Source: Deltaproteobacteria bacterium (lineage in GTDB: Bacteria > Desulfobacterota > Desulfobacteria > Desulfobacterales > Desulfosarcinaceae). Taken from it: 45,309 nucleotides of DNA. Under the pieces are notes generated by a model. That model saw only the letters and a program-made list of their open reading frames with translations. It had not been told where the DNA came from and made no database searches. The stretch spans positions 1 through 45,309 of the forward strand of contig JAHLLR010000039.1 of assembly GCA_020444075.1 (NCBI GenBank). The letters run 5' to 3'. Made by a program: the position numbers and the translations under genes. Positions 1-45,309 of the stretch are shown here, piece after piece (position 1 is the stretch's first letter; every line of letters starts with the position of its first letter).

Positions 1-7
1 CCATCAT
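1..7 (-). CDS. possible 5' end of a further operon gene (cut by window edge)
   Basis: On the minus strand an ATG at 7-5, followed directly by a second ATG, is preceded by GGAG with a 6-nt gap, about 35 nt after the stop of the MttB-like gene. The frame is open for a dozen or more codons upstream but has no earlier ATG/GTG/TTG, so translation would begin here. Only two codons are inside the window, so nothing can be said of the product. A corrinoid protein or a second methyltransferase would be typical partners in such operons, but that is a guess from context. Confidence 0.25.
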
Positions 8-42
8 GCGCTGCTCCAGCGGGATGCGGTTCTTGACCCGTG

Positions 43-1464
43 CTATTTCCCGTATTTTTTCTCGATGTACTTCTCGAGATCCTTAATTGCTCCATCGGGC
101 ATTCCGGGCTCCTGGTAGTCCTCCAGGATTTCTTTCCACTTGCGATTGGCCGCCCGTTCGATGGGTTCCCCGCCCTTTTCCTTCCAGCCGGCGTAGGCTT
201 CCTTCTGCTCCATAATAGGGGTGTAAAATTCCCGGCGAAAGTTCCGGAAGGTGTGCATGTGGGTCAGGTATTCGCCGCCCGGCCCCACCTGGGCAATCAC
301 ATCCAGAGCCAGCTTTTCAGGATCGGCCTTCTCACCCCGCTTGATGCGTTTGCACATGCCGCAGATTTCGTCGTCGATGATGAATTTCTCGTAAGACGCC
401 GCCATGTACCCTTCCAGGATACCGGCGGAATGCAGCACGAAATGGACGCCCGACAAGGTGGCCATGAGCTGGCTCATCATGGATTCCATGCCGGCCTGGG
501 CATCGGGCAGCTTCGAATCGGTAATGGCGCCGCCACCCCGGCTGGGAATCCCGTAGAATCGGGCCATCTGGGCCGTGGCCGCGGTGTTCACGGCCATCTC
601 CGGTGCGCCGATACTCAAGGTTCCATAACGCATGGCGGCTGCTGAAGAAGATCCGGAGAATACCACCGGTGTGCCTTCACGGATCAGTTGGGTCAGCACG
701 ATACCGGCCAGCACCTCCGCGTTCTGAACCACCAGGGTGCCTTCCATGGTCACCGGCGAGGTGGCCCCGGCAATGGAAAGGGACGAGATCAACTGGGGCA
801 TCCCGGCTTTGGCATACGCCATGATCGCACCCAGCATCCGGTCGTCGTAAGCCAGGGGCGTGCGGGTGCACAGGATGCTGATCATGGGCATCTTCTCGGC
901 CAGCGCTGCTTCCGAGCAGCCGAAGACGATGGCTGCCATCTCGATGGTTTCCCGGGCGGCCTCGGCACCAATGGCCCCGCCCATGAAGGGCTTGTCCGAA
1001 TAGCGCATGGAGGCGAACATCATCTCGGCATTGCGCCGCGCGTGGGGAATATCATTGGGTTCGGCCATCATGCCGCCGGTGATATCCATACTCTTGCTGG
1101 CATAGGAGAGCTTGACGAAGTTGGCGTAATCTTCCAGGGTGGATTCGCGGCGGCCCCGGTCCAGGTCGTGGACGAAGGGAGGGCCGTAGCAGGGAATGTA
1201 GGCGATGTTGTCACCGCCGATGGCCACGTTCTTGTCCGGGTTGCGAGCCTGCAGGGTGTATTCGGAAGGCGCCTTGGCCACCTGTTCCATTACCATCTTG
1301 GGCGACAGAAAGACTCTTTCCCCTTCAACCCGGCAGCCGGCCTTCTTGAATACCTCGACGGCCGGTGCATAGCCGAAGTCAACGCCTACCGATTCCAGCA
1401 CGTGCAGGGTCGCTTCATGAATCTTCTGGACATCGTCGTCAGTAAAATATTCAAACCGCTGCAT
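43..1464 (-). CDS. MttB-family (trimethylamine/betaine-type) methyltransferase, non-pyrrolysine
   Basis: 473 residues, the full length of the MttB superfamily TIM-barrel methyltransferases, which move a methyl group from a quaternary or tertiary amine to the cobalt of a small corrinoid protein. Family landmarks are visible: an ITDSKLPDAQAG segment at about 314-325 and HSAGILEGYMAASYEKFIID at about 345-364. In archaeal MttB a pyrrolysine lies in this stretch; here the frame contains only sense codons, so this belongs to the non-Pyl branch, which includes the glycine betaine methyltransferase MtgB. AGGAGG lies 10 nt before the ATG. It is the last complete gene of a minus-strand operon, 56 bp after the TIM-barrel gene. 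The stop is TAG, but a TGA follows 12 codons later, so read-through is unlikely to matter. Substrate (betaine, dimethylglycine, carnitine or other) cannot be read from sequence; no MttC-like corrinoid protein is visible in the window. Confidence 0.9.
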   Translation of the reverse strand: MQRFEYFTDDDVQKIHEATLHVLESVGVDFGYAPAVEVFKKAGCRVEGERVFLSPKMVMEQVAKAPSEYTLQARNPDKNVAIGGDNIAYIPCYGPPFVHDLDRGRRESTLEDYANFVKLSYASKSMDITGGMMAEPNDIPHARRNAEMMFASMRYSDKPFMGGAIGAEAARETIEMAAIVFGCSEAALAEKMPMISILCTRTPLAYDDRMLGAIMAYAKAGMPQLISSLSIAGATSPVTMEGTLVVQNAEVLAGIVLTQLIREGTPVVFSGSSSAAAMRYGTLSIGAPEMAVNTAATAQMARFYGIPSRGGGAITDSKLPDAQAGMESMMSQLMATLSGVHFVLHSAGILEGYMAASYEKFIIDDEICGMCKRIKRGEKADPEKLALDVIAQVGPGGEYLTHMHTFRNFRREFYTPIMEQKEAYAGWKEKGGEPIERAANRKWKEILEDYQEPGMPDGAIKDLEKYIEKKYGK

Positions 1465-1520
1465 GGGGGCCCCTCCTCCTCTTGTTGGAAAAATTAATTT
1501 AGTCCATAAAACAGTATGTG

Positions 1521-2414
1521 TTACATCCCGATTCTGAGCATTTCACGGGCATATTTGATACTCCGGATACAAGCGTCCATCTCTTTTTCCCGGGCCACCG
1601 CCAGCGAATCCTCACCTATATCCCATTCAATTTCAAAGGTGATCCGGTCGGTCGGCGACAGCTCGCAAATGGTTTTGTAAACCTTGAAGCAATCGATGTC
1701 CCCGTCGCCCAGGGCGACTCCGTGGAATCGGATGCCGAACTGGTCCCTGTCGAGCTTGTGGTCGCAAAAATGGTTGCAGAAGGCGTAAGGGGCCAGCTTA
1801 TTCACGGCGGTCTCGGGGTTTTCGAGGACGCCCATAGAATTGACCGTATCGACGCAGGCCCCGACAAGGGGGTGATTGATCTTGTCGATGAGCCATAGGA
1901 TCTCGTCTGCGAAGGTTTCGGTATGGTTTTCCAGCGCCAGTCGGATACCGGTCTGATCCACCAGAGGCAGCGCCGCCTTGACTTCGTCATAGACCGTGCA
2001 GAGCTGCTTCATGACGGTTGGATGAAAGCAGCTGCCGTAGAGGGGGCGGGGACGCCGGATATCCAGACTGAGCTTGGCGAGGTCCGCGCCGAGCTTCTGC
2101 GCAATGCGGATGCCGTCTTCGATGCGATCGGTCAGACGCGGATCGAACTCTTCGTCCCGGGAAAAATTATACTCCAGGTAAAGGTTGTGGGCCTGGGCGG
2201 CCGATTTTACTTGCGCTAAGCGTTCATCGTCCTTGGTTTCCAGATCGCATCCGGTAATGTGGAGCCCGTCCAGCCCCCACTCCACCGCCTTGTCCATCAA
2301 TTCAATCAGGCTCATCTCCTTAGGACGCGGATCGGCCACGACGCCCCAGTTCTGCCCCAGCCCCCACAGGTGAAGGGTGTAAGTGTGCAGCCCCAGTTTC
2401 ATTTTTTTGCCCAT
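1521..2414 (-). CDS. xylose isomerase-like TIM-barrel protein (AP endonuclease 2 superfamily)
   Basis: 297 residues starting MGKKMKLGLHTYTLHLWG. The frame is open 19 codons further upstream, but AAGGAG sits 8 nt before this ATG, so it is the likely start. The sequence has the alternating beta/alpha pattern of sugar-isomerase-like TIM barrels, with metal-ligand-like acidic and histidine residues in LALENHTE (about 180), GACVDTVNS, FCDHKLD and ITFEIEWD (C-terminal). Members act as isomerases, epimerases or dehydratases on sugars and small acids, usually with a divalent metal. Its place between an amine oxidoreductase and a methyltransferase gene suggests a role in the same catabolic pathway, but the substrate is unknown. 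Confidence 0.8.
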   Translation of the reverse strand: MGKKMKLGLHTYTLHLWGLGQNWGVVADPRPKEMSLIELMDKAVEWGLDGLHITGCDLETKDDERLAQVKSAAQAHNLYLEYNFSRDEEFDPRLTDRIEDGIRIAQKLGADLAKLSLDIRRPRPLYGSCFHPTVMKQLCTVYDEVKAALPLVDQTGIRLALENHTETFADEILWLIDKINHPLVGACVDTVNSMGVLENPETAVNKLAPYAFCNHFCDHKLDRDQFGIRFHGVALGDGDIDCFKVYKTICELSPTDRITFEIEWDIGEDSLAVAREKEMDACIRSIKYAREMLRIGM

Positions 2415-2471
2415 AACGTATTCTCCTTTGTTCGCCATGCATCCCAGGCTTGACATGCTCTTCGTAGACAA

Positions 2472-2571
2472 AGGATTCGAGGATTCAAGGGGCCGAGGGG
2501 TCCAGTGGCGGTACAGGTGATATGCATAGCCCTATCCCTTGAATCCTTGACACCTCGACCCCTTGAACCCT
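2472..2571. repeat. octad-period foldback array
   Basis: Two opposed arms of degenerate 8-bp units. Left arm, plus strand: AGGATTCG, AGGATTCA, AGGGGCCG, AGGGGTCC at 2472-2503. Right arm, plus strand: TGAATCCT, TGACACCT, CGACCCCT, TGAACCCT at 2540-2571, i.e. the same AGGRNTCA-type unit inverted. The right arm ends 2 bp from the stop codon of the FAD oxidoreductase gene. The RNA could fold into a long imperfect hairpin between two operon genes. See the finding on 7/8-bp arrays. Confidence 0.7.
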
Positions 2572-2573
2572 TT

Positions 2574-3785
2574 TCAATGGCGGCCGCGCATAAACGCCCC
2601 CGGCGGCGTGGCAAGCCCCTCCGCAAACCGGCTCAGGCGAAGCGGGTTCTCCTCTGGCTTCATCTTTCCGGTAACCAGGTCGCAGGTCCAGCGGCCGGCG
2701 GCCGCCGACAACATCACTCCCGGCCAGTAGGCGCAGTTCAGGTAAAACCCGGGAATACCGTCAACCGGTCCTATCAGGGGCTGATCGTCGGGGGCATGCA
2801 CATACTGTCCGGCATAGACCGACAGGTCTTCCTGTTTCAAATCGTCGACCACCTCACTCCAGAAGGGACTCAGACGCGAACACATCTCCAGGGTAAAAGC
2901 AGGAAAGTCCCAATCACCCTGGGGGTCTTCCATGGGATCGCTCTTCTGCTCTGCGGGATCGTGCCAGCCGAGCAGGGCGCCGCCGGTTTCGGGCCGCCAG
3001 TAGGATTCGTTGTCCACGTCCATGATCAGGGGCGAATCCTGGGGAATTTTGGGATGGGGCGCCACGAAAACGCGCTGACGGCGCATCTGGTAGATGGGCA
3101 GGTCCAGGCCGACCCAGCGCCCCACGGTGACGGCGAACGGCCCGGCGGCGTTGACCACCACGCGCGTGTTGATGCGTCCCCGGTCGGTGGTTACCGCGCA
3201 AACCCCCTGTTTGTCGGTCTCGATGCCGGTAGCCCGCGTGCGCACGTAAAAACGCGCATTTTCGGCCGCCCGCGCAAAACCCTGAGTGACCTCATGGGCG
3301 GAAAACCAGCCATCTTTTGCCCGAAAGGCACCGGCCTTGATTTCCGGGTTCAGCCAGGGCCAGCGTTTTAAAATCTCGTCGCCGCTGAGGTATTCGGAAT
3401 CGGTTACACCGACCTTGTGGTAGGCATCGACCGTGGCCTTCACCTCCGCCACCATAGCCGCCTCGGTAGTGAGAAACAGGTAGCCGCCGTGGTGCAGGTC
3501 GATCGCGTAGCCTTCCAGGCCGGTGGTCTGGGCAAAATTCTCCCACACCTCGATAGACTCCTTGGCCAGGGCGGCCATGGCCGGTTCGGTAAACTGGGCA
3601 CGAAAGGATTCGATGGAGGCGGTGGTGGTCAGCGTAGACAATCCGTCGCGCATCTCCACCAGGATGGTTGACATGCCGGCACGGGAAAGCCAGAAAGCCG
3701 TGGCCACACCGATAATCCCACCACCGATGACCACGGCATCGGCCGTTTCCTGATTGAATGCGTCCGGAGTCAGTATTTTTCTCAT
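2574..3785 (-). CDS. FAD-dependent amine oxidoreductase (DAO family, SoxB-like)
   Basis: 403 residues with an N-terminal Rossmann FAD motif (VVIGGGIIGVATAFWLSRAG, residues 18-37) and a C-terminal DAO-family ending (PGFYLNCAYWPGVMLSAAAG) that closes over the isoalloxazine. Family members oxidise the C-N bond of secondary or tertiary amino acids such as sarcosine, dimethylglycine or proline. GGGAG lies about 9 nt before the ATG. It follows the aldehyde oxidoreductase gene by 33 bp in the same operon. In an anaerobe the electron acceptor is likely ETF or another carrier rather than oxygen (inference). An N-methyl amino acid substrate fits the neighbours; the exact one is open. Confidence 0.85.
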   Translation of the reverse strand: MRKILTPDAFNQETADAVVIGGGIIGVATAFWLSRAGMSTILVEMRDGLSTLTTTASIESFRAQFTEPAMAALAKESIEVWENFAQTTGLEGYAIDLHHGGYLFLTTEAAMVAEVKATVDAYHKVGVTDSEYLSGDEILKRWPWLNPEIKAGAFRAKDGWFSAHEVTQGFARAAENARFYVRTRATGIETDKQGVCAVTTDRGRINTRVVVNAAGPFAVTVGRWVGLDLPIYQMRRQRVFVAPHPKIPQDSPLIMDVDNESYWRPETGGALLGWHDPAEQKSDPMEDPQGDWDFPAFTLEMCSRLSPFWSEVVDDLKQEDLSVYAGQYVHAPDDQPLIGPVDGIPGFYLNCAYWPGVMLSAAAGRWTCDLVTGKMKPEENPLRLSRFAEGLATPPGAFMRGRH

Positions 3786-3818
3786 GGTCCTATTCTCCCG
3801 ATTGGTTGGATTGAATAC

Positions 3819-5729
3819 TTAGTGGGTCAGCACACCTTCAGCAGTCAGTTGGTCGGCTACCTCTTCAAGCCCAAGCCGCACCAGGGTTTGCCGGGTGGGG
3901 AGGCCGTTGGCATCCCAGCCCCTTTCCGCGTAATACCAGTCCAGCAGCTGGTCCAGGCTTTCCTTGGGAATGAAATAGCCCTCGTTGGGACCGGAGGGAA
4001 TCGGCTCGGTGGAAAACCGATCCGGCGGGAAATCCCAGCTGCGGCCAAAGCCCTTGATTTCCCTGGCGGAGATTGAACGCGTAAGGTTCCATATCCGTTC
4101 GGAGACACCCAGCATCTCCTTCCACGAACGCTTTTTTCCGGTAATGAAATAGAAAAGTGCTTCGTAATTCTCTACCTCGAAGCCCAGCTCCATCAGTTGA
4201 AGCCGGCAGATCCCCAGGGCATCGAACAGGGGACGGGTGTGTTGGGAGTCAATCACAAAGCGGGCACTGTCCGCCCTGATCCGGGCCGGGGGCTGCCGCT
4301 CCACCGTGCCGCCGCCGCTGACCAGATCGTGAACGTTGGTCCATGCGCCGGCCATGTCGTGGCCCAGCACCCATGCGCGGGAATGGTGGGCGCCGATATC
4401 CGCCGTCATATAGGCCAGCATCATGGAAGGCGCGTTGCGGCATTCATAGCCGGTCCATTCCAGGCCTTTGACGTGAATGGCGAAGGCATGGGAGCCCTGC
4501 CCCACCTTTTCAGCCGCTTTTTTCACGCCTTCGGCCAGCAAATCGCCGATGCCCTCGCGGGCAACGATCTTATCCAGCAGATAATTAACGGTTTCCAAAT
4601 CAGAGAATCTCACCGGTCGACCGATCTCCCGTTCGCTGAGCATGCCTTTTTCGAAACACTCGATGGTCCAGGAGATAACCGCGCCTGCTGAAATGGTGTC
4701 TACCCCCAGTTCGTCGCACAGGTAATTGGCGTAGGCCACCTCCTCGATGGTCTTGAGTTCGCAGTTGCCGCCGAACAGGGCGATGGTTTCGTACTCGGGA
4801 CCCTCGACGTAGGCGTTACCCAATCTGGTTTGGGTATGACCGTATTTGCCGCAGGGCGTGGGGCAGCAGTAGCATCCCTTATCGGTGATTTTCAGCTTTT
4901 TCAGGATCGCCTTGCCGTTGATCGCCTGGTAGTGGTCGGAAAACGACGTTTTAAAGTTACGAGTGGGAAAGACCCCTACCTCGTTGACCCAGTTGGTGAT
5001 GCCGGCGGTTCCTTCGGGGGTCCATTCGGTAAAACCGGGTTTGGCGGATACCTTCTTGTAGGCTTCTTTTCCGGCGGCAAAGGCCTTTTTCAGGTCGAAC
5101 ACCGGCAGGCTGCCCGTACCCTTGACGGCAATGGCCTTGATCCGTTTGGAACCCAGCACGGCCCCCACACCGCTCCGTCCGGCCTGACGGCCGAAATCGT
5201 GGGAAAGGCAGGCGTAACGCACCCGCTGCTCGCCGGCCGGCCCGATGGTCAAGATCTGGAAATCCTCGCCCAGATCCGTTTTCAGGCTTTTCTCGGCGGT
5301 CAGCGCCCCCTGCCCCCAGTAATTCCCGGCCGGACGGATCTCTACCTGGTCGTCGTCGATGAACAGATAGCTGGGCACCGGCGAACACCCGGTAATAATC
5401 AGCATGTCGTACCCGGCATATTTCAGTGCCGGTCCGAAATGGCCGCCCATGTTGCTGTCCGCATAGCCGCCGGTCGCCGGCGATTTGGTGCCGAAATGGG
5501 TCTTGCCGCTGGCCGGCACCAGGTGGCCGGACAGGGGGCCGGTGGCAGCGATGAACAGGTTCCGCTCATCGTAGGGGTCAATCCCGCGCGGCAATTCGTC
5601 GAAAAGCAGCTTGGCCACGAATCCCCGACCACCGATAAATCGCTCCGCCAGGGTCTCATCCAACGGCTGTTTTTCAATTGCACCGCTGGACAGGTCGATC
5701 CGAAGAATGGTTCCGGCATATCCGTACAT
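3819..5729 (-). CDS. aldehyde:ferredoxin oxidoreductase (tungsten/molybdopterin AOR family)
   Basis: 636 residues, the normal size for AOR. The N-terminus (MYGYAGTILRIDLSSG) and the GGRGFVAKLLFDELP segment are typical of AOR domain 1, which binds the two pyranopterins. The [4Fe-4S] ligands are C286, C289 and C293 (C-x2-C-x3-C, with an extra C288) and C508 in DALGICRL, matching the family pattern. The enzyme oxidises aldehydes to acids with ferredoxin as acceptor, in the cytoplasm. It sits 12 bp after the BCCT gene, and a four-cluster ferredoxin gene heads the same operon, so that ferredoxin is the probable electron partner. In this context the aldehyde could be formaldehyde released during demethylation, or glyoxylate or another side-chain aldehyde; this is inference. 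Confidence 0.92.
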   Translation of the reverse strand: MYGYAGTILRIDLSSGAIEKQPLDETLAERFIGGRGFVAKLLFDELPRGIDPYDERNLFIAATGPLSGHLVPASGKTHFGTKSPATGGYADSNMGGHFGPALKYAGYDMLIITGCSPVPSYLFIDDDQVEIRPAGNYWGQGALTAEKSLKTDLGEDFQILTIGPAGEQRVRYACLSHDFGRQAGRSGVGAVLGSKRIKAIAVKGTGSLPVFDLKKAFAAGKEAYKKVSAKPGFTEWTPEGTAGITNWVNEVGVFPTRNFKTSFSDHYQAINGKAILKKLKITDKGCYCCPTPCGKYGHTQTRLGNAYVEGPEYETIALFGGNCELKTIEEVAYANYLCDELGVDTISAGAVISWTIECFEKGMLSEREIGRPVRFSDLETVNYLLDKIVAREGIGDLLAEGVKKAAEKVGQGSHAFAIHVKGLEWTGYECRNAPSMMLAYMTADIGAHHSRAWVLGHDMAGAWTNVHDLVSGGGTVERQPPARIRADSARFVIDSQHTRPLFDALGICRLQLMELGFEVENYEALFYFITGKKRSWKEMLGVSERIWNLTRSISAREIKGFGRSWDFPPDRFSTEPIPSGPNEGYFIPKESLDQLLDWYYAERGWDANGLPTRQTLVRLGLEEVADQLTAEGVLTH

Positions 5730-5741
5730 GGATCCGACTCC

Positions 5742-7334
5742 TTAATTTGAAAAGCTCGGGGCGGCTTCAACCGCAACGGCAGTTTCGGTGGACCGGCTCG
5801 TCGATTTGCGTTTTTTGGGTTTTCTGGTGGTTTCGGTCTCGGCCGAAATCGCCTTGATAAAGGAATATGCCATGAAGAGCATCAGAATCATGAAGGGAAA
5901 GGAGACCACAAAGGAAACCGTCTGGACGGCTTTCAAGCCCCCGGCAACCAGCAGCATGGCCGCAATGGAGGAGCAGACCAGCCCCCAGAAGACCTTCAGT
6001 CCGGTTTTGGGCTCAAGGCTCCCGCCGGAGGTCATCATGCCCACCACGAAAGTGGCCGAATCGGCCGACGTGATGAAAAAAATGGAGACGATGATCATGG
6101 AGATGAGCGACAGAAATGCACTCATGCTGAAGTTGTTGTAGAGCGTGAAGATGGCCGTGGTCACATCTTTAAAGGTGGCATCGGCGATGCCCGGCGTGCC
6201 GTTGAGTTCCAGGAAAATCGCCGAACCCCCCAAAATGTTGAACCAGATGGCGCACAGCAGAGTCGGTGCCAGAAGGGCGCCCAGAACGAACTCCCGGATT
6301 TTTCGGCCGCGGGATATGCGGGCGATGAACACGCCCACAAAAGGCGCCCAGGTAAGCCACCAGGCCCAGTAGAACACCGTCCAGGCGCCGGACCAGTCGT
6401 AACCGGTATGTTTGGCCACCCCGCCGCTGGCGTCCACGAAAAAACTGAGCCAGAGGATATTTTGCAGGTAGTTGCCGATGGATTCGATCAACGAGTTTAA
6501 AATGTAACGGGTAGGACCGAGGACCAGAACGAGTAACATGAGGCCGAAAGCCATGATCATGTTGATGTTGCTCAGGATACGGATCCCCTTGTTGATCCCG
6601 GTGACGGCGGAGGTAATATAAAGGGCTGTCACGACGGCGATGACGGTGATGGAGATTGCGGTACCCTTGCCGATACCGTAAAGCAGGTCCAGGCCGGTGG
6701 TCACCTGCAGGGCGCCCAGCCCCAGCGACGTGGCCACACCGAACAGGGTGGTGACCACGGCCAGGGAATCGATGATCTTTCCAGCGGTTCCCTGGGCGGC
6801 TTTTTCGCCGATCAGGGGGGTCAGTGTAGCGCTGATCAACCCCGGATATCCTTTGCGAAACTGGAAATAGGCCAGCACCAGGGCCACTGTAGCGTAGCAG
6901 GCCCAGGGATGAAGCCCCCAGTGGAAGACGACGGTTCGCATGGCTTCGGATGCAGCCGCCGGTGTTTTGGGGTCGGCAAAAGGAGGACCGGCAAAATGGT
7001 AGATCGGCTCGGCGACCCCCCAGAAAACCAGGCCGATGCCCATGCCGGCGGCAAAGAGCATGGCAAACCAGGCGCTGAGGCTGAACTCGGGTTTTTCATC
7101 ATCCTTGCCCAAGCGAATATTACCGAAGCGCGAAAAAGCCACGGCCAGACAAAAAACCACGAAACCGGCCACGCAGGTCATATAGGCCCAGCCAAAATTG
7201 CTGATGAAAAATTTAAAGATCTTGTCGAAAAGGTCCTTGACCTGATCCGGCGAAGCCATCGTCATAAAAACGAAGGCCAGGCAGCAGAGGGCCGAGGTGA
7301 TGGATACGGTTTTGTCGATGGAGTTGTCGTTCAT
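5742..7334 (-). CDS. BCCT-family betaine/carnitine/choline transporter
   Basis: About 530 residues with twelve hydrophobic segments. BCCT hallmarks are clear: GMGIGLVFWGVAEP in the glycine-rich TM3, FHWGLHPWACYA for TM4, and VFYWAWWLTWAPFVGVFIARISRGR for TM8, where tryptophans form the aromatic box that binds trimethylammonium groups. The start at 7334 is chosen for a GGA-rich Shine-Dalgarno 5-6 nt upstream; an upstream in-frame ATG at 7361 is the alternative. Located between polyferredoxin and AOR in an operon ending with an MttB-like methyltransferase, it probably imports the catabolic substrate rather than an osmolyte. Whether it is a sodium or proton symporter or an exchanger cannot be read with confidence. 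Confidence 0.93.
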   Translation of the reverse strand: MNDNSIDKTVSITSALCCLAFVFMTMASPDQVKDLFDKIFKFFISNFGWAYMTCVAGFVVFCLAVAFSRFGNIRLGKDDEKPEFSLSAWFAMLFAAGMGIGLVFWGVAEPIYHFAGPPFADPKTPAAASEAMRTVVFHWGLHPWACYATVALVLAYFQFRKGYPGLISATLTPLIGEKAAQGTAGKIIDSLAVVTTLFGVATSLGLGALQVTTGLDLLYGIGKGTAISITVIAVVTALYITSAVTGINKGIRILSNINMIMAFGLMLLVLVLGPTRYILNSLIESIGNYLQNILWLSFFVDASGGVAKHTGYDWSGAWTVFYWAWWLTWAPFVGVFIARISRGRKIREFVLGALLAPTLLCAIWFNILGGSAIFLELNGTPGIADATFKDVTTAIFTLYNNFSMSAFLSLISMIIVSIFFITSADSATFVVGMMTSGGSLEPKTGLKVFWGLVCSSIAAMLLVAGGLKAVQTVSFVVSFPFMILMLFMAYSFIKAISAETETTRKPKKRKSTSRSTETAVAVEAAPSFSN

Positions 7335-7377
7335 TCCTTTTCCTTTCTGATCGTCAGTCATACCGTCATCACCTTAG

Positions 7378-7773
7378 TCAGGCATGCATTGACTCTGTCA
7401 TCACGATGGCACCGCGCGGGCAGATTTCCGCACAGGCGCCGCACAATATGCATTTTGCCGGTAACTCGGATCCCGGTTGTTCCACCATGACCCCTTTCGG
7501 ACAGACCTCCACGCAGGTCATGCAACCGGTGCAAAGGTCCGGGTCCACGCGGTAAACCCCGGCTTCCATTGCGATGGCATCCACCGGACAGTTGTCGGCG
7601 CACTCGCCGCACTGATCGCAGAAATGGATCTGGTAATCTCCCGGTGCAGGAAAGCGGCCTTCGATCCGCAAAAGCGCCCGGGCGGGCTGAACCGCACTGA
7701 AATTTTCCATTGCACAGGCCAGCTTACAGGTCCCGCATCCGGAACATTTTTCGTGGATGACAGTTGGCGTCAT
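7378..7773 (-). CDS. polyferredoxin with four [4Fe-4S] sites
   Basis: 131 residues containing four consecutive cysteine sets: CSGCGTCKLAC, CDQCGECADNCP, CTGCMTCVEVCP and CILCGACAEICP (16 cysteines), enough for four [4Fe-4S] clusters, as in HycB/DmsB-type electron-transfer subunits. No signal peptide, so cytoplasmic. Start at 7773 (MTPTVIHEKC) is chosen because GGGAG lies 7-8 nt upstream; the frame is open 52 codons further but that part is low-complexity and does not fit the family. It is the first gene of the operon with BCCT, AOR, DAO, TIM-barrel and MttB-like genes, and most likely carries electrons to or from AOR. Confidence 0.9.
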   Translation of the reverse strand: MTPTVIHEKCSGCGTCKLACAMENFSAVQPARALLRIEGRFPAPGDYQIHFCDQCGECADNCPVDAIAMEAGVYRVDPDLCTGCMTCVEVCPKGVMVEQPGSELPAKCILCGACAEICPRGAIVMTESMHA

Positions 7774-7943
7774 GGAAACACTCCCTGGGTAAGGGTTGAA
7801 CATATGAGATGAACCATCTGAAAGGCGTGGGACGATGGTTATTCGAGAATCTTTGCAACGTCGAGGGGGGTGAGCGATGAAAGCGGGTTGTATCGTCACC
7901 GCAAAAGGGGTGAAAGCTGACCCCACCATTGATGAAAGAAAGA

Positions 7944-7960
7944 TTTCAATCTTTATGCCA
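7944..7960 (-). promoter_or_regulatory. candidate sigma-54 promoter of the ferredoxin operon
   Basis: The minus strand reads TGGCATAAAGATTGAAA. The -24 half TGGCATA and the -12 half TTGAA resemble TGGCACG/TTGCA with the correct GG-N10 spacing; the -12 GC is GA, so it is imperfect. It would give a leader of about 160 nt before the ferredoxin start. Two palindromes centred about 110 and 180 bp upstream suit enhancer sites. Confidence 0.4.
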
Positions 7961-8037
7961 TTGGAACGGTTTTTTTCAGCCCCTTGAAATGAAAGAAAAA
8001 GTTTTATTTTTTCCGGTACAGCGGTTTAGAGGGGATT

Positions 8038-8051
8038 GGACATAAATGTCC
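8038..8051. promoter_or_regulatory. palindromic operator GGACAT-AA-ATGTCC (proximal)
   Basis: A 14-bp inverted repeat with 6-bp perfect arms. A 13/14 identical copy lies 71 bp away (8109-8122). Both are in the 359-bp gene-free stretch between the sigma-54 activator genes and the ferredoxin operon, so they are probable upstream activating sequences for one of those activators. Confidence 0.55.
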
Positions 8052-8108
8052 TTGTGTGCAGGCAGGAACGGAATTAATCGATTGGAATGTCAGCGTTTTA
8101 GTGCGTTA

Positions 8109-8122
8109 AGACATAAATGTCC
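8109..8122. promoter_or_regulatory. palindromic operator copy (distal)
   Basis: Reads AGACATAAATGTCC; identical to the proximal site except for the first base. Its right half continues into TAAATAC-GGAC, forming a second GTCC-N7-GGAC inverted repeat. It lies 11 bp beyond the stop codon of the activator gene. Confidence 0.55.
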
Positions 8123-8132
8123 TAAATACGGA

Positions 8133-9875
8133 CTACTTTATACCATGCGTTTTCATTTTTCGCTGGAGCGTCTTGTAGTTGAGCTTCAGGGCTTCAGCCG
8201 CCCTGCCGCGATGCCATCGATTCGCTTCCAGAGCGCTGAGAAGCATCTTTTTTTCCAGGGCATCCATGCGTTGTCGAAGGCTGTCACCGGCTGAAGAAGG
8301 CGGTTCCGTGACCGCCTGTCCTTCGCCCGACCGGTCGGAAATCTGCCCCATCAGGTCCAGTTTCCCCAAGGTAATGTAGGTATGCAGCACATTCTGCAGC
8401 TCACGGACATTACCGGGCCAGGTGTAGGTTTCCATGGCCTCGCGAACCCTCACCGGCAAATGCGGGGGTTGCTCATTGCCCCTGGTAAGCGTTGACAAAA
8501 AATGATCAATAAGCAGCGGGATATCTCCCTTGCGTTCACGCAGCGGCGGCAACTGGATGGGCAGAATGCGGATACGGTAAAAAAAATCCTCGCGCATCCG
8601 TCCATCCTTAACCAGCTTCACCAGGTCCCGGTTGGTGGCGGCAATCACCCGAAAGTCGCTGCGCTTGAGCTTGATCCCGCCTAAAGGGGTGTAACCCACA
8701 CCGTCCAGCACCCTCAGCAGTTTGACCTGCATATCCTGCCCGATCTCACCGATCTCATCAAGAAACAGGGTCCCCCCGTCTGCCGAATCCAGGAACCCGC
8801 CCTTGTCCGCATTGGCTCCGGTAAAAGCGCCCTTCATGTGGCCGAAAAATTCCCGCTCCATCAGATCTTTTGGAATGGCTCCGCAGTTGACGGCAACGAA
8901 TTCGCCTGCCCGACGATCGCTCAACCGATGGATGGCCCGGGCCACCAGTTCCTTGCCGGAACCGGACTCCCCGAATATGATCACGCTGGCGTCGCTGGCG
9001 GCCGCCTTGAGAATCAGGTCATACACCGCCTGCATCGGTTCACTCTTGCCGATAATGTCCCCGAACCGGTAACGGTCGCTGATGGATGAACGCAGACGCA
9101 GGTTCTCCTTGCGAAGATCCAGTTCCACCTCTTTATAAGCGGTCACATCGCTGATAAACCCCTCCAGGGCAACCAGCCGGTCATCGTCGTCGAACACCCC
9201 TTCGCCCTGCTCCCAGACCCACTTTTCCTCTCCACTGGCCGCGCGGATGCGGTAGATGAAGCTGAATGGCCGCCGCATGGCCACGGTTTCACTCACCAGA
9301 TTGAGCATGTTTTTGCGATCCTCCGGGTGAACGATCCGCTGATAGGCATGGGGTCCTTTGCCGAGGAGTTCATGCGGTTCGAAGCCCAGCAGCCGCTTGC
9401 TGCCCCGGCTGGCAAACTCCATCGTGAATGTCTCGTCCGCCCGGCAGCGATAAACGATCCCCGGCAGGTTGTTCATCAGGGTGCTCAGACGTCTTTCGCT
9501 TTCCAGGAGGGCATTTTCGGCGCTTTTTTTTTCGGTGATATCGACGCACAGGCTCAGTTTCGACGTGGACCCGTCCGGATGGACAATAGGCGTGGCCATG
9601 TTGTAAAACCAGCGCCCGGTAGTCGGATGCCTGAATTCCCATCGAATCGTCTTTCCGCGGAAAGCATCTTGTTCCGGGCACCACGGGCAGACCTGATCGC
9701 TGTCATACAGGGCCTTGTGGCAGGCCTCCCCCACCGGGTCACGCCCCAGCTGCTCAAGGACCTGCCGGTTGACGAATTCGATCCGGTTATCCGGCGAACA
9801 CACGTAGACCATGCCGTCAAAGGCCTCTACGATGGCTTCGAAATAGGATTGCCGGTGGTGGTCCGTTGCATTCAT
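8133..9875 (-). CDS. sigma-54 enhancer-binding regulator with two PAS domains
   Basis: 580 residues: PAS 1 (about 10-115), PAS 2 (about 125-250), AAA+ sigma-54 interaction domain (about 270-500), and a Fis-type helix-turn-helix at the C-terminus (GRAAEALKLNYKTLQRKMKTHGIK). Walker A GESGSGKE at 302-309, GAFTGA sigma-54 contact loop at 349-354 and Walker B TLFLDE at 369-374 are all intact. PAS 1 carries C52, C63 and C66 (a CPWC pair), which might sense redox or bind a metal. Its ATG overlaps the TGA of the preceding regulator gene (ATGA), suggesting coupled translation. It likely activates the adjacent ferredoxin-BCCT-AOR operon via the palindromes just beyond its 3' end; the signal is unknown. 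Confidence 0.92.
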   Translation of the reverse strand: MNATDHHRQSYFEAIVEAFDGMVYVCSPDNRIEFVNRQVLEQLGRDPVGEACHKALYDSDQVCPWCPEQDAFRGKTIRWEFRHPTTGRWFYNMATPIVHPDGSTSKLSLCVDITEKKSAENALLESERRLSTLMNNLPGIVYRCRADETFTMEFASRGSKRLLGFEPHELLGKGPHAYQRIVHPEDRKNMLNLVSETVAMRRPFSFIYRIRAASGEEKWVWEQGEGVFDDDDRLVALEGFISDVTAYKEVELDLRKENLRLRSSISDRYRFGDIIGKSEPMQAVYDLILKAAASDASVIIFGESGSGKELVARAIHRLSDRRAGEFVAVNCGAIPKDLMEREFFGHMKGAFTGANADKGGFLDSADGGTLFLDEIGEIGQDMQVKLLRVLDGVGYTPLGGIKLKRSDFRVIAATNRDLVKLVKDGRMREDFFYRIRILPIQLPPLRERKGDIPLLIDHFLSTLTRGNEQPPHLPVRVREAMETYTWPGNVRELQNVLHTYITLGKLDLMGQISDRSGEGQAVTEPPSSAGDSLRQRMDALEKKMLLSALEANRWHRGRAAEALKLNYKTLQRKMKTHGIK

Positions 9876-11401
9876 GACAGATAGTCGTGTCGGTCGATGC
9901 GATACTTTTTCATCTTATAGTTGAACAGCTGCCGCGAAATGCCGATGCTTTTTGCCGCCCGGGTGATATTGCCCGCATGGGCGGCCAGGGCATCCGCCAC
10001 CACGGCCTTCTCCTGATCGGCCTGGGTGGCCAGCAAGCCTTTCCCGCTGTCCGGCGAACGCTGACCGGCACCGGGGGATGGGACCGGCAATCGTTCAGGC
10101 CCCTGTCCGTGAACACCGTATCCTTGTGGCGGCGAACCGGCCATGGGTGGCTGAACCGCGTCCGGCTGTCCCCGCAACCGACGCCAGGTGGTCAGGTGGG
10201 ACTGCAGGTGACGTCGCTCGATGGTCCGGCTGGAAACGACCAGGTTGATGGCCCCCTCGATGACATGCTCCAGTTCACGAACGTTGCCGGGCCAGTCATA
10301 ATCGTTGAACAAAGCCAGCACGTCACTGGAAATGTCGGAGACCTTGCGGTTCAGCGCCCGGCTATGCTTGTCCAGAAAATGACGCGCCAGCAAAACAATA
10401 TCCTCTTTGCGTTCACGCAGAGGAGGAATAGGGATGAACACCACGCCCAGCCGGTAGAACAGGTCAGGCCGCAAATTGTTTGCGGCGATGGCCACGTGAG
10501 GTTCCTGGTTCACACTGCTGATAATTTTCAGGTCGATCTCCGATTCCCGGAGGGACCCTAAACGACGGACCTTGCGCTCCTGGATGACCCGCAGGATCTT
10601 GGCTTGAAGCCCGATGCCCATGGAGTTGAGTTCGTCCAGAAAAATTGTGCCGCCGCTGGCACGCTCGAAAATTCCCATCTTATTTCGCGCCCCGGTAAAG
10701 GCGCCGCTGGTGGTTCCGAAAAGCAGTCCTTCGAGCAGGTTTTCCGGTATGGCGGCGCAGTTCACCGCCGTGTAGCGGCCGCTCTTGCGACCGCTGTGGT
10801 TGTGAATGGCCTGGGCAAAAAGCTCTTTGCCGGATCCGGTCTCCCCATACAGCATCACCGGCGAAGGGGTTATGGCGGCCATTTTGGCCGTGTTGACCGC
10901 CCTGAGAAAATCGATATTGCTGCCCACGATGGCCTCGAAATCAAAGCGGGTATCATTGGGCAGCGATCGTTTGGGCCGGGGAATGGAAATGGATGAAATG
11001 GTCTCTTCCAGCACGTTATATTCCCGCACCAGACAGATGGCGCCTTCTAACCGGCCACGCTTGAACAAGGGAAACACGGTATGAATGGTGTTGGCCACCT
11101 TTCCCCGCCGCGTTCGATAAAGCAGCGACCGGTCAACAATGGGCTGCCGATCCTTCAGACACTGCATGATCACGCTGCCTTCCTCTGACAGGTCGTATAC
11201 GTCCACCACTTTCTTTCCGAGCACCTCAGCCGGGTCCAGTTCATCAATGGCGGCCATGGTGGGATTATAGTAGATAATGGTACCGGTCCGATCGACGATG
11301 AGCAAACCCTCGCTGAAGCCGTCGAAAAAGGGCAGGAATTCTTCATAGCCGATATCGAGCGTCCGAGCGATGGAATGGCGTGGGAAAGTATTCATGGCCA
11401 T
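9872..11401 (-). CDS. sigma-54 enhancer-binding regulator with one PAS domain
   Basis: 509 residues: PAS (about 20-135), AAA+ domain with Walker A GETGSGKE at 186-193, GAFTGA at 233-238 and Walker B TIFLDE at 252-257, a proline/glycine-rich linker (about 410-450), and a C-terminal Fis-type HTH (NITRAAKSIGISRQLFNYKMKKY). It is paired with a second activator gene through a 4-bp overlap. Related regulators next to amino-acid and amine catabolic genes usually sense the substrate through PAS. Starts at 11401 or 11395 are both possible (MAMNT). Confidence 0.9.
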   Translation of the reverse strand: MAMNTFPRHSIARTLDIGYEEFLPFFDGFSEGLLIVDRTGTIIYYNPTMAAIDELDPAEVLGKKVVDVYDLSEEGSVIMQCLKDRQPIVDRSLLYRTRRGKVANTIHTVFPLFKRGRLEGAICLVREYNVLEETISSISIPRPKRSLPNDTRFDFEAIVGSNIDFLRAVNTAKMAAITPSPVMLYGETGSGKELFAQAIHNHSGRKSGRYTAVNCAAIPENLLEGLLFGTTSGAFTGARNKMGIFERASGGTIFLDELNSMGIGLQAKILRVIQERKVRRLGSLRESEIDLKIISSVNQEPHVAIAANNLRPDLFYRLGVVFIPIPPLRERKEDIVLLARHFLDKHSRALNRKVSDISSDVLALFNDYDWPGNVRELEHVIEGAINLVVSSRTIERRHLQSHLTTWRRLRGQPDAVQPPMAGSPPQGYGVHGQGPERLPVPSPGAGQRSPDSGKGLLATQADQEKAVVADALAAHAGNITRAAKSIGISRQLFNYKMKKYRIDRHDYLS

Positions 11402-11488
11402 GACTGCAAAGATTCCGTCAAGGTTGGCGTATCGGTTAACCGGATGATAGGAAGCATGCCATACTTTTAATGGCCAGGCAAACCGGTA

Positions 11489-11589
11489 GGCTGAAGTCCG
11501 AGGCCAGAGTTCTGGAAGCCGCTTTTATTCCTGTTCCCCATCCTCCGTCCTCTGCCTTCCGTGCTCGGTCCTCGGCCTTCAGCCCTCAG
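11489..11589. repeat. heptad-period foldback array at rpiR 3' end
   Basis: Right arm, plus strand, 11541-11589: TCCTCCG, TCCTCTG, CCTTCCG, TGCTCGG, TCCTCGG, CCTTCAG, CCCTCAG. All seven units fit NNYTCNG. Left arm 11489-11516 carries the same unit inverted (GGCTGAA, GTCCGAG, GCCAGAG, TTCTGGA). On the minus strand the array begins at the RpiR gene stop codon: that TGA is the end of the first CNGA unit. Confidence 0.75.
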
Positions 11590-12464
11590 TCGTGGGCGTA
11601 CATGTTGAACAAAATATCGTTTTCCAGGTACATCTGCTCAAGCTTCTCCTGGTGCTCATTGAGCTGCGGGCGCTGACGATTGACCAGTTCCAGCACCAGG
11701 TAGTTGATGATACAGGAAATGGTCGTCGGATAACCGATCAGCGGGATGGAACGGGATGGAACCACCAGGGAGAGATGGGCAAAGGGGATTACCGGGCACA
11801 GGGTGTTATCGGTGATCACCAGCAGGTTGTGCTGAAGCCGCCGGGCGACCTTTCCCAGTTTGATCAGTTCGTTGGGATAGCGGGATGTGGTGATAATCGT
11901 CACCAGGCTGCTGTCGGGCGCATTGGTCAGCCAGTCGATGGCGGTACTGTCACTGCCTTTTAAGATATGGACACCCCGGCGGACTTTGGTCAACGACCAC
12001 CCGAGGTAATAGGCAAAAGTGTAGGAGACTCTGGAGCCGACCACATAAACGGCGGTACTGTTCTCAAGCTGCTCCACGATCTTGCCCAGCACCTTCATGT
12101 CGATGCCCTCATAAAACTGACGCAGGTTGTTCATCTCCTCGAAGACCACCCGGTGAAGCAGGTCGGTGCCGGGCCCCTTCATTCCAGGCAGATCCACCCG
12201 GTCCGGCAGGGTCAGTCCTGAATCCACAAAATCCCGCAGCGCCTGAAGAAATTCTCCATAACCGCCGTAGCCCAATTGCCCCACGAACCGAACCACCGTG
12301 GCCTCGCTGACCCCGCAGGCTTCGGAAAGTTCTTTGGTGGTCATGAAAACCGCCTTGCGGGGGTTTTGAATAATATAGCTGCCCAGGATTTTTCCTTTGG
12401 GGGTAAGTGTGTCCAGTTGATTCACGATGCCCTTGATCACCGGATGTGCCTGGGAATCATTCAT
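11586..12464 (-). CDS. RpiR-family transcriptional regulator (HTH + SIS domain)
   Basis: 292 residues. The N-terminal 80 or so form the RpiR helix-turn-helix (TTKELSEACGVSEATVVRFVGQLGYGGYGEFLQALR), followed by a SIS domain at about 130-260 (AVYVVGSRVSYTFAYYLGWSL and LVTIITTSRYPNELI), which normally binds a phosphosugar or related effector. AAGGAA lies 7 nt before the ATG. It is divergent from soxB, and a perfect TGAAAT-N4-ATTTCA inverted repeat lies 27 bp upstream of its start, so it probably controls itself and the sox operon. The effector is unknown; RpiR proteins do occur next to amine catabolic genes. Confidence 0.92.
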   Translation of the reverse strand: MNDSQAHPVIKGIVNQLDTLTPKGKILGSYIIQNPRKAVFMTTKELSEACGVSEATVVRFVGQLGYGGYGEFLQALRDFVDSGLTLPDRVDLPGMKGPGTDLLHRVVFEEMNNLRQFYEGIDMKVLGKIVEQLENSTAVYVVGSRVSYTFAYYLGWSLTKVRRGVHILKGSDSTAIDWLTNAPDSSLVTIITTSRYPNELIKLGKVARRLQHNLLVITDNTLCPVIPFAHLSLVVPSRSIPLIGYPTTISCIINYLVLELVNRQRPQLNEHQEKLEQMYLENDILFNMYAHD

Positions 12465-12490
12465 AACAAGTTCCTTGGTAGAGGCGATAA

Positions 12491-12506
12491 TGAAATTTTT
12501 ATTTCA
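12491..12506. promoter_or_regulatory. candidate RpiR operator TGAAAT-N4-ATTTCA
   Basis: Perfect 6-bp inverted arms in the 251-bp AT-rich divergent region between the RpiR gene and soxB. TGAAA/TTTCA half-sites are common for RpiR-type regulators. Further TTTCATTTCA-like sequence occurs near 12621-12633 beside a TTGACA box. Confidence 0.5.
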
Positions 12507-12566
12507 TTTTGTTGATTATTCCATAACCCATCTTTTTTTAAATGTATTTATTACTATAAAAAATTA

Positions 12567-12642
12567 TTGTCAAGGCTGTTTGAACATTTTACCATCAATT
12601 TATAATTTTTTTATTGACATGTTTCATTTCATTCAGTTACTT
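12567..12642 (+). promoter_or_regulatory. candidate sigma-70 promoter region of soxB
   Basis: Two options are visible: TTGTCA (12567-12572) with TACCAT (12590-12595) at 17-bp spacing, and a perfect TTGACA (12614-12619) with only a poor -10 (TTACTT, 12637-12642). The region is strongly AT-rich compared with its surroundings. No clear sigma-54 element was seen here. Confidence 0.3.
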
Positions 12643-12715
12643 TCAGCAACAATTGGGAGTGTATGGTTCTTCGTCACCCACGCATTTTTATCTTAAAATC
12701 ATGTAGGGAGAGCGT

Positions 12716-13939
12716 ATGTTCTGGAAATCCAAGCCCCTGTGGGGCAACAAAACCAGACTGAAGTCCAGCTACGATGCAGTGATCATCGGCGGCGGCCTTC
12801 ACGGTCTGGCCACCGCTTACTACCTGGCCAAGGAGCACGGCCTCACGGATGTGGCCATCATTGAAAAACGTTTCATCGGGTTCGGCGGTGCCGGCCGGAA
12901 CACGGCCATCGTGCGGGCCAACCAGCGCACGCAGTACAACGTTCCGCTTTATAAGGAAGCGCTTGACCTGTGGCCGGTGCTCACCAAAGAGTTGGACTAC
13001 AACCTGATGTTCAACAACTGCGGCAACCTCAACCTGATGCACAGTGAAGCCGCCATGAAGGCGGCCCGCATGACCATCGCCACCGCCCAGTTCCACGGAG
13101 TGGAGAGCCACCTCATCGACGCCAAGCAGGCCAAGGAACTGGTGCCGGCGTTGAACATTTCCGAAGATATCACCTTCCCTATCCACGGGGCCATGTTTCA
13201 CCCCCCGGGAGGCATCGTGCGCCATGACGCCGTGGTCTGGGGGTTGGCCAAAGGGGCCGCCAAGCACGGCGTAGACATCCACCAGCACACCGAAGCCACC
13301 GCCATCCACACCGAAGGCGGAAAAATCACCGGTGTGGAAACCTCCCGCGGCCGTATCCACACCCCCCGCGTGCTGGTGAGTGCCGGTGGCTACAGTGCCG
13401 GTCTGATCTACCACATGCTGGGTATCAAGCTGCCCATCGCCGTGCTGACCATTCAGGCGATGGTCACTCAGCCGCTGAAACCCCTGCTCGACCACGTGGT
13501 CTCGTCGGGTGCCTACCACTGCTATGCCAACCAGACGCTCAAAGGCGAAATCGCCACCGGCGCCCACATGGACCAGTGGCCCAACTATACGACGCAAAAC
13601 ACGGCCCATTACATCAAGCACCAGGCCGAAGCCCTTTCCGACTGGCTGCCCTGCCTGCGCGGCGTAAAATTCATGCGTATCTGGGGCGGCCTGGCGGACA
13701 TGACCCCGGACATGGCGCCCATCATGGACGGCAACGATCATTATGAAGGCTTCTACATGGACTGCGGCTGGGGCTACTTCGGCTTCAAATCCTGCAGCGC
13801 CGTCGGCAAATACATGGCGCAGTACATGGCCAGTGGTCACTGCCCGGACATGCTCAAGCCGTTCAACCTGCGCCGATACGAAAACCACCAGTTGATGGGT
13901 GAAACCGCCGAACTGGTCAGCTATACGCCGAATAATTGA
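12716..13939 (+). CDS. soxB: sarcosine oxidase/dehydrogenase subunit beta
   Basis: 407 residues, close to characterised heterotetrameric SoxB. FAD Rossmann motif AVIIGGGLHGLATAYYLAK at 21-39 and the family sequence GFGGAGRNTAIVRANQRT after it. H170 in the GGIVRHDAVVWG motif matches the histidine that holds FMN covalently in SoxB. The subunit oxidises sarcosine to the imine, and electrons pass to FMN. GGGAG lies before the ATG. First gene of soxBDAG, divergent from the RpiR gene. In an organism with AOR and polyferredoxin the terminal acceptor is more likely ETF, encoded downstream, than oxygen (inference). Confidence 0.93.
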   Translation: MFWKSKPLWGNKTRLKSSYDAVIIGGGLHGLATAYYLAKEHGLTDVAIIEKRFIGFGGAGRNTAIVRANQRTQYNVPLYKEALDLWPVLTKELDYNLMFNNCGNLNLMHSEAAMKAARMTIATAQFHGVESHLIDAKQAKELVPALNISEDITFPIHGAMFHPPGGIVRHDAVVWGLAKGAAKHGVDIHQHTEATAIHTEGGKITGVETSRGRIHTPRVLVSAGGYSAGLIYHMLGIKLPIAVLTIQAMVTQPLKPLLDHVVSSGAYHCYANQTLKGEIATGAHMDQWPNYTTQNTAHYIKHQAEALSDWLPCLRGVKFMRIWGGLADMTPDMAPIMDGNDHYEGFYMDCGWGYFGFKSCSAVGKYMAQYMASGHCPDMLKPFNLRRYENHQLMGETAELVSYTPNN

Positions 13940-13975
13940 TCATGACCATTGTGTATTTTAAAATGACCATCAATT

Positions 13976-14118
13976 GTATCCGTCCAGAAATGGTAGCTTG
14001 GGTTTCGGATCAAGGCCGCAGCGATTTGGAAACCAGAGGCGTAGCAGCGCTACGTCGAGGATTTTCGAATCGTGAGAACGCCGATCCGGGACGCAAAATG
14101 CCGTTTCTGGACGGATAC
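13976..14118. repeat. 143-bp imperfect foldback element between soxB and soxD
   Basis: Perfect 15-bp terminal inverted repeats (13976-13990 and 14104-14118; core GTATCCGTCCAGAAA) bound two arms of about 70 bp that stay complementary at roughly two thirds of positions, meeting in a CGTAGC-AGC-GCTACG hairpin. It has no credible gene; the short frames on both strands mirror one another (both end ..PFLDGY). It resembles a MITE or REP-like element and would place a long hairpin inside the sox mRNA, 20 bp before soxD. Confidence 0.75.
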
Positions 14119-14138
14119 CGATAGAAGGAGATTGAATC

Positions 14139-14399
14139 ATGGCCCTAACACTCACCTGCCCCGTCTGCGGCAAACGCAACGGATACGAATTTCGTTACGG
14201 GGGAGAAGACAAGGGACCGCGCCCGGTGGAAGCGGGGCTGACCCCTGCCGCCTGGTGCGATTATGTCCATATGAACAAGTGCACGGCCGGCGTCCAGAAA
14301 GAGTGGTGGTGTCACCGCGATGGATGCGGATCCTGGTTCACCACCTGGCGTGACACAACCCAAAACCTCGAAGTGGCTAAACCGGAGGCAAGCAAATGA
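14139..14399 (+). CDS. soxD: sarcosine oxidase subunit delta (zinc-binding)
   Basis: 86 residues. The structural zinc ligands of SoxD are present at the family positions: C7 and C10 in CPVCGKR, H59 and C63 in CHRDGC. AAGGAG lies upstream of the ATG. The stop TGA overlaps the ATG of soxA (ATGA), suggesting translational coupling. SoxD is a small structural subunit of the tetrameric enzyme. Confidence 0.93.
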   Translation: MALTLTCPVCGKRNGYEFRYGGEDKGPRPVEAGLTPAAWCDYVHMNKCTAGVQKEWWCHRDGCGSWFTTWRDTTQNLEVAKPEASK

Positions 14400-17311
14400 A
14401 CAGGCTTAACCAATTGCCCACACTCCGCATCACCCCGTCGGAAAAACTGTCCCTGAACTACCGGGGAAAAACCGTCCAGGGAGTTGCCGGAGATACCGTT
14501 GCGACGGCCCTTTTTGCCAATGGCGTCCGGGTCTTTGCACGCAGTTTGAAATATCACCGCCCCCGCGGGCTTTACAGTCTTGACGGCGAGTGCAGCAACA
14601 CCTGCATGGATGTCAACGGCGTTCCCAACGTTCGTACCGAAAACACCCTGCTCAAAGACGGCATGGTGGTCCGGGAGCAGAATGTCAAAGGGTCTGCCGA
14701 CCGCGACTGGCTGGCCTTCATCGACAAGCTGGACTGGATGATGCCGGCCGGATTCTACTACAAGACCATGCACAAGCCCGCAGCCATCTGGCCCGTGGCG
14801 ATGAAGCAGATCCGCAAGGCCGCCGGAATCGGCGTCATTTCCGCCGATTACCAGATGAAGGGCCAGTATGACGAGATGTTCATCAAAGCCGAGGTCACCG
14901 TCATCGGCGGCGGCGCCGCCGGCATGACCGCAGCCCTGGCCGCCGCCGAATCCGGACAGCGTGTGGTCCTGCTCGAATCCCGCCCCCACCTGGGCGGATG
15001 CTTCGACTACCGGGTCAGCACCACCGCCGAGGGCACGCCCCTTTATGAACGGGCACGAGATCTGGCCGAGAAGGTGAAGCTGACCGGCAATATCCGGGTA
15101 TTCAAGCACACCTCGATGGTTGGGGCTTACAACAACAACCTGATCACCGCTTTTCAGGTGGGCAAGGCCTCGGACACCTTCACCGAACGCTACATCGAGA
15201 TCCGTTCGGACAGCGTCGTGGTGGCTACCGGCTGCATCGAACGCCCGCTGATCTTCGACCACAACGAACGCCCCGGCGTCATGCAGGTGGGATGCGCCCA
15301 TCGCATGGCCCGCACCTACGGTCTGCTGCCGGGCAGCGAGGCGGTCTTTTCCGTAGGCCATGATCTGGGCCTCGAAGCCGCTGTCGATCTGTTCGACCTG
15401 GGGCTGAAAATCAACTGCGTGGCCGATATCCGTGAAGATGGCCAGAACCCTGAGCTGATGCTGGCCCTGGCCGAACGCAAGATACCGGTCCTCAAGGGAT
15501 GGGTGGCGGCCAAGGCGCACGGCTGCAAAAAAGTCGAAAAAGTCACCCTGTCCACCGTTGAAGGCACGGTCAAACGACAATTCCCCTGTGACCTGCTGGT
15601 GGCATCTGCCGGACTGACCCCGGTAACCGGTCCATTCATTCTGGCCCAGGCCAAGATGGGCTACGACAGCCACACCGGCTACTTCCTGCCCACCGAACTG
15701 CCCGAAAAAATGTTCCCCGCCGGCCGGATCACCGGCGTCAACCATCCCGGCGCCATCGAAGCCTCCGGGCGCCTGGCCGGCCTCAAGGCGGCGGCCGCCG
15801 CCGGTGCGGACGTGGGCAAAACCGTTGCCGAGGCAGAAAAGGCTGCATCCGTCCTCCCCGGCCCGGAACGCGGCTGCAAGCTGGTCACCGCACCGGTCAA
15901 GGGTCGCAAGAGCTTCATCTGCTTCGATGAAGACACCACCATAAAAAATATCAAACAGGCCATCGAGATGGGCTTCGATGTTCCCGAACTGATCAAACGA
16001 TTTACCTCGGCCGGCACCGGACCGGGTCAGGGCGGCATCCCGGGGCACAACCTGCCCCTGTTCGTGGCCAAGTATACGGCATCCATCAGCACGCCGGTTC
16101 CCACCACGGTGCGTCCGCCCCTGGTGCCGACATTTCTGGCCACCTATGCCGGCTATAACCATCACATGTTCAAGCATACGCCGCTGCACGACTCCCAGAT
16201 TGCCGATGGAGGCATCTTCCGCAACATCGGCGTCTGGCAGCGGGCGCGTTACTTTTCCGCGGACTTCGACTGCAGGGAAGAGATCCTCAACGTCCGCAAC
16301 AACGTAGGCATGCTGGACGGCTCCACCCTGGGCAAGTTCCGTATCCACGGACCCGATGCCCTCAAGGCCCTTCAGCGGGTGTACGTATCCGACATGAGCA
16401 AGGTCAAGGAGGGCCGCATCAAGTATTCGGCCATGTGCAACGACGACGGTTGCGTCATCGATGACGGCGTGGTGGTCAAACTGGGTGAAAACGACTACTA
16501 CTTCACCACCTCCACCGGACGGGCCGGGCAGACCGTGGAATGGATCCGCTACCATACCCGTTTCGACGGGTGGGATTTTTCCCTAGTCAACCTGACCGAC
16601 GCCATGGGCGTGATCAACATCTCCGGCCCCAACGCCCGCAAGGTCCTTTCCAAAGTGGTGGACATCGACCTTTCCAGCGAAGCCTTCCCCTTTTCCGGGT
16701 ACCGGGAGTTTTTGATCAAGGACGCCGTCTTCGTGCGGGCCATGCGCCTGGGTTTTGTGGGCGAGCTTTCCTACGAACTGCACGTACCCTCGTCCTACAC
16801 CCAGGCAGTCTGGGACCTGCTCAAGGAAGCCGGCGCCGAATTCGGTATCCGCAACTTCGGCGTGGAAGCCCAGAACGTGCTGCGCATGGAGAAATGCCAC
16901 GTCATTCTCGGCTCCGAATCCGAACAGCGCACCAACCTGCTGGATCTGGGTCTGGGTTTTCTCTGGGACCGCAAGAAGGCCGATGCCAAGACCGTGGGCG
17001 CCGTGGCCCTGCGCCAGGCTGAAAAAGACGCCGGCCGGCTCAAGCTGGTGGGCATCCGCATGGAAGATGACGACCGGCCCGCCCGCGACGGCGCGTTGAT
17101 TGTCGACAACAATGTCCGCGGCTACGTGGCCACCATGCGCAAAAGCTTCACCACCGGCCAGGCCGTGGGTATGGCCCTGGTGGAATCCCAGCTGGCTGAC
17201 ATCGGGACCCGGATCGAGATATTTGAGGATGAATGCAACGGCGTTCGCCTGTATGCGAGGGTGGTTGCCACGCCGTTCTATGATCCCAAAGGCGAACGCA
17301 TGAAATCCTAA
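14396..17311 (+). CDS. soxA: sarcosine oxidase subunit alpha (NAD- and tetrahydrofolate-binding)
   Basis: 971 residues, standard for SoxA. Order: N-terminal ferredoxin-like fold without a cluster-binding cysteine set (about 15-105), Rossmann dinucleotide domain (VTVIGGGAAGMTAALAAA from about 167), second nucleotide region (CIERPLIFDHNERPGVM), and a C-terminal GCV_T/aminomethyltransferase domain (about 590-970; GRAGQTVEW, SYELHVP, ALRMEKCH-like RMEKCHVILGSE) that binds tetrahydrofolate and forms 5,10-methylene-THF. The THF domain lets the enzyme capture the one-carbon unit rather than release formaldehyde. Overlaps soxD by 4 bp. Confidence 0.95.
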   Translation: MNRLNQLPTLRITPSEKLSLNYRGKTVQGVAGDTVATALFANGVRVFARSLKYHRPRGLYSLDGECSNTCMDVNGVPNVRTENTLLKDGMVVREQNVKGSADRDWLAFIDKLDWMMPAGFYYKTMHKPAAIWPVAMKQIRKAAGIGVISADYQMKGQYDEMFIKAEVTVIGGGAAGMTAALAAAESGQRVVLLESRPHLGGCFDYRVSTTAEGTPLYERARDLAEKVKLTGNIRVFKHTSMVGAYNNNLITAFQVGKASDTFTERYIEIRSDSVVVATGCIERPLIFDHNERPGVMQVGCAHRMARTYGLLPGSEAVFSVGHDLGLEAAVDLFDLGLKINCVADIREDGQNPELMLALAERKIPVLKGWVAAKAHGCKKVEKVTLSTVEGTVKRQFPCDLLVASAGLTPVTGPFILAQAKMGYDSHTGYFLPTELPEKMFPAGRITGVNHPGAIEASGRLAGLKAAAAAGADVGKTVAEAEKAASVLPGPERGCKLVTAPVKGRKSFICFDEDTTIKNIKQAIEMGFDVPELIKRFTSAGTGPGQGGIPGHNLPLFVAKYTASISTPVPTTVRPPLVPTFLATYAGYNHHMFKHTPLHDSQIADGGIFRNIGVWQRARYFSADFDCREEILNVRNNVGMLDGSTLGKFRIHGPDALKALQRVYVSDMSKVKEGRIKYSAMCNDDGCVIDDGVVVKLGENDYYFTTSTGRAGQTVEWIRYHTRFDGWDFSLVNLTDAMGVINISGPNARKVLSKVVDIDLSSEAFPFSGYREFLIKDAVFVRAMRLGFVGELSYELHVPSSYTQAVWDLLKEAGAEFGIRNFGVEAQNVLRMEKCHVILGSESEQRTNLLDLGLGFLWDRKKADAKTVGAVALRQAEKDAGRLKLVGIRMEDDDRPARDGALIVDNNVRGYVATMRKSFTTGQAVGMALVESQLADIGTRIEIFEDECNGVRLYARVVATPFYDPKGERMKS

Positions 17312-17331
17312 TTAAGATACAATGAATCTCA

Positions 17332-17441
17332 GTGTTAGGTTGCACGTGTTAAGTGTTAAGCAAATGAATTCAATCGATTTTTAATATTAAATCGACCCCA
17401 TCCACCACTTAACACTTAAAACTTAACACTTAAAACTTCTA
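17332..17441. repeat. heptad-period foldback array between soxA and soxG
   Basis: Left arm 17332-17359: GTGTTAG, GTTGCAC, GTGTTAA, GTGTTAA. Right arm 17407-17441: ACTTAAC, ACTTAAA, ACTTAAC, ACTTAAA, ACTTCTA, the same unit inverted. Between them is a smaller TCGATTT/AAATCGA hairpin. This lies inside the sox operon in the 148-bp soxA-soxG gap. Confidence 0.75.
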
Positions 17442-17459
17442 AAACATGAGGTACCAGTC

Positions 17460-18101
17460 ATGACTGAGATAAAAAGAGAATCCCCGGTGCAGTTCAAGGT
17501 CAGCCCGCTCAAAGTCGAGGCGCGCGACAACTGGACGGTGGCACTGGAATACGACGAAGAGGGCCAGGGCCCCTGGCTGGTGGACCTGGCGCACAAAACC
17601 CGCTGGGATCTGCAGGACAGGAAAGTCGGCGAACTGACTCCCTGCGACCTGGCCGTGCCGGAAGCACCGGGCGAATGCACCTTTGCCGACAACACGCTGA
17701 TCAACCGCATGAACCGCACCCAGGCATCGATCTTCCACCTGGGCGCGGAAGCGCCGGGCCTGCCTGATTTTTCCGGCTATACCGACGTCACCGAGTCCAC
17801 TGTGTTTCTGGCCCTGTTCGGCCCCAAGGCGTTTTTCATCGCCGAAAAGCTGACCGCCCTGGACTTTTTGGACCCAGCCAAAAAAGCGCCGTTTCTGTAT
17901 CAGGGCCCTTTCTGCCACGTGCCCTGCCAGATCGTAACCTTGGAAAAGGCCGCCGACGGCAGCGGCGGATTTCTGCTGACATGCAGCCGGGGCTATGGGG
18001 ACAGCATGGTTCACGCCATACTGGAAGCCGGGTCCGCGCTCGGCCTGAGGCCGGCAGGGGAAAACCGTTTTAATACATGGATTCAAGGGCTTCAGGGGTA
18101 G
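17460..18101 (+). CDS. soxG: sarcosine oxidase subunit gamma
   Basis: 213 residues, matching SoxG in size and in features such as FHLGAEAPGLPD, LALFGPKAFFIAEKLTALD and a C-terminal CSRGYGDSMVHAILEAG segment. SoxG has a GCV_T-like fold and contributes to the subunit interface of the tetramer. It completes soxBDAG; the 148-bp gap from soxA, filled by a repeat array, is larger than is usual for this operon. A strong hairpin follows about 35 bp after its stop. Confidence 0.88.
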   Translation: MTEIKRESPVQFKVSPLKVEARDNWTVALEYDEEGQGPWLVDLAHKTRWDLQDRKVGELTPCDLAVPEAPGECTFADNTLINRMNRTQASIFHLGAEAPGLPDFSGYTDVTESTVFLALFGPKAFFIAEKLTALDFLDPAKKAPFLYQGPFCHVPCQIVTLEKAADGSGGFLLTCSRGYGDSMVHAILEAGSALGLRPAGENRFNTWIQGLQG

Positions 18102-18134
18102 TTATTGTGCAGGAGAGCGTTTACGCAGAAAAAC

Positions 18135-18167
18135 GAGGCTGAAGCGGGGGACTTCCGCTTCGGTCTC
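18135..18167 (+). terminator. 13-bp hairpin after soxG
   Basis: Arms GAGGCTGAAGCGG and CCGCTTCGGTCTC pair over 13 positions with two G-U pairs around a 7-nt loop. No U-tract follows, so it is either a factor-dependent stop or a 3'-end stabiliser. Confidence 0.5.
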
Positions 18168-18249
18168 CTGCTTGGAATACAGGCGAACAACCGCCCGATG
18201 ATCAATACCGGATTATCGGGCCAAGGTGAAAAAAAGTTTTCTCAAAATC

Positions 18250-18341
18250 AGAAAAATATTTTTCTTTTCAGTTAAATTTTTTTTCATTTTTTCACCATGA
18301 AGGGACGTTTCATTTGACACCGGCCCACGCATACATAAAAT
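18250..18341 (+). promoter_or_regulatory. promoter and operator-like region of the second DAO gene
   Basis: TTGACA (18314-18319) and TAAAAT (18336-18341) at 16-bp spacing make a good sigma-70 promoter. Immediately upstream is TGAAGGGACGTTTCA (18298-18312), with TGAA/TTTCA arms like the RpiR-type site, and further up a perfect 16-bp palindrome AGAAAAATATTTTTCT (18250-18265). The 390-bp gap 18102-18491 has no gene. This suggests a transcription unit separate from soxBDAG but possibly in the same regulon. Confidence 0.5.
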
Positions 18342-18491
18342 AACTGCCTGTATTCATGAAACAAAAAATTATTCAATAAAAAATTGATATTAAACTTGTA
18401 TGCGGCGTTTTTTTTGCATTTGTAATTTTTAGGATCGTTATACGATTCACTCAGACCGAACTTTTACGCATCTCACTTGACGGAGGAAACC

Positions 18492-19829
18492 ATGACCAAA
18501 AAGTATGACGCCATTATCATCGGGGCCGGCGTGATCGGTGCCCCCATTGCCTACGAGCTTTCCAAGATGGGTTACAAGACCATGAGCGTGGACAAGCTGC
18601 CCGATGCCGGAGAAGGCTCCACGGCCGGTTCATGCGCCATCGTCCGCGCCCACTACTCCACTGAAGACGGCGTGGCCTTTGCCTACGAGGGATTCAAATA
18701 CTGGCTGGACTGGGAGAACTACCTGGATCATGTGAAAGACGAAAAGGGCCTGGCCAAGTTCATGAACACCGGTTCCCTGCTGATCAAATCCCAGGGGCAC
18801 AAGTGGCAGAACGTGAAAAAACATTACGATGCCGTGGGTGTCAAGTATAAGGAACTGACCAACGAAGAGATCCTGGAGATGGTTCCGGTGCTCGACCTGC
18901 ACGAGTTCTGGCCGGTCAAACGCCCCGAGGATCCGGCCTTCTGGGAAGAACCCACCAAGATGCTCGAAGGCGGCCTGTTCTGTCCCGAGGGCGGTTATGT
19001 GAATGACCCCACCCTGTCCGCGCACAACATCATGCGCGCCGCCGAAGCCAAGGGCGCCACGTTCATGTTCAACGCCGAGGTGGTCAAAATCCGCGCCGCT
19101 GAAGGCAAAGTCCAGGGCATCACCCTGGCCGACGGCACCGAAATCGACGCACCGGTCGTGGTCAACTGCGCCGGCCCCCACTCCTTCAAGATCAACCAGA
19201 TGGCCCCGGGCGTCTGGGAAGGCTGCAACATCAAAACCAAAGCCCTGCGCCATGAGGTCATGTACTGCCCTGCCCCCGAGGATTATGACTACATTAATAA
19301 GGGCTACCATCAGAGCGATGGAGACATCGGCTGCTACGTGCGTCCGGAAGTGGGCAACCTTTTTCTCATCGGCTCCGAGGACCCGGAATGCGATCCCAAA
19401 GAGTACCCCGATCCGGACGAGTTCTATGCCGGCAGGGGTGGGCATGGCCGTGACAACCAGTTAACCGAAGAGCAGTGGAAGGCCCAGTGCTACCGGCTGG
19501 GGAGACGTATCCCCACCCTGAAGGTGCCCAACCAGCCCAAAGGCGTCTGCGACTTGTACGACTGCTCCGACGACTGGATTCCGGTCTATGACAAATCCGA
19601 TCTGGGCGGTTTCTACATGGCCGTCGGCACCAGCGGCAATCAGTACAAGAATGCCCCGGTGGTGGGCCGCATGATGGCCGAACTGATCGATGCCTGTGAA
19701 AAAGGTCTGGATCATGACAAGAAACCCTTCCAGTATAAGATGAAATACATCGGTCGAACCCTGAATGTGGGTTTCTTCTCCCGCAAACGCGAGATCAACT
19801 ATAACTCCAGCTTTTCCGTCAACGGGTAA
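18492..19829 (+). CDS. FAD-dependent oxidoreductase (DAO family), amine dehydrogenase-like
   Basis: 445 residues. Start ATG at 18492 is preceded by GGAGG with a 5-nt gap; a TTG five codons earlier is less likely. Rossmann motif AIIIGAGVIGAPIAYELSKMG at 7-27, then a DAO domain ending GGFYMAVGTSGNQYKNAPVVGRMM. It is followed directly by a terminator and then by ETF genes, so ETF is the likely acceptor, as for dimethylglycine and sarcosine dehydrogenases. With its own promoter it may handle a different methylation state (for example dimethylglycine) from SoxBDAG; that is inference. Confidence 0.87.
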   Translation: MTKKYDAIIIGAGVIGAPIAYELSKMGYKTMSVDKLPDAGEGSTAGSCAIVRAHYSTEDGVAFAYEGFKYWLDWENYLDHVKDEKGLAKFMNTGSLLIKSQGHKWQNVKKHYDAVGVKYKELTNEEILEMVPVLDLHEFWPVKRPEDPAFWEEPTKMLEGGLFCPEGGYVNDPTLSAHNIMRAAEAKGATFMFNAEVVKIRAAEGKVQGITLADGTEIDAPVVVNCAGPHSFKINQMAPGVWEGCNIKTKALRHEVMYCPAPEDYDYINKGYHQSDGDIGCYVRPEVGNLFLIGSEDPECDPKEYPDPDEFYAGRGGHGRDNQLTEEQWKAQCYRLGRRIPTLKVPNQPKGVCDLYDCSDDWIPVYDKSDLGGFYMAVGTSGNQYKNAPVVGRMMAELIDACEKGLDHDKKPFQYKMKYIGRTLNVGFFSRKREINYNSSFSVNG

Positions 19830-19878
19830 CGGTGGTGGTATCGACGCTTGAAAGACGGATGAGTTGTTGCTAGATGAA

Positions 19879-19909
19879 ACGGGTCTGCTGTGGCAGGCCC
19901 GTTTTTTTT
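19879..19909 (+). terminator. Rho-independent terminator
   Basis: Stem ACGGGTCTGC / GCAGGCCCGT (10 bp with one G-U) around a TGTG loop, followed by eight T's. It ends the DAO transcript, so the ETF genes depend on read-through or their own start. Confidence 0.85.
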
Positions 19910-19942
19910 GTAAAACCCGAATCAGGAATGAACCGAAAAATC

Positions 19943-20710
19943 ATGAACATCTACGTCTGCGTGAAGCACGTTCCCGACTCCGCTGCCACCATCACCGTCG
20001 AAGGCGGGACCGGTATCAACGAAAAGATCACTTTCCTGCTCAACCCCTACGACGAGCATGCGGTCACCGAAGCGGCCAGAATTAAAACCGGGTTGCCCGA
20101 CGCCGAGGTCGTGGCCGTCTGTTTAGGCAAACCGACTGCGGAAACCACCCTGCGCGCGGCTATGGCCATGGGGGCGGACCGCGGCATCCTCATCGAGACC
20201 GACCGGCCCCAGGACAGTATTTTCACCGCGCTCGCCCTGGCGGCCGCGATACAATCCGATGGCCGTCCGTGGATTATTTTCACCGGAAAGGAATCCATCG
20301 ACAGCGAAGGCATGCAGACCCAGTTCCGCCTGGCGGAAAACCTGAGCCTTCCCGTGGCCACCAATGTGATCAAGGTCGATATCGACGGTGACGGCGTGCG
20401 GGTGGAAAGCGAAAGGGAAGCGGGAACCATCGACGTCATCCGCATGACTGCACCTTGCGTTATCGGCGCAGGCAAGGGCTTGAACACGCCCAATTACCCG
20501 ACCTTCCCCGACATCGTCAAATCCCGTAAGAAGCCGGTCAGAAGGATCGGCCTGGCTGACCTGGCCATTGAGTCCCCTGCGGCCGGCATGCAGATCCAGG
20601 AACTGGTGCCGGCTGTCGAGCAGCGCACCCCCAGGGCGCTGACGGGCAGCGCCGCCGACATCGCCGCGCAGATTGTGGACATCCTGAAAAACGAAGCCAA
20701 GGTGATCTGA
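19943..20710 (+). CDS. etfB: electron transfer flavoprotein subunit beta
   Basis: 255 residues from MNIYVCVKHVPDSAATI, the usual ETF-beta start; an in-frame ATG at 19928 is possible, and neither has a good Shine-Dalgarno. Family features: LNPYDEHAVTEAARIK, the AMGADRGILIET loop, and FTGKESIDSEGMQTQFRLAENL for the AMP-binding and recognition region. With ETF-alpha it takes electrons from flavoprotein dehydrogenases. Position after SoxBDAG and the DAO gene points to these as donors. No ETF:quinone oxidoreductase gene is in the window. Confidence 0.92.
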   Translation: MNIYVCVKHVPDSAATITVEGGTGINEKITFLLNPYDEHAVTEAARIKTGLPDAEVVAVCLGKPTAETTLRAAMAMGADRGILIETDRPQDSIFTALALAAAIQSDGRPWIIFTGKESIDSEGMQTQFRLAENLSLPVATNVIKVDIDGDGVRVESEREAGTIDVIRMTAPCVIGAGKGLNTPNYPTFPDIVKSRKKPVRRIGLADLAIESPAAGMQIQELVPAVEQRTPRALTGSAADIAAQIVDILKNEAKVI

Positions 20711-20712
20711 TC

Positions 20713-21678
20713 ATGAATTCTATCGGACTTCTCATCGAGTTCAACGACGGACGCGTCAAGGAAGCCAATTTCGGCATGGCCACAGCCGCCCGTGGAGAAA
20801 ACCGCAACCTCGTTGCCCTGGTGGCGGACGGACCGGCCGAGGATGCCCAGGCGGTGCTGGAAGCCTATGGGGTGGCCCGTATCGTAAACATCCGCAGCGG
20901 CAACCGCAGCTGGGATCCGGCCCGCCAGGCGGCGGCCGTGGCCGCTGCCATGCAAAAATTGGAGATCGACAGCCTGATTGGCCTGACCAGCCCCAGCGGC
21001 AGGGAGCTGCTGCCGCGCATCGCCGCCCGCCTGGGCGCCCCGCTGATCATGGACTGCATCGACATCGACCTGGAGGCCCACCGGGTGAGAACCTCCCAGT
21101 ATTCGGGCAAGACCATCGCCACCATCGCCCTGACCGGCAGTCATTTCATCTATGGCATGCGGGCCAATGTCGTCCCCGCCCTGAAAGAACCGGCGGAAGC
21201 GGAAATCATCGATTTCTCCTTCGACGGCTATCAGGACACCGGGTACGAAGTAATCGAGACCCGTACCGACGGCAGCGGCGCCCATTACCTGGCCGAAGCG
21301 GACATCATCATTTCCGGAGGGAGAGGATTGAAGCGCGCTGAGAACTTTAAACTGCTCTTTGACTGCGCCAGGCACATGAACGCCTCTGTGGGCGCCTCCC
21401 GGGTAGCCGTAGACAACGGCTGGGTGCCCTACGCCATGCAGGTGGGCCAGACCGGCGTCAAGGTGAACCCCAAAGTGTATATGGCCGTAGGCATTTCCGG
21501 TTCCGTCCAGCACTTTGCCGGCATGAAAACCGCCAGGATGATCATTGCCATCAACACCGATGAAAACGCCGCCATCATGGCCAACTGCGACTATTTTGCC
21601 GTGGGCGACCTGTTTGAAATCCTGCCGGAACTGGAAAAGGCCCTGGCGGCGGCAAAGCGTTCAAAGGAGGTGGCGTGA
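20713..21678 (+). CDS. etfA: electron transfer flavoprotein subunit alpha
   Basis: 321 residues. The C-terminal FAD-binding region is typical: GGRGLKRAENFKLLFDCARH, GASRVAVDNGWVPYAMQVGQTG, VNPKVYMAVGISGSVQHFAGM and AINTDENAAIMANCDYFAVGD. AAGGTGA lies 7 nt before the ATG and the gene follows etfB by 2 bp. Together they shuttle electrons from amine dehydrogenation to a quinone or, if bifurcating, to ferredoxin; the sequence does not settle which. A strong hairpin ends the unit. Confidence 0.93.
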   Translation: MNSIGLLIEFNDGRVKEANFGMATAARGENRNLVALVADGPAEDAQAVLEAYGVARIVNIRSGNRSWDPARQAAAVAAAMQKLEIDSLIGLTSPSGRELLPRIAARLGAPLIMDCIDIDLEAHRVRTSQYSGKTIATIALTGSHFIYGMRANVVPALKEPAEAEIIDFSFDGYQDTGYEVIETRTDGSGAHYLAEADIIISGGRGLKRAENFKLLFDCARHMNASVGASRVAVDNGWVPYAMQVGQTGVKVNPKVYMAVGISGSVQHFAGMKTARMIIAINTDENAAIMANCDYFAVGDLFEILPELEKALAAAKRSKEVA

Positions 21679-21735
21679 AGCCCGGTCAGCACCATATTAT
21701 GATTTAAAACACGCCCCAACCATAATTTTTAATCA

Positions 21736-21773
21736 AATAAGCCTGACCCCAGCAAAATGGGATCAGGCTTATT
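21736..21773. terminator. bidirectional hairpin terminator
   Basis: Perfect 11-bp arms AATAAGCCTGA / TCAGGCTTATT with an inner CCC/GGG pairing. It lies between etfA (plus) and a convergent small gene (minus). Confidence 0.7.
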
Positions 21774-21872
21774 CGTCTTGGCAATTAACGCATCAGGCAC
21801 ATTGCCGACCCAACAGGATCAGAAGGTCTCTTCTTAAATAGATTTCCGGCACCTGTCGCGCCCGGCGGTCAA

Positions 21873-22205
21873 TTAGTCCTCCGCTGCCGGGGCGATTTGT
21901 TTTTCCCTTTTAGCCTTTTTCTTTACGGGGTCCTGGGCATGTCGCTTTTTAGGAGGCGCCACTTTCGGGGCCGCCAGTTTTTCGGCTTTGATTTCCTTTT
22001 TGCGAGCGATCTGGCTTTCCAGTTCCAGAATGCCGGCCAATTGGTGTTTTGCCTGGCGAATCTTTCCTTTGAAATGTCTGACCTGCGCATCCCGTTGAAT
22101 TTGGCTTTCGGTCATTCCTATTGATTTAAGCGTTTCCACCCGCCCCAGCAACTGTTCTTCCGTTACGGTCTTACGTTCTTCGATGTATGGTTTTTTTTTC
22201 AGCAT
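21873..22205 (-). CDS. lysine-rich coiled-coil hypothetical protein
   Basis: 110 residues, start chosen at MLKKKPYIEE because AGGGA lies about 8-9 nt upstream; ATG 22223 has no ribosome-binding site. The middle (about 15-75) is predicted helix or coiled coil (EERKTVTEEQLLGRVETLKS). The tail (about 75-105) is a Lys/Pro/Ala-rich basic stretch, like nucleic-acid-binding tails. No family recognised. Monocistronic, convergent with etfA. Confidence 0.6.
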   Translation of the reverse strand: MLKKKPYIEERKTVTEEQLLGRVETLKSIGMTESQIQRDAQVRHFKGKIRQAKHQLAGILELESQIARKKEIKAEKLAAPKVAPPKKRHAQDPVKKKAKREKQIAPAAED

Positions 22206-22537
22206 GATTGGATTTCCCTTCATAAATGGATTGGAGTAAGGCTACGATAGTTGGTGACACGTCCGGTCAATCTTTAAGACCAGCCGTGGACCGCAAAATG
22301 AGACAATGCGTCGATCCGGGTATATTAAACAATAAGCGCCGAGGTCCCTTTTCTTTTCGTCCGTCCTCTAAAAAGATCTGATGTTAAGATCTGACAGCGC
22401 TGAAATCAATATCAATTGAAAAACCTGTTGATAGTTTATTGGTAGGATCCATAGCCGAGCAGGCAGCGCGTCTCCCATATATGCCAGGTCTTTCGCGATA
22501 TGGATGATGCCATGGAAGGGCTGGCGGACAAGCGGGT
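22206..22537. other. gene-free stretch with a possible gene remnant
   Basis: No convincing gene. AAGATCTGA is repeated directly near 22372 and 22388. On the plus strand about 26 codons before a TAA near 22545 read like the end of a protein (..VFRDMDDAMEGLADKRV) but no start or family can be assigned; it may be a remnant of a mobile or deleted gene. Confidence 0.3.
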
Positions 22538-23116
22538 TTAATAGCGTGTCCAGGAAGCCGAAAAGTGCCGGGCGGCCAGAGCGGCCACATGGTCGCCGAA
22601 CCAGTAATGGGCCACCGGCCAGCGGGTCCCGTCGTAGGTGAGCGTCATGTGGGCGTCGTCGACGACCGCCACCACCCGGCAGTGGGACAGGCCGACCATG
22701 CCCTTTCCCACGGCCTTGAGCACGGCCTCCTTGGCGGTCCAGAAGCGGAAAAAGTTATTCCGCCGATTGCCTCCCACCAGTTTCCATTCGTCCTCACTGG
22801 CCACCTTCGCCAGCAAGGCGTCGCTCACCGGCCGGATCGTCTCCAGGTCCATACCCACCGGCAAAGCGGCCGCCACACCGCCGACCATGTCGGATTTATG
22901 GGTCAGTGACCAGTGGACGCCGCCTACCGGAAGGGGAACGCCCTTCTGGTTCTTGGGGAAGCTGTCCAGGTGAAGCCCGCTTTTTTCACATGATTTCATC
23001 AGGGCCGACCGGGCCAGACGGCTCAGCGCCTTGACCTTGTCCCGCCCGCTGAGGCGCTGATCGGCTTCGGAGACCGGCAGGATCACCGGGAAGATTGTCG
23101 TCGCTGCTGGCGTCAT
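22538..23116 (-). CDS. 4'-phosphopantetheinyl transferase (Sfp/HetI type)
   Basis: 192 residues. Signature segments are present: WSLTHKSD, VGMDLETI (metal-binding Asp and Glu) and FRFWTAKEAVLKAVGKGM (W-x-x-KE-A motif). It moves phosphopantetheine from CoA to a serine on acyl or peptidyl carrier proteins. ATG at 23116 is preferred; a TTG at 23125 would overlap the rsmI stop. No polyketide or peptide synthase gene is near, so the target is elsewhere. Last gene of the minus-strand translation cluster. Confidence 0.9.
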   Translation of the reverse strand: MTPAATTIFPVILPVSEADQRLSGRDKVKALSRLARSALMKSCEKSGLHLDSFPKNQKGVPLPVGGVHWSLTHKSDMVGGVAAALPVGMDLETIRPVSDALLAKVASEDEWKLVGGNRRNNFFRFWTAKEAVLKAVGKGMVGLSHCRVVAVVDDAHMTLTYDGTRWPVAHYWFGDHVAALAARHFSASWTRY

Positions 23117-23121
23117 GGGAA

Positions 23122-24015
23122 TCAATCCGATGCGTCGGTTTCTTTTTGAATCGCCAGGGCCATCTCGTACACCGTTTTCCGGGGCAATTGATAGTGGTGG
23201 GCAAAGGCTTTGGACAGACCCGAAAGATGGGCCCCGGGTTGCGCCAGGGCATCGCGAAGCGCATCGGCCAGGTCATCCGTGGAAACTGAATCGGAAGCCG
23301 CTGCGCCGTCCACCATCAGCGTGCACTCGCCTTTGACCTCGGGACGATCAGCCAGCACGATCAGGATTTCGGAAAGCGTACCGCGGATGAACTCCTCGTG
23401 AAGCTTGGTCATCTCACGGGCCAGCACCGCGCGCCGGTCGCCCATCACCGCGCGGATCTCATCTAAAAAAACCGACACTCGCCGGGGGGATTCGTAAAAA
23501 ATCAGCGTCCGGGGTTCAGCGGCCAGCGAAGCCAGCAGTTCCATCCGCTTGCCCTTCTTTTTGGGCGTAAATCCCTGAAAAACGAAGGCATCGGTGGGCA
23601 GTCCCGATGCACACAGCCCCGTGACTGCCGCCGACACGCCCGGGATGGGAAAGACAGGCAGACCCGATTCTACGGCTGCGCGCACCATCCGGTAACCGGG
23701 ATCGGAAACCGAGGGTGTGCCGGCATCGGAAACCAGGGCCACGGAGCCACCGGACCGGATCTTGTCGATCAGTTCCGGGGTACGCTGGCGTTCGTTGTGC
23801 TCATGGCATGAGATGAGGGGCGTGCGGATGCGGTAGTGGGACAGCAGTCGGGCGGTGTGGCGGGTATCCTCGGCGGCGATCAGGTCAACCCCCTTCAGGG
23901 TCTTGATGGCACGCAGGGTGATGTCTTCCAGGTTGCCGATGGGCGTAGCCACCACATACAGGCCGCTTGGGCATCGAACCGGCTCCCGGTCATCCATAGG
24001 CAAGGGCAAAGGCAT
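23122..24015 (-). CDS. rsmI: 16S rRNA (cytidine(1402)-2'-O)-methyltransferase
   Basis: 297 residues with the tetrapyrrole-methylase-fold signature of RsmI: LYVVATPIGNLEDITLRA, AEDTRHTARLLSHY, VALVSDAGTPSVSDPG and FPIPGVSAAVTGLCASGLPT. It methylates C1402 of 16S rRNA in the decoding centre. The start is uncertain: ATG 24015 overlaps yraN by 26 bp, ATG 23997 by 8 bp. The C-terminal HTH-like extension is present. Confidence 0.95.
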   Translation of the reverse strand: MPLPLPMDDREPVRCPSGLYVVATPIGNLEDITLRAIKTLKGVDLIAAEDTRHTARLLSHYRIRTPLISCHEHNERQRTPELIDKIRSGGSVALVSDAGTPSVSDPGYRMVRAAVESGLPVFPIPGVSAAVTGLCASGLPTDAFVFQGFTPKKKGKRMELLASLAAEPRTLIFYESPRRVSVFLDEIRAVMGDRRAVLAREMTKLHEEFIRGTLSEILIVLADRPEVKGECTLMVDGAAASDSVSTDDLADALRDALAQPGAHLSGLSKAFAHHYQLPRKTVYEMALAIQKETDASD

Positions 24016-24361
24016 TTTTGACGACCTCGATGTCGATTTTCCCGGAAGCGGTGTCGATGGCCACCACGTCGAAACGGGCGCTGGCGCCGGTCTGTCCGGA
24101 CCGTTTCAGGTAGTCCAGGGCGGCCATGGATATTTTTCGCTGTTTGGCAGGGGTGACGGCGCCTTTGGGACTGCCGAACCGGCGGGTGTTCCGGGCCTTC
24201 ACCTCCACGAAAACGATGGTACGCTTTTCCATGGCAATGATGTCGATCTCACCCATTTTGGATCGATAGTTGGTTTCAAGGATGCGGTAGCCCGTCCGCT
24301 TGAGAAACTCCTCGGCCAGCCGCTCGCTCTTTTTGCCGAATTGTTGTTGCCGGTTGAGCAT
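23990..24361 (-). CDS. yraN: UPF0102/YraN family endonuclease-like protein
   Basis: 123 residues with the family's restriction-endonuclease-like core: GKKSERLAEEFLKRTGYRILETNYR, then GEIDIIAMEKRTIVFVEVKAR (the D...E-x-K triad). Commonly next to rnhB and rsmI, as here. The exact role is not established; links to DNA repair or recombination have been proposed for the family. Confidence 0.92.
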   Translation of the reverse strand: MLNRQQQFGKKSERLAEEFLKRTGYRILETNYRSKMGEIDIIAMEKRTIVFVEVKARNTRRFGSPKGAVTPAKQRKISMAALDYLKRSGQTGASARFDVVAIDTASGKIDIEVVKNAFALAYG

Positions 24362-24371
24362 ATTTTGTTTC

Positions 24372-24475
24372 GTTGGTTAATTGGTTGGACTAGCTGGATT
24401 GGTTATCTCAATCCGCCATGCCGGATTTTTCGCTTTTCCTATCAGCTAAACGCCATCAGCTATGAGCTATTTACT
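24372..24475. repeat. heptad/octad-period array at rnhB 3' end
   Basis: On the plus strand 24441-24475 is ATCAGCT, AAACGCC, ATCAGCT, ATGAGCT, ATTTACT. Read on the minus strand this is TAAATAG, CTCATAG, CTGATGG, CGTTTAG, CTGATAG: the rnhB stop TAG is inside the first of these units. A second arm of TTGGTTA-like units (24372-24405) lies on the yraN side. Confidence 0.65.
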
Positions 24476-25081
24476 ATACTCCCGAACCCCCTTGAAGGTC
24501 CGGCGGTGGATGGGGCAGCATCCGTGACGCATGATGGCCGCCCGGTGAGTTTGGGTGGGATACCCTTTATGGCGGCAGAATCCGAATTCGGGGAAAAGGG
24601 AATCTACCTGGGTCATGATCCGATCCCGGGTGACCTTGGCCACGATGGAGGCCGCGGCAATGGAGATGCTCAGTGAATCCCCCTTTTTGATGGCCTGCTG
24701 GGGCAGATCCGAAGCGATGGTGAAAATGCCGTCGATGAGCAGATGGTCCGGGCGGGGCTGAAGGTTGGCCACCGCCATGGCCATGGAATGCAGGGAGGCC
24801 TGCAGGATATTGACGCGATCGATCTCGGACGCGTCCACCACACCGATCCCGATGGCAATGGCAACGGTATACAGCCGGTCGTAAAGGCGGCTGCGCATGG
24901 CCGGTGTCAGCTTTTTGGAATCGTCGATCCCGGGAAGGTCAGCACCGTCGGGCAGGATGACCGCGGCGGAAACGACGGGGCCGGCCAGGGGACCCCGGCC
25001 GGCCTCATCGATACCTGCAACGATCTGACGGCCCATGTCGCGGGCCTTTTCTTCAAATGCCCAGAGGTCTGATATCATGTG
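24467..25081 (-). CDS. rnhB: ribonuclease HII
   Basis: 204 residues from MISDLWAFEEK; the frame is open a further 96 codons upstream, but that part runs antisense-like through rplS. Catalytic acids are visible: GIDEAGRGPLAGP (DE), IDDSKKLTP, HLLIDGIF and the GDSLSISIAAASIVAKVTRD block. Removes ribonucleotides from DNA-RNA hybrids. The last codons and stop lie in a heptad array. Sits 73 bp after rplS. Confidence 0.95.
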   Translation of the reverse strand, partial: HMISDLWAFEEKARDMGRQIVAGIDEAGRGPLAGPVVSAAVILPDGADLPGIDDSKKLTPAMRSRLYDRLYTVAIAIGIGVVDASEIDRVNILQASLHSMAMAVANLQPRPDHLLIDGIFTIASDLPQQAIKKGDSLSISIAAASIVAKVTRDRIMTQVDSLFPEFGFCRHKGYPTQTHRAAIMRHGCCPIHRRTFKGVREYSK

Positions 25082-25154
25082 ATCCGACCGTTTGCGGGGT
25101 TTGCCGACGAACCGACGGCAATGGCCAGGGGCGCGTGGGGGTGGCGGCGACGAT

Positions 25155-25502
25155 TTATTTGAATCGTTTTTCCCGGATTCTGGCAGCTTTTCCGCGCAGT
25201 TTGCGCAGGTAGTAGATCTTGGCCCGCCGCACCCGACCGCGGGTAACCACTTCGACCCGGTCGATGATGGGCGAATTCGTCGGGAAGACTCTCTCCACCC
25301 CCACCCCGTAGGAGACTTTGCGGACGGTGAAGGTAGCGTTGGCCATCCCTTTTTTCCTGCTGATGACAACGCCCTGGAAGGCCTGGATACGCTCTTTGTT
25401 GCCTTCGCGGATCTTCACATGAACGGTGACGGTGTCTCCCGGTGTGAAGTGGGGCAGATCCATGCGGATCTGTTCTCTTTCGATGTTCTTGATGATTTCC
25501 AT
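25155..25502 (-). CDS. rplS: 50S ribosomal protein L19
   Basis: 115 residues, full length, with the L19 core [30 protein letters not shown] and the basic C-terminus [21 protein letters not shown]. Lies at the 30S-50S interface in the ribosome. Position after the trmD block is the common bacterial order. Confidence 0.98.
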
Positions 25503-25559
25503 GATAACTCCCGATAATGATGTTATGTTTCAAAGCTGCATTCAGCGTTATACTCGGAT

Positions 25560-26129
25560 TCAGCCGCCCAGCACCCGGTCCAGAATGATTGACACCGCCG
25601 ACCGCACCGACAGATGATTGTATGTTCCCGTTCCGGTCAACGGATCCAGTATGTAGTCCGTGTCGGCCATGAACGTGTCGGAAAGCCCCCATGCCGTGCC
25701 GAAGGCCAGAACAAGTGGCGTCGCATCGACCAGCATTTCACGCAACCGGAGGTATGACAGGCTGCTTGCATGCCTTCTGGCCGTCGTGCCGACGGTCTTG
25801 GGCCGACACCCTTCCGCTTCGGCAATTTCTCCGATCATCTCCTCGAAGGTGGCCTTGACCCGGACCAGTTCCAGTGCCTGCCGCCGGTTGGGGTTGTATG
25901 TCCCCCCCACCCCGGTACCCCAGTGGTCAAGGATGCGGTTCACGAGCACCATCTGGTCCTTCAGGGGGGTGATGACATAGTAGCCTTTGACCCCATAGGT
26001 TCGGCATGCTCTGGCGATGTCGTGCAGATCCAGGTTGGTGACCGCCGAAGCGATCGTTTCCCCGTTCTTGTCGATCACCGGATGATGAATCAGGGCGACG
26101 TAAAGCCGTTTACCCGATGAGCCTGTCAA
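25560..26129 (-). CDS. SAM-dependent RNA methyltransferase-like protein (SPOUT type)
   Basis: 189 residues: LYVALIHHPVIDKNGETIASAVTNLDLHDIAR at the N-terminus and a C-terminal PLVLAFGTAWGLSD...NHLSVRSAVSIILDR, which resembles the knotted SAM site of SPOUT methyltransferases. It belongs to the conserved family often encoded between trmD and rplS in Deltaproteobacteria and some other anaerobes; its RNA target is not known to me. It overlaps trmD by 20 bp, indicating coupled expression. Confidence 0.8.
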   Translation of the reverse strand: MTGSSGKRLYVALIHHPVIDKNGETIASAVTNLDLHDIARACRTYGVKGYYVITPLKDQMVLVNRILDHWGTGVGGTYNPNRRQALELVRVKATFEEMIGEIAEAEGCRPKTVGTTARRHASSLSYLRLREMLVDATPLVLAFGTAWGLSDTFMADTDYILDPLTGTGTYNHLSVRSAVSIILDRVLGG

Positions 26130-26853
26130 TGTCCCGGCGCCATTTTTCCAGTATTGCCCGCTCCTGCGGAGAAAAATCCCGCTGCGCTAAAAGGTCCGGC
26201 CGTTTCAGGACAGTCCGGATCAAGGCGGTTTCCCGGCGCCAACGGTCGATCTCCTGGTGATTTCCGGATAACAGCACGCCTGGCACAGGTGCATCTCCGA
26301 AGGTCGGCGGCCGCGTAAAGTGCGCGTGCTCTACAAGCCCGTCACTGAAGGTATCGCTGCCGGCGGAATCCTCGTTGCCCAGCACACCGGGAATCAGCCT
26401 CGCCACCGCATCGATCACCACCATGGCTCCCAACTCGCCGCCGGTGAGAACGAAGTCACCGATGGAGATCTCCGCGTCTATATGCTGGTCGACAAACCTT
26501 TCATCCACGCCTTCATAACGACCGCAGACGAAAATGAGTCCTTCCTCGACGGCCAGGGATTGGGCCAGGGACTGATCGAACCGCTTTCCCTGCGGCGAGA
26601 GCAGCAGCGTCGTTGCCGAAGGCACCCTTTTTCTGGCTTCCGCCAGGGCCGCTGCCAGGGGCTCCGGTTTCATCACCATCCCGCAGCCGCCGCCGTATGG
26701 CCGGTCATCGGTAACCCGATGCCGCCCTTCGGCATGATCGCGGATATTGATCACAGCAGGGTTTATTTTTAGCCCCTGAACCGCGCGCCGGATGATTCCA
26801 TGATCCCAGAACGGACCGAACAGTTCAGGGAAAAGGGTGAGTACACAAACGTT
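26110..26853 (-). CDS. trmD: tRNA (guanine(37)-N1)-methyltransferase
   Basis: 247 residues from MNVCVLTLFPELF, the usual TrmD start; 24 further open codons upstream overlap rimM. Key segments: YGGGCGMVMKPEPL, LSPQGKRFDQ, FVCGRYEGVDERF, EISIGDFVLTGGELG and SGNHQEIDRWRRE. Methylates G37 of tRNAs to keep the reading frame. 22 bp after rimM. Confidence 0.96.
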   Translation of the reverse strand, partial: NVCVLTLFPELFGPFWDHGIIRRAVQGLKINPAVINIRDHAEGRHRVTDDRPYGGGCGMVMKPEPLAAALAEARKRVPSATTLLLSPQGKRFDQSLAQSLAVEEGLIFVCGRYEGVDERFVDQHIDAEISIGDFVLTGGELGAMVVIDAVARLIPGVLGNEDSAGSDTFSDGLVEHAHFTRPPTFGDAPVPGVLLSGNHQEIDRWRRETALIRTVLKRPDLLAQRDFSPQERAILEKWRRDIDRLIG

Positions 26854-26875
26854 CATGGCTCCATCAGCCGCCGGT

Positions 26876-27401
26876 TCAAAGCCCTTCCGGAGGATCCACG
26901 ACCATGGTCCTGCCTTCCAGGTCAACCTTCAGGACCACGTCGCCGGTGGCGGGGATCAGCAGTTCCCTTGATTGTCCGTTCCGCTTGCCCTTGACCACGT
27001 ATATATCGTTGCCAGGGGTGGGAATGACTTCTTCTATGCGACCCAACAGGGTCCCGACGGTATTGTAGACGCTCAGCCCCACCAGATCGAACCAGTAGTA
27101 GGTGTCTTCCTCCAACGCCGGCAGGCGCGCTTTGTCCACGAATAGTGTCGAGCCGTTCAGGCTTTCCGCCTGACTGCGGTCGGTCACCGCCTCAAGGGTC
27201 ATCAGAAGCCCCCGTCCGTGGGGCTGCACCCATTGAACGGTCATGGTTCGTTCTGAACCATCAGGGTGCACAACCAGAATTCCTTTGCCCGTTTCATAGA
27301 CGGAAAGGGATTCAGCATAGGAGTGAACCTTGACCCCCCCCCGAATGCCATGGGCACCGACCACCCGGCCCACCAGGACGAAGCCGTCCCTGCCGTTTGT
27401 G

Positions 27402-27418
<17 letters not shown>
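26876..27418 (-). CDS. rimM: 16S rRNA processing protein RimM
   Basis: 180 residues: N-terminal RimM domain ([23 protein letters not shown]) and C-terminal PRC-barrel ([37 protein letters not shown]). Assists 30S head maturation by binding S19. Overlaps khpA by 17 bp. Confidence 0.96.
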
Positions 27419-27632
<214 letters not shown>

Positions 27633-27680
27633 AGCTCCGTCTCCTTTGTTGCGGCTGAGAACCAGGGTCGGTGCAATCCG

Positions 27681-27935
27681 TTATTCCGCAGCGGTGAAAA
27701 CACCTTCGCGTTTCAGGATCGTTTTGACCGTATCGCTGGGAGTGGCGCCCTGGCCAATCCAGTATTTGACCCTTTCCTTATCCAGAACCACCTGTGCCGG
27801 ATCCTGTAGCGGATTGTAAGTACCTAGTTTTTCAAGAAAACGACCGTCCCTGGGGCTGTCACTGTCAGCGGCGACGATCCGGTAAAAGGGTCTCTTTTTT
27901 GCCCCGTGCCGGGCCAGTCTGATTTTTACTGCCAT
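27681..27935 (-). CDS. rpsP: 30S ribosomal protein S16
   Basis: 84 residues starting [21 protein letters not shown], the typical S16 start, with [13 protein letters not shown] and the C-terminal [14 protein letters not shown]. Structural 30S protein; 12 bp after ffh. Confidence 0.98.
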
Positions 27936-27947
27936 TGTTGTTCTCCT

Positions 27948-29279
27948 TTAGAAGGGCAGCATGCCGCGGCCCAATCCGCGCATACCGCCTTTATTGATTT
28001 TCTTCATCATTTTCATCACCTGCGCATAATTTTTCAGCAGGCGGTTTACATCCTGAACCCGGGTTCCGCTTCCGGCGGCGATCCGCTTGCGGCGGCTGCC
28101 GTTGATAATTCCGTACTGATGCCGCTCATGGGGCGTCATGGAATTGATGATGGCTTCGATGTGAACCAGCTCCTTTTCGTCCACCTGCAGGTTCTTCATC
28201 TGCTTGATTTTTCCCATACCGGGAATCATGCCCAGAATATCCGTCAAGGATCCCATTTTGCGAATCTGGCGCATCTGATCGCGGAAATCCTCCAGCGTGA
28301 ACTGGTTTTTGCGCAACTTTTTTTCAAGCTCGACGGCTTTTTTCTCGTCCACCACCTCCTGGGCCTTCTCGATCATGGTGAGGACGTCACCCATGCCGAG
28401 GATCCGGGAGGCCATGCGATCCGGATGAAAGGCTTCCAGCTGGCTGAGCTTTTCACCCACGCCGATGAACTTGATGGGCTTACCGGTAATGAACCGGATC
28501 GACAGGGCCGCACCGCCCCGGGCGTCACCGTCCATTTTAGTGAGCACCACGCCGCCGATGTCCAGGCGTTCGTCAAAGGATTTGGCGATATTCACCGCAT
28601 CCTGGCCGGTCATGGCGTCGGCCACCAGCAGGATGTCCGTAGGCTTCACCGCCGCGCGAATACGCGACAGCTCATCCATCAGGGTTTCATCGATATGAAG
28701 CCGTCCGGCGGTGTCCAGCAAGAGCGTGTCGCAGCCCGCCTTTTGGGCCGCCACCCGGGCATCCTGGCAGATCTTCACCGGATCCATGTCCGGTGTGGAA
28801 TCGTAAACCGGCACGCCTAGTTGGCCGCCCAACGTTTTCAACTGGTCGATGGCCGCGGGCCGGTAGACGTCTGCCGGCACCAGGTAGGGCAGTTTTCCGG
28901 ATTTTCGCAGCATCACGGAAAGTTTTCCCGCCGTGGTGGTCTTACCCGAGCCCTGAAGGCCCACCAGCATAACTGCGACCGGCTTTTCCCCAGACAGGTT
29001 CAGCCCCTGATGGGTTTCCCCCATGAGCTGGGTCAGCGATTCGTTGACGATCTTCACCACCTGCTGGCCAGGCGTGAGGCTGCCCATAACCTCCTTGCCA
29101 AGCGCCCGCGCCTTGATGTCGGCCACCAGCTTCTTGGCCACCTGGTAGTGGACATCGGCCTCCAGAAGCGCCATACGCACCGCACGCAGCCCGTCGGCAA
29201 TATTCTTTTCAGAAAGCTTGCCCTGTCCCTTGAGCTGCTTGAAGACCGAATTTAGCTTGTCGCTGAGCGTGTCAAACAT
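27948..29279 (-). CDS. ffh: signal recognition particle protein Ffh
   Basis: 443 residues from [16 protein letters not shown], with GGTGG-type ribosome-binding sequence just upstream; seven open codons before it are ignored. NG GTPase domain: G1 [33 protein letters not shown], then the methionine-rich M domain ([12 protein letters not shown] ... [23 protein letters not shown]) that binds SRP RNA and signal peptides. First gene of the minus-strand translation cluster. Confidence 0.97.
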
Positions 29280-29475
29280 GACATTCCACCGGCATATCAA
29301 CTAAAACCTTGAAAGTAGATTTTTTTAAATGGTATGTCAAGACAATAAAAAAGGCCCAAAGGCCCCGTATTCCTGTTCAACCGATGGGCACGGGCAGATC
29401 CGAGCCCTTGCATTTCCCATGTACCCCTTGACAACCCCGGTCCGACAACCCGGTCCGGCACGTGGATCCCACATC

Positions 29476-30543
29476 ATGGCCCCAGAATCAAGCAAAATCG
29501 ACATCAAAGACCTGTCCCGGCAGCAGTTGTCCGACTGGCTGAAGGGCCAGGGCAGACGTCCCTTTCGCGCCGACCAGATTTTAAGGTGGGTGTACCTGCG
29601 CCAGGTCGACCGGTTTGACGACATGACCAACCTGGGAAAACCGCTGCGGGCGGACCTGGAAACGGCCTTCGTCAACCCCCGCCTGCAGGTGGAAAGCGAG
29701 GCCGTCTCCCGGGACGGATCCCGCAAGCTGCTGTTCAGGCTTCATGACGGCCTTCACATCGAAACGGTCATCATCCCCGAAAAGGAGCATTTCACCCTGT
29801 GCGTCTCCAGCCAGGTGGGATGCAGCCAGGGATGCAGCTTCTGCATGACGGCCAAAGGGGGCTTTGCGCGCAACCTGTCTGCCGGGGAGATCATTTCGCA
29901 GGTACGCGATGTCCAGCATCAGGTGAGTATGCAAGGCGGCATGCCCCTGACCAATATCGTCTTCATGGGCATGGGAGAACCGCTGGCCAATTATAAAAAT
30001 GTGGTCCAGGCCCTGGATGTGATCACCGACGGCGATTTCGGCCTCAAGATCTCCACACGGCGGGTCACCGTATCCACTGCGGGACTGGTCCCTAAAATGG
30101 CCGACCTGGGGCGTGACACGCAGGTAAATCTGGCCGTATCCCTCAACGCCACCGACGACGACACCCGCAGCCGGCTGATGCCCATCAACCGCAAGTACCC
30201 CATCGCCGACCTGATCGGGGCCTGCCGATGCTATCCCTTGCCGCCCCGCCGAAAGATCACCTTCGAATACATCCTGATGAAAGGCGTCAACGACAGCATA
30301 GCCGACGCCGAACGGCTGGTGAAACTGCTGCGTCCCATCAAAGCCAAGATCAACCTGATCCCTTTCAACGAACACCCGGGAAGCGATTTCAAACGCCCGG
30401 ATGCATCCCGGATCAGCCAGTTCCAGGAATTGCTGGCCGACCATCATTACACGGTGATCGTCCGCCACAGCAAGGGGCAGGACATTGGCGCCGCCTGCGG
30501 GCAACTGAGTGCCGAGGTCCGAGGACTGAAAACGCAAGACTGA
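29476..30543 (+). CDS. rlmN: dual-specificity 23S rRNA/tRNA (adenine-C2)-methyltransferase
   Basis: 355 residues from ATG 29476; earlier in-frame ATGs lead low-complexity sequence. Radical-SAM cysteines C116, C120 and C123 (CSQGCSFC), the resting cysteine C109 in LCVSSQVGC and the methyl-carrying cysteine in DIGAACGQLS near the C-terminus are all present. Methylates A2503 of 23S rRNA and A37 of some tRNAs. The last nine codons and the TGA stop are built from a heptad array (see findings). Confidence 0.96.
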   Translation: MAPESSKIDIKDLSRQQLSDWLKGQGRRPFRADQILRWVYLRQVDRFDDMTNLGKPLRADLETAFVNPRLQVESEAVSRDGSRKLLFRLHDGLHIETVIIPEKEHFTLCVSSQVGCSQGCSFCMTAKGGFARNLSAGEIISQVRDVQHQVSMQGGMPLTNIVFMGMGEPLANYKNVVQALDVITDGDFGLKISTRRVTVSTAGLVPKMADLGRDTQVNLAVSLNATDDDTRSRLMPINRKYPIADLIGACRCYPLPPRRKITFEYILMKGVNDSIADAERLVKLLRPIKAKINLIPFNEHPGSDFKRPDASRISQFQELLADHHYTVIVRHSKGQDIGAACGQLSAEVRGLKTQD

Positions 30544-30624
30544 TCTCCGGGGGCTGAGGACCGCATTCGGTTTTCGAAATTTCTGCATTCCCCGACCTCG
30601 GACAGTTGTCCGCTATCCTCGGTC
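30515..30624. repeat. heptad-period foldback array in a convergent gap
   Basis: Left arm 30515-30570: AGGTCCG, AGGACTG, AAAACGC, AAGACTG, ATCTCCG, GGGGCTG, AGGACCG, CATTCGG. C at position 5 holds in 8/8 units and G at position 7 in 7/8. The first four units lie within the rlmN 3' end and include its TGA stop. Right arm 30590-30624: CCCCGAC, CTCGGAC, AGTTGTC, CGCTATC, CTCGGTC, inverted relative to the left and ending 6 bp from the stop of the convergent PP-loop gene. Confidence 0.75.
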
Positions 30625-30629
30625 TTTAC

Positions 30630-31625
30630 CTATATCATATACCGTTTAGTCTCTGCCGGTGGAATCCCCAAGACCATCACCTGGCGGCGATTCAGACCCA
30701 TCTGCACGTTCACCGCCACCGGGGTGTGGTTCGGCGCCTTGCTGTAGCCGGCACAGATGCCGGCGGCCAGCATCACCATCGGCTCACTGCCGCCGCCGGG
30801 AATCACCACCACCGGGCCGGGAAAATCATCCACCTTCAACACCATGTCCGTTTCCGGAACGATGCAGTGATTGATCTGTTCGTTATCCTGGCGGGTGCGG
30901 CCCACAACGATCTTGGTCTTTGGATCCAGGCGCATGTGACGGCCGAATTTGAGCAGGTCGAGGTCTTTTTCCGGACAGTCGGCCTGGTGGTCCAAAAGAT
31001 CCTTGAGCCGGCGGCTGAAAATCTTGTCGGTCAGCAGACACCCGCCGGCCGGCGCCGGAAAATCGGTCACCCCGAATTTTTCGGCCAGCTGCAACTGCGG
31101 TTTCCGGGACCGGCCGGAAATATCCAGCAACCGTTCCCGGTCCACAAGCCCTTCTTTTTCCGGGAGGGTCTCCGGCAGATGTTTTGCGGAAAGGGGCCTT
31201 ACGATGGCCCCATCGTATCCGGAGTGCTTTTCCACATAACGCAGAGAGGTGCGGGTCTGGCTCATGGGGCGCTGCCCCAGCACCTCTCCGGAAAAGAGGA
31301 AATCGAAACCCTGCTCGGTCATGATCCCGCCGGCCAGGCGAAACATCAGCGTATGGCAGTCCATGCACGGATTCATGTTCTTGCCGTATTTCACCGACGG
31401 CGACCGCATCATCTCCATGTATACCGGGGTAATCTTGCGCACCATGAGCGGAATGCCGGTTTTTTCAGAGGCCTTTTTTGCCTTTACCGATGAAAAGAAG
31501 GGAGTCTCAAAGGATACCCAGTGCACATCAATCCCCTGTTCCCGCAAAACCAGCGCACTTAAAATACTGTCCAGCCCCCCGGAGCAGAGCCCCAGGGCAC
31601 GTACAACCTTGTTTTCTGAAGACAT
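30630..31625 (-). CDS. PP-loop ATPase, tRNA-thiolation-like
   Basis: 331 residues. N-terminal PP-loop ATP-pyrophosphatase motif SGGLDS at 15-20, a conserved CMDCH pair, and a second cysteine region GGCLLTDK. The domain layout is that of ThiI/MnmA-related sulfur-transfer enzymes; the C-terminal part (KTKIVVGRTRQDNEQI) resembles a domain found with RNA-binding NFACT proteins. A role in tRNA thiolation is likely but the target base is unknown. Convergent with rlmN. Confidence 0.75.
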   Translation of the reverse strand: MSSENKVVRALGLCSGGLDSILSALVLREQGIDVHWVSFETPFFSSVKAKKASEKTGIPLMVRKITPVYMEMMRSPSVKYGKNMNPCMDCHTLMFRLAGGIMTEQGFDFLFSGEVLGQRPMSQTRTSLRYVEKHSGYDGAIVRPLSAKHLPETLPEKEGLVDRERLLDISGRSRKPQLQLAEKFGVTDFPAPAGGCLLTDKIFSRRLKDLLDHQADCPEKDLDLLKFGRHMRLDPKTKIVVGRTRQDNEQINHCIVPETDMVLKVDDFPGPVVVIPGGGSEPMVMLAAGICAGYSKAPNHTPVAVNVQMGLNRRQVMVLGIPPAETKRYMI

Positions 31626-32260
31626 GATTTCCTTTCTGTTAAATTAGGCACCGCACTTCACAATATTTTGGCGCCTGCTTCAAAACGCTTCGGTCTGGAC
31701 CGATCAGGTCGGACGATCATTTCAACCGAAGGCGGACATGGCATAGATCGAAAACTGAAAGGTGAACCCACCCTCTTATTGATCGCAACGGGGCATTTAA
31801 TAATTGACCGTTCAATAAGGGTAAAGATGCACCACCTCCCTGTCAAGCGACTGCCGCGACGCTGCCGGGGCATGGCATTTGACACCCGCTTCCCACCCAT
31901 CAAGCCGGGGCCACCGTTTCTGCACGAAGTGACCGGAAAAATCAAGTCCGGGATCTATGATTTGGGTTTAGGCCTTGACGGAATACATAACAGCTATGAT
32001 ATAGCTTCAATAACCCGGATTCTGGAATTGGGCATTTTGGAATCAAGGGATTGAGATACCGCTTGCTGCCGGCGTTATCCCTTGATGATCGACAATTCCT
32101 GAACCGCTAAAGCGAGCCCATTGCCCACTGCTTGCAGCGGGGTTGGCGAGCAAGCTGAAAATAGACATCGATCCTTACGGTGAACCCTCCCCGCGGCAAG
32201 CCGCGGGGAGGGTTCAATTCCACAATTCCAGCATTGCCAATTTTATTTCCGGAGCCACCC
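31626..32260. other. 635-bp gene-free stretch with inverted repeats
   Basis: No credible gene; open frames on both strands at about 31660-32050 lack ribosome-binding sites and homology that I recognise. It holds a 10-bp inverted repeat ATCAAGGGAT / ATCCCTTGAT (32042-32051, 32077-32086), preceded by loosely 8-bp periodic sequence (32017-32056), a GCTTGC/GCAAGC pair near 32130-32155, and the strong hairpin listed separately. Confidence 0.5.
32181..32216. repeat. perfect 17-bp GC-rich hairpin before the Mo-hydroxylase operon
   Basis: Arms TGAACCCTCCCCGCGGC and its exact complement are separated by AA. It ends 45 bp before the small-subunit ATG. No T-tract follows. It could be a processed leader hairpin, an attenuator or a REP-type palindrome. 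Confidence 0.8.
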
Positions 32261-32752
32261 ATGAAACATGACATCAGTCTGACGGTCAACGGCGACACCT
32301 ACCATCTGTCCGTGGAGCCCTGGCGTACGCTCAACGAGGTGCTGCGCGAGGATCTTAACCTGACGGGAACCAAGCTGGGCTGCGGATCGGGAGACTGCGG
32401 CGCCTGCACGGTGATGGTGGATGGCAAAAGCGTCAGTTCCTGCCTCACTCTGGCCGTGGAGATGGATGGCAGACAGATCCTCACCGTGGAAGGGCTGGCC
32501 CCCTCCGGTGAAACGCTGCATCCCATCCAGGAGGCCTTCATCGAAAAAGGGGCCATCCAGTGCGGATTCTGCACCCCCGGCATGGAACTCTCCGCCCTGA
32601 ACCTGCTGAAAACCAACCCGTCTCCCAGCGACGCCCAGATCCGATCGGCCATCTCCGGCAACCTTTGCCGCTGTACCGGTTACAACAAAATCGTGGATGC
32701 CATCGCCGAAGCCGGCCGACGCATCAAACACCCATCCAAAGCCAGGAGGTGA
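32261..32752 (+). CDS. molybdenum hydroxylase [2Fe-2S] subunit (xanthine dehydrogenase family)
   Basis: 163 residues from MKHDISLTVNG; GGAG lies 6 nt upstream. Plant-type cluster ligands are in CGSGDCGACTVMVDG plus a downstream SSC, and the second cluster set in CGFCTPGMELSAL and LCRCTGYNKI. It passes electrons from the Mo site to FAD. First gene of a small-medium-large operon preceded by a strong hairpin. Confidence 0.93.
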   Translation: MKHDISLTVNGDTYHLSVEPWRTLNEVLREDLNLTGTKLGCGSGDCGACTVMVDGKSVSSCLTLAVEMDGRQILTVEGLAPSGETLHPIQEAFIEKGAIQCGFCTPGMELSALNLLKTNPSPSDAQIRSAISGNLCRCTGYNKIVDAIAEAGRRIKHPSKARR

Positions 32753-32757
32753 CGGTC

Positions 32758-33636
32758 ATGCCAGCAGCCCGATTTGATTATATCGCCCCAACAACCGTGG
32801 AGGCGGCGGTGGCCGCTCTCGTCGAGGGCGGCAGGGACACCCGGGTCATGGCCGGCGGCACCGACCTGCTGGTCAAGATTCGTCATCGGATGCTATCTCC
32901 CAAACGCATCCTGAGCCTCAAGCAGATCGCGGGACTGGATGCCATCACCGTTGATAAAAAAAATGGGCTGACCATCGGCGCCACCGCCCTGCTGGCGGAC
33001 GTGGCCGCTCACAAAGGCATCCACCGCTACTATCCCACCGTGGCCGAAGCGGCCGGTGGTACCGCCAACGTGCAGGTGCGCAACATGGGCACCGTAGTGG
33101 GCAACCTGTGCAACGCCTCTCCGTCGGCGGACAATGCCCCTACCCTGATGGCCATGGGGGCGATCGTAGACATCGCCGGCCCCACGGGCTGCCGGAGCAT
33201 GGCATTGGACCAATTCTTCCAGGGGCCGGGCCTGACCGCGCTCAAGCCCGGTGAGATCGTCACCGCCATCCGCGTGCCGCCTCCCGCTGCCGGATCGGGC
33301 ACGGCCTACCACAGCCTCTCCCAGCGGGGAAAACTGGACTGCTCCGCGGTAGGCGTAGGCACCCTGGTTGTTCTCAAAGCCGACCGCTGCAAGGATGCAC
33401 GGATCATCGTCGGCGCCTGCGCCCCGGTGCCCATGCGCACCCAGGCGGCGGAAAAGATGCTGATCGGGAAAAAAATGACCGACACCCTGATTCGCCAGGC
33501 GGCCCGGACGGCATCGGAAGAGACGTCGCCCATCACCGACGTACGGGCCAGCGCCCCCTATCGCTGGAAGATGGTCTCGGTGCTGGTCATACGAGCCCTT
33601 ACCGACGCCCGGAAAATGGCGGTCCGCAAACAGTAG
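32758..33636 (+). CDS. molybdenum hydroxylase FAD-binding subunit
   Basis: 292 residues from MPAARFDYIAP; AGGAGG lies 8 nt before the ATG. FAD pyrophosphate motif in VMAGGTDLLVKIRH and VQVRNMGTVVGNLCNASPSADNAP. At this length it lacks the extra [4Fe-4S] insertion of 4-hydroxybenzoyl-CoA reductase beta. It passes electrons on to an acceptor (NAD, ferredoxin or another). Confidence 0.93.
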   Translation: MPAARFDYIAPTTVEAAVAALVEGGRDTRVMAGGTDLLVKIRHRMLSPKRILSLKQIAGLDAITVDKKNGLTIGATALLADVAAHKGIHRYYPTVAEAAGGTANVQVRNMGTVVGNLCNASPSADNAPTLMAMGAIVDIAGPTGCRSMALDQFFQGPGLTALKPGEIVTAIRVPPPAAGSGTAYHSLSQRGKLDCSAVGVGTLVVLKADRCKDARIIVGACAPVPMRTQAAEKMLIGKKMTDTLIRQAARTASEETSPITDVRASAPYRWKMVSVLVIRALTDARKMAVRKQ

Positions 33637-33698
33637 GACCGGCATCGCGTACATTTTTTGCACCGGCGGCACGCGCCGATTCTAACAAAGGATTGCCC

Positions 33699-35969
33699 AT
33701 GAACGCGCACAGCATCATCGGAAAAGATATCCCCCGGACCGACGGCCGGGCCAAAGCCACCGGCCAGGCTATTTATGCCGACGACATCAAACTGCCCGGT
33801 ATGCTTCACGGCAAACTGCTCAGAAGCCCGCTGCCCCACGCCAGAATACTTAGCATCGACACTCGCCGAGCGGCTTCCATGCCCGGTGTGCACTGCATCA
33901 TTACCGGACAGGACATCCCCCGGGTCACCTACGGGAATTGGCGGCTATTCCCCGGCACGCAGGACGAATATGCCCTGGCCATGGACAAGGTGCGCTTCAT
34001 CGGCGATGAAGTCGCCGCAGTGGCCGCCGTGGACCGGGATGCCGCCGAGGCGGCCATCGAACAGATTAAAGTGGAATACGAAGAACTTCCCGGCGTCTTC
34101 GATGTGGCATCCGCATTGGCCACGGGTGCGCCGGTGGTCCACGACACGTCACCCACCAATATCAGCATCGACCGCAAGATCGCCTACGGGGATATCGATG
34201 CGGGATTTGCCGCATCGGACTATGTGCGCGAGGACACCTTCACCGTCCACGCCGTCAGCCACGCTTACATGGAGCCCTGCGCCTGCGTCGCCCAGAGCGA
34301 CCTGGACGGCCGCATCACCCTGTGGACCTCCACCCAGACCCCTTACATCGTGCAGTGCCTGCTGGCGTCCACCCTGAACATGCGCGAAAATGACATCCGG
34401 GTGATCAAGCCCAATGTGGGCGGCGGATTCGGCGGCAAGATGGAGCTGCGGCCCTGGGAGTTCTGCGCGGCGTTCATGGCCCGTCAGACCGGCCGGCCGG
34501 TGAAGTTCACCCTCACCCGCGAAGAAGAGCTGGCTTTCGGGCGCCGGCGCCACCCCATGACCGTGCGCTCCAAGGTGGGCTTTAAAAACGACGGCACCCT
34601 GGTGGCCAAGGACCTGCACATCTATCTGGACGGCGGCGCTTACAACGCCATGGGCCCCACGGCCACCTTCCTTTCCGGCAACTTCGGCGCCATGCTCTAC
34701 CGCTACCCCAACTACCGCTACCTGGGCGAACACGTTTATACCAACAAACCTCCGGCCAGCGCCATGCGCGGATTCGGCGCCCCCCAGACACTCTTTGCCG
34801 CTGAAACCCAGATGAACATCGCCGCGGAAGAACTCGGCATCGACCCCGTAGAGATCCGCCTGAAAAACGCCATGGTTTCCGGCGACGAGCTGCCCGGTGT
34901 CGCCACGATCAGTTCCTGCGGTTTCATCGAATCCCTCAAGGAAGTCAGGCGTATCAGCGGCTGGTCACGCAAGCGCAAGACCTTGAAACCCGGCCGGGGT
35001 GTGGGCATCGGCTGCTACAGCTTCATCTCCGGCGGTGTCTTCAACTGGTTCAACACCCAGTATCCCTTCTCAGCCGCCGAAATAAGGGCTTTTGACGACG
35101 GCACCGTCCATCTCCTCACCATGGCCTCGGATATCGGCCAGGGATCGGACACGGTGCTCAAGCAGATCCTGGCTGAAACCCTGGGCCTGCGGATGGAAGA
35201 CGTCCGGCTCACCGCCGCCGACACAGCCATGACCCCCCAGGCGGACCTGGGGACATGGGGCAGCCGGGTGACGCTGATGGCCGGCAACGCGGTTCTGGAC
35301 GCGGCCGGAAAAATCAAAGAACGATTGGCCGGCGCCGTTTCGGCCCGGTTCGACCTCAACGTGATCTTCGACATTGAATTTGCAGACGGGCGGGTGTTTG
35401 CGGCAGGCAAGCCGGACCGGGGAATGACGTTTGGCGAGGCGGTGGCCTTTGTCCAGAAGACCCAGCGGGGTGAACCGCTGGTGGCCAGGGGGTCCTACAC
35501 CCCCCGGGGCAAAGGGCTGGTGAGCCCGGCCTTCAGCTTCGGCGCCCAGGTGGCTGAAGTAAAGGTGGACACCGATACCGGCCTGGTTCAGGTGGAAAAG
35601 ATGTGGACCGCCCACGACTGCGGCACGGTGCTCAACCCCATGGCCGTGGAGGGCCAGTTGGAGGGATCCGTGCAGATGGGGCTGGGCTACGCCCTGTCCG
35701 AGCAGTTCGTCATGGACGGCGGAAAGACATTGAATACGACCTTCCTGGACTATAAAATCCCCAACGCCGCGGACATGCCGCCGGGTGAGTCGGTGTGCAT
35801 CGACACCTTTGAACCCGAAGGTCCCATGGGCGCCAAGGAGGCCGGCGAGGGACTGGTTTCCCCCACGGCGCCGGCCATCGCCGAGGCGGTGTTTCATGCC
35901 ACCGGCTACCGATGCAAAGACCTGCCTATCACGCCTGAGAAAGTGCTCAAGGGATTGGGGAAGCTGTAG
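33699..35969 (+). CDS. molybdenum hydroxylase large (Mo-cofactor) subunit
   Basis: 756 residues from MNAHSIIGKDIPRTDG; AAGGA lies 8 nt upstream. The aldehyde oxidase/xanthine dehydrogenase a/b-hammerhead (GQAIYADDIKLPGMLHGKLLRSP) is followed by the Mo-pterin domain: PNVGGGFGGKMELRPWE, ASAMRGFGAPQ, and E717 in AKEAGEGLVSPTAPAIAEA, matching the catalytic glutamate. It hydroxylates a carbon next to nitrogen or an aldehyde with water as oxygen donor; purine, nicotinate-like or other heterocycle substrates are possible, and the sequence does not decide. Its stop codon adjoins a heptad array. Confidence 0.93.
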   Translation: MNAHSIIGKDIPRTDGRAKATGQAIYADDIKLPGMLHGKLLRSPLPHARILSIDTRRAASMPGVHCIITGQDIPRVTYGNWRLFPGTQDEYALAMDKVRFIGDEVAAVAAVDRDAAEAAIEQIKVEYEELPGVFDVASALATGAPVVHDTSPTNISIDRKIAYGDIDAGFAASDYVREDTFTVHAVSHAYMEPCACVAQSDLDGRITLWTSTQTPYIVQCLLASTLNMRENDIRVIKPNVGGGFGGKMELRPWEFCAAFMARQTGRPVKFTLTREEELAFGRRRHPMTVRSKVGFKNDGTLVAKDLHIYLDGGAYNAMGPTATFLSGNFGAMLYRYPNYRYLGEHVYTNKPPASAMRGFGAPQTLFAAETQMNIAAEELGIDPVEIRLKNAMVSGDELPGVATISSCGFIESLKEVRRISGWSRKRKTLKPGRGVGIGCYSFISGGVFNWFNTQYPFSAAEIRAFDDGTVHLLTMASDIGQGSDTVLKQILAETLGLRMEDVRLTAADTAMTPQADLGTWGSRVTLMAGNAVLDAAGKIKERLAGAVSARFDLNVIFDIEFADGRVFAAGKPDRGMTFGEAVAFVQKTQRGEPLVARGSYTPRGKGLVSPAFSFGAQVAEVKVDTDTGLVQVEKMWTAHDCGTVLNPMAVEGQLEGSVQMGLGYALSEQFVMDGGKTLNTTFLDYKIPNAADMPPGESVCIDTFEPEGPMGAKEAGEGLVSPTAPAIAEAVFHATGYRCKDLPITPEKVLKGLGKL

Positions 35970-36037
35970 GACGGAGGTCAACGATCCGAGTTCAGAGGAC
36001 CGAAGGCTGACTTCCGGCATCTGCCATCAGACGGCTG
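35968..36037. repeat. ten-unit heptad array between convergent genes
   Basis: Starting in the stop codon of the Mo-hydroxylase large subunit: AGGACGG, AGGTCAA, CGATCCG, AGTTCAG, AGGACCG, AAGGCTG, ACTTCCG, GCATCTG, CCATCAG, ACGGCTG. Position 5 is C in 10/10 units and position 7 is G in 9/10. It fills almost the whole gap up to the stop of the convergent GAF gene at 36041. Confidence 0.8.
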
Positions 36038-36040
36038 TCT

Positions 36041-36616
36041 TTATTTCCTCCCCAACTTCGGGGTCAGTTCCACCTGAAACGTATGCCCCAGCACCTCGGC
36101 GATGGCATGAACCGTGTTGTGAAACCTCGCGTAGGTCATCGCCAGGCCGATGATTCCCGCCAGGATCTGCAGCGATTCCAGATCCTGGTCCGACACTTTC
36201 CACGGTTCGTAGTGATAGAGCCGAAGCACGCCCACGACCTCCCCAAGATGAACGATGGGCAGGGACACGATGGCGGCGATTCCCTCCTTGCGCGCTTCCT
36301 CCGGATATTGCAGGCTCCTGTTCTTTTTGCTGATGTCCGAGATCACCACCGCGTTGCCCTGAAAGGTTTCATTGATGCTCTTGGGCGCACTCAGCGGCCC
36401 TTTGGTGAGGTACTTGGCGGACAGGCCGAAGCTGGCCAGAATCTCCAGCTCCTCGGTGACCGCATTGAGAACGAAAATGGCGCATCCCTTGATATCCAGG
36501 CCGGCGGTGAGCAGTTGGGCCAGGTGGTTGGTCATCACGTCCAGGTCCTCGCTGTGAGCGATGGACCGGGTCACGGCCTTGAAAATGTCGATGTTGATCC
36601 TGTTTTCAGATGCCAT
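36041..36616 (-). CDS. GAF-domain sensor protein
   Basis: 191 residues, essentially a single GAF domain (about 10-165): SEDLDVMTNHLAQLLTAGLDIKGCAIFVLN, the LSAPKSINETFQGNAVVISD segment, and IVSLPIVHLGEVVGVLRLYHYEPW. No output domain, so it likely acts on a partner. 12 bp after the UspA gene in the same direction, suggesting a two-gene operon. Ligand unknown. Confidence 0.85.
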   Translation of the reverse strand: MASENRINIDIFKAVTRSIAHSEDLDVMTNHLAQLLTAGLDIKGCAIFVLNAVTEELEILASFGLSAKYLTKGPLSAPKSINETFQGNAVVISDISKKNRSLQYPEEARKEGIAAIVSLPIVHLGEVVGVLRLYHYEPWKVSDQDLESLQILAGIIGLAMTYARFHNTVHAIAEVLGHTFQVELTPKLGRK

Positions 36617-36628
36617 GTCCTCCTCCTT

Positions 36629-37087
36629 TCAGGTGGCAACGCAGATAGTGACGCCTCGCAGGGTGGTCACCACGCGGGCGTATATGCTCCGGGTGAAAAA
36701 ATGGGTGACTTTGCCCGCACCCCGGCTAAGCACCAGAACATTGCAGCCGGCAACCTTGTCAACGATCTCTTCGGCTGCGCTCTTGACCCGTTTTTTAAAC
36801 ACGCAGCTGACGGCGTCGCTATGGAATCCGCTCTCCACCAGCATATCCCCAACCAGCTTCAAGGCCTCCTCCTTTTCCTTGAGCTCTGTCGCCAGGTAAG
36901 TCATGCCGCTTCTCATCTTGACATTCTCCGGACTGGCGGTCACATCGATGGTCGGCAGCGGGGTGTATGCATGAAAGAGGGTGACGCTGGTCTCCTTTCG
37001 CCCGGCAAAAGCATCGATGGCGAACCGGATGGCCTTTTGATCGTTGGGTGAATAGTTGTAGGGCAGTAGTATCCGAAACGTTGCCAT
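36629..37087 (-). CDS. universal stress protein (UspA family)
   Basis: 152 residues with a UspA fold: FRILLPYNYSPNDQKAIRFAIDAF at the N-terminus and CNVLVLSRGAGKVTHFFTRSIYARVV at the C-terminus. The usual ATP-binding G-2x-G-9x-G-S/T is only partly kept, so nucleotide binding is doubtful. Followed by the GAF gene. The 246-bp gap upstream presumably holds the promoter, though none is clear. Confidence 0.83.
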   Translation of the reverse strand: MATFRILLPYNYSPNDQKAIRFAIDAFAGRKETSVTLFHAYTPLPTIDVTASPENVKMRSGMTYLATELKEKEEALKLVGDMLVESGFHSDAVSCVFKKRVKSAAEEIVDKVAGCNVLVLSRGAGKVTHFFTRSIYARVVTTLRGVTICVAT

Positions 37088-37333
37088 GGCGCCCTCCTTT
37101 CCTGTTGAAAAGGGTTATGGGTCAACCGCAAACCGAAAGCGGAACCGGGCACATGGGACGGGCGCAGGCAAAACTGAAAAATCGAAATCAACTGAAACGA
37201 AGCGATGGCAGTTGCTGAAGATCCAAAAAGGAACCGGAAGGTCCGCCTCGACAGCGGCGACCAGAACAAGCCGATCATGAAGGCTTTTCTTCAATGCTAA
37301 ATGGGTCCCGGGCAGCTGTCAAATAAAAAACGC

Positions 37334-38869
37334 CTACAGACCGTAAAGTTCCACCGGCTCACGTTTTCCTTTGAGGGTGGTTGGCGGCAGGCTGCGCAAA
37401 GGAAACTCCCTGGAGAGGCGTCGGTAGGTCTCGGCGCTGACAATGATGCTGGTGCCATGCTGTTTGTTGGCATCCTGGAGCCGGGAAGCGACGTTGACCG
37501 TGTCCCCCACCAGTGCATAGGAAAGGCGGGAGGGACTGCCGATGGTGGCCGCCACCACTTTTCCCGAGTGGATTCCGATACCGTGCTGAAGCGGAAAATG
37601 CCCTCGATCGGCAAAGACCTTGTTCACCGCCGCCAGTCCATCGTTCATGTTCATTGCCGCGATCATGGCTTGGGTGGCATGATCGGAAAGGGGTATCGGT
37701 GCACCGAATACCGCTTCGATCTCGTCGCCGATAAACTGCAGGACCAACCCTCCCTGGGCGCGAATGGCGGCCTCCATCTCCTCGAAATACCGATTGATGA
37801 TTCGCACCACCTCCTGGGGCGTTGTCCGTTCGACAAAGGGGGTAAAGTTGCGCAGGTCCGCGAACAGCACCGATACTTCGCGGACCTCACCGTCCAGGGG
37901 GATGTTGCGCGAGAGCACTTCGTCCCTGACCTCTCTGGAAACATACTTTCCGAAGGTCTCCTTGATGAACTCTCTTTCCTTGAGTCCGGTGGCCATCTCG
38001 TTGACCACATCGCCCACGTAGCCCAGTTCATCGTTGGAGGTCACACTGACCCTGGCGTCGAAATGCCCGTTTCGTATTCGTTTCAACACGGATGTGATGT
38101 CCGTCAGCGGACGTGTCAGGTTGCTGCTGACCAGAAAGGCGAGCCAGACGCCCACCGAGGAAAAAATGGCCGCATGACTGAAAATCATGGTCTGCATCGC
38201 CGACAGGGCCTGGCCGGTATCGGAAAACGTTTGGGCAATGCCCCAGCTCCCCCGTGCCAGGGTATACATGGGAATCAGGTTGATCGCGGCAAAAAAGGCA
38301 ATCAGGCGGGTCCGAATACGGATGCGGATGGTTTTCGAAACAGCAGACATACCGCCGTTGGGAAAAAAATAAGGAATCATGCGGCGCTGCAAGAAAAATT
38401 CGATCACGAAAAAGGCAACGGTCACGGAGACCAGGCCAACCTGCAGGTTCAGTGAGAAGGCGCCAATAATCGCCTTCCGGCCCAATCCCAATCTCCAAAA
38501 GTAGAGCGCATAGGTAACGGCGGCGGAAATCCAGACAAGCGCATTCAGCGCCATTAAGAAAAACGGCTCATTGAGCAACCTCTGGTGGACCTTATCCGTA
38601 AGAAGGTCGGACGCGGCTGGATCGTTGCTGCGAAGGGCTATATAGTTCCTGATTGGACGTTCGTAAATCAGCGTGATGGCAATGGGTATGATAAAGCTGA
38701 GCGGGATAAAAATAAGATCAATGGTAGCAAATAGATTGCTTCGTAAATCGCTATGCAGCGCCCCCGTGCGGCTGAACAGGTAAAAGACAACCGTCACGCC
38801 GATGATGTTGGAGATCACATTGGCGATAAGCAGCGTGTTTCTGAATCGAAATCGGTTGATCGGATTCAT
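37334..38869 (-). CDS. membrane-bound class III adenylate/guanylate cyclase
   Basis: 511 residues from MNPINRFRFRNTLLIANV; AGGGG lies 5 nt upstream of this ATG. Several membrane segments fill the first 260 residues or so, then a HAMP-like linker (LTRPLTDITSVLKRIRNGHFDARVSV) and a C-terminal cyclase domain: VSVLFADLRNFTPFVER (metal Asp), LQFIGDEIEAVFGAP (second Asp), GIGIHSGKVVAATIG and RLSYALVGDTVNVASRLQ. It makes a cyclic nucleotide; ATP rather than GTP is likely but not certain. No effector gene is adjacent. Confidence 0.9.
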   Translation of the reverse strand: MNPINRFRFRNTLLIANVISNIIGVTVVFYLFSRTGALHSDLRSNLFATIDLIFIPLSFIIPIAITLIYERPIRNYIALRSNDPAASDLLTDKVHQRLLNEPFFLMALNALVWISAAVTYALYFWRLGLGRKAIIGAFSLNLQVGLVSVTVAFFVIEFFLQRRMIPYFFPNGGMSAVSKTIRIRIRTRLIAFFAAINLIPMYTLARGSWGIAQTFSDTGQALSAMQTMIFSHAAIFSSVGVWLAFLVSSNLTRPLTDITSVLKRIRNGHFDARVSVTSNDELGYVGDVVNEMATGLKEREFIKETFGKYVSREVRDEVLSRNIPLDGEVREVSVLFADLRNFTPFVERTTPQEVVRIINRYFEEMEAAIRAQGGLVLQFIGDEIEAVFGAPIPLSDHATQAMIAAMNMNDGLAAVNKVFADRGHFPLQHGIGIHSGKVVAATIGSPSRLSYALVGDTVNVASRLQDANKQHGTSIIVSAETYRRLSREFPLRSLPPTTLKGKREPVELYGL

Positions 38870-39057
38870 TTCAACCCCTATTCGCCGGACGCGCACGGCA
38901 ACGGGTTACAGAAGTCGCGGCGGTCATTCAGGACTGCATAAAATGGCGCCTCATGCGCCCGCTATCAGCCTTGCAAGCGCGAAGGAGAAGAGGATACCCC
39001 GCATTCACAGATAGACCGCAGGTTAGCTGTCTTCCGGTTCGGCTGGCGGCAGGCTTA

Positions 39058-39438
39058 TCAGTCTTTCGTATAGTAGACACCGGGGATCCAGCTTTTTTTC
39101 AATTTTGCCGTTTTGTCACCCGGATCGGCGGATTCATCGATGAACTTGAACGTATGTTTGCCGATTCGGATGACATCGCCGTGCACCAGTTTCTTCCGGT
39201 TGATGGGGGCCCCGTTGATGTAGGTGTGGTTCGTGCTCTTCAGGTCTTCGATAAAATAGTCCGGCCCGTTCGAATCTTCCGTGTTCTCGATCACTTCAAT
39301 TTTTGCATGGTTCTGGCTGGCCAGCATGTCGTCGATGAAAATATCCGAATCGGTCTTCCTGCCGATCCGCATCTCGGCCTTATCAAGAGGAATTCTCTTA
39401 ATGGTCAGACCTTCATGGGTAAGAACGAGCATCGCCAT
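39058..39438 (-). CDS. FHA-domain protein
   Basis: 126 residues, nearly all FHA domain: MRIGRKTDSDIFIDD, SQNHAKIEV and DLKSTNHTYINGAPI, where the usual STNGT is STNHT. FHA domains bind phosphothreonine, so the partner is probably the Ser/Thr kinase encoded just upstream (45 bp). GGAGAA lies close before the ATG. No membrane segment. Confidence 0.88.
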   Translation of the reverse strand: MAMLVLTHEGLTIKRIPLDKAEMRIGRKTDSDIFIDDMLASQNHAKIEVIENTEDSNGPDYFIEDLKSTNHTYINGAPINRKKLVHGDVIRIGKHTFKFIDESADPGDKTAKLKKSWIPGVYYTKD

Positions 39439-39459
39439 TTCTCTTCTCCTTTTTAAACA

Positions 39460-39480
39460 TTACCCGTTCATGACGGGTAA
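39460..39480. terminator. small hairpin between kinase and FHA genes
   Basis: TTACCCGT / ACGGGTAA, 8-bp perfect arms with a 5-nt loop, in the 45-bp gap. On the minus strand a short A/T-rich run follows. It may attenuate rather than stop transcription so that FHA and kinase are made in different amounts. Confidence 0.45.
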
Positions 39481-39483
39481 GCC

Positions 39484-42015
39484 TTATTTCAGTTTTTCCA
39501 TACACGCTTCGATGTCCGCTTTTGCCTTGGCAGCAGAAGCATATCGTTTGGTTGTCCGCTTGGCCAGCAGCCGGTTGATAATCGCCTTCACGCAGTCCGG
39601 CAGGTCCGAAGCCACCTGGGCCATCGGCGTAGGCGCATTATGGGAAATCGCATACAAAATGGCGGACATCGAATCGCCCCTGAAGGGTCTGGCACCGGTG
39701 AACAATTCGTAAGCGACGATCCCCAGGGAAAAAAGGTCGGAGCGACCATCTACAGGCTTTCCGTTCACCTGCTCCGGAGACATGTAACTCGGTGTTCCCA
39801 GAATCGTCCCGGTACGCGTCTGGGAGGCATCGACGACCTGGGCAATACTGAAGTCGGTGACTTTGACGCGGCCGTCTTTCAGCATCATGATGTTGGCCGG
39901 TTTGATATCGCGGTGCACCACGCCCAGGTTGTGGGCATAGTCCAAAGCGGCCGTGACTTCGGCGACAACGGCCAAAGCCCGGAGGATCGGCAGCCGGTTG
40001 TCCTTACTGCAATATCGGGTCAGGGTTTCACCGGTGAGCAGTTCCATGGCGATATAGGCCATGTCATGTTCTTCACCGACATCGTAGATTGAAACGATAT
40101 TGGGATGGGACAACTTGCCGGCCGCCTCGGCTTCCCGGGAAAACCGCATTTTAACTTCGGCCAGTTCCGCCGGTTCGACCTCCGAATACTCCAGCGTCTT
40201 GATCGCGACATCGCGGTTGATTTTGGGATCGCGGGCCAGATAAACCGTCCCCATGGCGCCGCGGCCGATTTCCCTGAGAATTTCATAGCGTCCGAACGTC
40301 GGTTTGGCGCTTCCGTCCCCTATCCTCAACGGGGTTTCGCCTCTGCCGCCGGCAACCATCGTGCTGTCCAGTTCGGTAAGCCGGCGGGTGCGCTTGTCGA
40401 CATCCTTGAAGGCACCGGCCGTCCGGATGTGACGGTAAATGTCCAGGGCCTTGTTGAACATGCGTTTGCGTTCGAAATCCAGCGCCAGATTGTAAAGCAG
40501 GTTTTTAACCGTCCGATCCTGCAATGGGCACTGCATAAACTTCTCATAGGCCATGTCAAGCATTCCCTGCCCCTGGAAGGAGAGCCCCAATGTCTTGCAG
40601 GCGTCCATTTTGTCCGCCTGCAGCCTGCGGGAAGCGAGCGTAAACTGGAGCAGGAGGAAGCCCCCCGCCGCGAGAACCACCGGGCCCAGCACCTCGATCT
40701 TGTACCCATATCCCAGCAGAAGCCCGACGGCAACGGCATACCATGTCGCCAGGAAGATAAGCAGGATGGTGGCGCCGACCCGGGTGTTCACACGCGGAAT
40801 CACGACGGCAAGGAAAAAGGCGAAATAGAGAAGAACCACAATCTCAAGCAACCGGGCCCACGATGGCCGTAAAAGTCTCTCGGCGGCGAGTATTCCGGCC
40901 AGCGCGTTGGCCATGATCTCGACATCCGGCGCCCGGTTGTCCGATCCCACCCGATAAGATCGGGCAGCCGATTCGGCGGTAACCCCGATCAATACGATTT
41001 TATCCTTGAAAACAACCGGATCGATCTCCCCATTGAATATCTCGGAACTGGAGAAAAACCGTTGCCGCGTCCATCCACGGTCACGGTTCAGCAGCATCCG
41101 GTAGACGCCATCGGTGGTCAGGTCGAGATGCTTGATGCGAAGGTGGGGTTGTCCGAAAAAATCCAGATCCACCGAGATGTCGTTCAACCGCCCGCCGATA
41201 TGTTTGAGGGCGATCTGGAAGGGGAGCGCAGGAATCAGCCGTCCCTTGAAGTCGATGAGCAAAGGCAACCATCGGACCCTGCCGTCGGAATCCTCCTGCA
41301 GGTTCATGTGCCCTAGTGCCCCGGCTTTACCCGCGAGGGCCTCGAAAGGTTCCAGCACCCCATGGGCGGCCAGGGGTCCTTGCAACCCGGCACCGATAAC
41401 CCTGGCTGCCGCCAACGGCGTATCGGTGCTGCCGGTGGGCAGCACTGTGGCATTCAGGGAGTTGATGATCACCATTCCCGATGGATCGGCGCTATCGTCT
41501 CCGGACGCTGGTTTCATGGTAAGATGCATGGGCAGAACTACGTTCCTGCCCCGACGGATGGCGGCAATCAACCGGTCATCCTGGTTCAACCTGGCTTCGG
41601 CCCCGCCGAACAGGCCGTCCAACCGCTGCCTGAACGGCCCGTCACCCTTCCACTGCAAGTCGTTGAGTTGGGTTTTAAGTTCCCGGATTTCCATCAACCC
41701 GGGACTTTGGTCCGGTTGGGTGTAGAGGATGCAGATGCCCAGGGCTTCGGCGCCTTGCTCCGATATCAGATTGACCAGGTCGGCAATCCGCGAGCGGGGC
41801 CAGGGCCAGTCGCCGAACTGCCGGATGCTTTTTTCATCGATGGCCACAATGGCAATGGGCTGTTCTTCCGCATGGTGATAACGGTCAACCCAGAAATCGT
41901 AGTTCCTGTTTTCAAAATGCCCCCAGGGATCCAATGGCGACACCATGCCGGCCAGCACCAGCGCAGTCAGCAAGACGACCTGGATCAATGGCGCCATGAG
42001 AATCTTTTTCAACAT
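39484..42015 (-). CDS. CHASE2-sensor serine/threonine protein kinase
   Basis: 843 residues: an N-terminal membrane segment (about 8-24), an extracytoplasmic CHASE2 domain (about 30-370), three further membrane segments (about 385-460), a helical TPR-like linker, and an STPK domain from Y577. Kinase residues: G-loop GRGAMG, K606 (VAIK), H701-R702-D703 (HRDIKPAN), and D721 in DFS, where the usual DFG glycine is serine; then GTPSYMSPEQ and SDLFSLGIVAYELFTG. Domain order fits a membrane sensor that phosphorylates cytoplasmic targets; the FHA protein next door is a natural partner. Confidence 0.92.
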   Translation of the reverse strand: MLKKILMAPLIQVVLLTALVLAGMVSPLDPWGHFENRNYDFWVDRYHHAEEQPIAIVAIDEKSIRQFGDWPWPRSRIADLVNLISEQGAEALGICILYTQPDQSPGLMEIRELKTQLNDLQWKGDGPFRQRLDGLFGGAEARLNQDDRLIAAIRRGRNVVLPMHLTMKPASGDDSADPSGMVIINSLNATVLPTGSTDTPLAAARVIGAGLQGPLAAHGVLEPFEALAGKAGALGHMNLQEDSDGRVRWLPLLIDFKGRLIPALPFQIALKHIGGRLNDISVDLDFFGQPHLRIKHLDLTTDGVYRMLLNRDRGWTRQRFFSSSEIFNGEIDPVVFKDKIVLIGVTAESAARSYRVGSDNRAPDVEIMANALAGILAAERLLRPSWARLLEIVVLLYFAFFLAVVIPRVNTRVGATILLIFLATWYAVAVGLLLGYGYKIEVLGPVVLAAGGFLLLQFTLASRRLQADKMDACKTLGLSFQGQGMLDMAYEKFMQCPLQDRTVKNLLYNLALDFERKRMFNKALDIYRHIRTAGAFKDVDKRTRRLTELDSTMVAGGRGETPLRIGDGSAKPTFGRYEILREIGRGAMGTVYLARDPKINRDVAIKTLEYSEVEPAELAEVKMRFSREAEAAGKLSHPNIVSIYDVGEEHDMAYIAMELLTGETLTRYCSKDNRLPILRALAVVAEVTAALDYAHNLGVVHRDIKPANIMMLKDGRVKVTDFSIAQVVDASQTRTGTILGTPSYMSPEQVNGKPVDGRSDLFSLGIVAYELFTGARPFRGDSMSAILYAISHNAPTPMAQVASDLPDCVKAIINRLLAKRTTKRYASAAKAKADIEACMEKLK

Positions 42016-42263
42016 ATGCCGCGTTCGTTTCGGTTCATGATCGGGTGATGGCGCTGTATACAGAAGGCGTCACAACCCGTATGGTCATTTGCAATGCGTT
42101 GCATGCAATTCGGCTTTCATCCGCATAAGGTCTGCGTTCAACCTGTAAATCATTGAACGTTATGCAAAATCAATGCAATTTTGAATTTTTTTGTAGGAGC
42201 TGACGTCTATCAATTAAGTCACTTTATGAAATATAGGAAATATAGTGGGACAGCCTTAATTAT

Positions 42264-43172
42264 CTAACTAACTTGATCGATCAATCGAAGCTGATGTTGC
42301 TTGACTATTTTTTCGCCTCTTCGAACCGCATATCCGACTCCCGATACGGTCATCTCCAGTTCCCGGGCAAGGTCGGTCTGGAGAAGCCCCAACTCGGCGC
42401 AGCACCAGTAACAGAATAGCCCCCTGGCAGCTGAACGCAATTTCTGGCGCCCCTTTTGGAATATGTCATCCTTCTCGATTGAATAAATCCTGGCGACCGT
42501 GTCAGCAACGCGAGACATATCATAGCCAAGGCGTTTGAGTTCATAACCTCGCTCAAACTGCTCATCGGCTTGAGAAAGAACAGACATCACGAAGTCCGAA
42601 TCACCTAAAATGCGCTCATCGCCTTTGATCCGGTCCATCCCCTTCAGGCGCAGCTTCTTCACCTCCGACCATCCACCGAGACTGCGGATCAATCCACCGC
42701 CAACCAGTTCAGGGCACCGGCCCATATCAATCCCCGCTTTGACATAGGCAAGGTATTGTTTGCGGGCGGTTGTTTCATTTTGGGCAAAGCAACCCAAAAC
42801 ATACGCGTCATCCTGCCAGTCGCATGCACCTTTTTCTACAAGCGACCGGTGGCCACAAAACGAATAGTCGTTCAAGGCCTTGAGGTCTTCAACCAACCCG
42901 GCCCGCAGGGGATTCAGGTGAATATAACGCACCAGTTCCTTGAGATAGGCATCTTCCTGGCAAATTATCGATTTATACCGGTTCTGAAACAGCTGCCCAT
43001 GGCGTTTATGGCGGCGGTTGAAGCTGACGGCGTGGCCGGTCAGCAGTCGCTGCATCAAACCGGCCAGCCCGTCAGGTCCTGAGCGAAACAGAAAATGCGC
43101 ATGGTTGGTCATTAATACCCAGGCATAACAACTGGTCCGGGTTTCAGGGATCAAGGTTGACAAACGGTCCAC
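42264..43172 (-). pseudogene. 5'-truncated REP-associated-type (Y1/HUH) transposase
   Basis: 302 residues in an open frame. The HUH motif TNHAHFLFR, RHGQLFQNRYKSI and YLKELVRYIHLNPLRAGLV, followed by a C-terminal DNA-binding region (LVGGGLIRSLGGWSEVKKLR), match the IS200/REP-associated transposase family common in this group. The N-terminal 50 or so residues that normally begin such proteins are missing: upstream the frame runs straight into YD-repeat sequence (junction about 43185-43195). A GTG at 43172 is only a nominal start. Probably inactive. Confidence 0.8.
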
Positions 43173-44116
43173 GAAACCTTCCTGATCGGTTTGAACTTGG
43201 TCACGGCCCCGCCGGTACTCTTCTCGATCATGTTGCCGTTGAGGTCGTAGTCGTAGGTAACATCATCGTAACCGCCCAGCTCGTTGTCCTCGTTGTAGGC
43301 CCACTCGCTGAATGTATCGTTTGATGTCAGCCGGTTACCCACATCGTCGTAGGTAAAGGCCTCGTCGGCCTGAACCGGGTTGTCCACATCGGTCAAGCGG
43401 TACCGGTCGTCATAGGCGTAACCGTAATCCCCATGCTCGGTGGCCTTGGCGGTGATGTTGTCCATCCTGTCATACTCAAAGGCGTAGTTCAAGACCGGGT
43501 TGGACGCCGGGTCCTTGGCAGTGATCTGCTTGACCCGCATGAGCGGATCGTAGTCGAATTCTTTAGTTCCGCCGCCGGGCAGCAACATGGATGCCGGACG
43601 GTTCCACTTATACTCGCCGATGGTCAGCATGCCCGCATTGGGAATCTGCACGGCAGCAAGCTGGTTGTTGGCGTCGTACAGGTAGCCGTAAGCAATGCCG
43701 TCCGGACCGGTGTAGGTCTTTTTCAGTCCGTTATCGTAATAGGTGTACCCGCTGCTCAGGCTGAAAGCACCGTAGTTCACGGTCTCGCCAGTCTTGCGGT
43801 ACAAGGTGTCGTAAGTGTAGACCGCGGATGTAGTGCCGTCGTCGTAGCCGGTGAGGTTGCCCAGCTTGTCGTAGGTGAAAACAACGGTTTTGACAGGATT
43901 GACATGATCGACAGGATTGAAATAGCGGATTTCGGCCAGGCGGCCGGCATCATCATAGATGTATGCGGTCCGCTGGTTCTTGGCGTCGATCTTCTCCACC
44001 AGGTTGCCGGCGTCATCGTAGGCGTACCGGGTTTGGGAGCCGCGCGGCCGAGTCTCTTTGACCAGGCGGTTATTGGCGTCGTATTCGAACCCTCGTCCGA
44101 AATTCGGTTTGTAATT
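43151..44116 (-). pseudogene. YD-repeat (Rhs-like) protein remnant
   Basis: A frame open from a stop at 44117-44119 to 43151 (about 321 residues) made of tandem YD repeats: RYAYDDAGNLVEKIDA, YIYDDAGRLAEIRYF, FTYDKLGNLTGYDDGT, FEYDRMDNITAKA, FTYDDVGNRLTS and YDYDLNGNMIEKSTGG. There is no start codon or ribosome-binding site at its 5' end, and after ..GAVTKF it leaves the repeat pattern where transposase sequence begins. Both ends are therefore lost: an internal slice of a large Rhs or wall-associated protein. Confidence 0.8.
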
Positions 44117-44121
44117 TTAGA

Positions 44122-44150
44122 CTTGTCGGTTGATTTTCCAACAAGGTTTT
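44122..44150. terminator. hairpin terminator beyond the ubiB-like gene
   Basis: CTTGTCGG / CCAACAAG, 8-bp stem with one G-U pair, 8-nt loop; GTTTTT follows on the plus strand. It lies between the UbiB-like gene stop and the YD remnant. Confidence 0.4.
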
Positions 44151-44157
44151 TGAACGA

Positions 44158-45309
44158 TTACAGTTTCCCCTTTTTGATAATCGCCACCAGCAGCCAGATA
44201 CCCATGACGGCGGCGGCGAGAAAACCGATGATGCCGATGAGGGAGATGCCGTAGAACAGCGGCGGGGTCTTGGAGATGACGATCAGCGCCGAACCGATGA
44301 TCAGTGAGGCGATGATGATGGAAAAGGAGATGCGGTTGCTGATCTGATCGTGGGTGTGGAGCATGCTCTCCATGCTTTTCAGCTCCAGCATGAAGGTGAA
44401 TTTCTTCTGGCGGATCGTGCGGGTGATCTCCAGCAGGTCTTTGGGGAACTCCTGCACGAAGTCCATGTACTGGGCGAAAATACTCAAGGCGTCGCTGCCC
44501 AGACGTTTGGGAGAAAAGCGTGAGAGTTTGACCTGCCGGATAAAGGGCTCGGCGTGGGCGATCATGTCGAAATCGGGATCCAGCGACAGGCCCACCCCTT
44601 CGACGGTGCTGAGGGCCTTCATCATCAGGAAAATTTCCGGCGGAATGCGCAGCCGGTGCTGGGCGGCAAGCTCCAGCATGCTCTGCAGCAGCCGGCCGAT
44701 CTGGATATCCTTGAGCGGCTTGTAGAGATGCTCTCCCATGAAGTCGGCCACGTCCTTTCCCAGCAGTCGCAGGTCGGGTTCCTCGTCCCACAGGGTCAGC
44801 TTGAGCAGTACCTGGGAGGTACGCGGTTCATCCCGTCGCACCACGGCGTCCACCAGTTCCACAAAGTTCTCGCGGGTATTGCGGTCCACGGTGCCCATCA
44901 TGCCGAAATCCAGCAGGCAGATCACGTTGTTGGGCAGGACGAAGAGATTGCCGGGGTGGGGATCGGCGTGGAAGAAGCCGTGCTGGAAAATCTGGGTCAG
45001 CAGGATGTCGGCGCCTCGCCGCGTGATCAGCTGACGGTCGTAGCCGTTCTGATCAAGCCGGTCCAGCAGGGAAACCTTGATGCCGTCCACGTATTCGGTG
45101 GTCAGCACACGCTGGGTGGTGATTTCCCGGTACACCTTGGGAATGTATACCGTGTCGTCGTGCAGGAAAGCACCGGCCACCCGCTCCATGCTGGTCGCCT
45201 CGAGGGTGTAATCCATTTCCTTTTCGATGGATCGGGCGAACTCCTCGACAATTTTCACCGGACGGTGGTGGGCCAGCTCTTCGATGTGGCGTTCGGCCAG
45301 GGTGGCCAG
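44158..45309 (-). CDS. UbiB/ABC1-family atypical kinase (5' part outside window)
   Basis: The frame is open to the window edge, so the gene is 5'-partial; 383 residues are visible. ABC1 kinase motifs: FHADPHPGNLFVL and ICLLDFGMMG (metal-binding DFG). Two membrane segments close the protein (ISFSIIIASLIIGSALIVI and GIIGFLAAAVMGIWLLVAI), as in UbiB. Family members act as ATPases in quinone synthesis or lipid handling. Ends 41 bp before the YD remnant. Confidence 0.93.
   Translation of the reverse strand: MATLAERHIEELAHHRPVKIVEEFARSIEKEMDYTLEATSMERVAGAFLHDDTVYIPKVYREITTQRVLTTEYVDGIKVSLLDRLDQNGYDRQLITRRGADILLTQIFQHGFFHADPHPGNLFVLPNNVICLLDFGMMGTVDRNTRENFVELVDAVVRRDEPRTSQVLLKLTLWDEEPDLRLLGKDVADFMGEHLYKPLKDIQIGRLLQSMLELAAQHRLRIPPEIFLMMKALSTVEGVGLSLDPDFDMIAHAEPFIRQVKLSRFSPKRLGSDALSIFAQYMDFVQEFPKDLLEITRTIRQKKFTFMLELKSMESMLHTHDQISNRISFSIIIASLIIGSALIVISKTPPLFYGISLIGIIGFLAAAVMGIWLLVAIIKKGKL

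Follow-up and report, generated by a model that had tools for sequence, protein, structure and literature searches.

Three described classes of short bacterial repeats come closest to the arrays considered here. In Xanthomonas, intergenic arrays are built from the heptamer GGGAATC (GGGGAYT in Nostoc), and the passages of Rehm et al. (2015, PMC4692102) drawn on here report that such arrays form close inverted pairs (70 in one genome, 75 in another), that many of the downstream copies lie less than 50 bp from, or overlap, stop codons, and that the arrays are under-represented between divergent ORFs. In the Beggiatoaceae, repeats of TAACTGA bring stops into all frames when read forward and overlap the ends of ORFs; the sections of MacGregor (2015, PMC4679880) that we cite describe a single exact unit, found mostly just upstream of start codons and with one inverted set in the main genome, and note that, for two Bacteroidetes, the gaps are shorter in relatives without arrays. 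Lastly, GTAG-tagged REP palindromes and REPINs are described, in the part of Di Nocera et al. (2013, PMC3733652) used here, as short repeats that lie largely downstream of genes and sometimes form inverted dimers.

We have analysed a stretch of 45,309 nucleotides, referred to throughout as the window, from a member of the Desulfosarcinaceae, an anaerobic lineage (contig JAHLLR010000039.1), and compared its gene ends with those of relatives; the genomes compared carry the handles G000 to G012. The repeats that we describe form a class of tandem degenerate heptamers, with some octamers, whose units belong to a limited number of recurrent families and which often appears as an array with an inverted partner. 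These arrays apparently act as spreading repeat DNA and not as a purpose-built stop signal. The features in the window are collected in the table below.

Genes and repeat elements in the window (positions from its first nucleotide; C-terminal sequences, here and in the text, are given up to the stop codon)
Feature	Position	Strand	Remarks
Paired inverted octamer arrays	2472..2572		TCAAGGGG / CCCTTGAA
Inverted arm of rpiR array	11488..11515	+	profile scan
Heptad array adjoining rpiR stop	11538..11589	-	profile, lag-7, orthologues
rpiR-family regulator gene	11586..12464	-	HTH_6 + SIS (domain matches)
Paired inverted heptad arrays	17345..17438		GTTAAGT / ACTTAAC
Heptad array across rnhB end	24452..24477	-	AGCTGAT type; GVREYSK vs GVREYL in several array-free congeners
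rnhB, ribonuclease HII	24467..25081	-	start codon picked by us at MISDLW
rlmN coding sequence	29476..30543	+	355 aa; best-scoring family model TIGR00048, residues 5-347
Degenerate heptad array across rlmN end	30512..30563	+	GARGNCN family; encodes RlmN C-terminus (last 10 residues, approx.) and TGA stop
Weak inverted array	30593..30620	-	GARGNCN family, as rlmN array; at end of convergent gene; 9.4 bits
Convergent gene	30630..31625	-	ThiI-like N-terminal part + NFACT-R_2 domain; 86 nt from rlmN stop
Further heptad element	35983..36036		after ORF ending 35969; + arm 35983, - arm 36009

Arrays at the ends of rlmN, rnhB and rpiR

An earlier note on this DNA held that a run of heptads enters rlmN and supplies its C-terminus and stop codon, and the sequence confirms this: from 30515 the + strand runs AGGTCCG AGGACTG AAAACGC AAGACTG A..., and the heptad AGACTGA has the stop TGA (30541-30543) as its last three letters. 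The gene identities given there hold as well (RlmN by TIGR00048, an RpiR-type regulator by HTH_6/SIS, and ribonuclease HII). The array starts about one codon past the conserved RlmN core, and because TIGR00048 ends at residue 347 and coverage by the other RlmN/Cfr models reaches residue 350 at most, the tail that the array encodes, which begins at around residue 346, falls largely outside the family profiles. The part of the array after 30543 is weak and was delimited by eye (heptads 30544-30563, 6.6 bits at 30554).

The lag-7 self-similarity at the RlmN tail, whose best segment covers nt 4-33 past the AACGQL codons (about 30512-30540), was matched by 0.75% of 400 Markov resamples (p 0.0075); the resampling covered 31 gene ends, and single values near 0.01 are modest. 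The rlmN array is degenerate and absent from the output of Tandem Repeats Finder, which at score 40 reported no array at rlmN, rpiR or rnhB, and for this reason we derived a profile of the heptad, G A R G N C N, from five arrays outside the window (three from its own genome and two from congeners) and searched the whole window with it on both strands. The top three separate places are 11545(-) at 24.6 bits, 30516(+) at 24.4 and 35983(+) at 24.3; ranks 4 and 5, 11488(+) and 36009(-), are the inverted arms of the 11545(-) and 35983(+) elements. It might be argued that the rlmN array is no more than chance periodicity in a GC-rich coding end, as its units are degenerate, Tandem Repeats Finder does not report it and its lag-7 p is only 0.0075. 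That an independently trained profile places it second in the window, however, and that arrays occupy the same place in rlmN in four congeners, make this reading barely credible.

Across the genus, as represented by 12 of 13 genomes (G011, with fragments only, was left out), the conserved core of RlmN ends in AACGQL and is mostly followed by RAK and a variable tail; the window's own tail, SAEVRGLKTQD, is without the RAK found in most congeners. A significant lag-7 array covers the tail and stop in five of the 12 genomes (G000, G008, G005, G003 and G012), G006 has an array further downstream only, and no significant lag-7 array was detected at rlmN in the other six (G002, G009, G001, G010, G007 and G004). 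In G012 the array encodes RSEDRGQRTEDG. We note that the rlmN locus of this genome (L029) holds two copies of the C-terminal end, each with a heptad tail, and that its first residues lie in another frame; either the end has been duplicated, the gene has decayed or the assembly is wrong here, and the locus was counted once despite its second C-terminal copy. For six of the 12 genomes we were able to locate the gene convergent with rlmN. Its spacing from rlmN is -11 nt (an overlap) in array-free G010; where an array is present it is 86 nt (G000), 109 nt (G008) or 70 nt (G003), and it is 199 nt and 361 nt in G006 and G007, where the gap is wide without an array at the stop.

The end of rnhB is built in a similar way. 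Its stop TAG lies, as the earlier note had it, within an array unit, TAAATAG at 24467-24473 on the - strand (one of three matches to this heptad in the window), and the best RnhB family model ends at residue 201 of 204. An array lies over the stop in four of 12 anchored orthologues (G000, G003, G005 and G007; p <0.0025 to 0.0125) and begins just past the stop in G012, and no lag-7 array was found at the end of rnhB in the remaining seven; a 13th orthologue, that of G010 (end GVREHIHNKC), had no match to the anchor and was left out. The array-free proteins of G002, G011 and G008 end in GVREYL or GVREHL, 8-12 nt short of the next gene, and that of G004 likewise ends in GVREYL. The array-borne ends are GVREYSK in the window, ...VELMSER in G003, ...VESDR in G005 and ...YER in G007, each with its stop inside a heptad array. 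The array-free proteins of G009, G006 and G001 have different, longer and unrelated tails. Tails of both RlmN and RnhB differ among array-free congeners as well, and because of this variation, which in RnhB amounts to longer, unrelated tails in three of seven, not every difference between tails is due to arrays.

The earlier note had also proposed that arrays may have replaced the original ends of all three genes. This part of the proposal is supported for rlmN and rnhB: in congeners without arrays the C-termini and stops are different ones, and in several congeners the ends of these genes are overlapped by arrays of other heptad families. Comparison of orthologous sequences therefore supports the view that arrays have overwritten the tails and stops of rlmN and rnhB. 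We also note that in G012 the gap from rnhB to the next gene (L212) contains successive blocks of the AGCTGAT, GAGGACT, GAACGTC and AACCAA-like families, and this mixture suggests repeated gains at one site.

At rpiR the proposal is not supported. The stop does lie within an array unit, CGACTGA at 11586-11592 on the - strand, which is the single occurrence of this heptad in the window. RpiR matches were found in nine of 13 genomes, and setting aside those of G005 and G003 (L202 and L203, 64% identical) and the paralogues, all of them without a usable C-terminus, left seven orthologues. Five of the seven have arrays, the position of the stop is identical in all five, and in G011 and G012 the detected array starts after the stop; because of this constancy and of these two cases, the rpiR stop is probably native. 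As a separate observation, the region downstream of the array-free rpiR of G001 (L201) carries two palindromes of the TAGGAGC type in inverted orientation, REPIN-like by eye, where congeners carry heptad arrays.

Placement, inverted partners and stop codons

In 436 kb of the window's own genome, segments with a score of at least 16 number 11 at lag 7, 3 at lag 8 and 6 at lag 14, each against 0 in one dinucleotide shuffle, and lags 10, 11 and 13 are without excess; the lag-7 density is biased upward, because the sampled contigs were picked for matches to a heptad pattern. A wider survey added to these 436 kb another 400 kb from G008, 200 kb from G003 and 200 kb from G001 and, at periods of 7, 8 or 9 and a score of at least 12, gave 90 arrays. 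We set aside 31 that lie well within predicted ORFs (28 of these are 9-mers, a period that keeps the reading frame), which left 59; the rlmN and rnhB arrays themselves, with lag-7 scores of 8 and 9, fall below the cut-off and are therefore outside this set. An array of the nonamer TTGACAGGA is also present in the window, at 43890-43920, within a - strand ORF (43151-43999) whose translation we take to resemble YD/RHS repeats.

The arrays are not evenly placed. Among 7- and 8-mers (the six remaining 9-mers were dropped, and the genes are those given by a simple longest-ORF rule) they are present in 18 of 128 gaps between convergent genes, in 20 of 357 between codirectional genes and in 2 of 124 between divergent genes, so that convergent gaps are favoured over the rest (p = 0.0004) and divergent gaps are short of arrays (p = 0.008). 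Within codirectional gaps the arrays lie no closer to the stop (11/20) than to the start (9/20, with starts by the longest-ORF rule). An inverted partner array within 180 nt that is better than all 40 nulls accompanies 22 of the 59 arrays, at 19 distinct loci and with 1.4 expected; a direct partner better than all nulls accompanies eight. The majority of arrays are degenerate, and we note that near-perfect CCTTCTA and CCTTCAC arrays, which lie between convergent genes at L168:3923-4015 and L141:13019-13079, look recently expanded. We also note heptad arrays at or near contig ends (G000:C159:1-32, G012:C1:113-284 and G012:C6:215-421); draft assemblies may therefore break on arrays, which would lead to their being undercounted.

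The frequency of inverted partners, the preference for convergent gaps and the scarcity in divergent ones would all be expected if the inverted arms served as bidirectional transcription terminators or mRNA-stabilising hairpins, with one long stem ending both convergent transcripts. Folding over both arms gave a z of -2.6 or lower for seven of ten elements (17345, -6.5; L181:7085, -6.5; L143:10228, -5.2; L143:11758, -4.0; L136:9452, -3.5; 2468, -2.9; L141:19510, -2.6), but these elements had been chosen for having inverted arms, so that their good folding is partly built in and the argument from it is partly circular. The two rpiR elements, moreover, fold with z values of only -1.9 and -0.3, and the rlmN element (30501-30632) with a z of -1.05, 30 of 200 shuffles being as good. 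Mismatches between arms do not look like wobble pairs (48 transitions against 76 transversions in 22 hand-picked elements), and a search of Rfam at the gathering threshold found no match in five sources. We regard this explanation as unlikely.

At rlmN itself the fold is ordinary, and we reject an RNA hairpin as the function there; nor was an intrinsic terminator found at rlmN, where there is no stable GC hairpin (z -1.05) and, by eye, no T-run behind the predicted stem. In 18 of the 22 hand-picked elements the best register of the arms is ahead of shifts by one to three units by at most 3 points, so the arms are not locked unit by unit; they pair via shared family sequence. Some of the strong-fold loci may have a hairpin role, which would be compatible with the spread of repeats.

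Four inverted pairs of different unit families (L143:10231-10355, L143:11761-11891, L151 and L150) have a spacer motif in common, GGAGCGRAGCGA, which has six exact matches in the window's own genome against none for the reversed pattern. Of the five copies, out of six, that were viewed in context, four lie between inverted arms and one (L149) is without an adjoining array. By eye the motif is absent from the rlmN gap.

We next consider the stops themselves. Since 7 and 8 are not multiples of 3, the earlier note had suggested that stop-bearing arrays could act as all-frame stop cassettes. Selection would then retain them at gene ends for closing every frame and halting run-on translation. In the window, each of the three frames does meet a stop no more than 50 nt from the conserved core of RlmN, and among 43 pairings of an array with a nearby 3' gene end, stops on the sense strand outnumber those on the antisense strand in 24, are fewer in 14 and match them in 5. 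This bias in orientation, however, has a p of 0.14, and counting stop triplets against shuffled units, as the note had proposed, reveals no enrichment: the richer strands of the 59 arrays contain 197, whereas column-permuted units average 198.5 (sd 13.4), and in 114 of the 200 permutations the count is at least as high as the observed one. Seven of the 59 arrays have no stop on either strand. There is thus no sign among the 59 arrays of selection for closing frames, and we consider the stop-cassette idea highly improbable; arrays close frames quickly as a side effect, because many of their units contain TGA or TAG, as MacGregor (2015) had likewise pointed out for the TAACTGA repeats.

Unit families and the origin of the arrays

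The 42 heptad arrays have consensus units that include the GARGNCN, GTGAACN, GAACGTC, CACTTAA and GCTGATN types, and 17 of 855 pairs of units from different loci reach a similarity of at least 0.75, whereas 30 column permutations gave 1.3 such pairs on average and 5 at most. Unit families occur in several genera of the phylum: among 198 genomes sampled across it, a triple array of GARGWCN is present in 29 and one of GAACRTY in 11, although the latter is absent from the window's own genome (39 match positions in the 198 genomes, against 5 for the reversed pattern). Match positions overlap, so that one long array is counted many times, and for this reason numbers of separate places are given below where we have them. 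For GTGAWCN the match positions number 143 in G003 (at least 35 separate places), 15 in G005, 6 in G008, 5 in the window's own genome (one place) and 2 in G011, and none in the other eight of 13 genomes, its reversed control being 0. GARGWCN has 243 in G012 (at least 11 places), 6 in the window's own genome and none in five of the 13. For the GARGNCN family the reversed control gave more matches than the pattern in the window's own genome (40 match positions as opposed to 6 in one scan, 46 as opposed to 18 in another), but it is uninformative here, because the reversed unit, GRAGNCW, itself resembles units that are present in arrays (CAGGAGCCAGAA).

These findings bear on whether each array arose where it stands. 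It has been proposed that slippage favours units of 7 nt (Mrazek 2007, as cited in the part of PMC4679880 used here), and local slippage alone, with every array derived from its own gene-end sequence and no spread between loci, would fit the rlmN arrays of G005 and G003, whose unit resembles the coding end itself (GATGGACGAGGGATGA). Against this, unit families recur at unrelated loci beyond what permutation yields, are present in several genera of the phylum, and in some cases are far more numerous in particular species, and we judge an exclusively local origin to be improbable.

The explanation that we favour, and consider somewhat more probable than all others together, is that the rlmN array is one copy of genus-wide repeat DNA that spreads between loci and is tolerated at dispensable tails. 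From the recurrence of families and the differences between species, we infer that spread between loci has taken place. The relatives compared are 5-31% apart in their RlmN, RnhB and RpiR proteins, and no copying between loci was observed; at such distances single copying events are not visible. Arrays would lengthen through slippage or unequal exchange, new places, in the gaps behind genes, may be seeded by copies from other arrays, and template switching between arms could keep the members of a pair alike. An array growing into the end of a gene would be tolerated only past the conserved domain, tail codons being lost, and the first unit to place a stop in frame would become the new gene end. 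Stops would then be a by-product of unit sequence, because it is the first in-frame stop-bearing unit that becomes the end of the gene.

It is also conceivable, though we think it rather unlikely, that the pairs constitute a self-spreading class in which a machinery copies the layout (array, spacer and inverted array) while the unit drifts into new families, so that each species has its own dialect and gene ends are rewritten during the spread.

Relation to described repeats

A variable C-terminus in genomes of this kind, as the arrays at rlmN and rnhB caution, may consist of repeat DNA and not of protein sequence under selection. The genus provides orthologous pairs with and without arrays at conserved gene ends, and heptad families that are uneven species by species; why arrays of 7 nt are common in bacteria, and whether through local origin or spread, is testable between close strains. 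We found no earlier description of these unit families among the matches listed from the open-licence PMC literature, and searches of the same literature for the unit strings returned, among the matches listed, a single paper, on yeast.

The arrays resemble the GGGAATC arrays of Xanthomonas in having a tandem unit of 7 nt (the lag-7 excess and the heptad profile), in forming close inverted pairs (22 of 59 arrays, if weakly at rlmN itself), in being scarce between divergent ORFs (2 of 124 gaps, p = 0.008) and, as far as the cited passages on Xanthomonas go, in lying near or overlapping stop codons. They differ in that none of the 42 consensus units is GGGAATC. Whereas Xanthomonas has, according to the same passages, one G-rich unit that forms quadruplexes, the arrays described here belong to many degenerate families, vary between species and between orthologous sites, and lie over the C-termini of orthologues. 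Like the TAACTGA repeats, as these are portrayed in the sections cited, they are heptad arrays that bring stops into frames; unlike them, they include no TAACTGA among the 42 consensus units, prefer convergent gaps and show no preference for starts in codirectional gaps (9/20, by longest-ORF starts). A REP or REPIN, as described in the part of the literature cited above, is a compact tagged palindrome, whereas the arrays here are tandem heptads. A candidate association with REPs was rejected, one of eight intergenic REP-like hairpins lying near an array as compared with 30 of 585 random gap positions. What is new here, relative to these systems, is a multi-family, degenerate and species-dependent set of units, together with the evidence from orthologues at C-termini.
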